Assembly (NCBI RefSeq): GCF_009467825.1 | Contig: NZ_WIOK01000014.1 | Coordinates: forward strand, 62,001-126,000 | Direction: 5' to 3' | DNA length: 64,000 nt | Origin: Cyclobacterium xiamenense | GTDB lineage: Bacteria > Bacteroidota > Bacteroidia > Cytophagales > Cyclobacteriaceae | In this document: piece by piece, positions 1-64,000 of the stretch | Position numbering within the stretch: the first letter of the stretch is position 1 | Layout of the letters: the number at the start of each line of letters is the position of its first letter | The notes under the pieces: generated by a model | What the model was told of the DNA's origin: nothing | The model's database searches: none | What the model saw: only the letters and a program-made list of their open reading frames with translations | Made by a program: the position numbers and the translations under genes

Positions 1-747
1 CAGTTCCATCTTATCTTCTTCCAACAGGGAGTCGCCGATGGTGCCTCCCTGTGCCTTGGCAAAGGTGTAGGACATACCCCCTCCGATGATCAGCGTATCT
101 ACCTTGTCCAGTAGCTTATCGATCAGCAATATTTTGTCGGAGATCTTGGCTCCACCCATAATGGCCGTAAAGGGCCTTTCTGGCGCTTCCAGTACTTTTT
201 CCGCATTGACCAATTCTGCCTGCATCAGGTATCCAGCCACCTTGTCGTTAAAAAATTCGGCGACGATTGCCGTGGATGCATGGGCGCGGTGGGCGGTTCC
301 AAAGGCGTCGTTTACGTAGATATCGCCCAAAGCCGCCAGTTTCTTCGCAAATTCCTTGTCTCCTTTTTCCTCTTCTTTGTGAAATCTCAGGTTTTCCAGC
401 AGCAACACATCGCCCGGATTAAGGCTGGTAGCCAGTTGCGTTGCTTCCGTGCCAACGCAATCTTTTGCAAAAGTGACCGATAGTTCCAGTGCCTTGTTTA
501 ACTCGGTTACGATGTGTTTCAAAGAAAATTTATCTTCCGGGCCAGACTTTGGCCGTCCCAAATGCGACATCAGGATAACGGCACCGCCATCGTTCAAAAT
601 TTTCTTGATGGTAGGCAGGGCGGCAACGATACGGGTGTCGTCGGTAATGTTAAACTGATCATCCAGGGGAACATTGAAATCTACCCGAACCAGGGCTTTC
701 TTGCCTTTAAAATCAACATTATCGACTGTCTTAATTCTATTATTCAT
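1..747 (-). CDS. pgk: Phosphoglycerate kinase, N-terminal part (cut by window edge)
   Basis: Glycolytic enzyme that transfers the acyl phosphate of 1,3-bisphosphoglycerate to ADP in the cytoplasm. The reading frame is open to the left edge and gives the first 249 residues of a protein usually about 400 long. It starts [20 protein letters not shown] and contains the family hallmarks [18 protein letters not shown]-like (here SHLGRPKSG), [30 protein letters not shown] and MGGAKISDK, which build the substrate-binding N-domain. The nucleotide-binding C-domain lies outside the window. A Bacteroidota -7 element sits 24 bases upstream of the start codon, inside the spacer to the Sua5-like gene. Identification is secure. 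Confidence 0.95.
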
Positions 748-770
748 ACGTTGTAGGTTTAAAATTCACT

Positions 771-778
771 CAAAAATA
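771..778 (-). promoter_or_regulatory. Putative -7 element for pgk
   Basis: On the minus strand this reads TATTTTTG, a full match to the Bacteroidota -7 consensus TAnnTTTG, 24 bases before the pgk ATG. I see no TTTG at the expected -33 spacing, so the call rests on the -7 box and its position. Confidence 0.45.
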
Positions 779-784
779 ATCAAT

Positions 785-1747
785 TTATTTGGCAGCTGCC
801 CGTCTCAGTCGGTCATTTATGGCTTTTCCTAAATGAATTTCGGGCAGTTCCTCCGCCAAAATCACATCCGCCTCGCTGGCATCCAGTAGGCGCATGGAAG
901 AAAATAGGTTTCGGGCCGCTTCGTCGTAATCCCCGCCCGGACTCAAGGCCAATTGCAGGGATTCGGATAAATCCGGAAACGTACGGGTAAAGGACAACAC
1001 CGCAAAAACGGTTCCTTTTTGCCTATACCCCTCAATCAATGCCTCCAGGTCTCCCAAAACCACCGGTTTTTTCGGAGCATAATGACTTTTTAGCATGCCG
1101 GGAGACTTGGGATTGCTGCTGGATTGCGGAAGAATCAACACCTTTCCTACCGTTTGTTCCAGATCGGAAACGGATATGCCACCCAGGCGGTATACGATGA
1201 CCTGTCCCTCTTCCATGCCCACGATGGTGCTTTCCAACCCCACTTCGCAAACGCCTCCATCCAAAATGTATGGAATCTGCTCGCCCAGTTGGTCCTGCAC
1301 GTGGCTGGCACGGGTAGGACTGATGTATCCAAAGGGATTGGCACTTGGGGCCGCCAGGGGATAATCCAGGGATTGCAGCAATTTCCGGGTAAGCGGATGA
1401 CGGGGAATACGTACGCCAACCGTATCCAATCCGCTGGTTATCAGATCGGAGATGACTGGTTTTTTGGAAACCAGCAAAGTCAGGGGCCCGGGCCAAAAAC
1501 GTTCGGCCAATCGCTGCAGTTCTTCGGGTATTTCCCGAACGTATTCGTTTAACTGACTTTTATCGCCCAGGTGAATGATCAGGGGATCAAACTCCGGGCG
1601 CTTTTTTGTCTTAAAAATTCGCAGCACCGCCTGCTCGTCCAGCGCATTGCCGGCCAGACCGTAAACGGTCTCCGTGGGAATGGCTACCAGCTGCCCCGAG
1701 GACAATATTCGAGCCGCTTTTTCAATGTCTTTTCCTATTTCTGCCAT
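785..1747 (-). CDS. L-threonylcarbamoyladenylate synthase, Sua5 type
   Basis: Makes threonylcarbamoyl-AMP from threonine, bicarbonate and ATP, the first step of t6A37 modification of ANN-decoding tRNAs. Starting at the ATG at 1747 the protein has 320 residues. The YrdC domain occupies roughly 1-200, with KTKKRP (about 46-51) and SANPFG (135-140). The Sua5-type linker PGMLKSHYAP (216-225) and a C-terminal Sua5 domain follow. An ATG 12 bases further upstream (1759) is possible. The one chosen overlaps the stop of the upstream TPR gene as TAATG, suggesting translational coupling. The length fits the two-domain Sua5 form rather than the short TsaC form. Confidence 0.9.
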   Translation of the reverse strand: MAEIGKDIEKAARILSSGQLVAIPTETVYGLAGNALDEQAVLRIFKTKKRPEFDPLIIHLGDKSQLNEYVREIPEELQRLAERFWPGPLTLLVSKKPVISDLITSGLDTVGVRIPRHPLTRKLLQSLDYPLAAPSANPFGYISPTRASHVQDQLGEQIPYILDGGVCEVGLESTIVGMEEGQVIVYRLGGISVSDLEQTVGKVLILPQSSSNPKSPGMLKSHYAPKKPVVLGDLEALIEGYRQKGTVFAVLSFTRTFPDLSESLQLALSPGGDYDEAARNLFSSMRLLDASEADVILAEELPEIHLGKAINDRLRRAAAK

Positions 1748-2460
1748 TATTCCTCGCAAAATTCATCCACCCATTCTTTGGCCTGCGTGTATCCCAAAGA
1801 TAGGGCCATTTTCAATTGGGTGCAGCCCTTTTCCTTGTTTCCCAGGGCACTCATCTCGGTAACGCCCAATAAGTAATAGGCAGAGGCATTGCGCTGATCG
1901 AGACGGACCACTTCGTTTAGGCTGGCAATGGCGTTTACCGGATCGTTGTTGCCCAATTGGGCTTTTGCCTTATTGAACAAAACCGCCGGTTGCTCCGGAT
2001 TTGCCTGCAAGGCCATGTCAAAGTCCACCAAGGCATCTTCGTACATTTCCAGCCCAAGCAGGGACAGGCCCCGGTTGTAATAAATATCGGACTGCTGAAA
2101 ATCCAGCCCGTTTGCGCGGTTGTAATCGATCAGTGCTTCCCGGTAGGCCTGCTTCTCCATCCAGGCATTGCCCCGGTTAAAAAAAGGCTTGTAATTGAGG
2201 GAATCCAGTTTGATGGATTTGGTAAACGATTCGATGGCCTCGTCGAGAGCACCTTGCTGAAAAAATGCGATGCCCCGTACATTCCAGGCAGCTGCATGGC
2301 TGCTGTCTTTCTCTACCAGCCGGTCTAAGTACGCGATGGATTCTTCGTAATTTTGTTCTTCCAGTGAAGTGACCCCTGCCTGAAAGAGCTCCTCCACAGA
2401 GGGTTGGCAGGAAGCCAAAAGGAGAAACAGGGCCAGGGAAGGGAAAAGGTAGTTGTACAT
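1747..2460 (-). CDS. TPR-repeat lipoprotein
   Basis: Protein of 237 residues with a short hydrophobic signal ending in LLLASC, a lipobox that would place a lipidated cysteine near residue 18. The rest is a run of tetratricopeptide repeats, for example AAWNVRGIAFFQQGALDEAI, KPFFNRGNAWMEKQAYREAL and DIYYNRGLSLLGLEMYEDAL. Such proteins are protein-interaction scaffolds on the periplasmic side of a membrane; the partner cannot be read from the sequence. It is followed directly by the Sua5-like gene, whose start overlaps its stop by one base, so the two are probably co-transcribed. No enzymatic domain is visible. Confidence 0.8.
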   Translation of the reverse strand: MYNYLFPSLALFLLLASCQPSVEELFQAGVTSLEEQNYEESIAYLDRLVEKDSSHAAAWNVRGIAFFQQGALDEAIESFTKSIKLDSLNYKPFFNRGNAWMEKQAYREALIDYNRANGLDFQQSDIYYNRGLSLLGLEMYEDALVDFDMALQANPEQPAVLFNKAKAQLGNNDPVNAIASLNEVVRLDQRNASAYYLLGVTEMSALGNKEKGCTQLKMALSLGYTQAKEWVDEFCEE

Positions 2461-2543
2461 CTCAAAATTTTTGGCGAAGATACGAATTCCCCGGCGCAGA
2501 AACCCAATAAAGCGCCTACAAAAACCAAAAGTGCCGCTTCGCC

Positions 2544-3095
2544 TTACAAGAGTATTTCCGATCGGCTGGTTTTTTCCAACATGCGCAGAATAGAGGCGTT
2601 GTATCCGACGAGTTCTGCCGTCATATCAAACCCCACCCATGCCAGGTCCTTGCTTTCGGGACTGATGAGCAGCGGCTCGTCCATCTCTGCCTCGATCAAA
2701 AACCGGACATCGTAGTGAAAATGCTGCGCATCCACCGCATTTGCCGGTATGAGGTGCACATCCAGGTCAAAGATAAACCGGTCCACCAAGCGCAGGGAAG
2801 TCAATCCGCTCTCTTCGCGGGCCTCGTTCATGGCTACCTCCAGCAGGTTTTGGTTGTCATCGGCATGCCCCCCGAGCTGCAGCCATTTTTCCAATTTCCG
2901 GTGCAGGGTGAGCAAGGTATGCGTCCTCCTTCGGTTTACAATCCAGGCGGAGGCCGTGAAATGCCCTTCTTTTCGGTCCCGGCTAAAGGCCATTGGGTCG
3001 GCAAGTAGCTCCAGAAAATCCGGGATCATCGCCATCTCTTCCTCGAACGGCGTTTTGTAATTACGTATATATTCCCTGAGTAGTTTGCTATCCAT
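2544..3095 (-). CDS. Nudix hydrolase family protein
   Basis: Protein of 183 residues with a Nudix box at about 76-98, beginning GHADDNQN and ending EAREESGL. It keeps the metal-binding glutamates (E91, E94, E95), but two usual box positions differ: Q82 replaces the first Glu and N90 the usual Arg. The family hydrolyses nucleoside diphosphates linked to other moieties; the substrate cannot be predicted here. It lies just downstream of the unknown 195-residue gene with a 3-base gap, in a probable operon with recQ. The replaced box residues could mean altered specificity rather than loss of activity, because the REUxEE core is otherwise intact. Confidence 0.8.
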   Translation of the reverse strand: MDSKLLREYIRNYKTPFEEEMAMIPDFLELLADPMAFSRDRKEGHFTASAWIVNRRRTHTLLTLHRKLEKWLQLGGHADDNQNLLEVAMNEAREESGLTSLRLVDRFIFDLDVHLIPANAVDAQHFHYDVRFLIEAEMDEPLLISPESKDLAWVGFDMTAELVGYNASILRMLEKTSRSEILL

Positions 3096-3098
3096 AGT

Positions 3099-3686
3099 TT
3101 AGTCCTGCTTGAATAATTCTTCCATAAAACGATCAAAAGGCGCTGCCTTGTGGTACAAGCTATCCGCATACACCGTGACCAACACTTTTAGGTAACTGGG
3201 AATATTGTTTACGTAAATTTTCTCGATACTAACGTTTCCAAACAGCTGATCGATCTTGCTTTTGAGATCAGCGGCCGAGAGGGGTGGTTTCAGGTAGCAT
3301 TTCTCGGTCACCTTCACCTGCTCGTTTGTCTCTTCGATTTTGCGATCCAGACTGACGCGTCGGTACCCCAGCCCGGAAACGCCCTGTACCAACCCGAAAA
3401 ACAAATTGGAAAACGTTTTTTCGGTAAGCGGGTCCTGGAAAGTCACCGCAAAACCGTTGGCATACGGTGACTGCAACACGTGCACCTCCGGTTTTTTGTT
3501 GATACCTGCCATTTTAAGGTGGTAGTTGTCATAGATTTGCTTGGCAAGTTCCTTTCCTTCCGATGAAATCATCCAATGAGAAATGCGGGTTTCTTCCTCC
3601 GCCGACACGGTAAAGTTTTCCCTGATGGACACTTTTCGGTCGTTATTGGGAAAGAGTCCCCCGAGTAATTCATCGATAAATTTCAT
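3099..3686 (-). CDS. Conserved-looking protein of unknown function
   Basis: A 195-residue protein, rich in charged residues, with no signal peptide or membrane segment, so probably cytoplasmic. It begins MKFIDELLGGLFPNNDRKVS and has mixed alpha/beta character. I recognise no domain. Its start overlaps the recQ stop by four bases (ATGA), and it is followed after three bases by the Nudix gene, so it sits in the middle of a tightly packed recQ-unknown-Nudix unit. That spacing is the main evidence that it is a real gene. A function cannot be assigned. Confidence 0.7.
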   Translation of the reverse strand: MKFIDELLGGLFPNNDRKVSIRENFTVSAEEETRISHWMISSEGKELAKQIYDNYHLKMAGINKKPEVHVLQSPYANGFAVTFQDPLTEKTFSNLFFGLVQGVSGLGYRRVSLDRKIEETNEQVKVTEKCYLKPPLSAADLKSKIDQLFGNVSIEKIYVNNIPSYLKVLVTVYADSLYHKAAPFDRFMEELFKQD

Positions 3687-5605
3687 TTTAATCTAATTTT
3701 TCCGTTCTCACCCGTATAGATGACCCCTTCGTCCTCCAGCCCGCGTAGCAGCCCGACGGAGAGATCGTCTACCTCTTCTCCACAATGCGCAAGCAAATCC
3801 TCCAAAGAAAACGCTTCTCCCCCTGCTAAAGTTTTGAGTATTTTACTTTCCAGCATTTTTTGGTGCTCGGAAAGGGCATTTTCCTTCTTTGTTTGAATAC
3901 AGGTATCGCAAATCCCGCAGCTATAATCATTCTTTTCCCCAAAATAATCTAAAATAAGGGAGGTACGGCAATTTTTTACATTTTTTACGTAGGCGACCAT
4001 GCGAGCCGCCTTTTCGGAGGCCTGTTCCCTGCGCTGCCCGATGCGTTTTCTATCCAGCGGCAGCGAACCCGCATCCATTCTTGGGGTCAAAAAGGTCACT
4101 TGGGGTTTGTCTTTTTTCGCCATGTAAGCCGCTAACCCCAATTCGTCCAGGCGATGCAGCATGTGTACCACCTCCTTTTCCGGGAGGTTTAGGAGCTGAC
4201 CGATTCGACTTTCCTGTATGCGAACGTAATTGACAAAAAGCTCGCCTCCGTACATTCTGAGTAGTAGCTTGATCAGCGGATCCAATTTGGCATAGGCAAT
4301 TTGCGCTTCGTAGATTTTGGTCTGGGATACACGAAAATGGAGCGAAGAAGGCACGAATACACTTTCAGAAAACAGCAGCAAGGCGACTTCCTGCAGTACT
4401 TTGATCGCATTGTACGCCATTTTCATATCCAGCGAATAGGTTTGGGTAAAATTGCCGAAGTCAAAATCGAAACTGCTCATCTCGGCACTGCCTACCGCCA
4501 GCCGGTAATGGTTTGCCAGGCATTGGTATACCCGCTTGACCTGCTCTTCCGGCGGATAGGCTTCCGCCGCCCGTTGTATAAGTGCCTGGCAGTCCTGTTC
4601 TTGCGTCATAAGCACCGCATAGGCCTTGATCCCATCCCTACCGGCCCTACCCGCTTCCTGGTAGTAATGCTCCAGGCTTTCCGGCAAATCCAAATGCATG
4701 ACCAAGCGTACGTCCGGCTTGTCGATCCCCATCCCAAACGCATTGGTCGCTACCATCACCCGCACCCTGCCCTGAATCCAATCCTGTTGGCGCTGCGTTC
4801 TGACCGACTGCTCCAGGCCGGCATGGTAAAAAGTCGCCGAAATCCCCAACTGCAGCAGGTGCTGGGCCGTTTCCTTGGTACCTTTGCGGGTTCGGTGGTA
4901 TACAATCGCACTTCCCGGTACTTTGTGAAGGATTTCGACCGCTTTTTCCAACTTATTTTCTACCCAACGGACCGCATAGGAAAGGTTTTTTCGCGCAAAG
5001 GATTGAACGAAGACCTTACCGGGTTTCAAGGCAAGCTTCTCGATAATGTCTTCCCGTACAGCCAGGGTGGCCGAGGCGGTGAGGGCGAGCAGGGGCACGC
5101 CGGGAACGAGCTCCCGGATTTTCACGATCTCCAGGTACGAGGGCCGGAAATCGTATCCCCACTGGGAAATGCAATGCGCTTCGTCCACCGCCACCAGGTT
5201 GACCTTCATTTGCTTCACCCGTTCGATAAAGAGTTCGGTCTTTAGGCGCTCCGGTGAGAGGTACAAAAACTTGTAATCCCCGTAGATGCAATTATCCAAC
5301 AAGGTATCGATTTCCCGTTTTTGCATGCCCGAATGGATAGCAAGCGCTTTGATCCCCCGATTTCTGAGCTGATCCACCTGATCCTTCATCAAGGCAATTA
5401 GCGGACTGACCACCAGGCAAATACCCGGCTGCATCAGGGCAGGTACCTGAAAACAAATGGATTTCCCCCCACCGGTAGGCATCAGGGCCAACGCGTCCTT
5501 TCCCTGAGCCGCATGCATGACAATATCTTCCTGCAATGGCCGAAAATCCAGGTATCCGAAATACCTCTTCAAAGTAGCCAATGCCACTGTTTTCAATTCA
5601 TCCAT
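3683..5605 (-). CDS. recQ: ATP-dependent DNA helicase RecQ
   Basis: 3'-5' superfamily 2 DNA helicase acting in recombination and replication-fork repair. From the ATG at 5605 (MDELKTVALATLKRYFGY) the protein has 640 residues. An upstream ATG at 5653 would add 16 unlikely residues lying inside the comEC terminator. Visible motifs: FRPLQ (motif 0, about 21-25), TGGGKS Walker A (44-49), DEAH (141-144) followed by CISQWGYDFRPSY, and motif VI GRAGRDG. The RecQ zinc-binding cysteines are in the segment SCGICDTC, followed by a winged-helix-like end. I see no HRDC domain; the protein ends after a short domain closing with GVIYTGENGKIRLK. It is downstream of comEC but separated from it by a strong hairpin. 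Confidence 0.93.
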   Translation of the reverse strand: MDELKTVALATLKRYFGYLDFRPLQEDIVMHAAQGKDALALMPTGGGKSICFQVPALMQPGICLVVSPLIALMKDQVDQLRNRGIKALAIHSGMQKREIDTLLDNCIYGDYKFLYLSPERLKTELFIERVKQMKVNLVAVDEAHCISQWGYDFRPSYLEIVKIRELVPGVPLLALTASATLAVREDIIEKLALKPGKVFVQSFARKNLSYAVRWVENKLEKAVEILHKVPGSAIVYHRTRKGTKETAQHLLQLGISATFYHAGLEQSVRTQRQQDWIQGRVRVMVATNAFGMGIDKPDVRLVMHLDLPESLEHYYQEAGRAGRDGIKAYAVLMTQEQDCQALIQRAAEAYPPEEQVKRVYQCLANHYRLAVGSAEMSSFDFDFGNFTQTYSLDMKMAYNAIKVLQEVALLLFSESVFVPSSLHFRVSQTKIYEAQIAYAKLDPLIKLLLRMYGGELFVNYVRIQESRIGQLLNLPEKEVVHMLHRLDELGLAAYMAKKDKPQVTFLTPRMDAGSLPLDRKRIGQRREQASEKAARMVAYVKNVKNCRTSLILDYFGEKNDYSCGICDTCIQTKKENALSEHQKMLESKILKTLAGGEAFSLEDLLAHCGEEVDDLSVGLLRGLEDEGVIYTGENGKIRLK

Positions 5606-5651
5606 TCCGAAACGGTGCGATGGTACCCCTGAAAGTAGCAGAATTTTATGC

Positions 5652-5685
5652 AAAAAAAAACCCGTCTGCCTATCAGAACGGGTTT
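5652..5685 (-). terminator. Intrinsic terminator at the end of comEC
   Basis: Read on the minus strand, an 8-bp stem AAACCCGT / ACGGGTTT, extended inward by CTG/CAG with one bulged base, is followed by nine consecutive T residues. The hairpin overlaps the comEC stop codon at 5673-5675, so the terminator is partly built from the coding sequence. It should insulate recQ from comEC. Confidence 0.85.
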
Positions 5686-7652
5686 GACAAACTGGGAAAG
5701 GTAATTTTCATCGCCGCCTGCGGTAGGGAAAGGTCCGAAGCGGAGGGCTCGTGCAGCTGCCACCGCCCCTCTTGCCAGAAATACAGCCGATAGCTCCCTG
5801 CAGTAAGGGGACGCCAGGAACGTTTTTCCAGATCTAGCTTTTTCCCATCCGGCAATTCCAGCCGAATCAGCTTCCCCAGGTCCCTGGCCAGGAGTTTTCC
5901 GGCCCGTATACCGGTCTGTTTGATCCGGTGGGGAAGCACCTGATAGGTAAAATCCTCGGCGGACACCTGCGAAAGCGTACTGTACAATTGCCCCCGGAAG
6001 GTATAGTCGACCGCCAGCCCCTGCCCCACCCGGTAGACGAGCAGGTAATGTTGGCTGGCCTTTTGCCAGGTTTCACCGATCCGGTAGGCGCCCAGAAGGA
6101 GCAGCACCAACAGGGTCAGGTAGTAGTGCTTTTTTTTTCGCTGGGATACCAGCAGGTACGCAAAAAACAAGCCCATCCAGATCAGCAGCATTTGAGGAAG
6201 GCTAAAATGGAGAAAATCGATTTTAGCGTAGGGCAAGCGCTGAAAGCTAAAAATGCTTTGGTTGACCAGCCAGATGGCTTTGTTGACCAATTCGCCGAGA
6301 AATCCGGCAATAATGGGAAAAGAGGACAGCAATAAAAAAGGCAATCCAAGCGCCATGATTAAAAACGCACCCGGAATCGCCACCAAATTGGAGAGGAAAA
6401 AATAGGTGGGAAAGGCATGAAAATAGTAGATAGACAAGGGGAAGGTAGCCAGCTGAGCTGCCATGCCCACGCTGCTGATGTCCCACAGGTAGCTCAGCCA
6501 TCGGGCATCGGGATGCCATAAGGACCGAATCATCGGCTGAAACAGCAGGATACCCAGCAAGGCCATGTAACTCAACTGAAATCCCACGGCGTATATCAGA
6601 AAGGGATCGTATACCAAAAGCAGCATGGCCGAAAGGGCCAGGGGATTAAAAATGGAAGGATTTCGGGACTTCATCTGTGCCAGGGAAATAAATGTAAACA
6701 TGGCAGCGGCCCGAAGCACCGAGGGAGAAAGCCCCGTAATGGCGGCATACAGCCAAATAAGCAGGATAACGGCGCCAAGGAGGACGATTCGCTGGTAGCG
6801 CCCGGCCCGCTGGGGTTTGAAAAACAAAAAAATAAATCCATAAATGATGCCTACGTGCAAGCCCGAAACAGCCAAAATGTGCATGGCTCCTGCGGTGGCA
6901 TAGGCCTCCCCGGTCTCCTCGTCCAGGTCTTTTTTTTGACCCAGCAGCAGGGCTTTTGCAATTTGGGCAGAGGCATCGGTAGTGATGTACCGATCCACCT
7001 GTTGTTCGAGGTGCTGGCGTAGCCAGAGGATCCCCGCCTGCCAGTGAGCCAAATTTCCGGCCTGCAGCAGCCTAAAATCCGTCCCTATAAAATGGCTGAA
7101 ATAGATTTGCTTCCGGGCCATAAACGCGGCGTAATCAAAGGCCTCTGGATTTTTTGCCGGTGCAATTCGTTGGGGAAAGCCCCGGATAAGCAGGACCGAT
7201 CCGGGCAACAGGGGACTGGGAGATCGGTGGTACACCTGTACCTTTCCCCTTGCTTCTCGCCAGCCATCGGCAGTGCGTACCGCATATACTTCCACCAAAT
7301 TGGCCACACTTTTCGGCTTTTGCTGATCCGTTTCCCTGACCGCTACCAGATAGGCCTCTATTCCGGAAAACTGCAGCAGGTGCTGTGGGTCATGGCTCAC
7401 ATCCCGGAGGGAGGCACAGTACATTCCCATGACGATAAGGTTGGTATAGGCCAGAAACGGGATGAGCTGGAGGTATGTCCGCCGAATTTTGGGGAAATAA
7501 ACCAGCGCCAACACGCCATACAGCACCGTTCCCAGCACCAGGCAGGTAAGGAAAGTACGCGGCGTAACATTTTGACCGATAGATGGATACACCAGCACTC
7601 CCAGGATAAAGAACGCCGTATACCGGAGGAAAGGGAATTCATTGAATTTCAT
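5673..7652 (-). CDS. ComEC/Rec2-family DNA uptake channel protein
   Basis: Inner-membrane protein of the competence channel family that carries single-stranded DNA into the cytoplasm. From the ATG at 7652 (MKFNEFPFLRYTAFFILGVL) it has 659 residues; an ATG at 7733 would prepend a non-hydrophobic 27-residue stretch. An N-terminal membrane pair and soluble DUF4131-like region are followed by the Competence domain, with the signature AVSGLHVGIIYGF and many membrane segments. The C-terminal part (roughly the last 120 residues, after KKKHYYLTLLVLLLLG) is short and has no HxHxDH metal-binding motif. The metallo-beta-lactamase-like nuclease domain of longer ComEC proteins is therefore absent or unrecognisable. 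Natural transformation is not proved by this gene alone. Confidence 0.85.
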   Translation of the reverse strand: MKFNEFPFLRYTAFFILGVLVYPSIGQNVTPRTFLTCLVLGTVLYGVLALVYFPKIRRTYLQLIPFLAYTNLIVMGMYCASLRDVSHDPQHLLQFSGIEAYLVAVRETDQQKPKSVANLVEVYAVRTADGWREARGKVQVYHRSPSPLLPGSVLLIRGFPQRIAPAKNPEAFDYAAFMARKQIYFSHFIGTDFRLLQAGNLAHWQAGILWLRQHLEQQVDRYITTDASAQIAKALLLGQKKDLDEETGEAYATAGAMHILAVSGLHVGIIYGFIFLFFKPQRAGRYQRIVLLGAVILLIWLYAAITGLSPSVLRAAAMFTFISLAQMKSRNPSIFNPLALSAMLLLVYDPFLIYAVGFQLSYMALLGILLFQPMIRSLWHPDARWLSYLWDISSVGMAAQLATFPLSIYYFHAFPTYFFLSNLVAIPGAFLIMALGLPFLLLSSFPIIAGFLGELVNKAIWLVNQSIFSFQRLPYAKIDFLHFSLPQMLLIWMGLFFAYLLVSQRKKKHYYLTLLVLLLLGAYRIGETWQKASQHYLLVYRVGQGLAVDYTFRGQLYSTLSQVSAEDFTYQVLPHRIKQTGIRAGKLLARDLGKLIRLELPDGKKLDLEKRSWRPLTAGSYRLYFWQEGRWQLHEPSASDLSLPQAAMKITFPSLSNPF

Positions 7653-7821
7653 CAACCCAAAAAAAGTGGACCCAAAAACGTAGCGGTTCGTTTCTTTTCC
7701 GCCGGAGCAAACGACCGGCAGTCCTTTGTGCAAACGTAGAACTTAAGGTAGGCACTTTCGGACAAAAAAACAATACAGTGACCTGAATTTCAGGGAAGTA
7801 AAAAAAAAACGACGCTCTTTC

Positions 7822-8388
7822 TTAGAAGCGGAATCCGATGCTAAAACCGGCGTTAAATTCCACGGGATGGAAACGTTCGCTTACCTGCTCGTTGAATCCC
7901 CGCGCGATGTTTACATAGGGACCCAGGGCAAATTTATCCTTGTGAACCCATTTGTACCCGGCCCCAAACCCGATGAGTAGGCCGTCCATGTCGATCTCCT
8001 GCAGCCCATTCTCCGGGTTCGTTTCCGTGAACGTGCCTGTTCTGAATTTCGTGAAAGGGAATACGTAAAAGCCGGAGGGATTTGCCGGAGAGACAAAATA
8101 ATACGTGTACGAAAGCGCCATACTGGTCAGGTTGAATTCCTCCCCACTGCCGCTTTCCGACACGTACGAAAACCTGTCCATCAACAGCAACTCCAGGCCC
8201 AGGGACTGATTTTGGTCCAGAAACCGCTCGTAGCCGAGTTCCACGGAACCAATCGCAATGGTGTTGGCAATATTGAGTTTGCCTTCGTTCGCATTCCACT
8301 GCCTGGGCGGTGTCGGCTGCGCATGAACGGCCCCAACCAGGCACAAAAAACTTAAACAAAAACACAGGTGACAAAATGAATTTCTCAT
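7822..8388 (-). CDS. Outer-membrane beta-barrel protein, function unknown
   Basis: A 188-residue protein with a classical signal peptide (hydrophobic stretch FCLSFLCLVGAVHA, cleavage expected just before QPTPP). The mature part consists of alternating amphipathic strands, such as IGSVELGYERFL, LGLELLLMDRFSYV, SMALSYTYYFVS and FNAGFSIGFRF, and ends in phenylalanine, typical of small 8-stranded outer-membrane barrels. Its closest resemblance is to DUF3575-type proteins, but I cannot confirm the family. It is likely exposed to the periplasm and membrane. It lies downstream of the GNAT gene on the same strand with a 30-base gap. No ligand or partner can be inferred. Confidence 0.7.
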   Translation of the reverse strand: MRNSFCHLCFCLSFLCLVGAVHAQPTPPRQWNANEGKLNIANTIAIGSVELGYERFLDQNQSLGLELLLMDRFSYVSESGSGEEFNLTSMALSYTYYFVSPANPSGFYVFPFTKFRTGTFTETNPENGLQEIDMDGLLIGFGAGYKWVHKDKFALGPYVNIARGFNEQVSERFHPVEFNAGFSIGFRF

Positions 8389-8418
8389 AATACAGAATCA
8401 AAGGGTTTGGCTGTACGG

Positions 8419-8868
8419 TCAACGTACAGGATTGGCCCTTCGTTCCATGAGGTAGTGATCGATTCCGCACTCGACGAATAGCGGACCGGATTTCTGAAAA
8501 CCGAATTTCTCATACAATCCCATCGCCGTGACTTGTCCGTGCAGGTAGATGGTTTTACCGGCGCTTTCGGGATGATCCTGGATATCGTCCAACACCGCTT
8601 TTACAAGCGCTTGACCGACACCCCTACCTCTGAAGGGCTTTAGTACAGCAAACCGCTCAAGTTTGATGCCATTTTTTGTGAAGCGCCATCTGCCCGTACC
8701 CACTTCCTGCACGCCGGCATAGGCGATAAATTGGCTCGCTTCCTCTTCAAAGGAATCGTATTCTTCCTTTGGATCGACGGCTTGTTCGCGAACGAATACT
8801 TCTTCCCGGATGCGGAACGCCTTTTGTAGCGTGCCGGCATCTGCAATTTTTTTTACCGAGAGCTTCAT
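8419..8868 (-). CDS. GNAT-family N-acetyltransferase
   Basis: A 149-residue single-domain protein. The acetyl-CoA pyrophosphate-binding motif A is seen as LKPFRGRGVGQALVKAV (R-G-R-G-V-G), preceded by the strand KLERFAVL and followed by YEKFGFQKSGPLF, the usual C-terminal strand-helix of the fold. It should transfer an acetyl group from acetyl-CoA to an amine; the substrate is unknown. Its ATG overlaps the phoH stop as ATGA, so the two are probably translated from one mRNA. Confidence 0.85.
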   Translation of the reverse strand: MKLSVKKIADAGTLQKAFRIREEVFVREQAVDPKEEYDSFEEEASQFIAYAGVQEVGTGRWRFTKNGIKLERFAVLKPFRGRGVGQALVKAVLDDIQDHPESAGKTIYLHGQVTAMGLYEKFGFQKSGPLFVECGIDHYLMERRANPVR

Positions 8869-9827
8869 TGGGGTTGCTTTATTTCCACTTCGTTTTTTTC
8901 GTAGGCATCGATGATGGACTTGACCAGTCGGTGGCGAACCACGTCCCTGCCCGATAGGTGTACCACGCCGATACCTTTGACGTCCTTTAGGATGCGCAAG
9001 GATTCCCGAAGGCCCGACTTTTGTTTGGGGGGCAGGTCCACCTGTGATTGATCCCCGGTGATGATCACTTTGGAGTTGGGGCCCATGCGGGTCAGGAACA
9101 TTTTTATCTGTTCGCTGGTGGTATTTTGTGCTTCATCCAGCAAGATAAAGGCGTCGTGCAGCGTTCTTCCGCGCATGTACGCCAGGGGTGCAATTTCGAT
9201 GACGCGGTTTTCCTGGTAAAAGCGTAATTTTTCCGAGGGGACCATGTCTCCCAGCGCATCGTAAATGGGGCGCAGGTAGGGGTCCAGTTTTTCTTGCAGA
9301 TCACCCGGTAAAAATCCCAGGTTTTCGCCGGCTTCTACGGCGGGGCGGGTGATGATGATGCGTTTTACCTCGCGATTTTTGAGTGCACGAACGGCCAGGG
9401 CCACGGCGATGTAGGTCTTACCCGTACCGGCCGGTCCCAGGGCAAAGACCAGGTCGTTGGCAAACGCAGCATCCACCAATTTTTTTTGATTGGAGGACTT
9501 CGGCCGCACCACCAGTCCTTTGTTCCCATACAGGATAATGTCATTTTTCGCATCCGATGGTCCGGAGGGCGTACCTTCCAGGGCAATGTATTCCTTCACA
9601 TTATCCGGCGTCACCTGCCCGAAGCGACTGAAGTGTTCCAGCAGCATGTTAAGAATATCATTGATTTTAAGGATTTCGGGGGCTTGTCCTTTGATCCGGA
9701 TTTCATTTCCTCTGGAGACTATCTTGCTCTGGGGAAAAGCAGCTGATATTTGCCGGATGTTTTCATTTTCCGATCCCAGGAAGTCCAGGAGGGAAATGTT
9801 TTCCAATGTAATGACTTTTTCTACCAA
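8865..9827 (-). CDS. PhoH-family ATPase
   Basis: A 320-residue cytoplasmic protein with an N-terminal KH-like region (about 20-85) and a PhoH P-loop ATPase domain. Walker A is GPAGTGKT (131-138) and Walker B is ILLDEAQNTT near 230; the ITGDQSQVDLP motif follows. PhoH proteins (YbeZ type) are linked to RNA metabolism and often sit next to ybeY, but no ybeY is visible here. The gene is divergent from the SAM hydrolase-type gene and heads a short unit with the GNAT gene. A -7 like box lies about 70 bases upstream. Confidence 0.9.
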   Translation of the reverse strand: MVEKVITLENISLLDFLGSENENIRQISAAFPQSKIVSRGNEIRIKGQAPEILKINDILNMLLEHFSRFGQVTPDNVKEYIALEGTPSGPSDAKNDIILYGNKGLVVRPKSSNQKKLVDAAFANDLVFALGPAGTGKTYIAVALAVRALKNREVKRIIITRPAVEAGENLGFLPGDLQEKLDPYLRPIYDALGDMVPSEKLRFYQENRVIEIAPLAYMRGRTLHDAFILLDEAQNTTSEQIKMFLTRMGPNSKVIITGDQSQVDLPPKQKSGLRESLRILKDVKGIGVVHLSGRDVVRHRLVKSIIDAYEKNEVEIKQPQ

Positions 9828-9896
9828 TATCTTTTCTTCTGTTTTACCGAATTCAAAAAACTAATTTAAAATGCCTATTTTTGTTTAAACGTAACA

Positions 9897-9904
9897 CAAA
9901 AGTA
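9897..9904 (-). promoter_or_regulatory. Putative -7 element for phoH
   Basis: On the minus strand TACTTTTG matches TAnnTTTG. It is about 70 bases upstream of the phoH ATG in the divergent intergenic region 9828-9928. No clear TTTG occurs 19 bases further upstream. Confidence 0.4.
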
Positions 9905-9928
9905 CGAATTTTTAATTGACTTGCTTGT

Positions 9929-10699
9929 ATGGCTTTGGTAACATTCATCTCTGATTTTGGTAACGCAGATTACTACGTACCGGTGGTAAAAGCAAAGATG
10001 TTATCGATTAATCCCCAATTGTCCATTGTGGACATCAGCCACGAAATTGCCATTTACGACATTGCGCACGCGGCATTCGTACTCCGTGCAAGCTATAACG
10101 AATTTCCGAAGGGCACTGTTCACCTGGTGGCCTTAAATGCGACCAGCAATATTACGGATGGGTACATAGGGATCAAATTAAACGAGCATGTTTTCATCGG
10201 TCCGAACAACGGCGTACTGAGCATGTTGGCCGATAATGACCCGGGCATTGTGGTCAAATTTTCCGACATTCATATCCGGAACAGCAGCTTTCCGGCAAAG
10301 GATATTCTGGCGCCCATCGCTGCCAAGGTGGCCAGTGGGGCCGCCATCCATGATTTTGGCGGTCCTTTGCCCGCAATCAAAAAAATGATGGGGCGGCAAT
10401 TCAAGGCCAGCAAGAAACAGATTGTGGGCTATGTATTGCGAGTCGACCATTACGGAAACCTGATTACCAATATACCGCGGGATGTATTCGACAAATTAAA
10501 TCCCGGAAAGTTTCAGATTGCCTTTGGTCGGGAGACGTTGGAATCGATCCAGCAGAATTACGACGAGGTGGAACCCGGCGATTGCTGGGCCTTTTTCAAC
10601 AGCCTGGGTTTGTTGGAAATTGGCATCAATCACGGTCACGGTGCGGATTTATTGGGCTTGAAATACGACAGCGCCATTTACATCAATTTCGATAGCTAA
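9929..10699 (+). CDS. SAM hydroxide adenosyltransferase family protein (DUF62)
   Basis: A 256-residue member of the family that cleaves S-adenosylmethionine to adenosine and methionine using a hydroxide ion (related to fluorinase and chlorinase). The signature segments are all present: N-terminal LVTFISDFGNADYYV, VDISHEI, HLVALNAT, IGPNNGVLSML and, in the C-terminal beta domain, RVDHYGNLITNIP. The length matches the family. It is a single-gene unit, divergent from phoH and ending 167 bases before tRNA-Leu. Why cells hydrolyse SAM this way is not well understood, so the biological role stays open. Confidence 0.9.
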   Translation: MALVTFISDFGNADYYVPVVKAKMLSINPQLSIVDISHEIAIYDIAHAAFVLRASYNEFPKGTVHLVALNATSNITDGYIGIKLNEHVFIGPNNGVLSMLADNDPGIVVKFSDIHIRNSSFPAKDILAPIAAKVASGAAIHDFGGPLPAIKKMMGRQFKASKKQIVGYVLRVDHYGNLITNIPRDVFDKLNPGKFQIAFGRETLESIQQNYDEVEPGDCWAFFNSLGLLEIGINHGHGADLLGLKYDSAIYINFDS

Positions 10700-10801
10700 G
10701 GAATTGATTGCGAAGAAAATGGGCCGGAGCGCGGCGGAAATGGGCCTGTTTTTCGTGCAAAAAGGGAAAAAAAATGCCGGTCGTGGGATGCAAAAGTATT
10801 G

Positions 10802-10829
10802 TTTGAGAAAAATTCTTTGCTCATATTTG
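10802..10829 (+). promoter_or_regulatory. Putative promoter of tRNA-Leu
   Basis: TTTG at 10802-10805 and CATATTTG at 10822-10829 (one mismatch to TAnnTTTG) are 16 bases apart, shorter than the usual 19. A TTG two bases earlier gives a nearer-normal spacing. The tRNA starts 37 bases downstream. Confidence 0.4.
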
Positions 10830-10832
10830 CAA

Positions 10833-10852
10833 CCCGTTCAGCAAGGAACGGG
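10833..10852 (+). other. Hairpin in the tRNA-Leu leader
   Basis: CCCGTTC and GAACGGG form a perfect 7-bp stem with a 6-base loop, lying 13 bases before the mature tRNA 5' end. It would be in the precursor transcript and could influence 5' processing. No T tract follows, so it is not an intrinsic terminator. Confidence 0.5.
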
Positions 10853-10865
10853 ATTTGAGTCACCT

Positions 10866-10949
10866 GCCCAGGTGGCGGAATTGGTAGACGCGTTGGTCTC
10901 AAACACCAATGAGGTAACACTCGTGCCGGTTCGACTCCGGCTCTGGGTA
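10866..10949 (+). tRNA. tRNA-Leu (anticodon CAA)
   Basis: A class II tRNA of 84 bases. The 5' acceptor strand GCCCAGG pairs with TCTGGGT at 10942-10948 (two G-U pairs), followed by discriminator A. The D-arm contains GGCGGAATTGGTAGACGC. The anticodon stem TTGGT/ACCAA encloses the loop CTCAAAC with anticodon CAA, which reads the leucine codon TTG. A long variable arm and the T-arm GCCGG-TTCGACT-CCGGC follow. CCA is not encoded. Repeats of its 3' end follow downstream. Confidence 0.97.
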
Positions 10950-10955
10950 CATTTT

Positions 10956-10988
10956 AAAGGCTCCTTCTTGGAAAGAAGGAGCCTTTTT
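10956..10988 (+). terminator. Terminator 1 behind tRNA-Leu
   Basis: The inverted repeat AAAGGCTCCTTCTT / AAGAAGGAGCCTTT with a 3-base loop is followed by a T run. It starts seven bases after the tRNA. Confidence 0.9.
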
Positions 10989-10996
10989 CGTTTTAT

Positions 10997-11062
10997 AATG
11001 CCGGAGGAGAAGTTTATCCCGATGCAGCGCAGCGGAATCGGGAACTCCGGCCCTGGGTACAT
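10997..11062 (+). repeat. tRNA-Leu tail repeat, copy 1
   Basis: A 66-bp element, 65/66 identical to 11108-11173. It starts with GCCGG, the 5' half of the tRNA T-stem, and ends ACTCCGGCCCTGGGTACA, close to the tRNA T-loop end, T-stem 3' half and acceptor strand. In place of the first part of the T-loop it carries about 38 extra bases including the pair TCCCGAT / ATCGGGA, which can form a hairpin. It is followed by its own terminator-like hairpin. Confidence 0.9.
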
Positions 11063-11066
11063 ATTT

Positions 11067-11100
11067 AAAAGCCCTTTCAATTTTTTGAAGGGGCTTTTTT
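11067..11100 (+). terminator. Terminator 2, behind tail repeat 1
   Basis: AAAAGCCCTTTCAA / TTGAAGGGGCTTTT with a short T-rich loop and a T6 tail. The stem sequence differs from terminators 1 and 3, although the flanking repeats are nearly identical. Confidence 0.8.
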
Positions 11101-11107
11101 GATTTCA

Positions 11108-11173
11108 AATGCCGGAGGAGAAGTTTATCCCGATGCAGCGCAGCGGAATCGGGGACTCCGGCCCTGGGTACAT
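11108..11173 (+). repeat. tRNA-Leu tail repeat, copy 2
   Basis: Second 66-bp copy, differing from copy 1 by a single A-to-G change just before ACTCCGG. It has the same layout: T-stem half GCCGG, inserted hairpin segment, then T-stem and acceptor 3' strand CCTGGGTACA. Confidence 0.9.
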
Positions 11174-11175
11174 AG

Positions 11176-11208
11176 AACCCCTTCAGAAGCGATTTTGAAG
11201 GGGTTTTT
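11176..11208 (+). terminator. Terminator 3, behind tail repeat 2
   Basis: AACCCCTTCA / TGAAGGGGTT around a loop of about 11 bases, followed by a T run. It is the third hairpin in the tRNA-tail series. Confidence 0.75.
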
Positions 11209-11389
11209 GCGTTTTTTGGCAATTAAGTTGAGCGTTAATCATGCAGGGGGTTCTATCATGCAGGTGTAGATAATATAGACAAGCGGTATTTTCTGCTGTA
11301 TCGCTGCAAAAAACCTGACAAGGATTTTCCCCTCGCCAGGTTTTCAAAAATCTATTGCTTAACGGATAAAATGTTAATTCGATAACTAG

Positions 11390-12409
11390 TTAAAAATTCC
11401 TAACCGCACGAACAAAGAAGAAGTCGAGAAACTTAGAGTTGGCGTTCTGGGCTCCACCGGTGAAGTCCTGATTCCAGGCCAGGTTTAAGCTGGCCTCGCT
11501 GGAACTCCAATAGAGAAAATTGGCAAAACCCCCAACCGCATCTTTATTTAGATATAACTTGCTCAACTCGTCTTTGCTGGGTAAATACCAATCACTGTAA
11601 CCTCCTAATTCCAAATCATTACAGAGTTGAGCAGCATAGCTTCCCGGTCCATGGTTATTAACAATGGCTATTGTATTTGCCTGCCCTGTGCCCAAAGCTG
11701 TGGCTGTCGCCCCTGTTCTGCCGCCTACGATTTCCCAGGCTGCGCTACCTTGATCACTTGGAGCAGCGATTATCCCATGGGTTTCGTTTTCCTCATAGCC
11801 CGGGTCACCGGGCTGTAAGATATAGGCGATGATACCTCCCTGATATTTCCTACCTATTTCTAGTACTTCCGAACAAACGGGGATTAAAGAATAGGTTTCG
11901 TTAAAAATGATTGGAGTACCTAATCCCTTCTGTTCAATGCTGAAGGCAAGCTCATCGCATCCGTTCCAGTCTTCGGGAAGCGGTACCGAATGTTTAACCG
12001 TTCTGCCTGAGGCCACACTTGTATGATTCACCCCAACGCCATCAATAGCAATCGTAATCCTAGCTTTTGCCCTTGATCGTCCGGCAGTGATCGCATACGT
12101 AACTTCTACTACAAAATCGGTTTCCGTATTGTAGGCTTTGTAGCTGACCGATTTTGTGTTTGGACCCGCACTTCCCGAAGCCATGTCGTAAACAGGGAAG
12201 TACATTTCACTTCCCGGTTCAATACAATCATCCTCACAGGACCCAGCCGGTGCCATCAGAATTGGCGCGTTTTCCAAATCGGTGTTTGACATCGTTTGCG
12301 CATTTTGCAAATCCTCTGAAATAGTTTCCAAACTGCAGGAATTCATCACGCCAGCCGCCGCAAACAACATCATAAAGGTGTTCAATTTACTCCGAAGATA
12401 ATTTTTCAT
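11390..12409 (-). CDS. Lipoprotein with C-terminal DUF1566 (Lcl-type) domain
   Basis: A 339-residue protein with a signal ending GVMNSCS, a plausible lipobox with Cys at about 25. A middle region (about 60-200) contains a beta-sandwich-like segment. The C-terminal 150 residues carry the DUF1566 pattern: GGIIAYIL, SDWYLPSKDELSKLY, YWSSSEA, and the ending FFFVRAVRNF. DUF1566 domains occur at the ends of surface proteins in many bacteria and have no enzymatic activity assigned. The gene stands alone, between the tRNA tail repeats and a long gene-free stretch, which fits an accessory locus. A surface or periplasmic location is inferred from the lipobox. Confidence 0.75.
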   Translation of the reverse strand: MKNYLRSKLNTFMMLFAAAGVMNSCSLETISEDLQNAQTMSNTDLENAPILMAPAGSCEDDCIEPGSEMYFPVYDMASGSAGPNTKSVSYKAYNTETDFVVEVTYAITAGRSRAKARITIAIDGVGVNHTSVASGRTVKHSVPLPEDWNGCDELAFSIEQKGLGTPIIFNETYSLIPVCSEVLEIGRKYQGGIIAYILQPGDPGYEENETHGIIAAPSDQGSAAWEIVGGRTGATATALGTGQANTIAIVNNHGPGSYAAQLCNDLELGGYSDWYLPSKDELSKLYLNKDAVGGFANFLYWSSSEASLNLAWNQDFTGGAQNANSKFLDFFFVRAVRNF

Positions 12410-13137
12410 ACCACATCAGGTTTTCAAATTTTCCTACTCGTAAGGCTTTTCGGAACATGCCCCGTTTTTTAGCGTGGTTTCTGGATTCCACTTTTTAATG
12501 CTTTTATTTGTCACATTCAGTTGTCAGCCGAATGGCTTTCGCTAGTTGCTTCTCGACTTTTTGTTGACTGCTACCCTAGAAGGGAGCCAGATCCAAAATT
12601 GGAAAGATCAATGAAATAAGGATAAAGGAACGATACTGTACCCGCATCGATAGATACATGCAGGTAAATTTACTTACTCAAAAAAATAGGGTGAATGACC
12701 TTGCTCTCTTTTTAAAATGATTAATGTCAGCTAATTACGGTATTCTATCGAAGGGTAAGATCGTTGGGAGCAACTAGAGGGTTCAGCTACTGCATAAGTA
12801 AAAGTGACATTTTCTAAGAAATTTTGTTTGCCTATCGACCTGCATCGAATGCCAATACTCCCCCAGCCGGTAGTAACTGATATGGGATAAGTAATGTCTG
12901 GCTTCCGATTCGGATTCAGTGATTAAACCCCGGGGGATCTGAGGATGTCAATTTGTTCCGGAATAGTGGTGGGTTTCTTGTCAAATAGGGTCAAAAATTA
13001 AAACAAAACCCCTATAAAAGCAAAAGAACGCCTGCAGGCATGGGAGGCGAGCAGTTCGTGTTTCGGATAATACCCCAAAATTTTTCGCTTACTTTCTTTA
13101 TCGTACTTTTTCCCTTTGACCATTCCATTGCCGATAG

Positions 13138-13199
13138 TTGTGTCTTATGGATGAGACACAAATTCCATAGCGTCTCATAAAAACGAAAATAGGAGACGC
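13138..13199. repeat. Pair of inverted repeats in non-coding DNA
   Basis: TTGTGTCT (13138-13145) pairs with AGACACAA (13154-13161), and GCGTCTC (13170-13176) pairs with GAGACGC (13193-13199). A third pair, TATGGA / TCCATA (13146-13151 and 13164-13169), bridges the first hairpin. The recurring core is GTCTC/GAGAC. The function is unknown; it could be an RNA structure or a protein-binding site. Confidence 0.6.
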
Positions 13200-13441
13200 A
13201 ACGTGTGGAACGAAGTCAAAAACCCTAAATAAGAGATTTACGGATCATTGTCCGCAGCGAAATCGTCTGTATATGTCAGGCAGGGATACGATTCCTTGGA
13301 TACGCATTCCTCCGGAGAACCCTATTCAATCATTTGTATCCTGAGAGAAAAGAGCTACCTGTTTTCAGCACGCAATGCATGCCATTTTTCCGGAAGGCTT
13401 GCTGTCTTTACCTTAAAAAATAATCATTTTACATTCTTTTT

Positions 13442-13472
13442 TTTGAATTTAAAATACATTTTTATACCTTTA
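13442..13472 (+). promoter_or_regulatory. Putative promoter of the asparagine-synthase-like gene
   Basis: TTTG at 13442-13445, 19 bases, then TACCTTTA at 13465-13472 (one mismatch to TAnnTTTG). The spacing is ideal for the Bacteroidota housekeeping sigma factor. The leader to the ATG is about 60 bases. Confidence 0.55.
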
Positions 13473-13537
13473 AAAACATTTTCAAACGAATCAAATTAAA
13501 TTTTCTAGCACCGCTACTGGTTCACCTTTTTCCAATT

Positions 13538-15241
13538 ATGCTCGGATTATCTTTATTTTCACACGAAGACGGATGGGAAAATTCCGCTTCCTCACATACC
13601 GTGTTGTTTTCCAATGAACAATTGGTCGTAACGGTAAACAGCACCTACGAATATCCCTACAGCATTCGCAGTACGGCGCCGGATACGGTCCTGGTTTTGG
13701 AGGGAAAGGTCTACGATCGGTCCACTTCGGCCCTGTTCGACAGTATTCAGCAACTACTAAGCTCTGAGGATGAACTTGAGAAATACCTTTTTGATACGGA
13801 TGGGGAGTTTTACCTGTATGTACTAGATCTCCCATCCCATACCCTAAAGGTGTTTGGGGATCACCTGAATCGCCTGCCCCTTTACCACGGCAGCCGCAAC
13901 GGAAGATGGATCGTATCGCGGGATATCGGATTTGTGCAAGGGTATTTACAGGCGCCAATAAATCCGCTACACCTCGCCGAATTCCTCGTTTTTGACTACA
14001 ACCTGTCCACCCATACGCTTTTTGATCAGGTCTTCCACCTCCAACTCCACGAAAAACTGCTTGTGGATGTAAAGGCAGGCAAGATCACCGCCACAAAAAG
14101 GAGTTATTCCTATGATTTTTCTGCCAAATCAATTTCCCAGGTAGATGAAGTTGCTTTGGATGGCATGGCCTCGGTATTCCTTACCGCGTGCAAGCAACGA
14201 GCTACGGCACAAAACATCCTCTCACTTAGTGGCGGTATGGATTCTCGATCGGTAGCCGCCGGACTGCACAAGGGAGGAGCGCGGGTTACGGGAGTTACAT
14301 TTGAAGATGAGGAAAAATCGGCTACTACCGATGTGGTGATTGCCCAGGAAATTGCAGCTAGCTTGCAGCTCGACTGGCAAAAAATCAGTTTAAATACCGC
14401 CAATTTCAGGGAGGACATTGCCGAAACCATCCGGTTTAAAATGGGAATCCAACCCACGCGGTACTATTATTTGAACCAATTTTGCCGAAAAGTATTTGAT
14501 CGATACGGTGGGAACATTACTTTTTTTACCGGCGACGGAGGGGATAAAGTGTTTCCCGATTTAACAAACAACATCAGGTATTCGGACAACAAAAAGTTGG
14601 TTGAGCTAATTCTTCGGGAGAATTACGAGTTTCCACTAGTCGAAGCGGCCAGATTGACCGGAATTGATGAAAAACAACTTTCCGATTCTATCTACCAAAC
14701 CTTATCAGATTTTCCAGGCAAAAACAGTGGGGACAAACACGCGTATTTTCTGCTAACCTGCCGGATGAAGCGGTATATCTTTGAGGGAGAAGATAGAAAC
14801 AGGCGCTTTTTCTGGGCGACCACGCCCTTTTTAAGTAGGCCTTTTTTCGGTATCATGAGCAAAATCGATCGGGACGTAAAGATAAACGACGACTTCTACA
14901 GGCGCTTTATTGCGAAGCTCAACGAACAGGTAGCCGCAATCCGGGACGAAAATTATTCCAGTGGAAACGTTTCCGTAAGTAAAAATTTTTACCGGTTTGT
15001 AAAAAATAAGGCCAACGCGCTGCTAAGCAGAAAGCGCAAGGAACAACTCAAAGCCCTATTTGAGGGAAGAAAGGCTTCGAAAACCGTCTCGCTCTACAAA
15101 AACCTCATCCTGGAATGGGAATCAAATGAGGTACCGATTGACATGAAAGTGGTTCGAAAAAAGATCAATGACTACAGCTTGGGTCAATTGTCATTGATCG
15201 CAACTGCCCTACTGGTCAGTGCCATCGTAACTAAGAAATGA
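13538..15241 (+). CDS. Asparagine-synthase-like protein without glutaminase cysteine
   Basis: A 567-residue protein with the two-domain layout of glutamine-dependent asparagine synthetase. The N-terminal part (about 1-190) resembles the class II glutaminase fold, for example FDTDGEFYLYVLD and VFGDHLNRLPLYH. It starts MLGLSLFS, however, and lacks the Cys-2 nucleophile that family members expose after removal of Met. The C-terminal synthetase part has the PP-loop LSLSGGMDSRSVA (SGGMDS at 231-236) and GDGGDKVFPDL. It could use ammonia or another amine, or amidate or cyclise a different substrate. Such proteins often sit in surface-glycan or peptide-modification loci. Here the only partner is a small ORF overlapping its stop codon. 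Confidence 0.75.
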   Translation: MLGLSLFSHEDGWENSASSHTVLFSNEQLVVTVNSTYEYPYSIRSTAPDTVLVLEGKVYDRSTSALFDSIQQLLSSEDELEKYLFDTDGEFYLYVLDLPSHTLKVFGDHLNRLPLYHGSRNGRWIVSRDIGFVQGYLQAPINPLHLAEFLVFDYNLSTHTLFDQVFHLQLHEKLLVDVKAGKITATKRSYSYDFSAKSISQVDEVALDGMASVFLTACKQRATAQNILSLSGGMDSRSVAAGLHKGGARVTGVTFEDEEKSATTDVVIAQEIAASLQLDWQKISLNTANFREDIAETIRFKMGIQPTRYYYLNQFCRKVFDRYGGNITFFTGDGGDKVFPDLTNNIRYSDNKKLVELILRENYEFPLVEAARLTGIDEKQLSDSIYQTLSDFPGKNSGDKHAYFLLTCRMKRYIFEGEDRNRRFFWATTPFLSRPFFGIMSKIDRDVKINDDFYRRFIAKLNEQVAAIRDENYSSGNVSVSKNFYRFVKNKANALLSRKRKEQLKALFEGRKASKTVSLYKNLILEWESNEVPIDMKVVRKKINDYSLGQLSLIATALLVSAIVTKK

Positions 15242-15570
15242 TTCACAACCCGATAGCACGCTTTCCGCTGAATGCGACCCGCATTCAAAACACCCTGCAT
15301 TCGGTACAAGAAACCACCACCTGCATCTCGACGCCAGACACTACGGATCATTTATGTAGCGAAAGCCGTCTTTGGACGGGCACGCTCTTGGGAAAGCCAA
15401 TAAAAGAATGGCTTTTCCTGAGTTTTGGCTCTGCTTGCAATGGACGAAACGTCGTATTTTTTGGCGGAAACCCCTATCCGCAAGCGATTCGGTCGCTGGA
15501 AGCATTGCAGATCCTATCACCGCTTTTCCTCCACAATGCCTGTTTATTCAACACGTTTTCCGTACGTTGA
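15238..15570 (+). CDS. Possible small protein coupled to the asparagine-synthase-like gene
   Basis: A 110-codon ORF whose ATG overlaps the preceding TGA as ATGA, the arrangement of a translationally coupled gene. It fills a space that otherwise holds no gene. I recognise no domain. The sequence has a Leu/Phe-rich second half (EWLFLSFGSACNGRNVVFF) and no signal peptide. Because the support is only position and openness of the frame, it may be spurious; a second ORF in another frame (15372-15632) overlaps it and is no better. Confidence 0.3.
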   Translation: MIHNPIARFPLNATRIQNTLHSVQETTTCISTPDTTDHLCSESRLWTGTLLGKPIKEWLFLSFGSACNGRNVVFFGGNPYPQAIRSLEALQILSPLFLHNACLFNTFSVR

Positions 15571-15610
15571 ATTTCCTACTGTGCTTTGACGAAAAAAAAC
15601 AAAACGAACC

Positions 15611-15991
15611 ATGCGTACACTCGATCTGGTAATTACCAAGGAAAATGCGACCTACACCGGTAGCCTGACCTACAACGACAACCGCCTTACCCAATCGGCA
15701 GCCAGCATTCCGGGACTGGAAACACAGGTAAAAAAACTGCTGGCGGAATTTGAAGGCATGAATCCAAATGCCGTCACGTTCAACCACTATTTTCACTGTC
15801 CGGCCTTTTTTGAGGCTTTCAAGGTATTGGATCTGGACGAACTGGCAAAGTTGGCTGCTATCGATACAGGAAAGTTGCAGGCATTCGCCGCCGGTACCCA
15901 AAAACCGGTTCGGGAAGAAGCCGAAACGATCGAAAATGCCCTACAGGACCTGGCCACCCGCCTGATGAAAGCCTCCCTGGTGCTTTCCTGA
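15611..15991 (+). CDS. Small protein, possibly HicB-like
   Basis: A 126-residue soluble protein. The N-terminal half (LDLVITKENATYTGSLTY, then SIPGLETQVKKLLAEFE) has the strand-strand-helix pattern seen in HicB-type antitoxins. The C-terminal half (LAKLAAIDTGKLQAFAAG followed by a long helix) could be a helix-turn-helix of the kind found at the end of some HicB proteins. No HicA toxin is adjacent, so if this reading is right it is an orphan. The family assignment is an inference from pattern only, while the reality of the gene is better supported by its regular composition. Confidence 0.55.
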   Translation: MRTLDLVITKENATYTGSLTYNDNRLTQSAASIPGLETQVKKLLAEFEGMNPNAVTFNHYFHCPAFFEAFKVLDLDELAKLAAIDTGKLQAFAAGTQKPVREEAETIENALQDLATRLMKASLVLS

Positions 15992-16005
15992 GGGAGCAGG
16001 GCTAC

Positions 16006-16725
16006 TCAATTATCCTGGGCGGCGAATACCCGACGCAGCAAGGCCGTGGTCCGCTCCGCAGGATTTTCCCGAATGGCTTTTTCCTCTTGCGCAATCAGGA
16101 CGAACAAGCCCGAAATCGCCTGCTCCGTCACGTATCCCTGCAAGTCGGGATCTAATTTCCGGGAGGTAGTTGGAAAGGTATTGTACGCCGAAACCAAATC
16201 CCCGTAATAGCGGGTAGCGCCGACCTCATCCAGCGCCTCTTCGATATGCGGCGCAAACAATCCGGTCAATTTTTCTGAGGTCTTCCCCTGCAAATACCGG
16301 GTAGCCGCGTCCTCGCCACCGTTTAGTAGCTCCCAGGCATCCTGCACGGTGAGCTGGCGGATGGCATCTACAAACAAAGGCCTGGCTTCTTTTGCGGCGG
16401 CTTCGGCGCCACGGTTGATCGTCAACAGCACCCGGTCCACTTCGGCCCCCAGCCCCAATCGCCGCAACGTAGACTCCACCCGTTGGACATCCTCCGGCAG
16501 GGCGATCCGGATCAGCTCGTTGGCAAAAAAACCGTCCACCTGTGAGGCCCGGTCGCTGCCTGTAACTATCCCTTTTACGAGGGCTTCTTTAAGGCCATTG
16601 CCCACATCCTGCTCGGTCAGACTGGCTTCGGTAGCCCCCTGGATAAAGCGGTTGACCTCTGAGGCCGTACAGCCTGCGGCAAACACAAACAGGCATGCCA
16701 TGCATACTATTTTCAATTTTCTCAT
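16006..16725 (-). CDS. DUF4197 family lipoprotein
   Basis: A 239-residue protein with a signal ending FVFAAGCTAS, a lipobox with Cys near 19. The mature part is mostly helical with the DUF4197 pattern: GLKEALVKGI near the start, DGFFANELIRIALPEDV, NRGAEAAAKEARPLFVDAI, and TVQDAWELLNGGEDAATRYLQ. DUF4197 proteins are periplasmic or outer-membrane lipoproteins of unknown function. Its ATG overlaps the stop of the preceding SGNH-like gene by four bases, and MBOAT lies one gene further upstream, so it is translated from the same unit. A link to the acyltransferase pathway is only contextual. Confidence 0.85.
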   Translation of the reverse strand: MRKLKIVCMACLFVFAAGCTASEVNRFIQGATEASLTEQDVGNGLKEALVKGIVTGSDRASQVDGFFANELIRIALPEDVQRVESTLRRLGLGAEVDRVLLTINRGAEAAAKEARPLFVDAIRQLTVQDAWELLNGGEDAATRYLQGKTSEKLTGLFAPHIEEALDEVGATRYYGDLVSAYNTFPTTSRKLDPDLQGYVTEQAISGLFVLIAQEEKAIRENPAERTTALLRRVFAAQDN

Positions 16726-17660
16726 CGACTAATTCGGTTTAGTTCTTCTAACAAACGTTTCTGACCTTTCGTGCTCAAATGACCGTGATCGATGTAGTTT
16801 GTTGTGTCCGAAGAAAAGAAATCGTACTTCGGTTGGTTGAAATTTTCAAAAATAATCCGGGAGCTTTCCGCAGGGTAGCTGGCTTTTATTTCCTCCCAGT
16901 ACCTGCGAAACCTCTCCGCATGCGCGGCACGAATCGGCAAGGGCACCGGATGAAAATATACCGTGGTTTCTATGTGATGGGAATCCAGTAGTTGCCAGAG
17001 GCGATTCAATGCCTGTTCCGCCACCGGCGAAATTTCGAAATCCCCGGCATTTACCAATGCTTTCTCTGCTTCGATTTTGGCGGCCACATCGGGTACCCGA
17101 AATAAGGGTTCAAATTGATTGGTTCCATTTTCCAGGTATTGATTGGGCGGGTATTTGCCGGGAGCCAGCCGCAGCCACCGGAGCAGCGCAAAGCCATACA
17201 CTCGCAGCAAGTGAATGGACCCAAATGCGCTCCAATAGGAACTTGGTCTCATCAAGGTGTGCTGCTCTACCCCCTCCTGTTGGGTCATGTAGGGGTGCAG
17301 GCAGATCCATGCCTTTCGCATCCGGTGATCGGAAGCGAGTACCTGTTCGAGTAAGGGAACCATCGTTTGGATGCGTGCCCCCATCAGACTCGCATTAAAG
17401 TACCGTACATCGCTGATTGGTGCAGGGTTAAGGTTGGCCGAAAGCGAGGGACCCAGAATAATGCCGTCGAAGTTTTCGGGAATGTACCGAAAGGCCATCA
17501 GGTACTTAGAGATTCGTTCTTCCCCATACACCCGGGTGCGTTGGGTCATTCCAAACAGCCCAAACACATCCAGCCAGGCGGCAAGCAGCACGAATCCGGC
17601 CACTGCCAGAAAACAGGAAGGGATGATACGCTTAAAAAACCGGTGAAATGCCTTGTCCAT
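16722..17660 (-). CDS. Membrane-anchored SGNH-like protein, partner of MBOAT
   Basis: A 312-residue protein with one N-terminal membrane segment (IIPSCFLAVAGFVLLAAWL). The periplasmic domain resembles the DltD/AlgJ-type proteins that accompany MBOAT acyltransferases. IILGPSLSANLNP has the place and shape of the nucleophile block (G-x-S-x-S) and DHGHLSTKGQKRLLEEL near the C-terminus could carry the catalytic Asp/His pair. Such proteins transfer or edit acyl groups on extracellular polysaccharides or other surface polymers. It lies six bases downstream of the MBOAT stop. The acceptor is unknown, since no polymer-synthesis genes are adjacent. Confidence 0.65.
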   Translation of the reverse strand: MDKAFHRFFKRIIPSCFLAVAGFVLLAAWLDVFGLFGMTQRTRVYGEERISKYLMAFRYIPENFDGIILGPSLSANLNPAPISDVRYFNASLMGARIQTMVPLLEQVLASDHRMRKAWICLHPYMTQQEGVEQHTLMRPSSYWSAFGSIHLLRVYGFALLRWLRLAPGKYPPNQYLENGTNQFEPLFRVPDVAAKIEAEKALVNAGDFEISPVAEQALNRLWQLLDSHHIETTVYFHPVPLPIRAAHAERFRRYWEEIKASYPAESSRIIFENFNQPKYDFFSSDTTNYIDHGHLSTKGQKRLLEELNRISR

Positions 17661-17666
17661 GGTAAC

Positions 17667-19049
17667 TTAGAAATCAAAATACAGAAAGTCCGTCTGCACA
17701 ACGGAGTTAAGGAAAATCATGTTCAACAAAAACAAGAGTACCGTCGCAATGCCGTAACCGGGTGTAGGTTTCATTTGACGGCCCAGTTGCATGTCGTTTG
17801 GTAAAAAAAGTAGCACCACTCCTGCGATCCAAATAGGTAAGTTATGCAGGTTACCCACCAGGAAAAAATCCGGAGCACCGCCATTGGAAAAGTGAAACAT
17901 GGCAGAAAGCAGGCCCAGCGCATCCTGGAAGTTTTCGGCCCGGAAAAACACCCAGGTCAGGTTCACGAAAAAAAAGGTGATCAGAATGGCAAAAAAGGCA
18001 GGAATCTCAACACCGACTTTTTTCCAATACCGGTGAACCACCAGGGCGGCCCCATGCAGCAGGCCCCAGACGATAAACGTCCAGCCCGCCCCGTGCCAGA
18101 TTCCCCCCAGTAGGAAGGTAATCATCAAATTGGCATTGGTCCTACCCGGACTCACTTTGTTGCCACCCAGGGGAATGTACACATAATCCCGCAAAAACCG
18201 GCTCAGCGTAATGTGCCAATTTCTCCAAAACTCCTGTATGGTGGCCGACCGGTAGGGGGAATTGAAGTTTTGCGGCAGTTGGATGTTAAATAGCAAGCCC
18301 AAACCGATCGCCATGGAGGAATAACCGCTAAAGTCAAAGTACAGCTGGAAGGAATAGGAAAGCGAGGTAATCCAGGCGTCTTGTGCTCCCAGGAGGCCAA
18401 TGTTCCCATAGCCCTTATCTGCCACAAGGCCAAAGCTATCGGCAAGCACCACTTTTTTTGCCAGCCCCATCATAAAAATAAAAAAACCTCGGGAAAGGTT
18501 TTGGTAGTTGGCTCGGGTTAAAAACGGGTTGCGAAATTGTGTCATCATCTCTTTGTGATGCACAATGGGCCCCGCAATCAGCTGGGGAAAAAAGGAAACA
18601 AACAAGCCGTAGGAGACAAAGTTCGTCTCGATCCGGACCCCTTTGTAGCAATCCACCAGATAGGCAATCTGCTGAAACGTATAAAACGAGATGCCCAGGG
18701 GAAGCGCCCAATCCAGGTAAGAAATGGAGGAATGGGATAGCACATTGATATTGAAAATAACAAAATCGGCGTATTTGTAGAAAAAAAGGATTAGTAGGTT
18801 AAAGGTGATGCCGGCTACCAAAAATGACTTTTTGCCTTTCCCTGCTTGTTTGCTGATGAAGTAATTGAGTACAATGGAAATGCCTATCAGGATTAAATAA
18901 CTGGGTTTCCACCATCCGTAAAAGAAAAGGGAACACAGAAAGAGCCAGCAAACGATGTAGGAATTTCTGATTTTCGACCCCAACCCGTAAAACCCCGCAA
19001 GCACCACTGGCAAAAAAACAAACAGAAAAACAAAAGAATTAAATAGCAT
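17667..19049 (-). CDS. MBOAT family O-acyltransferase
   Basis: A polytopic inner-membrane enzyme that moves acyl groups across the membrane onto an extracellular acceptor, as in AlgI or DltB. From the ATG at 19049 (MLFNSFVFLFVFLPVVL) it has 460 residues. A start at 19157 would add 36 hydrophilic residues, which is atypical. Hallmarks: FWRNWHITLSRFLRDYVYIPLGG and GGIWHGAGWTFIVWG with the conserved active-site His, plus about ten membrane segments. It is the first gene of an MBOAT / SGNH-like / DUF4197 unit. The set resembles systems that acetylate exopolysaccharide, but the substrate is not shown by the neighbours. Confidence 0.9.
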   Translation of the reverse strand: MLFNSFVFLFVFLPVVLAGFYGLGSKIRNSYIVCWLFLCSLFFYGWWKPSYLILIGISIVLNYFISKQAGKGKKSFLVAGITFNLLILFFYKYADFVIFNINVLSHSSISYLDWALPLGISFYTFQQIAYLVDCYKGVRIETNFVSYGLFVSFFPQLIAGPIVHHKEMMTQFRNPFLTRANYQNLSRGFFIFMMGLAKKVVLADSFGLVADKGYGNIGLLGAQDAWITSLSYSFQLYFDFSGYSSMAIGLGLLFNIQLPQNFNSPYRSATIQEFWRNWHITLSRFLRDYVYIPLGGNKVSPGRTNANLMITFLLGGIWHGAGWTFIVWGLLHGAALVVHRYWKKVGVEIPAFFAILITFFFVNLTWVFFRAENFQDALGLLSAMFHFSNGGAPDFFLVGNLHNLPIWIAGVVLLFLPNDMQLGRQMKPTPGYGIATVLLFLLNMIFLNSVVQTDFLYFDF

Positions 19050-19734
19050 GGCTAAAAAAGCATTATCACTCAAATATACACTTGTTTGTTTTATTTTGAC
19101 CAAAAAATCCCCGGAAACCTGCTGAAATCGAAAGTATCCTGCGTTTTTTTTTTCCAAAATAAGGCGCTACTGGATGGGCCATGGAATGGGGTATGCCGGC
19201 GATGACCCGGAATACCGGTGGCTTAGGCACTTGTTAACTTTTACTGCTCCCCTCCGCGGAGAACCGCAACGCCCACCCGTAGAACCGGGTAGTCGATCCG
19301 GGCAAAACACTGAATCATCCGTTCAAAAAAATTCCCGGATTGGATGTCATTTTCCCCATGCACTGCATTTTCGGTACCGATACACCACCGTTCAGTTGAC
19401 GGATGTGCCCATCAGTACCTGGGAAGAACCTTTGCAGGTGAGATTTGGGTGGAGGGTATACCCGGATGATGTGGAAAGTAATGGCACCCGCAAATCGTGC
19501 AATTTTATCTGAAAATCGCGGGTTACGCAGGTACTTCTTTCCAACACAGCTAATTTTTCTGTATCTTAAACCAATGAACGAACAAAACGCATCCCTTCAT
19601 TTGCCGGTGCACTCCATCGCAGCGACAGAAATCCTGCCTTTTCAATCAATGCGGCACAACGATTGTACTGTTTTTAAAAAAAATCGATTCGCTTCTCCAA
19701 TAATCCAGTAAAAACGCTAACCCAGGCTCAACCC
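19050..19734. other. Divergent non-coding stretch between MBOAT and the AI-2E-type gene
   Basis: Two overlapping plus-strand ORFs (19174-19512 and 19445-19711) are present but have no recognisable domain and unusual composition, so I do not call them. The segment around 19359-19480 reads like a short stretch of coding sequence and could be a decayed gene; this is a weak impression. Promoters for both flanking genes should lie here, but I find no clear TAnnTTTG with proper spacing. Confidence 0.5.
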
Positions 19735-20799
19735 ATGCAACTCTCCTTTCAACATTTGTTTTTCACGCTGGCCTTTACATTTCTGCTTATTGCAGCCCTT
19801 ATCCTTGCCAAATCCATCCTCATCCCCCTGGGGTTGGCCTTGTTGCTTTCCTTCATTTTACACCCCGTGCATAAAAAATTACGGGAAAAGAAATTTGGTA
19901 ATATTGGGGCTGCCCTAACCGTGTTGGTGCTCTTCTTTCTGATCCTCATCGGTATCTTGGCGTTCTTTTCTGCAGAAATCCTTTCCCTGTCGGATCAACT
20001 AACGGATTTTGGTGATAAATTAATGAACATTTTCACCGACACCGTTGTCTTTCTGAACGAAAATTTTAGCTTTTTAGGCAATTTAGAAAAAGATGCCCTG
20101 CTGGAAGATGGAAAGACCTGGCTGAAGGATGCAGGGGCCGGACTGCTTGGAAAAACGTTTAGCAGCACCGCCAGCTTTTTCACCGGCATGTTTACCATGA
20201 TTATTTATTCCTTTCTATTTTTGATTTACAAACAGGGGCTGGTCAATGCCTTTGTTAAATTTGGTCCGGACGATAAAAAGAACCAGTACCTCACCATGCT
20301 AAAAAACATACAGCAGGTGGGGCAAAAATACCTTTCGGGGATGTTAACCTTAATCTTGATTCTGGGTCTGGCCAACAGTGCCGGATTGTGGATCATCGGA
20401 CTGGACAACCCATTTCTGTTTGGTTTTTTAGCTGCCACGCTATCCATTATCCCCTATATCGGAACCACCATTGGCGCAAGCATACCGGTGCTTTATGCGT
20501 TTATGTCCAAAGACGAGCTTTGGGTACCTCTGGCTGTAGCGGCCATGTTTTGGCTGATTCAGGTGATTGAAAGTAACTTTCTGAGCCCAAAGGTGGTAGG
20601 GAATAGCGTAAATGTCAATGCATTTGCAGCCATTCTGAGCCTTATCATTGGGGCATCGGTCTGGGGTGTGGCGGGGATGGTGTTGTTTCTGCCATTTGCC
20701 GCCATGCTAAAGGCCATTTGTGAAAGCTATGTGCCCCTGCAGCCCCTGGCCATGTTGATCGGGCAGGATGCGTTCAATGACAAGCCCAAAAAAACGTAG
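19735..20799 (+). CDS. AI-2E family transporter (PerM-like)
   Basis: A 354-residue inner-membrane protein with about eight membrane segments. It opens with a hydrophobic pair (FTLAFTFLLIAALILAKSI and GLALLLSFIL). The C-terminal block has the family features: GFLAATLSIIPYIGTTIGAS and WLIQVIESNFLSPKVVGNSV, then LSLIIGASVWGVAGMVLFLP. Members export small molecules; a few act as sodium/proton antiporters and one was tied to autoinducer-2. The substrate is not predictable. It is a lone gene, convergent with ffh. Confidence 0.88.
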   Translation: MQLSFQHLFFTLAFTFLLIAALILAKSILIPLGLALLLSFILHPVHKKLREKKFGNIGAALTVLVLFFLILIGILAFFSAEILSLSDQLTDFGDKLMNIFTDTVVFLNENFSFLGNLEKDALLEDGKTWLKDAGAGLLGKTFSSTASFFTGMFTMIIYSFLFLIYKQGLVNAFVKFGPDDKKNQYLTMLKNIQQVGQKYLSGMLTLILILGLANSAGLWIIGLDNPFLFGFLAATLSIIPYIGTTIGASIPVLYAFMSKDELWVPLAVAAMFWLIQVIESNFLSPKVVGNSVNVNAFAAILSLIIGASVWGVAGMVLFLPFAAMLKAICESYVPLQPLAMLIGQDAFNDKPKKT

Positions 20800-21042
20800 C
20801 CAGTCTCGGTTTTTTCGGAAACATGGGATTGGTCACCGACTGTTTTCCCCGACTCCTTTGGCCCTGACCCCACCCATCCCTCAACCCTGGCGCTTGCGCA
20901 ACGGCTGAGCTCGGGCCGAAGTGTTCCAGGCAACGAAATACGATGTGTACGTTTCCCGAAATTGCCTTACTAATCGGCTGTTTCGGTAGTCGGAGCTGAT
21001 AAGAAAAAAACTGGGGGTATACAATGGGGTACCAGCAGCTGC

Positions 21043-22380
21043 CTACCTTCGCCTCATATTGCCACTCATGGCTCCCAGTGCCTTTTGGGCACCGCCCATT
21101 TTATTCATTTGCTTCATCATCTTGCGCATGTCCGAAAATTGCTTCATTAGGTTATTGACCTCTTGTACACTGCGTCCGCTTCCTTTGGCAATGCGCTTCC
21201 TCCGGCTGCCATCGATCAGGGAGGGATTGCCCCGCTCCTGAGGAGTCATGCTGCGGATGATCGCCTCGATGGGAATAAAAGACTCGTCGTCAATATCCAG
21301 TCCTTTAATGGCTTTGCCCATCCCGGGAATCATTCCCAGGAGATCCTTGATATTGCCCATCTTTTTTATCTGCTCCAGCTGGGAGAGAAAATCGTCAAAA
21401 TCGAACTGATTTTTTCTGATTTTTGCATTTAGCCGTTTTGCTTCGTCCTCGTCAAAGGATTGCTGGGCCTTTTCTACCAGGGACACCACGTCTCCCATTC
21501 CCAGAATACGCTGCGCCATCCGGTCGGGATAAAACAGGTCCAGGTTTTCCATCTTCTCCCCGGTGGAAATAAACTTGATGGGTTTATTGACCACGTGACG
21601 AATGGAAATGGCGGCCCCACCACGGCTATCCCCGTCCAGTTTGGTAAGTACCACCCCGTCAAAGTCAAGGCGCTCATCGAAGGTTTTGGCGGTGTTGACC
21701 GCATCCTGACCGGTCATGGAGTCGACCACAAAAAGTGTCTCCGAAGGGTTGAGCGTTTCTTTCAACGAAGAAATCTCGTTCATCATGGCCTCATCCACGG
21801 CAAGACGGCCTGCCGTATCAATAATCACCGTTTTCTTTCCGGATTTTTTGGCAAATTCGATGGCGTTTTGTGCGATCTGAAGGGCATTCTGATTGCCCGG
21901 CTCGGCATACACCTCGATTCCTATTTGGCTACCCAGCGTCTTCAGCTGCTCCACGGCAGCCGGACGGTACACGTCGCAGCCCACGAGCAGCACCTGTCGG
22001 CCTTGCTTTTTGAGGTAAGCACCCAGTTTGCCTGAAAAAGTCGTTTTACCCGATCCCTGCAACCCGGAGATGAGAATCACAGCCGGATCACCTTTGATGC
22101 TGATTTCTTCCTTGCTACCCCCCATCAGTTGGGTGAGCTCCTCCTGGGTAATCTTTACCAAAAGCTGTCCCGGAGAAACAGCGATCAGTACGTCCCTGCC
22201 CAGGGCTTCCTCTTTGATTTTGTCGGTAACTTCCTTGGCTACCTTGTAGTTCACGTCTGCATCGATCAGGGCTCTGCGGATTTCTTTTACCGTAGTGGCC
22301 ACGTTTATTTCCGTGATTTTGCCCGTTCCCTTCAGGGTTTTAAACGCTCTGTCTAATTTATAACTCAGATTGTCAAACAT
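21043..22380 (-). CDS. ffh: Signal recognition particle GTPase Ffh
   Basis: The protein part of SRP, which binds signal sequences of nascent membrane proteins and delivers ribosomes to FtsY. It has 445 residues, the normal length. An N-terminal helical bundle (1-90) precedes the G domain with GLQGSGKT (106-113), DTAGRLAVDEAMM and TKLDGDSRGGAA. The methionine-rich M domain ends MKQMNKMGGAQKALGAM. The SRP-RNA-binding helix-turn-helix segment is seen in NPSLIDGSRRKRIAKGSG. It is a monocistronic minus-strand gene with a -7 box close to its start. Confidence 0.97.
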   Translation of the reverse strand: MFDNLSYKLDRAFKTLKGTGKITEINVATTVKEIRRALIDADVNYKVAKEVTDKIKEEALGRDVLIAVSPGQLLVKITQEELTQLMGGSKEEISIKGDPAVILISGLQGSGKTTFSGKLGAYLKKQGRQVLLVGCDVYRPAAVEQLKTLGSQIGIEVYAEPGNQNALQIAQNAIEFAKKSGKKTVIIDTAGRLAVDEAMMNEISSLKETLNPSETLFVVDSMTGQDAVNTAKTFDERLDFDGVVLTKLDGDSRGGAAISIRHVVNKPIKFISTGEKMENLDLFYPDRMAQRILGMGDVVSLVEKAQQSFDEDEAKRLNAKIRKNQFDFDDFLSQLEQIKKMGNIKDLLGMIPGMGKAIKGLDIDDESFIPIEAIIRSMTPQERGNPSLIDGSRRKRIAKGSGRSVQEVNNLMKQFSDMRKMMKQMNKMGGAQKALGAMSGNMRRR

Positions 22381-22400
22381 GTTTTTTTCTTTTGGAAGAA

Positions 22401-22408
22401 CAAAAATA
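22401..22408 (-). promoter_or_regulatory. Putative -7 element for ffh
   Basis: On the minus strand TATTTTTG matches TAnnTTTG, only 20 bases before the ATG, which implies a very short leader. No TTTG is visible at the -33 distance; a run of A precedes it. Confidence 0.45.
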
Positions 22409-22541
22409 CGTTTTTTTTTTAAGCTTGTCAGGTATCCGAAGAAAGTATTCGGGCAAAGATAAATGCCTTATTTTTTGGAATTGCGGGGATTTCTACTAAC
22501 TTTTGTTACCAAAAAAAGACAAAAAGGTGTATTTAATATAC

Positions 22542-22567
22542 AAAAATACCCCGATCGGGGTATTTTT
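22542..22567. terminator. Perfect 26-base palindrome with T tail, upstream of the DUF6508-like gene
   Basis: AAAAATACCCC, the centre GATC and GGGGTATTTTT form an 11-bp stem with a 4-base loop. Two more T residues follow on the plus strand, so it has the form of a bidirectional intrinsic terminator. It lies in the divergent region before the gene at 22664, not behind any gene, so it may be an attenuator or the end of a short transcript. Confidence 0.7.
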
Positions 22568-22663
22568 TTGATGAAAAAAAAGTTGTTACTTACACGCTCA
22601 AATAAATCATTTTCAAGCGCTTACCAGAAAATTCGTATTTATTTAACCAAAAACCAAAAAACG

Positions 22664-23152
22664 ATGATGAAAGACCAAATTCCGCTGTTTATTCCCCTGG
22701 GGAATTTTTCAGACCACTGCAACTCCCTGGACAGGAAAAAGCTGGTGCCAATAATTGAACTGGTTCACGAAATGGAACTAAAGTTTTACAAGGCCGAAAA
22801 GCTACTGGGCACACAGGATCTCAGCGAATTATCGCTTCGTACCCTGGGCTTGTCGGGGATCCATGTTCGCTTGCTGGATGCCATACTCAAACTTCGCCTG
22901 GTCCCCTTATTTGACTGGATGGCCTGGAAGAGTGAGGCCGAGCGGTATTACAAAGACGCCAGCAACCTGTACGAATTGGACACCGTCACGCTGGGCAAGG
23001 TAATGACCGTACTACTTCGTTCGCAAACCCTCTACGGCCCCGAATTTCTGGAGTCCAAAATCAAAGACCGATTTGTGCTGAATCTGCTAAAAGCAATTCT
23101 CCATTCCGTGGACGGCATCAATTCTTGGAACTATTCAGAAATTTTGGATTAA
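22664..23152 (+). CDS. DUF6508-like protein
   Basis: From the tandem ATGATG at 22664 the protein has 162 residues (MMKDQIPLFIPLG). An ATG at 22463 is in frame, but it lies upstream of a terminator-like palindrome and adds low-complexity sequence, so I reject it. The pattern VPLFDWMAWKSEAERYY, then LDTVTLGKVMTVLLRSQTLYGPEFL and a final LLKAIL resembles DUF6508 (conserved FDW..W, then an L-x2-L-T...R block). These proteins have no assigned function. There is no operon partner. A hairpin at 23261-23280 may end the transcript. Confidence 0.6.
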   Translation: MMKDQIPLFIPLGNFSDHCNSLDRKKLVPIIELVHEMELKFYKAEKLLGTQDLSELSLRTLGLSGIHVRLLDAILKLRLVPLFDWMAWKSEAERYYKDASNLYELDTVTLGKVMTVLLRSQTLYGPEFLESKIKDRFVLNLLKAILHSVDGINSWNYSEILD

Positions 23153-23451
23153 CGCTGCGAGATTTACCCTACAACTACCGAATTGCTTACGGATCGACTT
23201 TTTCAATGCTTAATCACCCCAATTTTACTTTTTTGAGCCAAATTCGATTCGCAGGAGGATCGTGCCTTTTTCAAGGCACGGCGCAATCATTTTGCCGGAT
23301 TTCTGGTAGAAACCCACAAATATTTTCATAAAATAAGTGCATACAACCAAGCTTTTCTGACAAATTCTACGTTATTTCAAGACGAGAGTAAACGAGTGCT
23401 TCTGGCATTTTTATTGCTTCGGGCTTGGTTTAGAATTGATGGTAACTAACG
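23153..23451. other. Intergenic region with a hairpin and a sigma-54-like promoter
   Basis: It contains an 8-bp hairpin at 23261-23280 (CGTGCCTT, loop TTTC, AAGGCACG), without a good T tract, and the promoter-like element at 23403-23417. No ORF here is supported; 23125-23331 is an out-of-frame shadow extending from the DUF6508-like gene. Confidence 0.6.
23403..23417 (+). promoter_or_regulatory. Sigma-54-type promoter before the giant adhesin
   Basis: TGGCA, six bases, then TTGC: a full match to the -24/-12 core (GG and GC with the required 10 bases between them). The expected start of transcription is near 23429, about 23 bases before the adhesin ATG at 23452. An enhancer-binding activator would be needed; none is encoded in the window. 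Confidence 0.5.
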
Positions 23452-26400
23452 ATGGTATTGTACGCAAATCGCTTCGCCCTTTTTTTACTACGATGCTTGC
23501 TTTTAGCTGCCGGCATTTTGTTGCAAGTTGAGGCGAATGCACAACAGGAACCCCGACTGGCACTGGAAACGAACCCCGTTACCTGTTCCGGCGACGGAAG
23601 CATTACCGCTACCTTTGCGTACGATGGGGATGTTTCCGACCTTTTTTTCCAGCTATACCGCCTGCCGGAAGAAGCCCCGCTCGACCAAAATACATCCGGC
23701 GTTTTTTCCGGCCTGGCAACCGGAACCTATCGAGTCGCCGCGAGCTTTACAGCCAATGGCACAGCGCTGGAGATTGCCGAAGAAACTACCCTTGCCTCCG
23801 AATTCGAACCCTTATCGTATTCCATTCAGGCGCAAAACCTGTGCGAAACCGAATTCGGCAGCATTGAAGTCGTCGTCAACCAGGGAAATCCGGCCACCTT
23901 TGAACTGCGGGGAGATACCGAACGCCCGCCGCAACAAAGTCCGGTTTTTGAATCACTTCCCGCCGGTAAATATACCGTGATCGTTACGGATACCTGCGGA
24001 GACCGCCTCTCCCAATCCTTCGAGGTGCAGAAAGCCGAATTCATATTGGACCCCGAATTTCAGCAGTTTCAATCGGAACTAAACAGCTGCGGAGAAATAC
24101 GTGTCGGCCATTTGATTCGCTCGGTCGGCGCCGAAATTGCCTATCCCCTGAACGCTCTTTTTACCGTTCGCAATCCGGATGGGGCCGTTGAGGAAGTCTC
24201 CGTGCAGGTGACTGAAGGTGGGGCCACCGAAGGAGTTATCGTCGGAAACCTTCCCTTTTTTCCCGGGGAAGCCTACAGTTACGACCTGTCCGTAACGGAC
24301 AATTGCGGTCAGGTAGCGCTCCTGGAAAACAATCCCATCGACCGAAGACTTTCCATTTCTAGAGACCTCTTTTGGGGAGCAGGCCTTTGTGGCAAGCGAA
24401 GGCTCTCCATCAAACCCGCCAATTTTGTTGCTCCCTATACCGTTACCTTTGCCGAATACCCCGAAGATTTTGACCCTGTGCTGTTCAACGAAGCCCATCC
24501 GGGGCCGTTTAGCGAGGAAAACCTTTTTTACGGATCCGAAGAAATGCCACTACCCTTCGGTACCTACAGCTTTAGTATCGAAGATGCTTGCGGAAATAGC
24601 GCCTCCATAACCGAGGAATTTAGAGACTTGCTTAGTGGACCCGTTTCCACCGTCTACAAAGGCTGTGGCCCCACTACCGGTTCCCTCCAATTAAATAGTT
24701 TTGATTACGAATTCACCCGCATCGAAATGACCGAAGGACCGGAATCCTTCGCCGGGCAACTTCCCCTGGATCTTTCCGAAAACATCAGTCAAAACGACCC
24801 TAGAAGGTTCTTTATGAATAGCCTGCCGGCCGGAGAATACGAGTTTGTTTCCAATACCACCTGCGGTACGGAACACAGCACCCGGGTCAGCATCGAAGGC
24901 GCCAGTATTCTAACGAACGAAGTGGCCGTAGAAGAAAACTGTGGCTCGTTCAATTTATCGCTGTTCCATGAGGACAACCTGGAAGAAAACCAAACCACAC
25001 GCTTTGGTATTCAGCGACTGAACCCCGAAACCGGCGAATGGGGTCACCCGGAAACTGGGCTTGCATATACGGAAGGAGAAGAGCTGACCGACGAAAATTC
25101 CATCCTTGTCGTCAACCGTGCCACTACCATCAATTTAAGCTATTACGGCAACCTACGCCTGGTAAAGTCCATACGGATATGGAAAAACGGAAGCGACATT
25201 GTCCCCAATCAACCGTCCCACAATTTCTGCCTGGAAACCCTCGAAACCTTTGAAGTAAAGGAGCGCAGCAGCTTTACCAGCTTAAACACCTTTCAATGTG
25301 TGGAAGGAAGCTATGAATTATCCGTGGATGCGACCGGCTATCCGCCCATTACCTACAGAATCGTAGAAAAAGACGGGCTGCCGTTCGCTATCGACAATGG
25401 CCAAAACCCGCTCTTTCAGAACCTGGAGGCAGGAAGGTACCGCTTGCAACTGGAGGATGCCTGCGGCAACCTGACCAATACCACCGTTCAGGTCCGTGGA
25501 GAAAACCTTCCCAAGATCATTCCTGAAAACCTCTGCGAGGGAGAGAATGGATCGCTTTCGGTAAGAAACCTGGACTTCCTGACTTTCGAATGGTTCAATA
25601 CTGCAAACCCCGATGTCATCCTCAGCCGCGAACCCAGCCTGGAGTTCACCCCATTTACGCTGGCATTACACGCAGGCGTTTACGCCGTGCGACTGCGTGA
25701 CGATACCCCCGGAAGTTGTCTAAACGAAGTACTTGAATTTACCCTTGATGAGGATAGCCTCAACCCCCAGTCGGGGCAGGGGCAAGAGGTAACGGTATGC
25801 AAAGGTGAAATCGTCGACCTCTTCGATTTTCTGGATGGCCCGTTTAACGACTACGGGTCCTGGGAAGAGCTTAGCGGCAGCGGGGCCCTGGTGGGCAATG
25901 TATGGTCATCGGCCAACCTGGAGGCGGGCACGTATACCTTTGTATACACCATCTCCGGTATTTGCTCCGGGGAACAATCCACCCAGGTCACCATCAACCT
26001 GAGTGAGGTTCCGCCACCACCTCAAGGAGCAGGCGTGCAGGAATTTTGCAGCCCCGGAGTGTATACCCTGGCAGACCTGATCGTAACCGGAGAAAACATC
26101 CGTTGGTACCTCACCCCGGAGGGGGCCGATGCCCTTCCTGCGGAAAGCGAACTGGAATCCGGAAGGACGTATTACGCAGAACAGCTCTCTGCCGGATGCC
26201 CTTCCGATCGGCGCCTGCCGGTAGCCGTACAAATCTACCCCCAGGTGGCGGGGGTTGATATAGGCGCGTCCCAAACGCTGTACCAGATGGAAGTACCCGC
26301 TATCCTGGAAGGCGAACAACCCGCCGGCGGGTCGGGAAATTTTTCCTTTCAATGGGAGATTCAATCCGAAGAGGGGCCCTGGACAGCAGTGACCGGGGCA

Positions 26401-27459
26401 ACCGAAAAGGATTTTGCTCCTCCCCCCCTGATGGAAACCACGCAATTCCGACGAATCACCCAGGACGAGGTCTGCGGAACCTTTATAAGCAACGAAGTGA
26501 CCCTCAGCATAGAAGTGGCTCCCATGGTTGCCAATAATGATGTCTTTGGCCCATTGAGAAACTACGAAGAACACCGGCTGCCCTCTATTCTGGCGAATGA
26601 TAGCCTCAAATTGGCCCCGGTATCCGGTGGTGAGGTATCTATTTCTATTCTCTCCATCACGGATGAAGCGGGTGTGGAGCAAAACCTGGTGTACTCCCTG
26701 GACGAAAACGGTTCGTTTTTTATTCCGGAAGATACACCGACCGGCACCTACCGCATGGAATACCGAATCTGCCAATCCGAGGTACCGACTAATTGTGCGG
26801 ACGGGATCATTCGACTTCAGGTAATCGGAATCTCCGTGGATCTGGAAAAATCGGTTGACCGAAACCAGGCGGTGCGGGGCGAAATCGTTGACTATTTCAT
26901 TTCCCTTACCAATACCAGTACCTTTCCTTTGGAAGAGGTTTTGGTGACCGAACTGCTGCCCGAGGGATTGGTATTGCTGTCCAGCAGCCCTGCGGTTTCG
27001 GAGCAAGCGACCTGGACCATCCCGGAGATTCAACCAGGCGAAACCGTTCGATTCGAACTATCCGTGCTGGCCGCTGAGGAGGGAAATTACATCAACCAAG
27101 TTCGGGTAGCGGTGAAAAACGTCGAAGAAACGGTTGCAAGCGAAGAGCTTCAAATACGACCAAAGATGGTCGATGTGGCCATCCGGGTAAGCTCCGCGAT
27201 CCAAACGATCCGGGACGGAGACGCGTTCGAATACCTCCTTACCATCACCAATCAGGGAATGGACGAGGCCGAACAGGTCAAAATCGTTGACTTTTTGCCA
27301 CCGAACCTCATTTACCAGGCGTCCAGTAGCCAGAACAGCGGATTGCCCCAGGATCCGCAGTTCCGTCAGGACGGGCAACAATTGATCTGGGAAGTGGACC
27401 GGTTTCCGGTCGGGGCTGAATTGCAAATCCGGGTGACTGTCTTTGCGACGGATGACTGA
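23452..27459 (+). CDS. Giant secreted adhesin-like protein, truncated by an in-frame TGA
   Basis: A 1335-residue product with a signal peptide (FLLRCLLLAAGILLQVEANA, then QQEP). The body is built of repeated beta-rich segments, each with a conserved Cys-Gly motif (DTCGDRL, DNCGQVA, DACGNSA, DACGNLT), resembling SprB-type repeats. An Ig-like part and two DUF11 domains follow (roughly 1125-1335). The second DUF11 domain stops abruptly at ATDD with TGA at 27457-27459. Downstream, in the same frame, RINNRAEVSAGGI completes that domain, and a type IX sorting domain follows. The truncated product could reach the periplasm by Sec but would lack its outer-membrane export signal. A -24/-12 promoter lies just upstream and a PorP/SprF gene follows. 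Confidence 0.85.
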   Translation: MVLYANRFALFLLRCLLLAAGILLQVEANAQQEPRLALETNPVTCSGDGSITATFAYDGDVSDLFFQLYRLPEEAPLDQNTSGVFSGLATGTYRVAASFTANGTALEIAEETTLASEFEPLSYSIQAQNLCETEFGSIEVVVNQGNPATFELRGDTERPPQQSPVFESLPAGKYTVIVTDTCGDRLSQSFEVQKAEFILDPEFQQFQSELNSCGEIRVGHLIRSVGAEIAYPLNALFTVRNPDGAVEEVSVQVTEGGATEGVIVGNLPFFPGEAYSYDLSVTDNCGQVALLENNPIDRRLSISRDLFWGAGLCGKRRLSIKPANFVAPYTVTFAEYPEDFDPVLFNEAHPGPFSEENLFYGSEEMPLPFGTYSFSIEDACGNSASITEEFRDLLSGPVSTVYKGCGPTTGSLQLNSFDYEFTRIEMTEGPESFAGQLPLDLSENISQNDPRRFFMNSLPAGEYEFVSNTTCGTEHSTRVSIEGASILTNEVAVEENCGSFNLSLFHEDNLEENQTTRFGIQRLNPETGEWGHPETGLAYTEGEELTDENSILVVNRATTINLSYYGNLRLVKSIRIWKNGSDIVPNQPSHNFCLETLETFEVKERSSFTSLNTFQCVEGSYELSVDATGYPPITYRIVEKDGLPFAIDNGQNPLFQNLEAGRYRLQLEDACGNLTNTTVQVRGENLPKIIPENLCEGENGSLSVRNLDFLTFEWFNTANPDVILSREPSLEFTPFTLALHAGVYAVRLRDDTPGSCLNEVLEFTLDEDSLNPQSGQGQEVTVCKGEIVDLFDFLDGPFNDYGSWEELSGSGALVGNVWSSANLEAGTYTFVYTISGICSGEQSTQVTINLSEVPPPPQGAGVQEFCSPGVYTLADLIVTGENIRWYLTPEGADALPAESELESGRTYYAEQLSAGCPSDRRLPVAVQIYPQVAGVDIGASQTLYQMEVPAILEGEQPAGGSGNFSFQWEIQSEEGPWTAVTGATEKDFAPPPLMETTQFRRITQDEVCGTFISNEVTLSIEVAPMVANNDVFGPLRNYEEHRLPSILANDSLKLAPVSGGEVSISILSITDEAGVEQNLVYSLDENGSFFIPEDTPTGTYRMEYRICQSEVPTNCADGIIRLQVIGISVDLEKSVDRNQAVRGEIVDYFISLTNTSTFPLEEVLVTELLPEGLVLLSSSPAVSEQATWTIPEIQPGETVRFELSVLAAEEGNYINQVRVAVKNVEETVASEELQIRPKMVDVAIRVSSAIQTIRDGDAFEYLLTITNQGMDEAEQVKIVDFLPPNLIYQASSSQNSGLPQDPQFRQDGQQLIWEVDRFPVGAELQIRVTVFATDD

Positions 27460-27480
27460 CGGATCAACAACCGGGCGGAG

Positions 27481-27810
27481 GTGAGTGCCGGCGGCATCGA
27501 CACTTCTCCCGAAAACAATACCGCGCTGGAGGAAAAAAATATTCTACCCCTATTTATTCCAAACGTGATTAAGCCTGATTTTGACGGGAAGAATGATACC
27601 TTTGTTATACGGGCAACCCATAAGTTTGAACGGGTGGAATTACTGATTTTCAATCGCTGGGGAGATCTGGTATTTGCTTCGGAAGATTACCAAAACGACT
27701 GGTCCGCCGAAGGGCTGCTTGCAGGCACCTATTACTATCAGGTTACCGGCACCGATCCTCAGGGCAAACGAAAAGAATACAAGGGTTGGGTTCAAGTGAT
27801 CAAAGAATGA
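27481..27810 (+). pseudogene. Severed type IX sorting domain of the adhesin
   Basis: In the same reading frame as the adhesin, starting 21 bases after its TGA at the first possible start (GTG); the unbroken frame begins right after the stop at 27460. It holds the end of a DUF11 domain (EVSAGGIDTSPENNTALEE) and then a complete gliding-motility-associated C-terminal domain: LFIPNVIKPDFDGKNDTF, ELLIFNRWGDLVF and GTYYYQVTG. Alone it has no signal peptide and could not be exported, so it is either a decayed tail or is produced by readthrough of the TGA. If joined, the protein would have about 1452 residues. Confidence 0.8.
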
Positions 27811-27811
27811 G

Positions 27812-28789
27812 ATGAGAGGAAGCTATTTTTTATACGGAATGGTGGGAATGCTTGGGCTTTTGACGTTTCAAATCCCCGGTAACGGACAACAAATTCCCCA
27901 ATTCAGCCAGTATACGTTCAATACCTTGCACGTAAATCCGGCCTATGCGGGCTATAAAGTAGATCCCTTCGTACAAGCCACTTACCGGTCGCAATTTGTA
28001 CATTTCCCAGGAGCTCCTCAGACCTTTACCCTTGCTGCGGATATGGGAAACGCCGAGGAGAGCATGGGCTATGGCCTGTCCATTAGTTCGGACCAATTGG
28101 GCCCCAATTCGGTTCATTCCCTACTACTGACGTATGCGTACAAAATACGATTAAACCGGGAAAGTTTTCTGGGACTTGGGATCAGTTCCGGAATCTCCGA
28201 ATACCTGCTGGACGGGGCAAAACTATTGCCGGATGACCCCTCCGATCCGGGTATTCCGCAGGGACGTATCAATGCCTTTACCCCCAATCTAAATGCAGGA
28301 CTGCTCTACCATTCCCCGCGGTTTTTCTCCGGAATCAGTGCCTTCAACCTATTGGGGCAACAGCCACTGCGAAACAAAGACCTGGCTTTGGCTACGCACA
28401 ACTACCATTTCTATTTTCAGGCCGGAGGACTGCTGCCCCTAAGTTCAGCGGTGACCGTCAAGCCCTCCATTCTGGTTCGGGAAGACCTCAACGGTCCGGG
28501 CAGCTTCGACGTGAATGCCATGTTTCTATTTAATGAACGTTTTTGGCTGGGTACCTCGTTTCGTTCCGGTTTTGGCAAAAATGAGCTCCCGGAATCCAGT
28601 AACTTTGCCACGCGAAGGGCCATCGTGCTGCTAATGGACCTGTTTATCACCGAAGACATCCGATTCGGCTACGCGTACGACTTCAATTTGACTAGCCAAA
28701 ATAACTACCGCAATAACAGCCACGAATTTTCGATCGGGTACTACATCCAAAGCAGCTGGCTCAAAAGCCCCGAAAAGCGGTATTTTTAG
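27812..28789 (+). CDS. PorP/SprF family type IX secretion membrane protein
   Basis: A 325-residue protein with a signal sequence followed by the PorP/SprF opening QIPQFSQYTFNTLHVNPAYAGY. The rest is strand-rich, ending with YAYDFNL and FSIGYYIQ blocks, consistent with an outer-membrane barrel. PorP/SprF proteins help export or anchor particular type IX cargo and are commonly encoded right behind a large adhesin, as sprF is behind sprB. Here the gene starts two bases after the stop of the adhesin tail, which points to a dedicated cargo pair. If the adhesin stays truncated, this partner may have lost its client. Confidence 0.9.
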   Translation: MRGSYFLYGMVGMLGLLTFQIPGNGQQIPQFSQYTFNTLHVNPAYAGYKVDPFVQATYRSQFVHFPGAPQTFTLAADMGNAEESMGYGLSISSDQLGPNSVHSLLLTYAYKIRLNRESFLGLGISSGISEYLLDGAKLLPDDPSDPGIPQGRINAFTPNLNAGLLYHSPRFFSGISAFNLLGQQPLRNKDLALATHNYHFYFQAGGLLPLSSAVTVKPSILVREDLNGPGSFDVNAMFLFNERFWLGTSFRSGFGKNELPESSNFATRRAIVLLMDLFITEDIRFGYAYDFNLTSQNNYRNNSHEFSIGYYIQSSWLKSPEKRYF

Positions 28790-28894
28790 CCGAGGGGCGT
28801 TCGCCGGGAATCAATCCCACGTACCAATATTCCCATGAATTTGCTTAATTTGCACGGCATACCTATCGAAGAACGCAGACCAACCTTTTGGATC

Positions 28895-31324
28895 ATGGAT
28901 TTTACTAAGAAAAACACGATTGTCCCGCATTTTTTGGCCATTCTTTCCTTTTACCTACTCGTGGTGGCCTACTTTTCTCCCCTGGTATTTGAAGGGAAAA
29001 TGATGTTTCAAACCGATATCCTGCAGTGGGAAGGTTCCGCCAAAGAGCTGCTTGACCACCGCGAAGGCACCGGGGAAGAGGCCTTGTGGACCAACCGCAT
29101 GTTTGGCGGCATGCCCGCTTACCTGATCCACCTCGATCCAAAGGGAGACATTACCAATACCCTACTAAAGGTTTTTACGCTGGGATTACCGCACCCCATC
29201 AGCGCCCTGTTTTTTGGCATGACTGCCATGTACCTGCTCTTGCTGGGATTTCGGGTACGCCCGCTGGTAGCCGTCCTGGGTGCCTGGGCATTTGCGTTCA
29301 ATACCTTTAACTTCCTGAGCCTGGAGGCTGGACACAATGCAAAAATATGGGCCGTATGCCTCATTCCCTTACTTCTGACGGGCGTTCACCTGGCCTTTCA
29401 TGGGAAAAAATTGCTGGGCATTGCCCTGACGGCGCTTGCCGTTTTGCTCCAACTCAAGTTCAACCACCTGCAAATCACCTATTATACGCTAATCCTGGTA
29501 ATCGGCTACGGCATCGCACAGCTACTGGTCTTTTTTCGGGAAAAACGCTTGCCCGAGTTTGCAAAAATCACCGCATTCTTGCTGGCAGCGGCCATCCTGG
29601 GTGGATTGGGGAATTTGGCACGCCTGTCCTCCGTATTGGAATACGGCGCCTATTCCATCCGGGGAGAAAGTAACTTGCCGCAGGCGGGACAAAACACCAG
29701 CGGGCTGGACCGGGAATACGCATTTAACTGGTCCAACGGAAAACTGGAATCCTTTACCTTGCTGATTCCTAATTATTTTGGGGGTGCCAGTCAGCAACCC
29801 CTTCCCGAAGATTCAAAATCGGAACAAGCGCTGCGCGCTCAGGGAGCAGACCCCGCACAAATCAATCAATTCATTCAAAACGCCCCGACCTATTGGGGAG
29901 ATCAACCCTTTACCGGAGGCCCCATTTACGGTGGAGTCATCCTGGTGTTTTTCTTTGTATTGGGCCTGTTTTTTGCTCCTGCGCCCTACCGCAACGTCTT
30001 TCTTACCCTTACCTTGCTGAGCCTGATGCTCTCCTGGGGAAAAAACCTTGCCTGGTTTAATTTCACGCTGTTTGATTACCTTCCCGGATACAACAAGTTC
30101 CGGGCCGTGTCCATGGCACTGGGAATCACGCTATTCCTCGTCCCCTTACTCGGGGCGCTGGGGTTGGAAAACCTGCTGCAAAAACCCCAGACGCCGCAGA
30201 CCAAAAAAGGCTTTTTTATGGCAGTGGGGATTACCGTCGGTTTGATCGTACTGGCAGTAGTCATTGCCTTTGGTTTGAACTTTCAGGGGGCCAATGTTGC
30301 CGGTTACCCCGATTGGCTGCTAAATGCGCTGAAAGCTGACCGGCAGCGCCTGCTGCTTTCGGATGCCTACCGTTCCTTGTTTTTTATCGGTGGGGCGGCC
30401 TTGTTGATTGCCCTGATACGCTACAAAACGCTGCCATCCCGATGGGCCCTGCTCGGAGTAGGTCTGCTGATTCTGATAGATGTATGGACCGTCAACAGGC
30501 GGTATCTGAACGAGGAAAGCTTTACCGAAGACCCAAGTGCGCAGCACTTTGCGCCAAGCCCGGCGGATCGCAAAATCCTTCAGGATAGCGGCTATTTCCG
30601 GGTACTAAACATTCAGAACCCCTTCAATGAAGCCCGGACCAGTTACTACTTCAACAGCATCGGCGGGTACCACGGTGCCAAAATGAGCCGGTACCAGGAC
30701 CTTATCGAGCGGGTACTAACCCCCGAAATGAACGAATTTATCAAGAAAGCGCAGGAAGGAAATTTTGACTACGAGGCCATTCCGGTGCTCAACATGCTGA
30801 ATACCCGATACATCCTGGCAGGCAGGGCAGAAAATGCCGTTTTTACCAATCCGGAGGCCAACGGCCCAGCCTGGTTTCCCGAGCGGATCGTTCCGGTCGG
30901 TTCCAACGAAGAAGAAATCAAAAAATTGGCCGAACTCCAAACCAAAACGGAGGCTACCGTTACTCCCGCCGATGGCGAAAACGTACCTGCTGCCGGGAGT
31001 GGAATCCTAACGCTGGAGAGTCGGGGTCCCGACCAGCTCAGCTATACTGCCAAGGTGGACAAAGCCGGACTGGCGGTGTTTTCGGAAATTTACTACCCCA
31101 AGGGATGGAAGGCCTTTGTCAACGGGACCGAAACGGACATCCACCGGGTGAATTATTTGTTGCGCGGCATCGTGCTGCCGGAGGGTGAGGTGGACGTAGC
31201 GATGGTTTTTCAGCCCGACCGCTACTACCAAACCCGTACCTTATCGACCATCTTTCAATACGCGGTGGTTTTGCTGCTACTCGCTGGCGGCTACCTGGAA
31301 ACAAAAAACCGCTTCCAGGCATGA
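28895..31324 (+). CDS. YfhO-family large membrane protein
   Basis: A polytopic inner-membrane protein. From the ATG at 28895 (MDFTKKNTIVPHFLAILSFY) it has 809 residues; the ATG at 28835 would prefix 20 hydrophilic residues. The N-terminal loop after the first membrane helix contains MMFQTDILQWEGSAKELLDH and LWTNRMFGGMPAYL, typical of this family. It is followed by many membrane segments, then a C-terminal periplasmic domain (YTAKVDKAGLAVFSEIYYPKGW). YfhO relatives resemble GT-C glycosyltransferases that take sugars from lipid carriers; in Firmicutes, YfhO is linked to glycosylation of lipoteichoic acid. The next gene overlaps its stop by four bases. Confidence 0.85.
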   Translation: MDFTKKNTIVPHFLAILSFYLLVVAYFSPLVFEGKMMFQTDILQWEGSAKELLDHREGTGEEALWTNRMFGGMPAYLIHLDPKGDITNTLLKVFTLGLPHPISALFFGMTAMYLLLLGFRVRPLVAVLGAWAFAFNTFNFLSLEAGHNAKIWAVCLIPLLLTGVHLAFHGKKLLGIALTALAVLLQLKFNHLQITYYTLILVIGYGIAQLLVFFREKRLPEFAKITAFLLAAAILGGLGNLARLSSVLEYGAYSIRGESNLPQAGQNTSGLDREYAFNWSNGKLESFTLLIPNYFGGASQQPLPEDSKSEQALRAQGADPAQINQFIQNAPTYWGDQPFTGGPIYGGVILVFFFVLGLFFAPAPYRNVFLTLTLLSLMLSWGKNLAWFNFTLFDYLPGYNKFRAVSMALGITLFLVPLLGALGLENLLQKPQTPQTKKGFFMAVGITVGLIVLAVVIAFGLNFQGANVAGYPDWLLNALKADRQRLLLSDAYRSLFFIGGAALLIALIRYKTLPSRWALLGVGLLILIDVWTVNRRYLNEESFTEDPSAQHFAPSPADRKILQDSGYFRVLNIQNPFNEARTSYYFNSIGGYHGAKMSRYQDLIERVLTPEMNEFIKKAQEGNFDYEAIPVLNMLNTRYILAGRAENAVFTNPEANGPAWFPERIVPVGSNEEEIKKLAELQTKTEATVTPADGENVPAAGSGILTLESRGPDQLSYTAKVDKAGLAVFSEIYYPKGWKAFVNGTETDIHRVNYLLRGIVLPEGEVDVAMVFQPDRYYQTRTLSTIFQYAVVLLLLAGGYLETKNRFQA

Positions 31325-32376
31325 GGAAAAAAAACCTGCTTTTTGTCACCCCCTTCTTCCCTACGTTTGTGCGGAGTGACATTCAGCTGCTTCAAGAAAC
31401 CCATGCCGTCCGTATCAACAGGTACCCATGGCAGCACAAAGCCCTGGCTCCCCTGTTCTTTTTTCTTCAGTTTTTTTCGGTGCTGTACCACATTTTCAGA
31501 ACCGATGCGATCCTGATAAGTTTTGGTGGGTACTGGTCGGTCTGGCCGGCTGTATTCGGGAAGCTCTTTCGAAAAAAAACGCTGATCATCTTGCATGGAA
31601 CGGATTGCGCTTCCATCCCGGAATTGGGCTACGGCAGCCTAAGGATTCCGTTGCTAAAAATGGCTTGCGGGCTTTCGTACCGGTATGCCAGCGACCTGGT
31701 ACCTGTAAGCGAATCGCTTGCCGGAACGGAGCTGGATTTTGATCCCGCCATTCGTAACCGATTCCAGGGAATACGCCACCACTTCCCTGCTGTCACCACG
31801 CCGATACACGCCGTACACAACGGCTTTGACCCGGACGCCTGGCCGTTTGAGCAGGTCGAAAACAAAGCCCCGGGCTCCTTTCTGGCGGTCATGTCTGCTG
31901 CACAGTACCGGTTGAAGGGAGGAGACCTGATCGCAGCAGTGGCACCCTCGTTTCCCGAGTATCAGTTTACCATCGTGGGAATGGATGCACCCGAAACGAC
32001 CCATCCGGTCAACCTGCGTTTTGTGGGAAAGGTACCCCAGGCAGCATTGGCCCGGCTTTACCGCCAAAACCGCTACTACCTGCAATTGTCCTCCTTTGAA
32101 GGATTTGGCTGCGCACTGGCGGAGGCCATGCTATCGGGTTGCATTCCGATCGGCTCATCCGTCAATCATATCCCCGCCATCATTGGAAACAACGGATTCG
32201 TCCTTAGTAAAAAAGATCCCGGCATGCTGCGCCAGCTAATTGATCAACTGGTACACGTGACAGATCCTGAAAAATGGGCATTGAATGCCCGCAGGCACAT
32301 CATAGCCAGCTACTCGCTTGCATTCAGAAAACAAGAACTCACCCAGCTACTACACGGTCATGCGAAACAGACTTGA
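31321..32376 (+). CDS. GT-B fold glycosyltransferase
   Basis: A 351-residue cytoplasmic or membrane-associated enzyme. The C-terminal half has the nucleotide-sugar signature of GT4-type enzymes: LSSFEGFGCALAEAMLSGCIPIGSS with the conserved E-x7-E spacing. HNGFDPDAW and MSAAQYRLKGGDLIA fit the inter-domain region. It starts as an ATGA overlap with the YfhO-like gene, so sugar transfer inside the cell and a membrane step are co-expressed. Donor and acceptor sugars are unknown. Confidence 0.85.
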   Translation: MRKKNLLFVTPFFPTFVRSDIQLLQETHAVRINRYPWQHKALAPLFFFLQFFSVLYHIFRTDAILISFGGYWSVWPAVFGKLFRKKTLIILHGTDCASIPELGYGSLRIPLLKMACGLSYRYASDLVPVSESLAGTELDFDPAIRNRFQGIRHHFPAVTTPIHAVHNGFDPDAWPFEQVENKAPGSFLAVMSAAQYRLKGGDLIAAVAPSFPEYQFTIVGMDAPETTHPVNLRFVGKVPQAALARLYRQNRYYLQLSSFEGFGCALAEAMLSGCIPIGSSVNHIPAIIGNNGFVLSKKDPGMLRQLIDQLVHVTDPEKWALNARRHIIASYSLAFRKQELTQLLHGHAKQT

Positions 32377-33217
32377 AAACTTTCTCGCGGGCATTTCCCG
32401 CCAACTATTTCGGATTCCCGGTGGTTTTTTTATCGTCGTACTCCTCAAGCGAATCTTTCCCGCTCCCAATACCTCGCCATCCTGGAAAACCTTCCGGTTT
32501 AGAGGCATGGTGTTTCGGGTAGACGTGTCAAAAGGCATGGGAAACGCAATTTTTTGGCGGGGAGCCCATGATTGGGGCCCGTTGTTTGTATTGGAACGAG
32601 TGTTGAAAAAAGGAGAAACGTTCATCGATATCGGGGCAAATCAAGGGGAATACACCTTGTGGGGATTGCGCAAAGTGGGGCCGGAGGGAAAGGTAATTGC
32701 CTACGAGCCATCCACCGCAATTTTTCAGCAACTGGAAGAAAATATCCGGCTGAACCCAGGGTACACGCAGGCGATAAGCGCCCGTAAATTGGGGCTATCG
32801 GACCGTCCCGGAACGTTGAAATTGTATACCAAATCGGGAATCAACGAGGGGGTAAATAGCATGTTTCCCTCGGCTGAGCACGATGTGTTTTTAAACGAAA
32901 TCGAATTATCCACCTTGGATAGCGAAGTGAGAAGATTGGGTTTGAAACGCGTGGATTGCCTAAAAATTGACGTGGAAGGCGCCGAGTTGGCCGTTCTGAA
33001 AGGTGGCCTGAAAACGATTGCGACATTCAGACCAAAAATCCTAGTTGAAATAAACAAAGAGTCCTGCAACGCCGCAGGATACGAGGCAACGGAGCTGGTT
33101 CATTTTTTAGAAAATCAACACTACAACCTGTTTACCATCGGTCTTCGTGGAAAATTGACCCCCCTAAAAAAGGATGCCATTCCCGAATTTAGTAATACCA
33201 TTGCGTTTCCCGTTTGA
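32360..33217 (+). CDS. FkbM family methyltransferase
   Basis: An SAM-dependent O-methyltransferase. From the ATG at 32360 the protein has 285 residues and overlaps the glycosyltransferase end by 17 bases; an ATG at 32318 would overlap more. Motifs: FIDIGANQGEYTLWGLRKVG (SAM-binding loop), VIAYEPS (acidic residue for the ribose) and DCLKIDVEGAELAVLKGG near the C-terminus, a hallmark of the family. Located after a glycosyltransferase, it probably methylates a sugar. It converges on the next gene: its stop and the neighbour's stop are directly adjacent at 33217/33218. Confidence 0.9.
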   Translation: MRNRLENFLAGISRQLFRIPGGFFIVVLLKRIFPAPNTSPSWKTFRFRGMVFRVDVSKGMGNAIFWRGAHDWGPLFVLERVLKKGETFIDIGANQGEYTLWGLRKVGPEGKVIAYEPSTAIFQQLEENIRLNPGYTQAISARKLGLSDRPGTLKLYTKSGINEGVNSMFPSAEHDVFLNEIELSTLDSEVRRLGLKRVDCLKIDVEGAELAVLKGGLKTIATFRPKILVEINKESCNAAGYEATELVHFLENQHYNLFTIGLRGKLTPLKKDAIPEFSNTIAFPV

Positions 33218-36172
33218 TTAGTTGACGAGGCTGAATGAGCCCGCTTGTTGGTTTTCCACCGCTTGTGAATCGGTGTACCTAAGCTTGTACAAATAACTCC
33301 CAACCGGCATTTCGATTCCGTTGTGGGTACCATCCCAGCCCTTGCTGTGGATGTCTGAGGTAAAAAACAGCAGTTCTCCCCACCGGTTAAACACCCAAAA
33401 CTGAAGCCCTTTCACCTCGGAAAAAACTGGGAAAAAGTAATCGTTTGGGCTATTCCCGTTTGGGCGGAAAGCAGTGGGTACCCTAAGAAAAAATCCGCTT
33501 ATTTCTACATATTCTTCATAGCTGGTCTGACAACCATTTTCGTCTGCCACGTCCAACCGCACCAAATAGGTACCAGGTTCACCATACCTTACAGTCGGGC
33601 GCTGTTGGGTACTTTCCTGGCCATTTCCAAAATCCCAATGAAACGAATGTCCCTCTCCTGAATCTACCTCAGCGAAAAACTGAATTTCGGAATTTTGAAA
33701 CAACACTCCGGATTCGGTATAGGAGTCAGACGTGAAGGAAAAGGTCGCCTGCATGTCGGGATTCACTACTTGGGTTAGTTCCACTGTTTGACTTACCGTG
33801 CAGCCATTCAGGTCAGCAAGGGTAAGTTGGTACACGCCGTCCGCCAAATCAGGGATTAGATGCTGTCCACTTTCCGGGATTACAACTTGTTCAGAAAAAG
33901 TGCGCGCGGTACCACTTTCTCCTACAATGTCCAGTACAAAAGGTGAGTCTTCGCCCTCGACCGCTAGCACAATCATTCCAAGGGCGTCCTGATCGCAACC
34001 CAGGTCCAGGGTGCTTTCACTTTCCACAACCTCCAGCGCAAAAACCGGAGGGTCGGGTACGATTAATGTGGTTTCGTCACTGCAACCCAGGGAGTCTGTC
34101 ACTTTCACCGTGTATTCACCCGGTGCAACACCGGTTAAGGTAGCGGTGGTAGCCCTGGTGGGGTCGTTCCACAGATACGAAAAAGGCGCCATTCCGCCAG
34201 TCACCGATACGCCGATTTCGTTTTCGTTCTCCTGTCCACAGGTAGTCGAAATAGTCAGCTCTGGCACCAGCGATAAATCATTCTTGTATAGTGTAAACGC
34301 CTGGTAGCAGTCGCTCTCGGGAGAAGGTAAGGCATAGAGCGTCAATTCATCGGTATCCATTGTAAGGGACTTCCCCAAAACAACCCCTTGTTCACCCGGA
34401 TTATTGGGTGGACGCTCGTAAAAATCAGTACCCTCTGGGAAAAATCCAGCAAAGCTGCCAACGATCACCTGATTGGTTTCCGAAACGCATACCGGAATCT
34501 CCAAACCATTTGAATTCCATCCACAGTTCTCTTCGAGAAACGGGTTGCTCGCAACCTCAAAAACCAGCGGGCCGCGGATGGATTGGTTTAAGCAGGTCTC
34601 TGATTGGTTGTAACCCGTAATAAAAGGTATGGGATCAAGGGGAGTTTGGGTGAGCGCATTGTCTCCAAACAGCGTACCGTCAATGGCTACTTCACCGTTA
34701 CAGATCAGCATTAGTTCTGAACAGTTTTCCGAAACATGTACCACATAATCAAACGTACCCACTACATCCTGATTGTCTTCCGTTACCGGTAATTGCCCCA
34801 TTTCCCATACGATCGTCCCGGCGGGTCCACGCGCTGGTTCAAATGAAAAAGCGCCATTGGAGTTTTCGTCAAGAAGTAAATTCGGAGCAGCCTGCGAAAA
34901 AGTGAGGCCTTCCGGTAATGGTATTTCAAGCCTGGATCGATCTACCGCGATCTCACCATTATTTTTTACGGTTGCCCTGAATTCCAACGCATCGCCAGGG
35001 AAGATCTCGGGGGACACTTCGTTTACGGCGATTCCATTTATCGAAATCAATTCGTGAAAAGTCTCCACCGCCACATCATTGGCATCAATGGCCATGGTGA
35101 TGTTGTAGATAACGTACACGTCCCAGGTGGACCCGTACCGGAATCGGGTACGCGTTTGGTTGTTTCCTAGTATTCCATTGTTCGGATTATCGATTTCTAT
35201 AATCGCAATATCCATTCCCGTGTTGTTTTTCAGGTTCGGATTTCTGGGATTACCTCCGGTGTAAATGGAGGAGTTAAAGAAATTAGAAACGTCGTTATTT
35301 CCATGGCTCAGTCTTTCAAAATCGTTCGTCTCCCCTCGTTCGATTGCAAAATAATCGCCATCTGCACCTACGTCCCCTTCACCTGCCATTACCCCCAATT
35401 TCACATGTACATCTCCACTTTCCGTCGCTGAAAAACCAGATACGTCTATGTCATAAAAGGCCGCACCCTGACCTCTTACAAAGGCATAGCCATCAAAAAC
35501 GGAAACGTCTCTTTTTTTCATGACCGGGTTTTCATAGACAACTACCATTCCCCAGCCTCCATAGTGATAATTTGTACCTTCGATCAACCCAATATCTGCA
35601 ACCGTATAGGCTCCTTCTCCCCAGGCCCGTACCCACTCGGTAACGTCCTTGTATCCGACAAACAACCCCAGATCCTCGTTGAGGGAAGCAGGATACCTGA
35701 TCTCGTTATCAGCTGCTTCAAGTTCAAGGTATTCTTGCTGACCCGGCCCTTTGAATTTCACTTTTCGTTTGTCAAACGGTTTGCGGAAGATACCTTTGGT
35801 TACATCAAAGGTAACGTCTGAAGGCCCCCTTCCTGACCAGTATAAGCCGGCAAACAACACCCTGGAGCAAGCAGAATTGGCGCCATTTTCTCTAGAAAAC
35901 TGAAGGGTGGCGGTTGAACTGTTGAACGTCTCGGGGTCGGCATCCACATCGACGAATACCATCATGCCGTCGTTCATCAAATCCTCTCCGTAATTCAATA
36001 AGGTCATGTTGGTATTTCCGATCATGGCAAAATCGCCGTGGATGCTATAAATGGACCGGGATGGAGAGAGAATGGACGTCCGCTCTGAAAAGTCAATTCT
36101 GACCTGCGAAAATAAGGTCTCGGTACCCATAAAAAACAAGAAAATAAGACCTGCGAAAAATTGCCTCTTCAT
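33218..36172 (-). CDS. Secreted surface protein with PKD and type IX sorting domain
   Basis: A 984-residue protein with a signal peptide (FFAGLIFLFFMGTETLFS, then QVRIDF). The N-terminal 380 residues form a beta-rich domain I do not recognise. A DUF11-like domain (around 390-490) and a Cys-rich middle follow. Further on there is a SprB-type repeat (GGMAPFSYLWNDPTRATTATLTGVAPGEYTV, shown by its GGxxPFxYxW core) and a PKD domain (FHWDFGNGQ). A gliding-motility-associated C-terminal sorting domain ends the protein (VPTAFRPNGNSPNDYFFPVF, FWVFNRWGELLF). This intact tail contrasts with the broken one of the other adhesin. It is an expected type IX cargo, attached to the cell surface or released. 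Confidence 0.88.
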   Translation of the reverse strand: MKRQFFAGLIFLFFMGTETLFSQVRIDFSERTSILSPSRSIYSIHGDFAMIGNTNMTLLNYGEDLMNDGMMVFVDVDADPETFNSSTATLQFSRENGANSACSRVLFAGLYWSGRGPSDVTFDVTKGIFRKPFDKRKVKFKGPGQQEYLELEAADNEIRYPASLNEDLGLFVGYKDVTEWVRAWGEGAYTVADIGLIEGTNYHYGGWGMVVVYENPVMKKRDVSVFDGYAFVRGQGAAFYDIDVSGFSATESGDVHVKLGVMAGEGDVGADGDYFAIERGETNDFERLSHGNNDVSNFFNSSIYTGGNPRNPNLKNNTGMDIAIIEIDNPNNGILGNNQTRTRFRYGSTWDVYVIYNITMAIDANDVAVETFHELISINGIAVNEVSPEIFPGDALEFRATVKNNGEIAVDRSRLEIPLPEGLTFSQAAPNLLLDENSNGAFSFEPARGPAGTIVWEMGQLPVTEDNQDVVGTFDYVVHVSENCSELMLICNGEVAIDGTLFGDNALTQTPLDPIPFITGYNQSETCLNQSIRGPLVFEVASNPFLEENCGWNSNGLEIPVCVSETNQVIVGSFAGFFPEGTDFYERPPNNPGEQGVVLGKSLTMDTDELTLYALPSPESDCYQAFTLYKNDLSLVPELTISTTCGQENENEIGVSVTGGMAPFSYLWNDPTRATTATLTGVAPGEYTVKVTDSLGCSDETTLIVPDPPVFALEVVESESTLDLGCDQDALGMIVLAVEGEDSPFVLDIVGESGTARTFSEQVVIPESGQHLIPDLADGVYQLTLADLNGCTVSQTVELTQVVNPDMQATFSFTSDSYTESGVLFQNSEIQFFAEVDSGEGHSFHWDFGNGQESTQQRPTVRYGEPGTYLVRLDVADENGCQTSYEEYVEISGFFLRVPTAFRPNGNSPNDYFFPVFSEVKGLQFWVFNRWGELLFFTSDIHSKGWDGTHNGIEMPVGSYLYKLRYTDSQAVENQQAGSFSLVN

Positions 36173-36225
36173 AATTCCCTACAAAACCGATGCGCGTAAC
36201 TCAACTTTAAATTACAAGAATACTA

Positions 36226-36257
36226 CAAAATCTAGTTTTTCCATGCCTCTTGTCAAA
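36226..36257 (-). promoter_or_regulatory. Putative promoter of the PKD/type IX cargo gene
   Basis: On the minus strand TTTG (36257-36254) is followed after 19 bases by TAGATTTTG (36234-36226), a -7 box with one extra base. It is 54 bases before the ATG at 36172. Confidence 0.45.
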
Positions 36258-36367
36258 TTAATTTTCTAGTACAAAGACCAGTAATTAAAATCCAGTAAAT
36301 AGACCCAAATTTCATGAATACCGGATACCTTTACTTTTTAGGTTTTATGTAATCCGTACTCGTCACT

Positions 36368-37852
36368 TTGGATAAACTAGCCAAACAAAGCATCCTCACC
36401 ACCATCTCGGCCTACCTGGGCGTGGTCATCGGGTATTTTAACCTGCTCTGGCTGCTACCGTTTGTGTTGGAACCGGAGCAAATTGGCCTGTTTAAAACCA
36501 TACAGGACATGGCCCTGCTGCTGATGCCCTTTGCGCAGATGGGGGTGGGTAATGGAATCACCCGGTTTTTCCCACAAGTAAAAAACGATCCACATTCCTT
36601 CTTTACCTTTAGCCTGTTTCTGGGACTGGTAGGCTACACGCTGGTTTTGTTTCTTTTTATCCTGTTTAAGGAGCCACTCACGGCTGCATTTTCCGAAAAA
36701 GCGCCGGAAGTAAACGAATACCTGCTGGTAGCCCTGTTGATCACGTTTTTGTCGGTGGTCAACAGCCTGTTGGATGCGTTCAGCCGCTCCTACTTGAAGA
36801 TCGCCATCCCCTCCCTGATTCGGGATGTGCTCTTGCGCCTGTTGATGGGACTACTGGTGCTCGGCTATTTTTTTGAGGGGTACTCCTTTCCGCAAATGAT
36901 CTGGGGAATGGGGCTGGTGTATTTTCTCACCGTGCTGAGCATGCTGGTATACATGCGAAAAGCCGGCATGCTGAACCTAAAATTTGACTGGGCCGGGATA
37001 CCCAATTCGCTAAAAAAGGCATTTTTCAGGTACAACAGCATCACCTTGCTGGGGACGGCAGGAGCCCTGCTGATTATGAAAATCGACAGCCTGATGGTGA
37101 GTTCCATGATCGGCCTGGATGCCAATGCCGTGTATACCATTGGCTTTTCCATTGCGGTGGTGATCGAAATGCCCCGAAGAGCGATTTCCCAGGTGGCCAT
37201 GCCGGTCATTTCGGGTAAATTCGCCGACAATCGGCTGGATGAAATCAATGCCCTGTACAAGAAAATCGCGGTGCATCAATTATTGGTATGCGGTCTGGTC
37301 TTTCTATTGATCTGGGTTAACATCGATACCCTGTACCATTTTGTACCCAATCGCTCGGTCTACGAAGCAGGGAAATGGGTGGTGCTGCTCATCGGGCTGG
37401 GAAAGCTGACAGACGTGGTCTTTTCGGTCAATGGAGAAATCATCGTCTTTTCCCGGTTTTACCTGTTCAATATCACGGCCACCCTCCTGATGGCGGCTGC
37501 AGTGGTGGTGTTTAACCTGGTTTTGATTCCCCGCTACGGCATCGAGGGGGCGGCATTTGCCTCGCTGCTCGCCATGTTTTTTTACAATTTGCTGAAGTTT
37601 TTCTATGTGAAAGCCAAGCTTGGATTCAACCCCTTTACCAAAGCGGTGTTTCAGCTGCTGTTTGCCGGAGGCCTAAGCTGGGCGGTAGCGGGTCTTTTGC
37701 TGCCCAAAATGGATACCATCTTGCTGGACTTACTGCTGCGAAGTGGCCTGCTACTGCTCGTTTACCTCTCGCTGGTGCATTGGCTAAACGCCGCTCCAGA
37801 GGCAGAAAAGTGGCTGCGAGACCGGGCAGGCAGGTGGCTGAAATCGGGTTAG
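36368..37852 (+). CDS. Polysaccharide flippase (Wzx/MATE-like)
   Basis: A 494-residue inner-membrane protein with about 12-14 membrane segments, of the oligosaccharide flippase type: it begins DKLAKQSILTTISAYLG and carries KIDSLMVSSMIGLDANAVY in the middle. These move lipid-linked oligosaccharides to the periplasmic face. The start is a TTG at 36368; an in-frame stop at 36350 leaves no ATG upstream. It runs toward the convergent glycosyltransferase gene with only 3 bases between their stops. It fits the surface-glycan theme of the region, together with YfhO-like, glycosyltransferase and FkbM genes. Confidence 0.85.
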   Translation: MDKLAKQSILTTISAYLGVVIGYFNLLWLLPFVLEPEQIGLFKTIQDMALLLMPFAQMGVGNGITRFFPQVKNDPHSFFTFSLFLGLVGYTLVLFLFILFKEPLTAAFSEKAPEVNEYLLVALLITFLSVVNSLLDAFSRSYLKIAIPSLIRDVLLRLLMGLLVLGYFFEGYSFPQMIWGMGLVYFLTVLSMLVYMRKAGMLNLKFDWAGIPNSLKKAFFRYNSITLLGTAGALLIMKIDSLMVSSMIGLDANAVYTIGFSIAVVIEMPRRAISQVAMPVISGKFADNRLDEINALYKKIAVHQLLVCGLVFLLIWVNIDTLYHFVPNRSVYEAGKWVVLLIGLGKLTDVVFSVNGEIIVFSRFYLFNITATLLMAAAVVVFNLVLIPRYGIEGAAFASLLAMFFYNLLKFFYVKAKLGFNPFTKAVFQLLFAGGLSWAVAGLLLPKMDTILLDLLLRSGLLLLVYLSLVHWLNAAPEAEKWLRDRAGRWLKSG

Positions 37853-37855
37853 CAA

Positions 37856-39142
37856 CTAAGCATTCAGCATCCCCTGCAACAGGTCGGCAAGTTGCCGGGT
37901 CAGGTTCCGCCGGTGAAATGGCTGCCCTTGGTTTTCCTGCTTTTTCGCCTCAGGTAGGCTACGCAGGTCGGACAGGTAACCTACCAGCCCGGCAATATCC
38001 TCATGGGCGAATACCTTACCCGCTCCCGCCTGCGCGATAATTTTTGCCGCATCCCCTTCCGGGTCGCCCAGCCCGATGATCTCCCTTCCGGTAGCCATGT
38101 ACTCAAAAAGCTTCCCGGGAATATTGCCCCGGGCATTTTTAGTCTGGGTCAATATCAGCAATAGTCGATGCGCTTTTTCGTAGTAGGAAAACACCTCGCC
38201 GTGATTTAGGTAGCCGGTGAGATGCAGGTGCTCTTGCAGCCAATCGTCCTCCCGAATCCGATCTTTAAGCTGCTGGCTTACTTTTCCAACAAAGGTTAGG
38301 CGTACCCGATTCCGGCTGGAACCAAAAACTTCCTTCAAGGCCTGCAAAAAAGGAAACGGATTCCGTATACTGTCAATCACGCCCGTGTACACAATCTCCA
38401 GGGTTTCACCCGGGTCGGCAGCTGGCGAAAAACCCGCCGGAAGGTCCTCCGGATCAAAGCCATTGGTCAGCACATGAAATTTTCGGGAAGCCAGCTGCTC
38501 CATTTCCCGGGCAAAGGTTGGCGAAATGGTCACCAGGGCATCTGCCTCCCGGAAAACCGACATTTCGAGTTTCCGGTGTTTATTCCTGGCCACTGACGTC
38601 AGCTTCAAGGTGTCCAAAAACTCCCAGGTTGACCAGGGATCGCGAAAATCCGCCAGCCAGGGTGTACCGGTTTTTCGCTTCAGGTTTCTACCGATCAGGT
38701 GCATGCTGTGGGGAGGGCCGGTGGTGATGATGGCCTCAAACGCGTTGTCTTCCCAAATGCGCTGCAAAAACTCAACGGAGGGCTTTACCCAGAATCGTCT
38801 TGGATCCGGTATCAGGGCATTTCCCCGCAACCATACGGCAACCTGATCCAGAAAGGAGGGCGCTTTCTGTTCCAGAATACGGGAAGTATCTTTGATTTCC
38901 CCTTTCCTGATTCGCCTAAAAAGCTGGTAAGGTTCCCATATGGGGAACTTCATCACTTCGGTATCCGCTCCTACTTTTGCTTCAAGAGAATGGTCTTGCA
39001 AGGCAAAATCGGGGTTTTCCGGGGTAAAAATTACGGGCTGCCAGCCGAATTCCGGCAGAAATTTAGAAAACTTAAGCCAACGTTGTACGCCCGATCCGGC
39101 GCTTGGGGGCCAGTAATACGTGATGATCAATACCCGCTTCAT
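37856..39142 (-). CDS. GT4-like glycosyltransferase
   Basis: A 428-residue enzyme. The N-terminal domain opens MKRVLIITYYWPPSAGSGVQRW, with the glycine-rich loop of GT-B enzymes; the C-terminal domain has LEIVYTGVIDSIRNPFPFLQAL, RLTFVGKVS and KLFEYMATGREIIGLGDPEGDAA, which binds the nucleotide sugar. It probably adds a sugar to a glycan precursor at the cytoplasmic face. It is a separate transcription unit, 63 bases downstream of icd and convergent with the flippase. Confidence 0.85.
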   Translation of the reverse strand: MKRVLIITYYWPPSAGSGVQRWLKFSKFLPEFGWQPVIFTPENPDFALQDHSLEAKVGADTEVMKFPIWEPYQLFRRIRKGEIKDTSRILEQKAPSFLDQVAVWLRGNALIPDPRRFWVKPSVEFLQRIWEDNAFEAIITTGPPHSMHLIGRNLKRKTGTPWLADFRDPWSTWEFLDTLKLTSVARNKHRKLEMSVFREADALVTISPTFAREMEQLASRKFHVLTNGFDPEDLPAGFSPAADPGETLEIVYTGVIDSIRNPFPFLQALKEVFGSSRNRVRLTFVGKVSQQLKDRIREDDWLQEHLHLTGYLNHGEVFSYYEKAHRLLLILTQTKNARGNIPGKLFEYMATGREIIGLGDPEGDAAKIIAQAGAGKVFAHEDIAGLVGYLSDLRSLPEAKKQENQGQPFHRRNLTRQLADLLQGMLNA

Positions 39143-39205
39143 ACCTTAACTAAGCAAGGCCTGCAGGTTGAAACCCAACCCGCAGGCAATCGTGAACGCC
39201 CGCAT

Positions 39206-40672
39206 TTATTCCCCTTGCGCCAGGGAAAAACCCCTGACCCCGTCAAACGTGTACAAATTTTCGGTCTTGATAAAGTCAAACCCCAGTTGTTTGACCTGCT
39301 GTAAGACATCGATCAACTGCTCATGGCTGATGGCACTCTCGTCGGCATTAAAAAACCGGACCCGCCAATGATCCGAACAGAAGGTTTCTTTCATTCCGCC
39401 CGGATACACCCGCACGCCCCTGTTGGTGATCAATTGCATTTTTAGGCCGGCGGCATCTACTTCCCGCAAGGCCTCGCCCAGCACGTTTGGATCCCGATCG
39501 TCTTCCTTCCAATCGATGAAAACATCCAGTCCTATCAGTACTTTTTTGGAGGTTTTACCAGGGCCAATGGCCAGGGCCGCTTTCAGTTCCTGCTCAGACC
39601 GGGTAGACCTGGGAAAGGATGCTTTTTTCATGGTTACGGGTGCTTTACCTAGTCGTTCTACGACAGCGGCTGCAAATTCCTGGGTTCCGACCCGCTTTTT
39701 GCTGATGCCTTCCTGATAAATATCCCCGGTGTGGATGCCATCCTCCAGGGTTCGCATCCAGGCATTGCTAATCGTTTCGGCCACAGCCGGCTGCCCGATA
39801 TGCACCAGCATCATGATGGCGCCGTTGATCAGTCCGGAAGGATTGGCAATATCCCTTCCGGCGATATCCGGAGCGGAACCGTGGATGGCTTCAAACATGG
39901 CCACTTCCTCTCCTATGTTCGCTGACCCACCCAGGCCTACGGAACCGGTAATCTGGGCGGCGACGTCGGAAATGATGTCCCCGTATAGGTTCAATGTCAC
40001 GATCACGTCAAACATCTCTGGCCGGTCGGCGATCAATGCGGTACCAATATCGATGATCTTATGATCCGTTTGAATATCCGGATACTCCCTGGCTACTTCG
40101 TTAAAAACCTGATGAAATATACCGTCCGCCATCTTCATGATGTTGTCTTTGGTCATGCAGGTGACCCGTTTGCGGTTGTTCATGCGTGCATATTCGAACG
40201 CGTACCGAACAATCTTCTCGCTTCCCGGTCGCGAGATCAATTTGAGGCATTGGTAGACCTCCTCGGTTTGCCGGTGTTCGATGCCTGCATACAGATCTTC
40301 CTCGTTTTCGCGAATAATCACCATATCGGTCTCCGGGAAATGCGTGCGAATGAAGGGGGAATAGGCCTTGCAAGGCCGGACATTGGCGTAGAGGCCCAAT
40401 GTTTTTCGGGTCGTTACATTCAGACTCTTAAACCCTCCTCCCTGAGGCGTGGTAATGGGCGATTTTAAAAACACCTTTGTTTCGCGTAACGAATCCCAGG
40501 CACTGGGCTCAATTCCGGAACTAATCCCTTTCAGGTATACCTGCTCTCCGATTTCGATGACTTCAGTTTCTATGGCTGCGCCTGCAGCCTCCAAAATGGA
40601 AAGGGTGGCCGTCATGATTTCAGGACCGATTCCATCCCCATAGGCAACTGTAATTTTTCTTTTGTCGGACAT
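39206..40672 (-). CDS. icd: Isocitrate dehydrogenase, NADP-type, with C-terminal extension
   Basis: Oxidative decarboxylation of isocitrate to 2-oxoglutarate in the TCA cycle. A 488-residue protein starting KITVAYGDGIGPEIM (family start). Substrate residues are seen in SLNVTTRKTLGLYANVRPCK and the acid IIRENEEDLYAGIEH. DIISDVAAQITGSVGLGGSANIGE and EAIHGSAPDIAGRDIANPSG follow. The last 145 residues (after about 340) form an extra domain (LIGLDVFIDWKEDDRDPNVLGE) also found in the longer, Thermus-like isocitrate dehydrogenases. It is divergent from an enoyl-CoA hydratase gene. I assign NADP from the long subtype, not from cofactor residues that I verified. Confidence 0.88.
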   Translation of the reverse strand: MSDKRKITVAYGDGIGPEIMTATLSILEAAGAAIETEVIEIGEQVYLKGISSGIEPSAWDSLRETKVFLKSPITTPQGGGFKSLNVTTRKTLGLYANVRPCKAYSPFIRTHFPETDMVIIRENEEDLYAGIEHRQTEEVYQCLKLISRPGSEKIVRYAFEYARMNNRKRVTCMTKDNIMKMADGIFHQVFNEVAREYPDIQTDHKIIDIGTALIADRPEMFDVIVTLNLYGDIISDVAAQITGSVGLGGSANIGEEVAMFEAIHGSAPDIAGRDIANPSGLINGAIMMLVHIGQPAVAETISNAWMRTLEDGIHTGDIYQEGISKKRVGTQEFAAAVVERLGKAPVTMKKASFPRSTRSEQELKAALAIGPGKTSKKVLIGLDVFIDWKEDDRDPNVLGEALREVDAAGLKMQLITNRGVRVYPGGMKETFCSDHWRVRFFNADESAISHEQLIDVLQQVKQLGFDFIKTENLYTFDGVRGFSLAQGE

Positions 40673-40704
40673 ATAATTTGATCTCGTTAGGTTTTAAGAT
40701 GGTA

Positions 40705-40712
40705 CAAAAATA
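40705..40712 (-). promoter_or_regulatory. Putative -7 element for icd
   Basis: Minus-strand TATTTTTG, 32 bases before the icd ATG. It lies between two direct repeats GGTACA, which could be a regulator site, or chance. Confidence 0.4.
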
Positions 40713-40932
40713 GGAAAAATTGGTACAGTAACATTTCAAGTGCTCGTTTATTAAGTAGGAATACGAAGATTCACCCGGCCAGCGCGGTAAGCGCATACCG
40801 GTAGCGCGCATTTCGCCGTCAAATTTTTGGCGGTTTTGGATTTGAACAACTGATTTATAAATTCAAACGGCATTTTTTTAATTATTTATTTTATATGTCC
40901 GTTTCTGCCAATCACGATTTTTAACCGAATCT

Positions 40933-40963
40933 TTTGTGATTGTTTGCACTCCTCGTATATTTG
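40933..40963 (+). promoter_or_regulatory. Promoter of the enoyl-CoA hydratase gene
   Basis: TTTG at 40933-40936, 19 bases, then TATATTTG at 40956-40963: a perfect Bacteroidota -33/-7 pair. The ATG is 24 bases downstream. Confidence 0.8.
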
Positions 40964-40986
40964 AGCCGTATCATTGAAGAATTGGA

Positions 40987-41772
40987 ATGGCAGAACAAAA
41001 AAATATTCTTTTCGAAACGAAAGACGGAATACTTTACCTGACCATCAGCCGGGAGTCCAAACTCAACGCCCTAAACTTCAACACCTTGGAGGAGTTGAAA
41101 AACATTTTCAACGAGGTGAACGATAACAAATCCATCCGTGGTGTTATCATTACCGGAGCGGGAGATAAGGCGTTTGTAGCAGGTGCTGACATCAATGAAA
41201 TTTCGGAGCTCAACGAACTCAATGCCCGGAAATTTGCTGAATTTGGTCAGGAGGTTTTCGAAATCATTGAATCCTGCCATAAACCAGTGGTGGCCGTGGT
41301 CAACGGCTATGCCCTCGGAGGGGGCTGCGAACTGGCGATCGCCTGTCACATGCGCATTGCGACGACCAATGCCAAATTTGGGCAGCCAGAAGTGAATTTG
41401 GGCCTCATCCCCGGCTATGGCGGAACGCAGCGGCTCACCCACCTGATCGGAAGAACCAAAGCCACGGAGATTTTGATGACGGGAGATATGCTCGACGCCA
41501 ATGAAGCCAAGGCACTCGGACTCCTAAATCACGTTGAAGCCACCAAAGAGGAAGCCATCGCCAAGGCCGAAGAAATCTTGAAAAAAATCATGAGCAAGGC
41601 CCCGCTCTCCATCGGAATGATCGTGGATTGCGTCAATGCGGTTTTTGCCAACGACGAAAACGGCTACCAGATCGAAGCCAATAGCTTTGCCAGGTGTGTC
41701 AAATCGGAAGATTACCGAGAGGGCACCAAAGCCTTCCTGGAAAAAAGAAAACCTAACTTCAAAGGGGAATAA
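40987..41772 (+). CDS. Enoyl-CoA hydratase/isomerase family protein
   Basis: A 261-residue crotonase-fold enzyme, likely hydrating 2-enoyl-CoA in fatty-acid or butyrate metabolism. The oxyanion-hole segments are GAGDKAFVAGADINEI and VVNGYALGGGCELAIACHMRIA. The two catalytic glutamates of hydratases are both at their usual places: the one in NGYALGGGCELA and the one in FGQPEVNLGLIPGYGGTQRL. This favours a true hydratase over an isomerase. It has a strong promoter and ends in a hairpin overlapping its stop codon, so it is probably monocistronic. Confidence 0.9.
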   Translation: MAEQKNILFETKDGILYLTISRESKLNALNFNTLEELKNIFNEVNDNKSIRGVIITGAGDKAFVAGADINEISELNELNARKFAEFGQEVFEIIESCHKPVVAVVNGYALGGGCELAIACHMRIATTNAKFGQPEVNLGLIPGYGGTQRLTHLIGRTKATEILMTGDMLDANEAKALGLLNHVEATKEEAIAKAEEILKKIMSKAPLSIGMIVDCVNAVFANDENGYQIEANSFARCVKSEDYREGTKAFLEKRKPNFKGE

Positions 41773-41790
41773 TCCCCTTTTTTATTTTTT
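41761..41790 (+). terminator. Terminator overlapping the enoyl-CoA hydratase stop codon
   Basis: AAAGGGGA / TCCCCTTT with the 4-base loop ATAA; the TAA stop lies in the loop region. A T-rich tail runs directly up to the next start codon at 41791. Confidence 0.8.
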
Positions 41791-43320
41791 ATGGGGCTGT
41801 TAAAAAAATTAGCCGGGCAATCTGCCATCTATGGTGTCAGTAGTATTCTGGGAAAATCCATCAACTTTTTACTGGTCCCCCTGTATACCGGTTACCTACC
41901 CAAAGAAGATCTCGGTTCCTTCACCATTCTGTACGCGTTGATTGCGTTTCTTAACGTGGTGTTTACCTTTGGCATGGAGACCTCCTTTTTCCGTTTTTCC
42001 ACGGGCAAAGGTTTGCCTCCCGAAAAGGTTTACCGAAATACGCAGTCACTGGTCTGCCTCGTTGCCCTGGCCCTGGGATTAATCCTGTATCTGGCCGCAG
42101 CACCGCTGGCCGATTTTTTCGATTTTTCCGGAAAAGCCCACCTGTTTCAATGGGCCGCGCTGATTCTCACCATTGATGCCCTGATGGCCATCCCTTTTGC
42201 CAAATTGAGGCTGGACGGCCGGGCCGTCACCTTTGCCACGGTCAAACTGGCGAACATCTTCCTCAACGTGGGATTCAATATCTTGTTTATCGTCGTTGCC
42301 TTTCACGTGGTAAATGGGGACATCCTTCCGGATTTGCAGCCCTGGGTCAACCAATGGTACCGGCCGAATGGGGGCGTGGATTACATTGTATTAGCAAACG
42401 TCCTGGCCAACTTCCTGATTTTACCGCTGGTGTGGAAACTCGTAGGCACCTGGAAGTTTGAGCTCAAGGCGTCCATACTGGCCCCCATGTGGCAGTATGC
42501 CCTACCGCTGCTTTTTATGGGGCTGGCCGGGGTGACCAACGAGGTCTTTTCCCGGGGGCTTTTTGAATACGCCCTCCCGGAAAACTACTACCCGCAGCTG
42601 AGTGCACGGGAAGCAGGCGGGGTATTCGGAGCGAATTTTAAGCTAGCCATCATCATGAGCCTGATCATTCAGGCATTTAAATACGCCGGCGAACCCTTTT
42701 TCTTTCAACAATCCGAAAATAAAAACAACCCACAGCTATTTGCCCGGGTCATGCACTGGTTCATTATCTTCTGTTCGGCACTCATGGTGGCAGTGGCAGT
42801 CAACCTAACGCTAATCGGCAGCCTCTTTTTTCAGGCCGACGGGTACGAAATCGCCCTTCCCATGGTCCCCATCTTACTGATGGGCTACCTGCTGTTAGGG
42901 GTATATTACAACCTGAGTATTTGGTTTAAGATCACCGATCAGACCCGCTACAGTTTTTACATTACCTTTGCGGGAGCGGTGGTCACCGTGCTCATCATCC
43001 TGACCCTGGTGCCGGTCCTCGGGTTTATCGGCGGGGCACTCAGCACCCTGGGATGCTACCTGACCATGGTGATTTTGTGTTACCTGACCGGTCAGAAATA
43101 CTACCCCATACCCTATCAGACCGGAAAAGGTCTGAGCTACCTGGGAACGGCTTTTCTGTTTAGTTATGCCGGATTTTGGCTGGATACGGGGAATGTGGCC
43201 GTCGATTTTCTGCTACAAAATGGCGTATTTCTGCTGTTTTTGATACTGATTTTCTTCATGGAAAAAAAGGAACTATATTCACTATTTCATTCCATACGTA
43301 AGCGCAACCATGCAAATTAA
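41791..43320 (+). CDS. Second oligosaccharide flippase
   Basis: A 509-residue polytopic protein of the polysaccharide export (Wzx/MATE-like) type. It opens [33 protein letters not shown], with the first charged residues and glycine pattern usual for this family, and has about 14 membrane segments. The substrate is unknown. It is not closely related in wording to the flippase at 36368, so it is not a recent duplicate. Its end overlaps dut by 11 bases. In many Bacteroidota a flippase of this kind precedes dut, and no glycan genes are needed next to it. Confidence 0.85.
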
Positions 43321-43741
43321 CGTCATCAATAAATCCAAACACCCCCTACCCGCCTACCAAACCGAATTGTCCGCCGGGCTCGACCTGCGGGCAAATCTTG
43401 ATTCGCTGGTAGTACTGAAGCCCCTGGAGCGGCAATTGATCGGGACGGGCTTGTTTATCGAGCTTCCGGCCGGATACGAAGCCCAGATCCGTCCCAGGAG
43501 TGGTCTGGCCTTTAAATTTGGAGTGACGGTACTCAACAGCCCCGGGACGATCGATGCCGACTATCGGGGAGAAATTAAAATCCTGCTTGTCAATAATTCC
43601 AACACCGATTTTATCGTTCAGGATGGAGAACGGATAGCGCAGATGGTGGTAGCCAAACATGAGCAGATCCAATGGAATGCGGCCGAAACCCTGTCCGAAA
43701 CCAACAGAGGATCAGGGGGCTATGGAAGCACCGGAAGGTAG
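43310..43741 (+). CDS. dut: dUTP diphosphatase
   Basis: Converts dUTP to dUMP and pyrophosphate, keeping uracil out of DNA and feeding dTMP synthesis. A 143-residue trimeric-type protein with all five motifs: [10 protein letters not shown] (1), [12 protein letters not shown] (2), [11 protein letters not shown] (3), GERIAQMVV (4) and [10 protein letters not shown] (5), the flexible tail that closes the active site. A perfect 7-bp hairpin (43741-43761) begins at its stop codon. Confidence 0.96.
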
Positions 43742-43934
43742 TCCGGGTCGGCTTCCCGGACACCAAGCGACAGGCCTCCTGGGAACCAATTGCCCGCATT
43801 AATTGTAAGGAAAGATGATATGAGCAACTCCTTCCGATCTTCTATTAAAACACCCGGAGCCGGGTACAGGCCCGGCAACTGCCTGTGCACAGCGGAAAGG
43901 AACGGGTAGCAGGTACTAAACAAGCAAACAATCA

Positions 43935-45680
43935 ATGAATAAGTGGTATCAACGAACGGTAATCTGGTTTTTTTCTTTGCTGATTGCTGTCCTGCTGGGG
44001 CCTGAGTCGGTCCTCGCACAGGAAAAACTAAGCCGTAAGGAACGAAAAACACAGAAAAAGGAGAGGATGGCTGACCGGCTGTTTATCGAGGGGCAAAAAC
44101 ACCTGATGCTGGAGGAATACGAAAAGGCCTATTTTTATTTTACCAAGGCCCTGGAATTTGACGAGGAAGAATCCGCCATTTATTTCAAACTATCCGAAAT
44201 GATGGTACGCGCCAACCAACCTGAGAAAGCATTGGATTACGGCCAACAGGCACTGGCCCTGGATCCTGACAACAAATACTATCACCTGCAATTGGCCGAA
44301 ATTTACAACGAGCAAAACGAAAGCAGAAAAGCCGCAGAGATCCTCGAAAAATTAATGGAGCAGGATGGGAATTACCAGCAATACATCCTGGATTTGGCCT
44401 CCCTGTACCTGACCTTACATGAATTCGACAAAGCGCTGGACGCGCTGAACAAAGCGGAAGACTACTTTGGAGTGGTGGAACAACTGACAGCGCAAAAGCA
44501 ACGCATTTACCTGCGGAAAAACAACCTGGAAATGGCGATCACCGAAGGCGAAAAGTTGATCGATGCCCATCCCGGCAATGCCCGGTACGTCCTCGCCCTG
44601 GTAGAAATCCTCTTCAACAATAACCGGAACGAGCAGGCCCTGGAGCTGGTATTGGAATCAATGGCTGCCTATCCGAATCAGCCCGAGTTGAAAATGGCGG
44701 CGCACACCCTGTATCAGGAACAGGGCAACGTGAAGGAATCCAGAAAGTTTTTACTGGAGGGAATCAGCCATCCGGACCTGGACCCGTCCGCAAAAGCCCG
44801 CGCATTTTCGGGAATCCTCGCTCAATTGCAAAATTCGGCCCGCGACCAATGGCTGGATACCCTTGCTTCCCACATGGAACCCCTTCACCCCCGCGACCCG
44901 GAGGTACTGGCAGCGTTGGGAAATTGGAAGCTGCAACAGCGGGAGACCAAAGCGGCCGTTTCGTATTTCAAACGCTCGCTTCAGGAAGCCCCGGATAATG
45001 CGGAACTGTACCAAAAGTTAGTCCCCTTGATGTTTGAGGTCCAGGAGCCCTTCGATGCGATCGCGGACGTGGCCAGGGCCGCCACCGAATCCGCTCCGGA
45101 AAGTGCCGAACTTTGGTTCTACCTGGGCACGGCTCACTTGGGCAACAAGGAAAACGAAGCAGCAAAAACCGCATTGAGCAAAGCCCTTTCCTTAAATGGA
45201 GGCGCCAATCGACAATTATCCCTCATGGCGAATGCCCAACTTGGAGATGCCCTGCATGCACTTGGCGAAAAAGAGGCCGCTTTCGAAGCCTATGAAAAAG
45301 TTTTGGCAGAAAATAAAAATTATGAGCATATTTTAAATAATTATGCCTACTTTCTCTCTTTGGAAAAAAAGGAGTTGGAGAAGGCATACGAGATGTCGTT
45401 CAAATTGGTAAATCGATTCCCTGAAAACGCAACCTATCTGGACACCCACGCCTGGGTATTGTTCCAACAGGGCCGGTACGAAGAAGCCAAAGCCTACATG
45501 AAACGAGCGCTTGATCACCAGAAAGACCCAAGTGGCGTCATGTTCGAACATTACGGAGATATTTTATACAAGTTGGGGGAAAAAGAGCAGGCACTTACCT
45601 ACTGGATCAAGGCTGAAGAAATGGAGGACACGTCGGAGTTTTTAACGTTAAAAATCCAAAACAAAACATATTATGAGTAA
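43935..45680 (+). CDS. TPR-repeat protein, secreted or periplasmic
   Basis: A 581-residue protein with a signal peptide (VIWFFSLLIAVLLGPESVLA, then QEKLSRKERK). About 12 tetratricopeptide repeats follow, for example AYFYFTKALEFDEEESAIYF, ALALDPDNKYYHLQLAEIYN and ELWFYLGTAHLGNKENEAAK. Its stop overlaps the DUF4292 lipoprotein start by 8 bases. It opens the long envelope array and may act as a scaffold for the proteins encoded next. There is no enzymatic motif. Confidence 0.85.
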   Translation: MNKWYQRTVIWFFSLLIAVLLGPESVLAQEKLSRKERKTQKKERMADRLFIEGQKHLMLEEYEKAYFYFTKALEFDEEESAIYFKLSEMMVRANQPEKALDYGQQALALDPDNKYYHLQLAEIYNEQNESRKAAEILEKLMEQDGNYQQYILDLASLYLTLHEFDKALDALNKAEDYFGVVEQLTAQKQRIYLRKNNLEMAITEGEKLIDAHPGNARYVLALVEILFNNNRNEQALELVLESMAAYPNQPELKMAAHTLYQEQGNVKESRKFLLEGISHPDLDPSAKARAFSGILAQLQNSARDQWLDTLASHMEPLHPRDPEVLAALGNWKLQQRETKAAVSYFKRSLQEAPDNAELYQKLVPLMFEVQEPFDAIADVARAATESAPESAELWFYLGTAHLGNKENEAAKTALSKALSLNGGANRQLSLMANAQLGDALHALGEKEAAFEAYEKVLAENKNYEHILNNYAYFLSLEKKELEKAYEMSFKLVNRFPENATYLDTHAWVLFQQGRYEEAKAYMKRALDHQKDPSGVMFEHYGDILYKLGEKEQALTYWIKAEEMEDTSEFLTLKIQNKTYYE

Positions 45681-46416
45681 GGGTAAGTTAGTTGCCTTCG
45701 TTTTAGGCGCATTGATGGTCTTCTCCTGTGCAAGGAAACCCCTTTCCTATAGCGCTGACCGGGTGATGGACGAATTTGAACCGTATTATTTGAATTACAA
45801 CTACCTTACCGCAAAAGGAAAGGTCACCGTAGAAGAACAGGACGGAAAAATCACCAAAGGCACACTAAACATCCGCGCAAAAAAAGACAGCATCATCTGG
45901 TTTAACATGTCGCCCGGGCTTGGAATAGAGGCGGTGAGGGGCTACATCAGCGCCGATCAGATCAAAATACGGGACCGGATAAATGGCCAGAAAATTGATA
46001 TGGGCTATCAGGAATTTCAGCAAAAATATGGGGTTCCCCTCTCCTTTTCCCTCTTCCAAAACCTGTTATTTGCCAATATCCCCCACGAATTCACCTACAG
46101 GGACCGGCTGATTCGGGTGGGAAAAACCTTTGAACTGAGGCAAGAACGGGAAAACATCCAGTACAAAACGCTCGTGGACGCCGGTCATGGAAAAGTAACC
46201 CAACTGGAAAGTGAGGCCTCAAAAACACGATCGGGGAGCCTTTCCGCGTCTTACATGGACTTCCGGGACCTGCAGGGGCAACCGTTTCCCTATCAAGCGA
46301 TTATTAAAATGGTGCTCAGCTTACCTCAGAAGCCCAAATCGAATTTTTTTCTGAATGCAGAAATGGTAAAAGTAGAACTAACGGATGACCCACTCAGCTT
46401 CCCATACAATTTTTAA
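45673..46416 (+). CDS. DUF4292 lipoprotein
   Basis: A 247-residue protein with the lipobox FSCARK (Cys near 19). The body carries the DUF4292 pattern: YNYLTAKGKVTVEEQDGK, LNIRAKKDSIIWFNMSPGLGIEA and IRDRINGQKIDMGYQEFQ. The strands suggest an LolA/LolB- or LptC-like half barrel, which would bind a lipid in the periplasm; this is an inference. It is placed between a TPR protein and an EnvC-like protein, whose start lies inside its last 32 bases. Confidence 0.85.
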   Translation: MSKGKLVAFVLGALMVFSCARKPLSYSADRVMDEFEPYYLNYNYLTAKGKVTVEEQDGKITKGTLNIRAKKDSIIWFNMSPGLGIEAVRGYISADQIKIRDRINGQKIDMGYQEFQQKYGVPLSFSLFQNLLFANIPHEFTYRDRLIRVGKTFELRQERENIQYKTLVDAGHGKVTQLESEASKTRSGSLSASYMDFRDLQGQPFPYQAIIKMVLSLPQKPKSNFFLNAEMVKVELTDDPLSFPYNF

Positions 46417-47674
46417 TTTCTTTCCCCGTAGTTTCGTATTTCTACTACTCTGCCTGCTTCTGTGGGTCCTGCCCACACCCAACTCCCAGGCACAGGTCAC
46501 CGCAAGCAGGGCGGAACTGGAAGAAGAAAAGGCCAGAATCCAAAAAAGGCTGCGGGAATTCGATACGGTCTTGAAACGAACCACGGACGAAAAACGGGTA
46601 TCCCTGAGCGAACTCCGCGCCGTCAACCAAAAGCTGGAAGCCAGAGAAAGCTACATTGCCACCCTAAACCGGGAGCTGCGCCTGGTAAAAACGGAAATCC
46701 GCCAAACCTCCAACCAAATCAATCGGCTAAGCAGCGAGTTGGAAAACCTCAGGGAAGAATATGCGCAAATGATCTACACCTCCTACAAACTAAACCAGGG
46801 GGTAAACCTGATTACGTTCATTTTTACATCCGCTACGTTTAAGCAGTTTTACATGCGGTTGAAATACCTGAAACAATACAGCGATGCACGAAAAAAACAG
46901 GTGGAACAAATGGAAAAAGTCAGCCGGGAACTGACCGAAAAGCAGGCCCAGCTAGAGAAACAAGAAGCCGGGCAACTGGCCGTGTTGGCCCAGGAAGAAG
47001 CCCAACGGAAGGAATTGAGCGCGCTGAAACAAGAGCAGCAACAACTGGTCAATTCCCTCAGTCAAAAGGAAGAGGCATTGAAACAAGAAATCGCCGCTAC
47101 CCGAAAACAGCAAGAAGAGCTCAATCGGGTGATCAAGCGGGTAATTGAGGAAGAAATGCGCCTGGCCAAAGCCCGGGAGGAGAAGGAAAGCGGGAAAAGC
47201 GGCGAAGCTCCTGCCGCCCGCAACCTTCCGGCCACGCCGAGTACAAGTGCTTCGGCACTTTCCGCTTCCTTTGCCAGCAACCGGGGCAACATACCCTGGC
47301 CGGTAGAAACCGGATTTATATCCAAAAAATACGGGACCTTCCCCCACCCCACCCTAAAAGGAATCACCGAGACCAACGATGGCGTGGACATTCAAACAAA
47401 TAACAATGCGCCCGTAAAGGCCGTATTTGCGGGAATCGTCACAAAAATCACTACGGTACCAGGCATGGGGGGGACCATCATCATCAAACATGGGGAGTTT
47501 TATACCATGTATAGCCGCTTAAAGACCATTGCTGTAAAATCAGGCCAGGAAGTGTCGACTTCCACCGTTATTGGCACCGTGTATACCGACAGCGATGGCC
47601 TGTCCGAGTTGCATTTTCAAACCTGGAAAGGCCTGCAAGTAATGGACCCAAGTATTTGGCTTTCTAGCAAATAA
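46385..47674 (+). CDS. EnvC-like murein hydrolase activator, catalytically degenerate LytM domain
   Basis: A 429-residue periplasmic protein: signal peptide (FVFLLLCLLLWVLPTPNSQA), a long coiled coil (about 40-290, with RAELEEEKARIQKRL and QLEKQEAGQLAVLAQEEA) and a C-terminal LytM/M23 domain (about 305-425). The metal-binding histidines of active LytM enzymes are partly lost: ETNDGVDIQT has N where H is expected, and MYSRL has R for the usual H, while ELHFQTW keeps its H. This is the pattern of EnvC, which activates amidases during septum splitting without cutting peptidoglycan. The start at 46385 overlaps the DUF4292 gene by 32 bases. Confidence 0.85.
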   Translation: MTHSASHTIFNFFPRSFVFLLLCLLLWVLPTPNSQAQVTASRAELEEEKARIQKRLREFDTVLKRTTDEKRVSLSELRAVNQKLEARESYIATLNRELRLVKTEIRQTSNQINRLSSELENLREEYAQMIYTSYKLNQGVNLITFIFTSATFKQFYMRLKYLKQYSDARKKQVEQMEKVSRELTEKQAQLEKQEAGQLAVLAQEEAQRKELSALKQEQQQLVNSLSQKEEALKQEIAATRKQQEELNRVIKRVIEEEMRLAKAREEKESGKSGEAPAARNLPATPSTSASALSASFASNRGNIPWPVETGFISKKYGTFPHPTLKGITETNDGVDIQTNNNAPVKAVFAGIVTKITTVPGMGGTIIIKHGEFYTMYSRLKTIAVKSGQEVSTSTVIGTVYTDSDGLSELHFQTWKGLQVMDPSIWLSSK

Positions 47675-47726
47675 TGCGTAAATTTTACCATAATTAGAAA
47701 AAATAATTACAACATGCTTTATTTCC

Positions 47727-47757
47727 TTTGCGTTAGAAAAGCACAGTGATATATTTG
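47727..47757 (+). promoter_or_regulatory. Promoter of tatA-gatA
   Basis: TTTG (47727-47730), 19 bases, TATATTTG (47750-47757): perfect Bacteroidota -33/-7 pair, 30 bases before the tatA ATG. Confidence 0.85.
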
Positions 47758-47787
47758 TAACAATTTCATAATTAAAATAAGCGAAAC

Positions 47788-47997
47788 ATGAGTACATTGG
47801 GTTTTATACAAAATATCGGAGGGGGATCACTGGTGATCATCGTTCTGGTAGTCATTCTTCTTTTTGGTGCAAAAAGAATTCCCGAATTGGCTAGAGGTCT
47901 GGGCAGAGGAATACGTGAATTCAAAGATGCCACCAAAGAGATTCAGGATGATTTGGAGGAAGGACTGAAGGATGACAACAAAAAAGCAAAAAAATAA
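47788..47997 (+). CDS. tatA: Sec-independent translocase component TatA/TatE
   Basis: A 69-residue protein that forms the pore for folded, twin-arginine-signal proteins. It has one membrane helix (SLVIIVLVVILLFG, about 14-27), the conserved FGAKRIPELARGLGRGIREF hinge and amphipathic helix, and a charged tail rich in Lys. tatC is not in the window. The stop overlaps the gatA start region by 26 bases. Confidence 0.95.
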   Translation: MSTLGFIQNIGGGSLVIIVLVVILLFGAKRIPELARGLGRGIREFKDATKEIQDDLEEGLKDDNKKAKK

Positions 47998-49435
47998 TAC
48001 GTTGGAAAAATTTCTTTCATTCGATGAGATAAAAAAATCGCTGGAAAAAAAGGAAACGGATTGCAAAGCGATTGTAACTTATTACCTAAACAACATTGAG
48101 ACGAAGGCGCATTTAAACGCCTTCGTTGAAGTTTATGGCCCTTCGGCTTTGGAGCAGGCCGCGGCCATTGATGAAAAAATTGCTGCCGGGAAGGCCGGAA
48201 AACTGGCCGGTATGGTGGTGGGAATCAAAGATGTGCTCTGCTATCAGGGACATACTGCCAATGCCTCCAGCAAAATCCTGGAGGGCTTCGAATCCCAATT
48301 TACCGCCACCGCCATTCAACGATTGATTGATCAGGACGCCATCATCATTGGCAGATTGAATTGCGACGAATTCGGAATGGGTTCCTCCAATGAAAATTCC
48401 GTGCATGGCCCGGTGAAAAATGCACTGGACGAAAGCCGGGTACCCGGGGGGTCTTCCGGTGGCTCGGCAGTGGCCGTTCAGGCCAATCTGTGTACCGTAT
48501 CACTCGGAACCGATACCGGAGGCTCGGTACGCCAACCCGCAGCATTCACGGGAGTTATTGGCATCAAGCCCACTTATTCCCGGGTATCCCGCTATGGATT
48601 GATTGCCTATGCCTCTTCTTTTGACACCATTGGGGTCTTTTCGAAAAACATAAAAGACAATGCCCTGGTACTGGAAACCATGGCTGGTTCGGACGATTAC
48701 GACAGTACTTCTTCCAGAAAAGCCGTGCCGGAATACAGCAACCTGCTTCATTTCAACAAGCCCGCAAAAATTGCCTACCTGAAGGAAACGGTCCATTCCG
48801 ATGCGCTGCAACCGGAAATAAAAGAGCACACCCTGCAAATCCTAAAAAAACTTGCGGAGGAAGGACATCAGGTAGAAGAAGTGGCTTTCCCTTTGCTGGA
48901 TTATGTGCTACCCACCTATTACATCCTGACCACCGCAGAAGCCAGTTCGAACCTTTCCAGGTTCGACGGCGTTAAATATGGATACCGAACGCCAAATGCC
49001 CACAATCTGGAAAGCATGTACAAGCTAACCCGATCCGAAGGTTTTGGCGAAGAAGTGAAACGGAGAATCATGCTGGGGACCTTTGTGCTAAGCGCCAGCT
49101 ATTACGATGCCTACTTCACCAAGGCACAAAAGGTGAGGCGGTTAATCAAGGAATTTACCGAAAATTTATTGACCAAATTCGATTACATCGTGCTCCCGAC
49201 TACGCCGAGCACCGCATTTAAGTTTGGGGAACATTCCAACGATCCGGTGGCCATGTACCTGGAAGACCTGTTTACCGTACAGGCCTCCGTATCCGGTGTA
49301 CCGGCGGTGTCCATTCCCAACGGAACGGACAAGAAGGGATTGCCTATAGGCTTGCAAATCATGGCCAATTCATTTAAGGAGGCGGAATTGTATGCATTCG
49401 CCAATTACCTGACGGAAGCGGCACCAAACAATTAA
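47972..49435 (+). CDS. gatA: Glutamyl/aspartyl-tRNA amidotransferase subunit A
   Basis: Glutaminase subunit of GatCAB, which turns Glu-tRNA(Gln) (and Asp-tRNA(Asn)) into the amidated form. A 487-residue protein of the amidase-signature family. The Ser-cisSer-Lys triad is K86 (GIKDVLC), S161 (PGGSSGGSA) and S185 (TDTGGSVRQP). FGEHSNDPVAMYLEDLFTV is present near the C-terminus. The first ATG gives a 26-base overlap with tatA and fits the family start. gatB and gatC are not in the window. Confidence 0.96.
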   Translation: MTTKKQKNNTLEKFLSFDEIKKSLEKKETDCKAIVTYYLNNIETKAHLNAFVEVYGPSALEQAAAIDEKIAAGKAGKLAGMVVGIKDVLCYQGHTANASSKILEGFESQFTATAIQRLIDQDAIIIGRLNCDEFGMGSSNENSVHGPVKNALDESRVPGGSSGGSAVAVQANLCTVSLGTDTGGSVRQPAAFTGVIGIKPTYSRVSRYGLIAYASSFDTIGVFSKNIKDNALVLETMAGSDDYDSTSSRKAVPEYSNLLHFNKPAKIAYLKETVHSDALQPEIKEHTLQILKKLAEEGHQVEEVAFPLLDYVLPTYYILTTAEASSNLSRFDGVKYGYRTPNAHNLESMYKLTRSEGFGEEVKRRIMLGTFVLSASYYDAYFTKAQKVRRLIKEFTENLLTKFDYIVLPTTPSTAFKFGEHSNDPVAMYLEDLFTVQASVSGVPAVSIPNGTDKKGLPIGLQIMANSFKEAELYAFANYLTEAAPNN

Positions 49436-49448
49436 CTATACGAAGGAT

Positions 49449-50843
49449 ATGAGGGAAGGATTTTTCAAAAACGTGTTGAGGAGCGTGCTGGCAGGGAGCC
49501 TGTTTTTTCCCGCAGCAATCGCCCAGGATCAAATCAATCAATTGGCTAGCGAAACAAGGGTGACGGAAACCGTAGCCCCGTTTTACGACTACGAACACAT
49601 CCCGGACTTTACCTACGATGAGGTAGAGAAACGCGTGGCGGCCATGGAAACGGACATGCCCTTCGAGTTGAACGAAACGATTTTTGCCTTCATCAACTAT
49701 TTTACGGTCCGAAACAGGGATTATACCCGCATGGTATTGGCCAGACAGGACATGTTTTTTCCGCTTTTTGACGAGGCGTTGGAAAAACACGACATGCCTG
49801 CCGACATCAAGTACCTGGCCATCATCGAATCGGGATTGAATCCGAAAGCCAGGTCGCGCGTGGGAGCTATGGGGCTCTGGCAATTCATGCCGGCTACCGG
49901 CAAGGAATACCAATTATACGTCAACAGCCACGTAGATGATCGACTGGACCCCGAAAAATCCACCGATGCAGCACTTCGATACCTCAAGGTCTTGAACCGC
50001 AGGTACAACAATTGGGAATTGGCTTTGGCGGCGTACAACTGCGGCCCTGGAAACGTAAACAAGGCCATCCGCAGGTCGGGAGGAAAAAGAACCTTCTGGG
50101 GGATCTACCGCTACTTACCCAGAGAGACACGTAGCTACATTCCTCAATTTCAGGCAATCATGTACGTACTTCGGCATGCCGAAGCGCATAACCTGATACT
50201 GGAAGAACCTGCCTATGCCATGGACTTTGATAAAGTAAGTCTGGGAGCGGGATTTACGCTGGAAAACCTGGCCAAATTCACGGACCTTTGCCTGGAAGAC
50301 CTGGAATACCTAAACCCTTCCCTGCTGCGATCCGAAGTACCCGACTTCAACAAAGACCGAACCATCAACGTACCCCTACACAAAGTTGCCTTCATTACCG
50401 AAAACCAGCCCTGGTTGGTTGATTCCCTGCAGCTAGAAAAGGAACGGTACCTGGCATCCCTTCCGGAAGAGCCCGAGAAACCGTTGCACAACCTCACCTA
50501 TCGGGTTCGAAGCGGAGACGTTTTGGGAAAAATAGCGCAACAGTACGGCGTATCCGTGAGTCAATTAAAATCCTGGAACAACTTGTATTCCAATACCATT
50601 CGCATCGGTCAGGTACTGCACATCTACCAAGACAACGACTCCTTTGACAAAACCATTGCGTCGTCCCAACAGCCCCCTGCCGTTACGGAAACAAGCGCTG
50701 GAAAAATGTACACCGTACAACCCGGCGATTCCTTGTGGCTGATTTCGCGAAAACTGGAGGGGGTGAGCATCGATCAGCTCAAAAAGCTCAATAACCTGAA
50801 CTCCAATCAAATCAAGCCCGGACAAAAATTAATTATCGGATAG
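49449..50843 (+). CDS. MltD-like lytic transglycosylase with two LysM domains
   Basis: Cleaves peptidoglycan glycan strands to 1,6-anhydro-muropeptides. A 464-residue protein with a signal peptide (SVLAGSLFFPAAIA). The SLT domain (about 110-235) has the catalytic Glu at E127 in AIIESGLNPKARSRVGAMGL, then GLWQFMPATG and LALAAYNCGPGNV. Two LysM modules bind glycan: about 340-385 (TYRVRSGDVLGKIAQQYGVS) and 418-463 (MYTVQPGDSLWLISRKLEGV). It follows gatA at 13 bases. Confidence 0.92.
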   Translation: MREGFFKNVLRSVLAGSLFFPAAIAQDQINQLASETRVTETVAPFYDYEHIPDFTYDEVEKRVAAMETDMPFELNETIFAFINYFTVRNRDYTRMVLARQDMFFPLFDEALEKHDMPADIKYLAIIESGLNPKARSRVGAMGLWQFMPATGKEYQLYVNSHVDDRLDPEKSTDAALRYLKVLNRRYNNWELALAAYNCGPGNVNKAIRRSGGKRTFWGIYRYLPRETRSYIPQFQAIMYVLRHAEAHNLILEEPAYAMDFDKVSLGAGFTLENLAKFTDLCLEDLEYLNPSLLRSEVPDFNKDRTINVPLHKVAFITENQPWLVDSLQLEKERYLASLPEEPEKPLHNLTYRVRSGDVLGKIAQQYGVSVSQLKSWNNLYSNTIRIGQVLHIYQDNDSFDKTIASSQQPPAVTETSAGKMYTVQPGDSLWLISRKLEGVSIDQLKKLNNLNSNQIKPGQKLIIG

Positions 50844-50855
50844 TTTTAAAACTAT
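50840..50855 (+). terminator. Palindrome behind the transglycosylase gene
   Basis: ATAGTTTTAAAACTAT is self-complementary and followed by a T-rich tract, at the stop codon of the transglycosylase. The stem is AT-only, so it would be a weak terminator. Confidence 0.4.
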
Positions 50856-50921
50856 ATTTTTAATTTTATTTTTTCCATTAGGTAAATTTTCCTAATTTAG
50901 GCTTAGGTAAAACAACAACCA

Positions 50922-52022
50922 ATGGATAATCGTATCAAAACGCTTGTGATTTTCTTGTTTGCTATCGCTGTCCTTGTCGGATGCGAGAACAACGGGGAAA
51001 CTGGCTCTTCCAGCAACAAACCAAAGGCCAGGGGTTCCCTTGGTGAAATTTTATTAGTGATTGATTCAGCAAAGTATGCCGGACCCGTAGGGGAGGAATT
51101 GCGGGATATTTTTGAGGCAAACATCCCCGGTATCATCCGCGAGGAATCCCTTTTTTATGTACGGAAAGTAGATCCCCGCAAACTTACGCGCATACTAAAA
51201 ATGGCGAATAACATGGTATACGTGACGACCTTTGACGATACCCGGCCCGCCAGCCGCGTCATCAATAGCCAATTCACCCCCGAATCCAAAGAAATGGCCA
51301 TGGAAGATCCCTCCCTGTTTATGCTGCGAAACAAGGACGAGTTTGCCGTTGGTCAGGAAGTACTGTATCTTTTTGGCGAGAACGAAAAAGAACTGATCCA
51401 AAACCTGCGGGCAAATAAATCCCAATTGCAAAACCTGTTTGTCAGCAAAGAGCGCGACCGATTGGCAAAAGCCTTGTTTAACCGCACAAACGGCGAAGCT
51501 GCCGTCAAATCCGCAGAGAAATTTGGGATGGCGCTGAATTTGCCTGCCTCCTACCAGTTTGTATTGGAAGCGGAAGATTTTCTCTGGTACCGACAGCCCA
51601 CCCCTCGGTCGGACAAGCCGGACATAAGCTTGTTTTTTTTCCAAACAGCCTACACCGACGAGGAGCAGGTTTTTCCGGAAAACATCATCAAACTCAGGGA
51701 TGCGATTGCGAAAGAGCATATTTTCGGCGACCCGAGGAAAAAAGAATCCTTTTTGGTGACGGAACGCCTGGAACCACCGGTGTTTAAAAACGTGCAGATC
51801 GACGGAAAATACAGCGTTGAAATGCGCGGGGCCTGGAAAACCAACAATTTATCAATGGGAGGATCGTTCTTGTCCTACACGGTTGTCGACGAGGTACAGG
51901 GTAAAATCTTCTACATGGAGGGTTTTGTGTATTACCCGAACGAAGCGCACCGGGCTTCCCTTCGGGAGATCGAGACCATTTTGAACGCCACGTCGTTTCC
52001 AGCCAAAGCAGAAGAAAAGTAA
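50922..52022 (+). CDS. DUF4837 family lipoprotein
   Basis: A 366-residue protein with the lipobox VLVGCEN (Cys near 21). The mature part starts with a disordered Ser/Asn-rich stretch, then GSLGEILLVIDSAKYAGPVGEEL, and later DLPASYQFVLEAEDFLWYRQP-like (here LNLPASYQF), the DUF4837 pattern. Function unknown; it is restricted to Bacteroidota as far as I know. It stands between a cell-wall lytic enzyme and metabolic genes, in the same transcription direction. Confidence 0.85.
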   Translation: MDNRIKTLVIFLFAIAVLVGCENNGETGSSSNKPKARGSLGEILLVIDSAKYAGPVGEELRDIFEANIPGIIREESLFYVRKVDPRKLTRILKMANNMVYVTTFDDTRPASRVINSQFTPESKEMAMEDPSLFMLRNKDEFAVGQEVLYLFGENEKELIQNLRANKSQLQNLFVSKERDRLAKALFNRTNGEAAVKSAEKFGMALNLPASYQFVLEAEDFLWYRQPTPRSDKPDISLFFFQTAYTDEEQVFPENIIKLRDAIAKEHIFGDPRKKESFLVTERLEPPVFKNVQIDGKYSVEMRGAWKTNNLSMGGSFLSYTVVDEVQGKIFYMEGFVYYPNEAHRASLREIETILNATSFPAKAEEK

Positions 52023-52054
52023 GGACGGACTACATCATTTTTCCCAGCCCACTC

Positions 52055-54319
52055 ATGAAGATCAGAAACGAGGATGCCTTAAATTACCACCAATTCAAGA
52101 AACCGGGCAAAATAGAAGTGGTTCCCACCAAACCCCTTTCCAGCCAACTTGATTTGGCACTTGCCTATTCTCCCGGGGTAGCCGAACCCTGCAAAGCCAT
52201 ACAGACGGACCCGGATTCCATCTATAAATACACCGCCAAGGGCAACCTGGTGGCGGTGATATCGAATGGCACTGCCGTACTGGGATTGGGCAACATCGGC
52301 CCGGAGGCCTCCAAACCCGTAATGGAAGGAAAGGGCGTGCTCTTCAAAAAGTTTGCCGGGATCGACGTGTTTGATCTGGAAATCGACGAAACGGATCCCG
52401 ACCGCCTGATTGGCATCATCCGTTCCCTGGAACCCACTTTTGGAGGCATTAACCTGGAGGACATCAAAGCTCCGGAATGCTTTATTATCGAAAAACGGTT
52501 GAAAGAATTGATGAAAATTCCCGTGATGCACGACGATCAACACGGGACGGCGATTATTTCCGGTGCGGCGCTGCTCAATGCGCTGGAAATGATCGGAAAA
52601 CGAATCGAGGATATCCGGCTGGTGGTGAGTGGAGCGGGCGCGGCTGCCGTGTCCTGTGCCCGGTTTTACGTGGGTCTGGGTGTGAAGCTCGAAAACCTCG
52701 TCATGTGCGATATCGACGGAGTTATCCGAAGGGACCGACCCGGGCTGAATGACATCCACCAAATGTTTGCCACCGATCGGGACCTGTACCACATTACCGA
52801 GGCCATGCAGGGAGCAGATGTCTTCCTGGGGTTATCCGCGGGGAATATCATCAGTAAGGAGCAAATTAAGTCCATGGCAGAGAACCCCATTGTCTTTGCA
52901 TTGGCAAATCCTACCCCTGAAATCAGCTATGAAGACGCCATGGCCGCCCGAAAGGACATCATCATGGCCACTGGCCGGTCCGATTACCCCAATCAGGTCA
53001 ACAACGTGATTGGCTTCCCCTATATCTTTAGAGGGGCGCTGGATGTGCGGGCCACGGGAATCAACGAAGAAATGAAACTGGCAGCTGCCTATGCCATAGC
53101 GAACCTGGCAAAAGAGCCGGTTCCGGATATTGTAAACAAAGCCTATGGGGAAAGCAAGCTGGCTTTTGGTAAAACCTACCTCATTCCCAAACCACTCGAC
53201 CCCCGACTCATCACCACCATTGCACCTGCGGTAGCGAAGGCGGCCATGGCTTCAGGTGTGGCAAAAACGCACATAGCCGATTGGGAGGCCTATGAATTAG
53301 ACCTGCAAGAGCGCATAGGCATCGACCAACGTCTGATGTCCCGGGTCATTTCCCGAGCCAAGAAAGACCCAAAACGGGTGGTATTTGCCGAGGCGGACAA
53401 CCCCAAGATCCTCAAAGCCGCCCAACTCATTCGAGACGAGGGCATCGGAGAGCCCATACTTTTGGGTAACCGGCAAAAAATCAAGAAGCTATTGAAAGCC
53501 AACTCGCTGGATTTGGACACGGTACTGGTGATTGATCCAAATGAGGAAAAGGCAAAACTCAAGCATTTTGGCTCCATCCTGTACGACAAGCGAAAACGGA
53601 AAGGGCTCACCCTCCACGAATCCACGAAATTCATGAAAGACCGGAATTATTTCGGGGCCATGATGGTGGAAGTAGGCGAAGCGGATGCGCTGATTTCCGG
53701 CCTAACCAAAGACTATCCGCGAACCATCTTGCCCTCCCTGCACATTATCGGCGTGAAAAAAGGCGTGGACAAAGTTGCCGGGATGTACATCATCAACTCC
53801 GACAAGGGACCGTTTTTCTTTGCCGATACCACGGTCAATGAAAATCCCAGCGCAGAAGAATTGGTAGAAATCATCGGACTGACGGCCAACGGGGTGCGGT
53901 TTTTTGATATCGATCCGAAAATCGCCATTCTCTCCTATTCCAATTTTGGATCGGCAAAAGGCAATGTACCTTCCAAAACCGCCCAGGCGACCCAATTGGC
54001 AAAAAACCGCTTTCCGGAATTGGTGATCGAAGGTGAAATGCAAGCCAATGTAGCACTCGATGAAAGCATTCAAAAAGAGAATTACCCCTTCAGTGCGTTG
54101 ATCAACAATAAGGCCAATACGCTAATTTTCCCGGACCTCGCATCTGGAAACATTGCCTACAAACTGGTATCCGAAATAGGAAATGCCGAGGCCATTGGTC
54201 CCATTCTGCTTGGGATGAATAAGTCCGTTCACGTACTGCAACTGGGTAGTTCGGTTCGGGAAATTGTTAACATGGTAGCCATTGCCGTAGTGGATGCCCA
54301 AAGCATTTCTTCCCCATGA
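52055..54319 (+). CDS. maeB: NADP-dependent malic enzyme with phosphotransacetylase domain
   Basis: Oxidatively decarboxylates malate to pyruvate, giving NADPH. A 754-residue fusion: a malic enzyme part (about 1-425) with [25 protein letters not shown] and the nucleotide-binding [19 protein letters not shown], followed by a phosphate acetyltransferase-like part (about 430-754) with [15 protein letters not shown] and DADALISG-like [11 protein letters not shown]. In MaeB enzymes this second part regulates activity and binds acetyl-CoA rather than acting as a transferase. Its stop overlaps the ruvA start as ATGA. Confidence 0.95.
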
Positions 54320-54918
54320 TTGCCTACCTGAAAGGAAAACTGGCCCACAAAGATCCAACCTATGTGATCATCGATATTCAAGGCGTTGGCTACGAAGTAA
54401 AAATTTCGCTGACGACTTTTGGGAAGGTGAAGGAGGAAGAGCAAATTCTCCTGCACACGTACCAACACATCAAAGAAGACGGCCATACCTTGTACGGCTT
54501 TAAGGATCCTGCCGAGAAAAAGGCATTTTTAGAATTAATTTCGATCAATGGAGTCGGACCCAATACCGGCTTAATGATTTTGTCTTCCCTCAGTGTGGAA
54601 GAGTTGGAGCAAGCCATTTTGCAAAACGACCACGCCACCATTCAACGGGTGAAGGGTATCGGGGCAAAGACCGCCCAACGAATCGTTTTGGAACTCAAAG
54701 ACAAAATCAAAAAAGAGGGCATCGCCGCGGGCGACGGGACGTTGCCGGGCTTTATTCAAAACAGCAATAAATTAAAACAGGAAGCGTTACAAGCCTTGAT
54801 CACTCTTGGATTTACCAAAGCACAGGCAGAGAAAAATATCCTTACCGTTTTGAAAAAAAGTGGTCCCGATGTTTCATTGGAAGCATTAATTAAAGCATCT
54901 TTAAAGTCGTCATCATAA
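54316..54918 (+). CDS. ruvA: Holliday junction branch migration protein RuvA
   Basis: DNA-binding subunit of the RuvAB branch-migration machine. A 200-residue protein with an OB-fold N-terminal domain ([31 protein letters not shown]), two helix-hairpin-helix motifs (LISINGVGPNTGLMIL, RVKGIGAKTAQRIVLELKDKI) and a C-terminal UBA-like domain (ALQALITLGFTKAQAEKNI) that contacts RuvB. It starts in the last bases of maeB and is followed by sprA after 10 bases. Confidence 0.96.
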   Translation: MIAYLKGKLAHKDPTYVIIDIQGVGYEVKISLTTFGKVKEEEQILLHTYQHIKEDGHTLYGFKDPAEKKAFLELISINGVGPNTGLMILSSLSVEELEQAILQNDHATIQRVKGIGAKTAQRIVLELKDKIKKEGIAAGDGTLPGFIQNSNKLKQEALQALITLGFTKAQAEKNILTVLKKSGPDVSLEALIKASLKSSS

Positions 54919-54928
54919 CCAAGCACCA

Positions 54929-57900
54929 TTGGCCTTTACTTTCTCACATATTTTTTGGAGAAAAAAGTCATTTCATCGGTACAGCATTCTACTTCGCGGA
55001 GTGTTTTGTCTGATGTGCTGTATGTACGTATCCAGCGCTCAGGCCTTTCAGGAGCCGGCTCAGGACAGCATCCCGACGAAAATGGACACACTCAATAAGC
55101 GAAAGGAATTGCCTTCTTTTCTACTTTGGGACGACCTCAATACCCGGCCGCTGTACCCCTACCAAAATCCTTTTTTGCGAAACAAATCCCCCTTTATTTT
55201 CTCTCCCAACCAGGAGCAGCGCATCGAAGTGGAAGTGGATACAGCCGTCAATTACCGCATTTATCAAAACCTGGATTCCGGAGCGCTGGATCCGGGATAT
55301 TCCCTGGACTTCGAAGACTATTCGCGCATGCAGGAATTGCGCATTCGCCAGGAGTATTGGCGCAACCGCTCCCGTGGGCTGGATGGGGAGAGTGCCGTGG
55401 GAGGCCGGGGGCTCATTCCTCCCATCACCATGAGCCCTACCTTCGACCGAATATTTGGGGGAAACGAAATCACCATTGTCCCTACCGGAAACGTAAACCT
55501 GGATTTTGGGGGGATTTTCCGACGCATTGACAACCCCTCCATTCCCATCCGCCAGCAACGAAACGGCGGATTCAACTTCAACCAGCAAATACAGATGAGC
55601 GTCAATGGGATGCTGGGGGAAAAAGTGCGCATCGGGGCCAATTTTGACAGCAACAATTCCTTCGATTTTGAAAACCAGCTGAAGGTAGAATACGCCGGCT
55701 TTGAAGAGGATATCCTGAAAACCATCGAAATCGGTAACGTCAGCATGCCCGTGCAAAACAGCCTGATCCAAGGAGCACAAAACCTTTTCGGCGTCAAAAC
55801 CCAAATGCAATTTGGCAAGCTTTTTATGACCACCGTGGCCTCCACCCAGCGGGGCCGACGGGATGAAATCATCATAGAAGGCGGAAATCAGGGCCGACCC
55901 TTTGAAATTCGTGCATCGGAATACGACGAAAACCGGCACTTTTTTCTCAGTCACTTTTTCCGAAACAACTACGAAAACTGGCTGCGAGGACTTCCGCAGG
56001 TGCTTTCCGGCGTGCAAATCACCCGATTGGAGGTGTATATCATGAACCGGGCAAACAACACCCAAACCCTGCGAAACTTTGCCGCATTCATGGACCTGGG
56101 AGAAGGACAGCGCATCTACAACCCGGAAAATCCCGGGATCGGCAGCGGTAACCCCCAATCCCCGGCATCCAACAACGCCAACGAACTCTACAATACCCTG
56201 CGTAACAATCCCGCTTACCGGGATTTTGAGACTTCCGCGACGGCCATCAGCTCGGATTTGGGTCTGGAACGAGGCGTGGAATTTGAGCAGATCAACGGGG
56301 CCCGAAAACTGGCTGAAAACGAATACACCTTTAACCGGCAGCTGGGGTACTTCAGTTTGTCCCGAAAACTGCAAAACGACGAAGTCATTGCGGTATCGTA
56401 CGAATACACCTACAACGGGCAAAGTTACAAGGTGGGAGAGCTATCCGAAGATTACCAAAACCGACCGGAAGACAACGTGATCTTTATGAAAATGCTGCGC
56501 CCGGCACGGATCAATACCCGCATCCCGACCTGGGACCTGATGATGAAAAACATCTACAACCTGAACGCCAACCAAATTCAGAAAGAGGGCTTTCAATTGC
56601 AGGTAATCTACCGGGACGACCGTACGGGCCTGGACAACCCCAGCTTGCTCGAGGGGCAAAACGTGAAGGATATCCCACTGATACGCCTGCTCAAACTGGA
56701 TAACCTCAACCCCCAAAACGACCCCCAACCCGATGGTAACTTTGACTTTGTACAGGGGCTGACCATTCGGCCCGAACAGGGCCTGGTCATCTTCCCGGTA
56801 CTGGAGCCCTTCGGTGAGACCCTGGAAGACTATTTTCTTCCCTCGGAAGTCAACCTGGTGGATAAATTCGTCTACGACACCCTGTACCGAACCACGCTGG
56901 CGGATGCCGAACTGGTTACCCGGCTCAACAAGTACTTTCTAAAAGGCAGCTTCACCTCCGGTTCCGCTTCGGAAATCATGCTTCCCGGCCTGAACATCAG
57001 CGAAGGGTCCGTTTTGGTGACCGCAGGCAATATCCCCCTGACCGAAGGAGTGGATTATACCGTGGATTACAATATCGGCCGGGTGGTCATCATCAACGAA
57101 GGAATTTTACAATCCGGCAAACGCATCAGTGTTAGCTTTGAAAAAGCCGATTTGGTCTCCTTTCAGACGCGGAGCCTACTGGGAACCCGTCTGGACTACC
57201 TGGTTAACGAAAATTTCACTATCGGCGGTACCTTTCTCTACCTCAACGAACGGCCAAATATCTCCCGAATTGCCACTGGCAACGAAACCTTGCGGAACTC
57301 GCTTTGGGGGCTGGATGTAAATTACGATGAAGAATCCCTGTTCCTGACCAAACTGGCCGATGCCCTGCCCTTTACCGAAACCAAAGAGCCTTCGTTGATT
57401 CAATTCAGCGGTGAATTTGCCCATCTTATCCCAGGCACCTCTAACCAGGTAGACGGAGAGGGCGCCTCCTACATCGATGACTTCGAGACGGCCATCATCC
57501 CATTCAACCTGGGATCCTCTCCTCAAAACTGGAAATTGGCCGCCACGCCACTGACCGAGGACAACCAATTTGACGAAAGTGCCCTTACGGAGGATCGGCT
57601 GGGAAACGCCTACAAACGAGCCAGGCTGGCCTGGTACTCCATCGACAACGTGTTTTACCGACCGGCCGGAAGGGGCGTGCCGCCAAACATCACCAACGAC
57701 GACCGAAGAAATCACTACGTAAGACGGGTGCTGCCTCAGGAGATTTTTCGGGGCCGAAACCGGGACGTGTTGATCACACCGGAACCCTTGTTCGAGATGG
57801 CCTACTTTCCGCACGAGCGGGGCATGTATAACTTTAACCCTTCGTTGGACGCTTCGGGCCTCTTGCCGAATCCCCGGGAAAACTACGGAGGCGTCACCCG

Positions 57901-60900
57901 TGCCATTACCTCGGAAGTGGATTTTGACCGGACCAATATCGAATACATTGAATTCTGGCTGATGGACCCCTTCATTGCGGGGCCAAATGGTCGGGTGTTG
58001 GACGGCGTTTTCAATGAAAACAACACCACCGGTGGTAAATTGGTCTTTAATCTCGGAGAAATTTCGGAGGACGTCATCGTGGACGGCAGGCATGCCTTCG
58101 AAAACGGCCTTCCGGCGGATGGATCGGAGGCAGGGACCGCCGTGAACGAGTGGGGACGGGTGACCAACCAACAGTTTCTGACCCCTGCCTTTGATAATTC
58201 GCCGGAGGCCCGGGAAAACCAAGACGTGGGATTAAACGGATTGAGCAGCGAGCAGGAAGTCGAATTTTATCAGGACCGGTTCCTAAACCGGCTAAACGTG
58301 ACCCCTCAGAGCCTGGAGCAGATTAGCCAGGATCCTGCGGCCGACGATTTTCAGTACTACCTGGATTCCGAATTTGACCAAAACGACGTAAAGATCCTGG
58401 AACGGTACAAAAAGTTCAACGGACTGGAAGGAAACACCCCCATTACCGCCAATACCAACCTGCCCTACACCCCCTCCGGTTCCAACGTTCCCGACAACGA
58501 AGACCTTAACAACGACAATACCCTAAACGAGGTCGAGAGCTATTACGAATACGAAGTGGACCTGCGCCCCGGCGGATTGGAAGTGGGTGAAAACAACATC
58601 GTCGATCAGGTTACCCATATAGAAAATGGGGAAGAGGTGAACTGGTACCTCTTCCGGATCCCGGTGCGGCAACCCGATGCCACGGTGGGAAACATCTCCG
58701 GTTTTAAGTCCATCCGCTTCATGCGTACCTACCTGACGGACTTTCAACAACCCGTGGTCATGCGGATGGGGCATTTCCGGCTGGTGGGTAGTCAATGGCG
58801 AATATTTCAGGAATCCCTCTTCGAAAAAGGATTTTCGGAAATACCCGAGCCCGACAATTCGAACTTTACGGTGGGTGTGGTAAACATCGAGGAAAACGGA
58901 CAGGGAGGCGAAAACCAAAGCCCTTATGTATTGCCTCCGGGTATCTTCCGGGACCGGGACAATACCTCGACAATCGAGCGCCAACTCAACGAACAGTCGT
59001 TGCGCCTCTGCGTGGAAAACCTTCAGAGCCGGGACTCCCGGGCCGTGTTCAAAAACGTAAGTCAGGACCTGGTTCAATACGGCCGCCTGAAAATGTTTTT
59101 GCATGCCGATAGCCAGGATGCCGTCGACGGGGAATTGACTGCCTTCCTGCGCATTGGAACGGACTACACGGACAACTACTACGAAATTGAGGTCCCCTTG
59201 CAGATAACGCCACCCGGCACCCGGGATCCACGGCAAATCTGGCCCCTGGAAAACGAAATCGATGTAGCCATCGACGAAATCGTCGGGGTGAAAGCAGAGC
59301 GGGACAACAACCAGCGTCCCCAAAATATCCCCTATTCCGTACAGGTGCGGCAATACCGGGTAACGGTGGTAGGGCGTCCGGAGCTGAATTTTATTCAGGG
59401 CATGATGATCGGCATCCGCAACCCGGGCATCACCGGAGGAGCCAGTAAATCGGTATGCATCTGGGCCAACGAATTGCGGGCCACGGACTTCAACAAGTCC
59501 TCCGGATGGGCAGCCAACGCCCGACTCAACGCACAGATTGCCGATGTGGCCACCGTTTCCTCCTCCATCCGACACAATACCTTTGGCTTTGGCGGTTTGG
59601 AAACCAGGCTTTCCGAAAGGGCCCGGGAATCCACCACCCAATACGATATTTCCGCCAATGTCAACGTGGACAAAATTCTACCCAAAGGACTGGGTGTAAG
59701 CATACCGCTGTATGTCAGTGTGGAAAATTCCACCACCAAACCGGAATTTGACCCGCTCAACCCGGATGTGCCTTTCGAGATCGCCCTGCAAAAATTCAGC
59801 AGCGATGGCGAGCGGGAAGCCTACCAAAACCTGGTGTTGGACCAATCCAAACGAAACAATTTTAGTCTCAACAATGTCCGCAAAATCCGCAATCCGGAAA
59901 AGGAAACCAACCGGCTGTATGACCTGGAAAATTTCTCGTTTTCCTATGCCTACGGCTCCGTCCGCCAAAGCAATATACAGCTGGAAAGCTACAATTTTGA
60001 GACCTACCGGGGTAGCATTGCCTACAACTTCCAGCCGGACCCCCTGATCGTCACCCCTTTTCAAAAAATGGGGTTCCTGCAAAGCGACCACTTGCAATTG
60101 ATCCGGGATTTTAACATCAATTTTGCCCCCAGCCAGGTGTCCGCAAGGCTGGATGTGGACCGGCGGTTTATGCGTACCCAAAACCGAAACGACCAGCTCA
60201 GCACCGCTGGTGTGGATCCCCTGTTTCAGAAGAGCTTCTACATCAACCGGTTTTATAGCCTGAATTGGGACCTGACAGAAAGCCTTTCCGTGGACCTAAG
60301 TTCCAGCATCAATGCCGTGGTGGACGAGCCGGCGGGAGACCTGGACACAGAGGGTAAACTGGATTCACTGCGCGCCAATATCCGCAGACTGGGAAGAGTC
60401 ACCAACCACAGCCAACAGGCGGTGGTCAATTACAGTGTACCGTTAGAAAAATCCCCCATCACCGACTGGATCAGTGCCGATGTACGGTATGAAGCCACCT
60501 ACAGTTGGCTTACGGGAGCTATCGGCCAGCGAGACAGCCTTGGTAACGTGATCCAAAACTCCCGCGACCGATCGGTATCCGGTAAGCTAGACCTGGTACA
60601 ACTGTACAACAAAAACAAGCGGCTGAATGCCTTGAATGCGCCCAAGCGGCCCACTATCCCGGGCAGGCCACCCACGCCAGCCGCCGAAGGGGACGAGGAG
60701 GAGAAAGACGAACCCTCCACGGAAGGCCTGACAGCCGCGGCGCTGAAATTCCTGATGATGGTAAAAGATATCAACTTCCGTTACCAAATCACGGAAGGCA
60801 CCTTCCTGCCGGGCTACCTGCCAAATACAGGGCTATTTGGTATGGACCGCAGTTTCATGAACCCCGGGTTGGGCTTCGTTTTGGGTAGCCAAAACAGCGA

Positions 60901-62092
60901 CATTCGCTTTGAACTGGCCAATCGCGGGGTACTGGCTGCTAGCACCGCATTGACACAAGCATTTCGGCAGAACCAGTCCAAAAACCTGCAGGTGAGTTCG
61001 CTGATCGAACCCTTAGCCGATTTCCGCATCACCGTAGATTTCCGAAAGCGGGAAAACGGCGACTACAGCGAAATTTTCCGAAGGTCCGGGCCCGGTGCCG
61101 AGGACTTTACCTCCATCAACCCCAACCGCCTCGGCTCCTACAGCATCACCTATAACGCGCTCAGAACGCTTTTCCGAAGACAAGACTCCCAAAATGTCTC
61201 CCCGCTCTTTACGGACTTTGAAAATTACCGCTCCATTATTCAGTCCAGGCTGGAAACCGAAAACCCCGGCGGTGCGTACAACATCAACGGGCAGAACGTG
61301 CTGATACCGGCCTTTCTGGCGGCATATTCCGGGCAGGAAGCGGGAACGGTCTCGCTAAACCCCTTCCCAAAACTACCCCTGCCCAACTGGCGCGTGGATT
61401 ACGGGGGGCTGGCACGCTTACCTGCCTTGAGCGAATACTTCTCCTCCATCAATCTGACCCATAATTATGCTTCCCTGTACGAGGTGAGCAATTTTTCCAA
61501 TGCGCTGATTTATCAGGAAGGTCTGGAACTGTACAACACCCTTCAACAGCTACCCCTACCCAGCATGACCGATGAATTTGGCGCATACATTCCGATCCTT
61601 ATCTTAAATCAGGTGGTTATTTCCGAACGCTTCGCTCCGCTGATTGGAGTGGACCTGTTGACCAAGGACCGCATGAACATCAGTTTCGAGTACAACACGG
61701 AACGAAACATTGGCTTGAATTTTTCGAATGCGCAGGTCACCGAACAAAATAGCCAGGATTTTCGGTTTGACCTGGGCTATACCAAAGCCGGTGTAAAGGT
61801 GCCCTTCAAAATCCAGGGAAGGCAAGAGGTGCTCAATAACGACCTAACCATTCGCATCTCCACACGAATCGTAGACACAAATACCATTCAACGCAAGATC
61901 GAAGGAGAAAACACGCTCACGAACGGAAACCTGAATGTTCAATTACGCCCCAGTGTCGGCTACGTAGTCAACCAAAAACTCAACATACAGTTTTATTTTG
62001 ACCGCACCATCAATGACCCCAAAGTATCCACAGCATTCCGAAGAAGTTCTACTTCTTTCGGCGGACAATTGACATTTAATTTAAGTCAATAA
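54929..62092 (+). CDS. sprA: SprA, type IX secretion translocon / gliding motility protein
   Basis: Giant outer-membrane barrel, the translocation pore of the type IX secretion system. A 2387-residue protein. The frame opens with TTG at 54929; no ATG precedes it, and the signal peptide (RYSILLRGVFCLMCCMYVSSAQA) would be damaged by starting later. Cell-surface SprA features visible: QIQMSVNGMLGEKVRIGANFDS, GAQNLFGVKTQMQFGKLF, SFEKADLVSFQTRSLLGTRLD and the C-terminal strand region ending TSFGGQLTFNLSQ. An acidic, Pro-rich insert (GDEEEKDEPSTEG) near residue 1920 is a likely loop. It follows ruvA by 10 bases. Substrates probably include the two sorting-domain proteins at 23.4-36.2 kb. Confidence 0.95.
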   Translation: MAFTFSHIFWRKKSFHRYSILLRGVFCLMCCMYVSSAQAFQEPAQDSIPTKMDTLNKRKELPSFLLWDDLNTRPLYPYQNPFLRNKSPFIFSPNQEQRIEVEVDTAVNYRIYQNLDSGALDPGYSLDFEDYSRMQELRIRQEYWRNRSRGLDGESAVGGRGLIPPITMSPTFDRIFGGNEITIVPTGNVNLDFGGIFRRIDNPSIPIRQQRNGGFNFNQQIQMSVNGMLGEKVRIGANFDSNNSFDFENQLKVEYAGFEEDILKTIEIGNVSMPVQNSLIQGAQNLFGVKTQMQFGKLFMTTVASTQRGRRDEIIIEGGNQGRPFEIRASEYDENRHFFLSHFFRNNYENWLRGLPQVLSGVQITRLEVYIMNRANNTQTLRNFAAFMDLGEGQRIYNPENPGIGSGNPQSPASNNANELYNTLRNNPAYRDFETSATAISSDLGLERGVEFEQINGARKLAENEYTFNRQLGYFSLSRKLQNDEVIAVSYEYTYNGQSYKVGELSEDYQNRPEDNVIFMKMLRPARINTRIPTWDLMMKNIYNLNANQIQKEGFQLQVIYRDDRTGLDNPSLLEGQNVKDIPLIRLLKLDNLNPQNDPQPDGNFDFVQGLTIRPEQGLVIFPVLEPFGETLEDYFLPSEVNLVDKFVYDTLYRTTLADAELVTRLNKYFLKGSFTSGSASEIMLPGLNISEGSVLVTAGNIPLTEGVDYTVDYNIGRVVIINEGILQSGKRISVSFEKADLVSFQTRSLLGTRLDYLVNENFTIGGTFLYLNERPNISRIATGNETLRNSLWGLDVNYDEESLFLTKLADALPFTETKEPSLIQFSGEFAHLIPGTSNQVDGEGASYIDDFETAIIPFNLGSSPQNWKLAATPLTEDNQFDESALTEDRLGNAYKRARLAWYSIDNVFYRPAGRGVPPNITNDDRRNHYVRRVLPQEIFRGRNRDVLITPEPLFEMAYFPHERGMYNFNPSLDASGLLPNPRENYGGVTRAITSEVDFDRTNIEYIEFWLMDPFIAGPNGRVLDGVFNENNTTGGKLVFNLGEISEDVIVDGRHAFENGLPADGSEAGTAVNEWGRVTNQQFLTPAFDNSPEARENQDVGLNGLSSEQEVEFYQDRFLNRLNVTPQSLEQISQDPAADDFQYYLDSEFDQNDVKILERYKKFNGLEGNTPITANTNLPYTPSGSNVPDNEDLNNDNTLNEVESYYEYEVDLRPGGLEVGENNIVDQVTHIENGEEVNWYLFRIPVRQPDATVGNISGFKSIRFMRTYLTDFQQPVVMRMGHFRLVGSQWRIFQESLFEKGFSEIPEPDNSNFTVGVVNIEENGQGGENQSPYVLPPGIFRDRDNTSTIERQLNEQSLRLCVENLQSRDSRAVFKNVSQDLVQYGRLKMFLHADSQDAVDGELTAFLRIGTDYTDNYYEIEVPLQITPPGTRDPRQIWPLENEIDVAIDEIVGVKAERDNNQRPQNIPYSVQVRQYRVTVVGRPELNFIQGMMIGIRNPGITGGASKSVCIWANELRATDFNKSSGWAANARLNAQIADVATVSSSIRHNTFGFGGLETRLSERARESTTQYDISANVNVDKILPKGLGVSIPLYVSVENSTTKPEFDPLNPDVPFEIALQKFSSDGEREAYQNLVLDQSKRNNFSLNNVRKIRNPEKETNRLYDLENFSFSYAYGSVRQSNIQLESYNFETYRGSIAYNFQPDPLIVTPFQKMGFLQSDHLQLIRDFNINFAPSQVSARLDVDRRFMRTQNRNDQLSTAGVDPLFQKSFYINRFYSLNWDLTESLSVDLSSSINAVVDEPAGDLDTEGKLDSLRANIRRLGRVTNHSQQAVVNYSVPLEKSPITDWISADVRYEATYSWLTGAIGQRDSLGNVIQNSRDRSVSGKLDLVQLYNKNKRLNALNAPKRPTIPGRPPTPAAEGDEEEKDEPSTEGLTAAALKFLMMVKDINFRYQITEGTFLPGYLPNTGLFGMDRSFMNPGLGFVLGSQNSDIRFELANRGVLAASTALTQAFRQNQSKNLQVSSLIEPLADFRITVDFRKRENGDYSEIFRRSGPGAEDFTSINPNRLGSYSITYNALRTLFRRQDSQNVSPLFTDFENYRSIIQSRLETENPGGAYNINGQNVLIPAFLAAYSGQEAGTVSLNPFPKLPLPNWRVDYGGLARLPALSEYFSSINLTHNYASLYEVSNFSNALIYQEGLELYNTLQQLPLPSMTDEFGAYIPILILNQVVISERFAPLIGVDLLTKDRMNISFEYNTERNIGLNFSNAQVTEQNSQDFRFDLGYTKAGVKVPFKIQGRQEVLNNDLTIRISTRIVDTNTIQRKIEGENTLTNGNLNVQLRPSVGYVVNQKLNIQFYFDRTINDPKVSTAFRRSSTSFGGQLTFNLSQ

Positions 62093-62093
62093 T

Positions 62094-62123
62094 TTTGTCC
62101 TGTGAAGAAACATTGTAATTTTG
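62094..62123 (+). promoter_or_regulatory. Promoter of gcvH
   Basis: TTTG (62094-62097), 18 bases, TAATTTTG (62116-62123): Bacteroidota -33/-7 pair, beginning two bases after the sprA stop and 20 bases before the gcvH ATG. Confidence 0.75.
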
Positions 62124-62142
62124 AACTGTTAACGACTAGCCA

Positions 62143-62523
62143 ATGAATTTTCCAAAAGAGTTAAAGTACACCCAGGACCACGAATGGGTAAAAATCGATG
62201 GCAACACGGCCACCGTAGGCATCACGGATTTCGCACAAAAGGAACTTGGTGACATCGTTTTTGTCGAGGTCGATGCCGTAGGGGAAAGCCTGGAAGCCGG
62301 AGCGATCTTTGGTTCGGTAGAAGCGGTAAAGACCGTTTCTGACCTATTTATGCCCCTGAGCGGAAAAATTCTCGAATTGAACGAATCCCTGGAGGAATCG
62401 CCGGAATTGGTGAATGACGATCCCTACGGAGCAGGATGGATGATCAAGATCGAAATAGACGGAAAAAGCGATTCCTCGCTCCTGTCACCCGAAGAATACG
62501 AAACGTTGATTGGACAACAATAA
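62143..62523 (+). CDS. gcvH: Glycine cleavage system H protein
   Basis: Lipoyl carrier that shuttles the aminomethyl group of glycine between the P, T and L proteins. A 126-residue protein with the lipoyl-lysine motif [12 protein letters not shown] (K63). It starts [12 protein letters not shown] and ends EYETLIGQQ. The other glycine-cleavage genes are not here. A vanZ-like gene follows directly. Confidence 0.97.
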
Positions 62524-62534
62524 TCGAGAGAACG

Positions 62535-62915
62535 TTGCGCGCAAACCTGGCACTTGCCATCGGCTGGTCACTGGGCATGGCTTACGCTTTATTTAGCCCC
62601 GAAAGCGGTGTCCCGGATTTACCCCGATTTTTTGGATCGGACAAAGTAATCCATTTTGGCATGTTTTTCGGAATGGCCTTTCTGTGGAGCCGAGTCATTC
62701 GCCAAAAGCTAAGCGATGCGCAAAAGAAAAATTCAAAAAATTTTACTAATTATTTAGTTTTATGGATTTTTCTTGCTATCTTTACAGAGTACGTACAACA
62801 GCTGGTTCCTGGCCGGTCCTTTGATTACCTGGATATTGCGGTGAACATACTGGGCGGAACTATTGGTACAGTTATTTTTGTTTACATGAATAAGCAGGGT
62901 AGCATTCTTGTATAA
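62535..62915 (+). CDS. VanZ family membrane protein
   Basis: A 126-residue protein with four membrane segments: LALAIGWSLGMAYALF, DKVIHFGMFFGMAFLW, NYLVLWIFLAIFTEYVQQLV and LDIAVNILGGTIGTVIFVYM. HFGMFFG and the acidic EYVQQLVPGRSFDYLDIAVN are VanZ-like motifs. The start is uncertain: an in-frame ATG at 62436 would overlap gcvH by 88 bases; I prefer the TTG at 62535, 12 bases after the gcvH stop. VanZ relatives have been linked to teicoplanin resistance in Gram-positives, but the role in Gram-negatives is unknown. Confidence 0.8.
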   Translation: MRANLALAIGWSLGMAYALFSPESGVPDLPRFFGSDKVIHFGMFFGMAFLWSRVIRQKLSDAQKKNSKNFTNYLVLWIFLAIFTEYVQQLVPGRSFDYLDIAVNILGGTIGTVIFVYMNKQGSILV

Positions 62916-62976
62916 ATAAAAATAATTTGTTATGATTGTTACTTGGAATGAAATAAACGAATCAACAAAATAAAAA

Positions 62977-62990
62977 AAAGGAGTTATACC
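62977..62990 (+). promoter_or_regulatory. Strong Shine-Dalgarno site of the TonB gene
   Basis: AAAGGAG seven bases before the ATG at 62991. Most genes in this window lack such a site, as is usual in Bacteroidota, so it marks a highly translated message and fixes the start. Confidence 0.7.
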
Positions 62991-63665
62991 ATGGAAGCCA
63001 AAAAAACACCAAAAGCTGATCTAAGCAAGAAGACGGGAATGTTCCTGAATCTTGGGCTCATGGTCAGTGTTGGTCTGGTCCTGTTCGCCTTTGAGTACAA
63101 GTCTTACGACGATGGCCTGCTCAAGGATTTGGGATCGATCGATGATGACTTTGAGGAATTGTTAGACATTCCCATCACCGAGCAGCCACCACCACCACCA
63201 CCACCAATCGAGCAGCCTGAAATCAAGGAGATCCCCGATGAAGTAGAAATCGAAGAGAAAATTGAAGTAAACTTCGACGTAGACGTTCAGGAAGAGACCG
63301 TGATCAAAGAAGTGGTAATCGAAGAAGCGCCTGTGGAAGAAAAAGCAGACGAGATCTTTGACGTGGTAGAAAACATGCCCACGCCTCCGGGAGGAATGGA
63401 AGGGTGGAACAAATACCTGTCCAAAAACCTGAAATATCCCACCCAGGCTCGTAGAATGGGTATCGAGGGAACGGTTTACGTGGTCTTTGTTGTAAATACG
63501 GACGGATCGATCCAGGATGTGGACATACTGAGGGGTATCGGTGGCGGTTGCGACGAAGAGGCCATGCGCGTAGTTAGAAACGCTCCTGCATGGGAACCCG
63601 GAAGACAACGAGGCAGACCTGTTCGGGTAAAAATGAGACTTCCAATCCGCTTTAAACTGAGCTAA
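62991..63665 (+). CDS. Energy transducer TonB
   Basis: Links the proton-motive force (via ExbBD) to outer-membrane transporters. A 224-residue protein: one membrane helix (FLNLGLMVSVGLVLFAF, about 18-34), a short linker with seven consecutive prolines (66-72), an acidic Val/Glu-rich segment and the C-terminal TonB domain (NLKYPTQARRMGIEGTVYV, VDILRGIGGGCDEEAMRVV). A good ribosome-binding site precedes it and a hairpin terminator follows. exbB and exbD are not in view. Confidence 0.93.
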   Translation: MEAKKTPKADLSKKTGMFLNLGLMVSVGLVLFAFEYKSYDDGLLKDLGSIDDDFEELLDIPITEQPPPPPPPIEQPEIKEIPDEVEIEEKIEVNFDVDVQEETVIKEVVIEEAPVEEKADEIFDVVENMPTPPGGMEGWNKYLSKNLKYPTQARRMGIEGTVYVVFVVNTDGSIQDVDILRGIGGGCDEEAMRVVRNAPAWEPGRQRGRPVRVKMRLPIRFKLS

Positions 63666-63690
63666 GCGATACATGTAATTGAAACATAGT

Positions 63691-63726
63691 AAAAACCATA
63701 GGTGTGTACACATCTATGGTTTTTTC
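63691..63726 (+). terminator. Terminator behind tonB
   Basis: AAAAACCATAG / CTATGGTTTTT around a 12-base loop with a T6 run. The A run on the other side makes it potentially bidirectional. Confidence 0.85.
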
Positions 63727-63742
63727 ATGTAACCCTCCCATC

Positions 63743-64000
63743 ATGGCAACGAATGTATTTGGACAGCCACTTCAGCCCTGTTGCTTCAATCCGCTAACCG
63801 GCTTTTACCGGGACGGATATTGCCGTACAGGAACCGACGACACGGGCACCCACACCGTCTGCGCCATCATGACTGCAGAATTTTTACAGTTTAGCTTATC
63901 CGTGGGCAACGATCTGACTACCCCGCGACCGGAGTACGGTTTTCCCGGACTGAAGCCCGGAGACAAATGGTGCCTTTGCCTGACGCGTTGGCTTCAAGCC
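63743..64000 (+). CDS. DUF2237 family protein, N-terminal part (cut by window edge)
   Basis: Open to the right edge; 86 residues are visible. It starts MATNVFGQPLQPCCFNPLTG, then YRDGYCRTGTDDTGTHTVCA, TAEFLQFSLSVGNDLTTPRP and PGLKPGDKWCLCLTRWLQA. The cysteine positions and the motif GDxWCLC are those of DUF2237, small proteins of unknown function found across bacteria and plants. It is separated from tonB by a terminator. Confidence 0.9.
   Translation, partial: MATNVFGQPLQPCCFNPLTGFYRDGYCRTGTDDTGTHTVCAIMTAEFLQFSLSVGNDLTTPRPEYGFPGLKPGDKWCLCLTRWLQA

Follow-up and report, generated by a model that had tools for sequence, protein, structure and literature searches.

Cargo proteins of the type IX secretion system (T9SS) with type B sorting domains occur together with proteins of the PorP/SprF family, and the architecture of two such pairs, SprB-SprF of Flavobacterium johnsoniae and PG1035-PorP of Porphyromonas gingivalis, is outlined in the available parts of two reports (PMC9143113, PMC10202324). 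Each of the motifs A-E of the SprB type B domain is necessary for secretion in F. johnsoniae, according to the accessible text of a further study (PMC12618676). The Cyclobacterium xiamenense locus analyzed here has in common with both pairs a likely signal peptide, a large modular ectodomain, a C-terminal TIGR04131/PF13585 domain and an adjacent PorP/SprF gene. Unlike in these systems, an in-frame TGA separates the sorting domain from the rest of the protein. C. qasimii was described as non-motile (PMC3744694), as was C. plantarum in the part of its description at hand (PMC7232363), so that a role in gliding is not implied. The locus also resembles the nonsense or spurious pseudogenes of bacterial assemblies, in which one in-frame stop interrupts a gene that is otherwise intact and conserved (PMC11017572, available portions). 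It differs from typical nonsense pseudogenes in that 92% of the protein is left, with the export tag and a portion of one domain lost to the stop.

An in-frame TGA in a surface-protein gene

The window, i.e., the whole stretch of 64,000 nucleotides that was analyzed, contains the following features:

23452..27456, + strand: truncated surface-protein frame of 1,335 aa with a likely signal peptide, Ig_7, a complete DUF11 domain and a second DUF11 domain that is cut
27457..27459, + strand: premature TGA; all 18 named relatives have a glycine codon here
27460..27807, + strand: open tail in the same frame, 116 aa, with the end of DUF11 domain 2, a linker and the type B T9SS sorting domain
27472..27511, + strand: predicted RNA hairpin of 16 pairs 3' of the premature TGA, not judged significant
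27556..27801, + strand: complete type B sorting domain, TIGR04131/PF13585 (contig positions 89556-89801)
27808..27810, + strand: TGA stop where the full-length orthologues end (orthologue alignment)
27812..28789, + strand: intact PorP/SprF family gene, likely shuttle or anchor partner (TIGR03519, 232.3 bits; PF11751, 234.4 bits)
55223..62083, + strand: intact SprA gene of the T9SS translocon, 2460.7 bits (contig positions 117223-124083)

The surface-protein frame starts with the ATG at 23452 and meets the premature stop in the context GAT GAC TGA CGG. As the preliminary description had stated, it then remains open, in fact up to the TGA at 27808, which is separated by one base from the ATG of the PorP/SprF gene; that this neighbour is intact was likewise borne out. 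Under translation table 11 the sorting domain lies outside the surface-protein product, translation being stopped at the first TGA. The N-terminus could be aligned with those of the relatives and looks, by eye, like a signal peptide. In the tail, TIGR04131 was matched with 37.1 bits (cut-off 35) over profile positions 3-84 of 85 and PF13585 (CHU_C) with 81.7 bits (cut-off 27) over positions 2-86 of 86. When the stop was read as X, the second DUF11 match covered positions 1-110 of 114. These profile matches agree with the earlier statement that the tail completes the DUF11 domain and adds a full sorting domain. The term "giant adhesin" fitted less well, since the protein is large (approximately 1,450 aa) but not giant, and its adhesin function is putative.

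Genome-wide, TIGR04131 gave 12 matches, 11 of them over the cut-off, and the surface-protein tail was the only one in which the domain stood alone in an open frame (116 aa). Features of a type B cargo that are encoded include a sorting domain, a linked PorP/SprF gene and, elsewhere in the window, an intact SprA translocon gene, evidence that the genome codes for this component of the secretion system. The only sequence match of the tail in the PDB (E up to 1) was the Grappling hook protein A of Aureispira sp. CCB-QB1 (9flp), with an E value of 7.6e-9 for the tail and 3.2e-17 for the orthologue profile; in this chain of 5,898 residues, the likeness covers the C-terminal end, which was compared. 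The matches of a Foldseek search, beta-sandwich proteins, had low TM-scores and were set aside.

Orthologues and the conservation of the tail

The gene belongs to a family of approximately 1,455 aa encoded beside PorP/SprF. A second public genome of C. xiamenense is that of C. halophilum IBRC-M 10761 (FNZH00000000), with an ANI of 97.8% to C. xiamenense (PMC7232363). In collections holding one genome per species, an orthologue was found in all 12 Cyclobacterium genomes searched, this genome included. It forms a single open frame of 1,460-1,478 aa without interior stop in ten of the other eleven; in the eleventh, the 454 assembly of C. qasimii, it is frameshifted, and a stop at this site occurs in none of the eleven. 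Outside the genus, at least 10 likely orthologues of 1,399-1,478 aa, all unbroken, were among the matches listed. The profile search of genome contigs with the orthologue alignment yielded 69 named loci (the window protein as query confirmed no relative). The codon comparison proposed in the preliminary description revealed glycine in each of the 18 named loci with a match spanning the query, the codons of the three closest relatives being GGG, GGG and GGC. This supports a substitution in a glycine codon; the example given earlier, GGA to TGA, was not confirmed in its starting codon, as these relatives do not fix GGA as the ancestral one. The full-length frames of the relatives also disproved the contrary case raised there, that orthologues all end at this point and are followed by a separate sorting protein. 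The open tail is not a product of chance, since nine other Cyclobacterium proteins, all without the stop, have tails 69-82% identical to it.

No sequence decay was detected beyond the stop. The dN of the tail was 0.048-0.059 on the branch of this genome, similar to the 0.051-0.066 on the sister branch, and none of 48 invariant columns was changed in the tail, whereas 8 of 243 were in the part preceding the stop. Such a lack of decay is expected if the mutation is very recent, and the lack of relaxed selection means that the stop is either very young or absent from the real DNA. Taken by itself, the absence of relaxation in the tail is equally compatible with an error, a very young mutation and functional readthrough.

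Decoding and variation at the stop codon

As in genes with selenocysteine or other UGA recoding, the in-frame TGA is followed by conserved coding sequence. Unlike in such genes, neither SelB nor tRNA-Sec was found over the cut-off in this genome, and TGA occupies the site in no relative examined. The search for tRNA-Sec gave seven weak matches, all on ordinary Ser, Leu, Tyr, Val and Trp tRNAs. A search with RF00005, in which 150 of 263 candidates were scored, led to 36 tRNAs, and none of these 36 exhibited the UGA-reading anticodon TCA in an ARAGORN scan of the matches; 39 tRNAs are given, in the accessible text, for a C. xiamenense assembly that is likely the same one (PMC7232363). RF2 is present. 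Selenocysteine and a suppressor tRNA were rejected, as neither SelB nor tRNA-Sec passed the cut-off and the 36 tRNAs scanned include no TCA anticodon.

In E. coli, TGAC is a context in which termination is weak. Leaky or programmed readthrough, which would yield a little full-length protein at the surface and mostly the periplasmic form, could draw on this context, on the constraint acting on the tail and on the predicted hairpin, which begins after 12 unpaired bases and of which the 13 relatives tested form only 5-10 of 16 pairs. However, TGAC terminates 5 of 36 conserved ORFs with a TGA stop in the same genome, so that the context is unremarkable, and the hairpin reached a z-score of just -0.97, with 70 of 1,000 synonymous recodings and, within the gene, 345 of 1,425 windows folding at least as well. 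A special stop context was ruled out on account of the ordinary TGAC frequency and the unexceptional hairpin. Moreover, pS does not drop in the tail compared with other parts, indicating no sign of constraint at the RNA level, and the relatives examined carry no signature of programmed recoding, as they lack the stop and the full pairing. We therefore consider readthrough very improbable, and it is just as improbable that a low, regulated readthrough via TGAC and the hairpin turns the stop codon into a switch for type IX export. The leaky or recoded stop suggested earlier is opposed by the commonness of TGAC, the tRNA and SelB searches and the presence of RF2. In the parts of the open-access literature available, nothing was found on a type IX cargo cut by a premature stop codon or, judged by titles and the beginnings of abstracts, on such stop-codon readthrough in Bacteroidetes.

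An internal restart at GTG 27481, overlapping GGAGGTGA, was rejected because its product would be devoid of a signal peptide. Shine-Dalgarno sequences are little used in Bacteroidota, which also disfavours this start.

Surface proteins often vary, and the lesion takes away the export tag only, as might be expected if this codon varied reversibly between on and off states or differed within the population. Yet the change is a substitution, and there is no repeat or homopolymer at the codon; the sole paralogue found of the C-terminal half, on C73, is unbroken over 980 aa; and the 150 matches listed for 390 genomes of the family include no other sorting domain, contig ends aside, in an open frame shorter than 300 aa. 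The phase variant proposed previously thus remained without support, and we regard variation of this kind as extremely unlikely. Hardly any probability was likewise assigned to the truncated protein being a selected, functional periplasmic form. Its front part is free of further lesions, as such a form would be, but there was no time for any selection signal, and the stop would be poorly placed. An AlphaFold model of the orthologue from C. salsum places the corresponding glycine (residue 319) at the start of strand 319-330, beyond which the DUF11 match (224-341) has no further full strand; the predicted splitting of the beta-sandwich before this strand argues against a stable new end.

Mutation and base-call error as possible sources of the stop

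A strain-specific nonsense mutation that leaves the surface protein in the periplasm is, on sequence grounds, the best reading and probably the correct one. If the base is real, as we assume, a very recent one-base substitution would have converted the conserved glycine codon into TGA in the sequenced C. xiamenense strain, in a gene otherwise intact across the genus. Translation would end within the second DUF11 domain and the product, given its likely Sec signal peptide, should reach the periplasm. The missing last 116 residues would comprise the conserved motifs needed for type IX export and for the PorP/SprF partner, and because of their loss the truncated protein should not be displayed on the surface. 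Translation of PorP/SprF may drop as well by a polar effect, should it depend on upstream ribosomes, since its ATG is located one base past the normal stop.

A single isolated substitution is also the pattern of a rare base-call error, in which case the true codon would be a sense codon and the protein full-length and surface-displayed. This possibility, which we judge to be clearly less probable, gains from the unrelaxed tail and from the fact that no second interior stop was confirmed among the ORFs compared: in two regions of this genome with approximately 105-120 comparable ORFs, the premature TGA was the only one. The remaining flagged stops lay at residues 1-34 of the query ORF and were read as start choice, except for one at residue 432 of 433 of its ORF, and the sole frame change flagged (C73, near 20,200) was attributed to an over-long ORF prediction. 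That the surrounding sequence is clean in these ORFs speaks against an error. According to the available portions of PMC11017572, errors account for many of the internal-stop pseudogenes found in public assemblies, to an extent that varies with platform, coverage, read quality and assembler, and simulated paired-end reads at 200x gave zero spurious ones; the C. xiamenense assembly, likely the same one, has a coverage of 100x and thus falls below this value (PMC7232363, accessible text). On the other hand, the former source also states that Illumina runs are highly repeatable and that E. coli Illumina assemblies generally contain the fewest such pseudogenes, which applies here only if this platform was used. 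Most likely, then, the in-frame TGA is an ordinary recent mutation, less likely a base-call error, and no new mode of decoding is involved. Of the four options named in the preliminary description (sequencing error, recent loss-of-surface mutation, phase variant and recoded stop), the relatives favour a single recent, strain-specific loss-of-surface substitution, and the last two were not supported.

If the stop is real, the strain would offer a natural case of a type B cargo deprived of the sorting domain with the PorP/SprF partner intact, a small ready-made test of the roles of sorting domain and partner in Cyclobacterium, and a sign that strains can lose this surface protein, perhaps during cultivation. 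In the case of an error, another false pseudogene has to be corrected. Neither outcome alters a general idea.

The frameshifted C. qasimii orthologue exhibits four one-base deletions at homopolymers relative to the genome G010. On the contig that carries it, 131 ORFs within 200 kb were comparable, of which 20 were flagged as broken, 15 of them, the orthologue included, by a frame change; these are raw flags, some of which may be start-site effects. The assembly was obtained by Roche 454 sequencing at 22x (PMC3744694). Although none of the six neighbouring ORFs that were matched showed a break, the homopolymer deletions, the widespread flagged frame changes and the 454 data at this coverage point to sequencing error, and a second independent loss in C. 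qasimii was rejected, as such error explains the frameshifts.

The interrupted surface-protein gene and its orthologues

In the preliminary description a TGA was placed within the gene of a giant adhesin, ahead of an open continuation encoding a type IX sorting domain and of a PorP/SprF gene. Analysis of the frame bore out these coordinates:

23452-27459 (+), surface-protein frame from the ATG (23452) to the premature TGA (27457-27459), 1,335 codons
27460-27807 (+), continuation of the same open frame, encoding a tail of 116 aa
27808-27810 (+), TGA closing the continuation
27812-28789 (+), PorP/SprF gene (TIGR03519, 232.3 bits)

Profile searches revealed an Ig_7 domain and DUF11 domains in the part ahead of the premature TGA. 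As had been proposed, the tail completes the interrupted DUF11 domain, the second match covering profile positions 1-110 of 114 when the stop was read as X, and contains a complete type B type IX sorting domain (TIGR04131, 37.1 bits, cut-off 35; PF13585, 81.7 bits, cut-off 27). The Cyclobacterium salsum orthologue scored slightly below the TIGR04131 cut-off (32.8 bits) and reached 74.0 bits with PF13585. In its AlphaFold model (mean pLDDT 80.2; sorting domain poorly modelled, about 47-73) the glycine matching the stop, residue 319, is the first of strand 319-330, the final complete strand within the DUF11 match.

The C. salsum protein identified the gene in all 12 Cyclobacterium genomes. Orthologues do not generally end at the stop position: of the 11 other genomes, 10 carry the gene as a single, stop-free open frame of 1,460-1,478 aa. 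Within the genus, one internal TGA was found in C. xiamenense, and the C. qasimii gene is frameshifted. The codon was compared in related genomes, as had been suggested. Glycine occupies this position (seven GGA, five GGG, three GGC, three GGT) in all 18 named loci matched over the full length of the query (L024-L041, drawn from 69 found; L040 may be a paralogue), and in a 14-row locus alignment glycine was present in 12 of 13 relatives, the exception being the distant locus L017. Reversible variation at the codon, raised earlier as phase variation, appears most improbable.

A search with the tail over 390 family genomes, scoring at most 11 candidates per genome, gave a match at E 1e-14 in 226. 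By hand count, five of the 150 matches listed, out of a larger total, lay in open frames shorter than 300 aa: that of C. xiamenense and four others, truncated by a contig start that lies 4 to 416 bases ahead of them. A 980-aa paralogue of the protein's C-terminal half is located on another C. xiamenense contig (G000:C73:41394-42962, -); all 12 genus genomes were listed with a counterpart of 979-982 aa, which carries a sorting domain of its own.

Assembly quality around the stop

The analyzed genome comprises 5,782,277 bases in 97 contigs, the window (G000:C12:62001-126000) having a G+C content of 47-52% in 8-kb steps. Table 1 of PMC7232363 gives 5,784,474 bp, 98 contigs, 48.5% G+C and 100x coverage for C. 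xiamenense CGMCC 1.12432 (WIOK00000000); that paper assigns C. halophilum IBRC-M 10761 (FNZH00000000) to the same species (97.8% ANI).

ORFs of relatives were compared over 153 kb of the window's contig (three relatives; 43 of 113, 56 of 124 and 43 of 112 ORFs comparable in G006, G003 and G001, respectively) and 120 kb of contig C73 (two relatives; 65 of 103 and 62 of 105), many non-comparable ORFs being spurious or outside the shared stretch. Among the comparable ORFs, TGA 27457-27459 was the only stop breaking a gene's interior; the remaining flagged stops lay no further than 34 residues into a predicted ORF, or at the penultimate residue (432 of 433). Thus, the region is neither decayed nor obviously poor. 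The one flagged frame change was explained as an over-predicted start. A predicted 229-aa ORF at 22463-23152 (+) has stops in its first 60 codons in three relatives, so that its shorter downstream part is probably the real gene.

We concluded that the TGA observation is real and its cause ordinary. Of the four alternatives originally considered, a recent strain-specific nonsense mutation is favored and in our view probable, while a base-call error is a distinctly smaller but still appreciable possibility.

A second independent gene loss in C. qasimii was rejected. Relative to genome G010, its orthologue shows four one-base deletions, all at homopolymers; across 200 kb of its contig, 20 of the 131 ORFs that could be compared were flagged as broken, 15 by frame change including the cargo gene, and the genome was determined by Roche 454 sequencing at 22x (PMC3744694). 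Although six neighboring ORFs matched without any break, we read the deletions as sequencing errors. Because of the many frame changes, losses inferred from this assembly (G007:C110; loci L015, L031, L125) are unsafe.

Selection on the tail and readthrough

Branch dN was determined in triples, C. xiamenense being combined with each of three sister species and three outgroups. For the tail it amounted to 0.048-0.059 on the C. xiamenense branch versus 0.051-0.066 on that of the sister; in the part ahead of the stop, the C. xiamenense/sister ratio was 1.03-1.41. Of the columns invariant in 12 other species (C. qasimii excluded), C. xiamenense altered 0 of 48 in the tail and 8 of 243 before the stop, a count that is weak alone because the controls C. 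salsum (0/48), C. plantarum (0/48) and 1_MG-2023 (1/49) gave similar tail values. An excess dN of about 0.03 in the tail would have been visible. We estimate that the tail has been free of constraint over no more than a few per cent of the branch, a limit that saturation at synonymous sites (pS about 0.7) makes rough. The dN pattern fits a very young mutation, a base-call error and continued use of the tail alike.

Readthrough of the UGA we regard as very unlikely. Searches of the genome yielded neither SelB (best 184.6 bits, cut-off 242.25) nor tRNA-Sec (best 41.6 bits, cut-off 47) over cut-off, and no UGA-reading tRNA was among the 36 tRNAs found; since 39 are given for what is likely the same assembly in PMC7232363, some may have escaped detection. 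RF2 is encoded (487.3 bits, cut-off 370). The TGAC context, put forward earlier as one that allows readthrough, is unremarkable here: TGA terminates 36 of 116 conserved ORFs of this genome, five of them as TGAC. A predicted 16-pair hairpin (27472-27511) begins 12 unpaired bases past the stop (-21.5 kcal/mol alone, -23.0 for the 81-nt stretch), and in 13 relatives no more than 5-10 of the 16 pairs are retained. However, its z-score is -0.97, and 70 of 1,000 synonymous recodings fold as well, as do 345 of the gene's 1,425 windows. On sequence grounds, nothing marks the TGA as a recoding site; it may be weakly leaky. Within the tail, the Shine-Dalgarno-like sequence GGAGGTGA (27477-27484) shares bases with an in-frame GTG (27481); since the conserved residues AEVS are encoded there, it has probably arisen by chance.

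Consequences for secretion

Type B cargo requires its sorting domain and usually also a cognate PorP/SprF (PMC10202324, PMC9143113); >200 residues are required (PMC10202324), and in the F. johnsoniae SprB sorting domain each of five motifs tested was necessary for secretion (PMC12618676). The C. xiamenense product lacks the last 116 residues, which include the last-100 motifs, as well as a portion of the region upstream of these. It would enter the periplasm via Sec and then stay there or be degraded; that such a periplasmic form was selected is hardly to be expected. Export loss would affect this protein alone, since profile searches found SprA intact and 11 other TIGR04131 matches (10 over cut-off) in open frames of 309-3,393 aa. 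The cargo gene likewise ends in a TGA separated by a single base from the following ATG in 4 of 13 relatives examined (C. salsum, C. roseum, C. jeungdonense, SYSU L10401), so the premature stop may also reduce PorP/SprF translation.

Two further type B sorting domains were noted:

33224-33484 (-) (G000:C12:95224-95484), the second in the window, 53.5 bits, in a 986-aa open frame with no internal stop
G000:C82:81029-81277 (+), in an unusually short open frame of 309 aa, whose product may be a small or a truncated cargo
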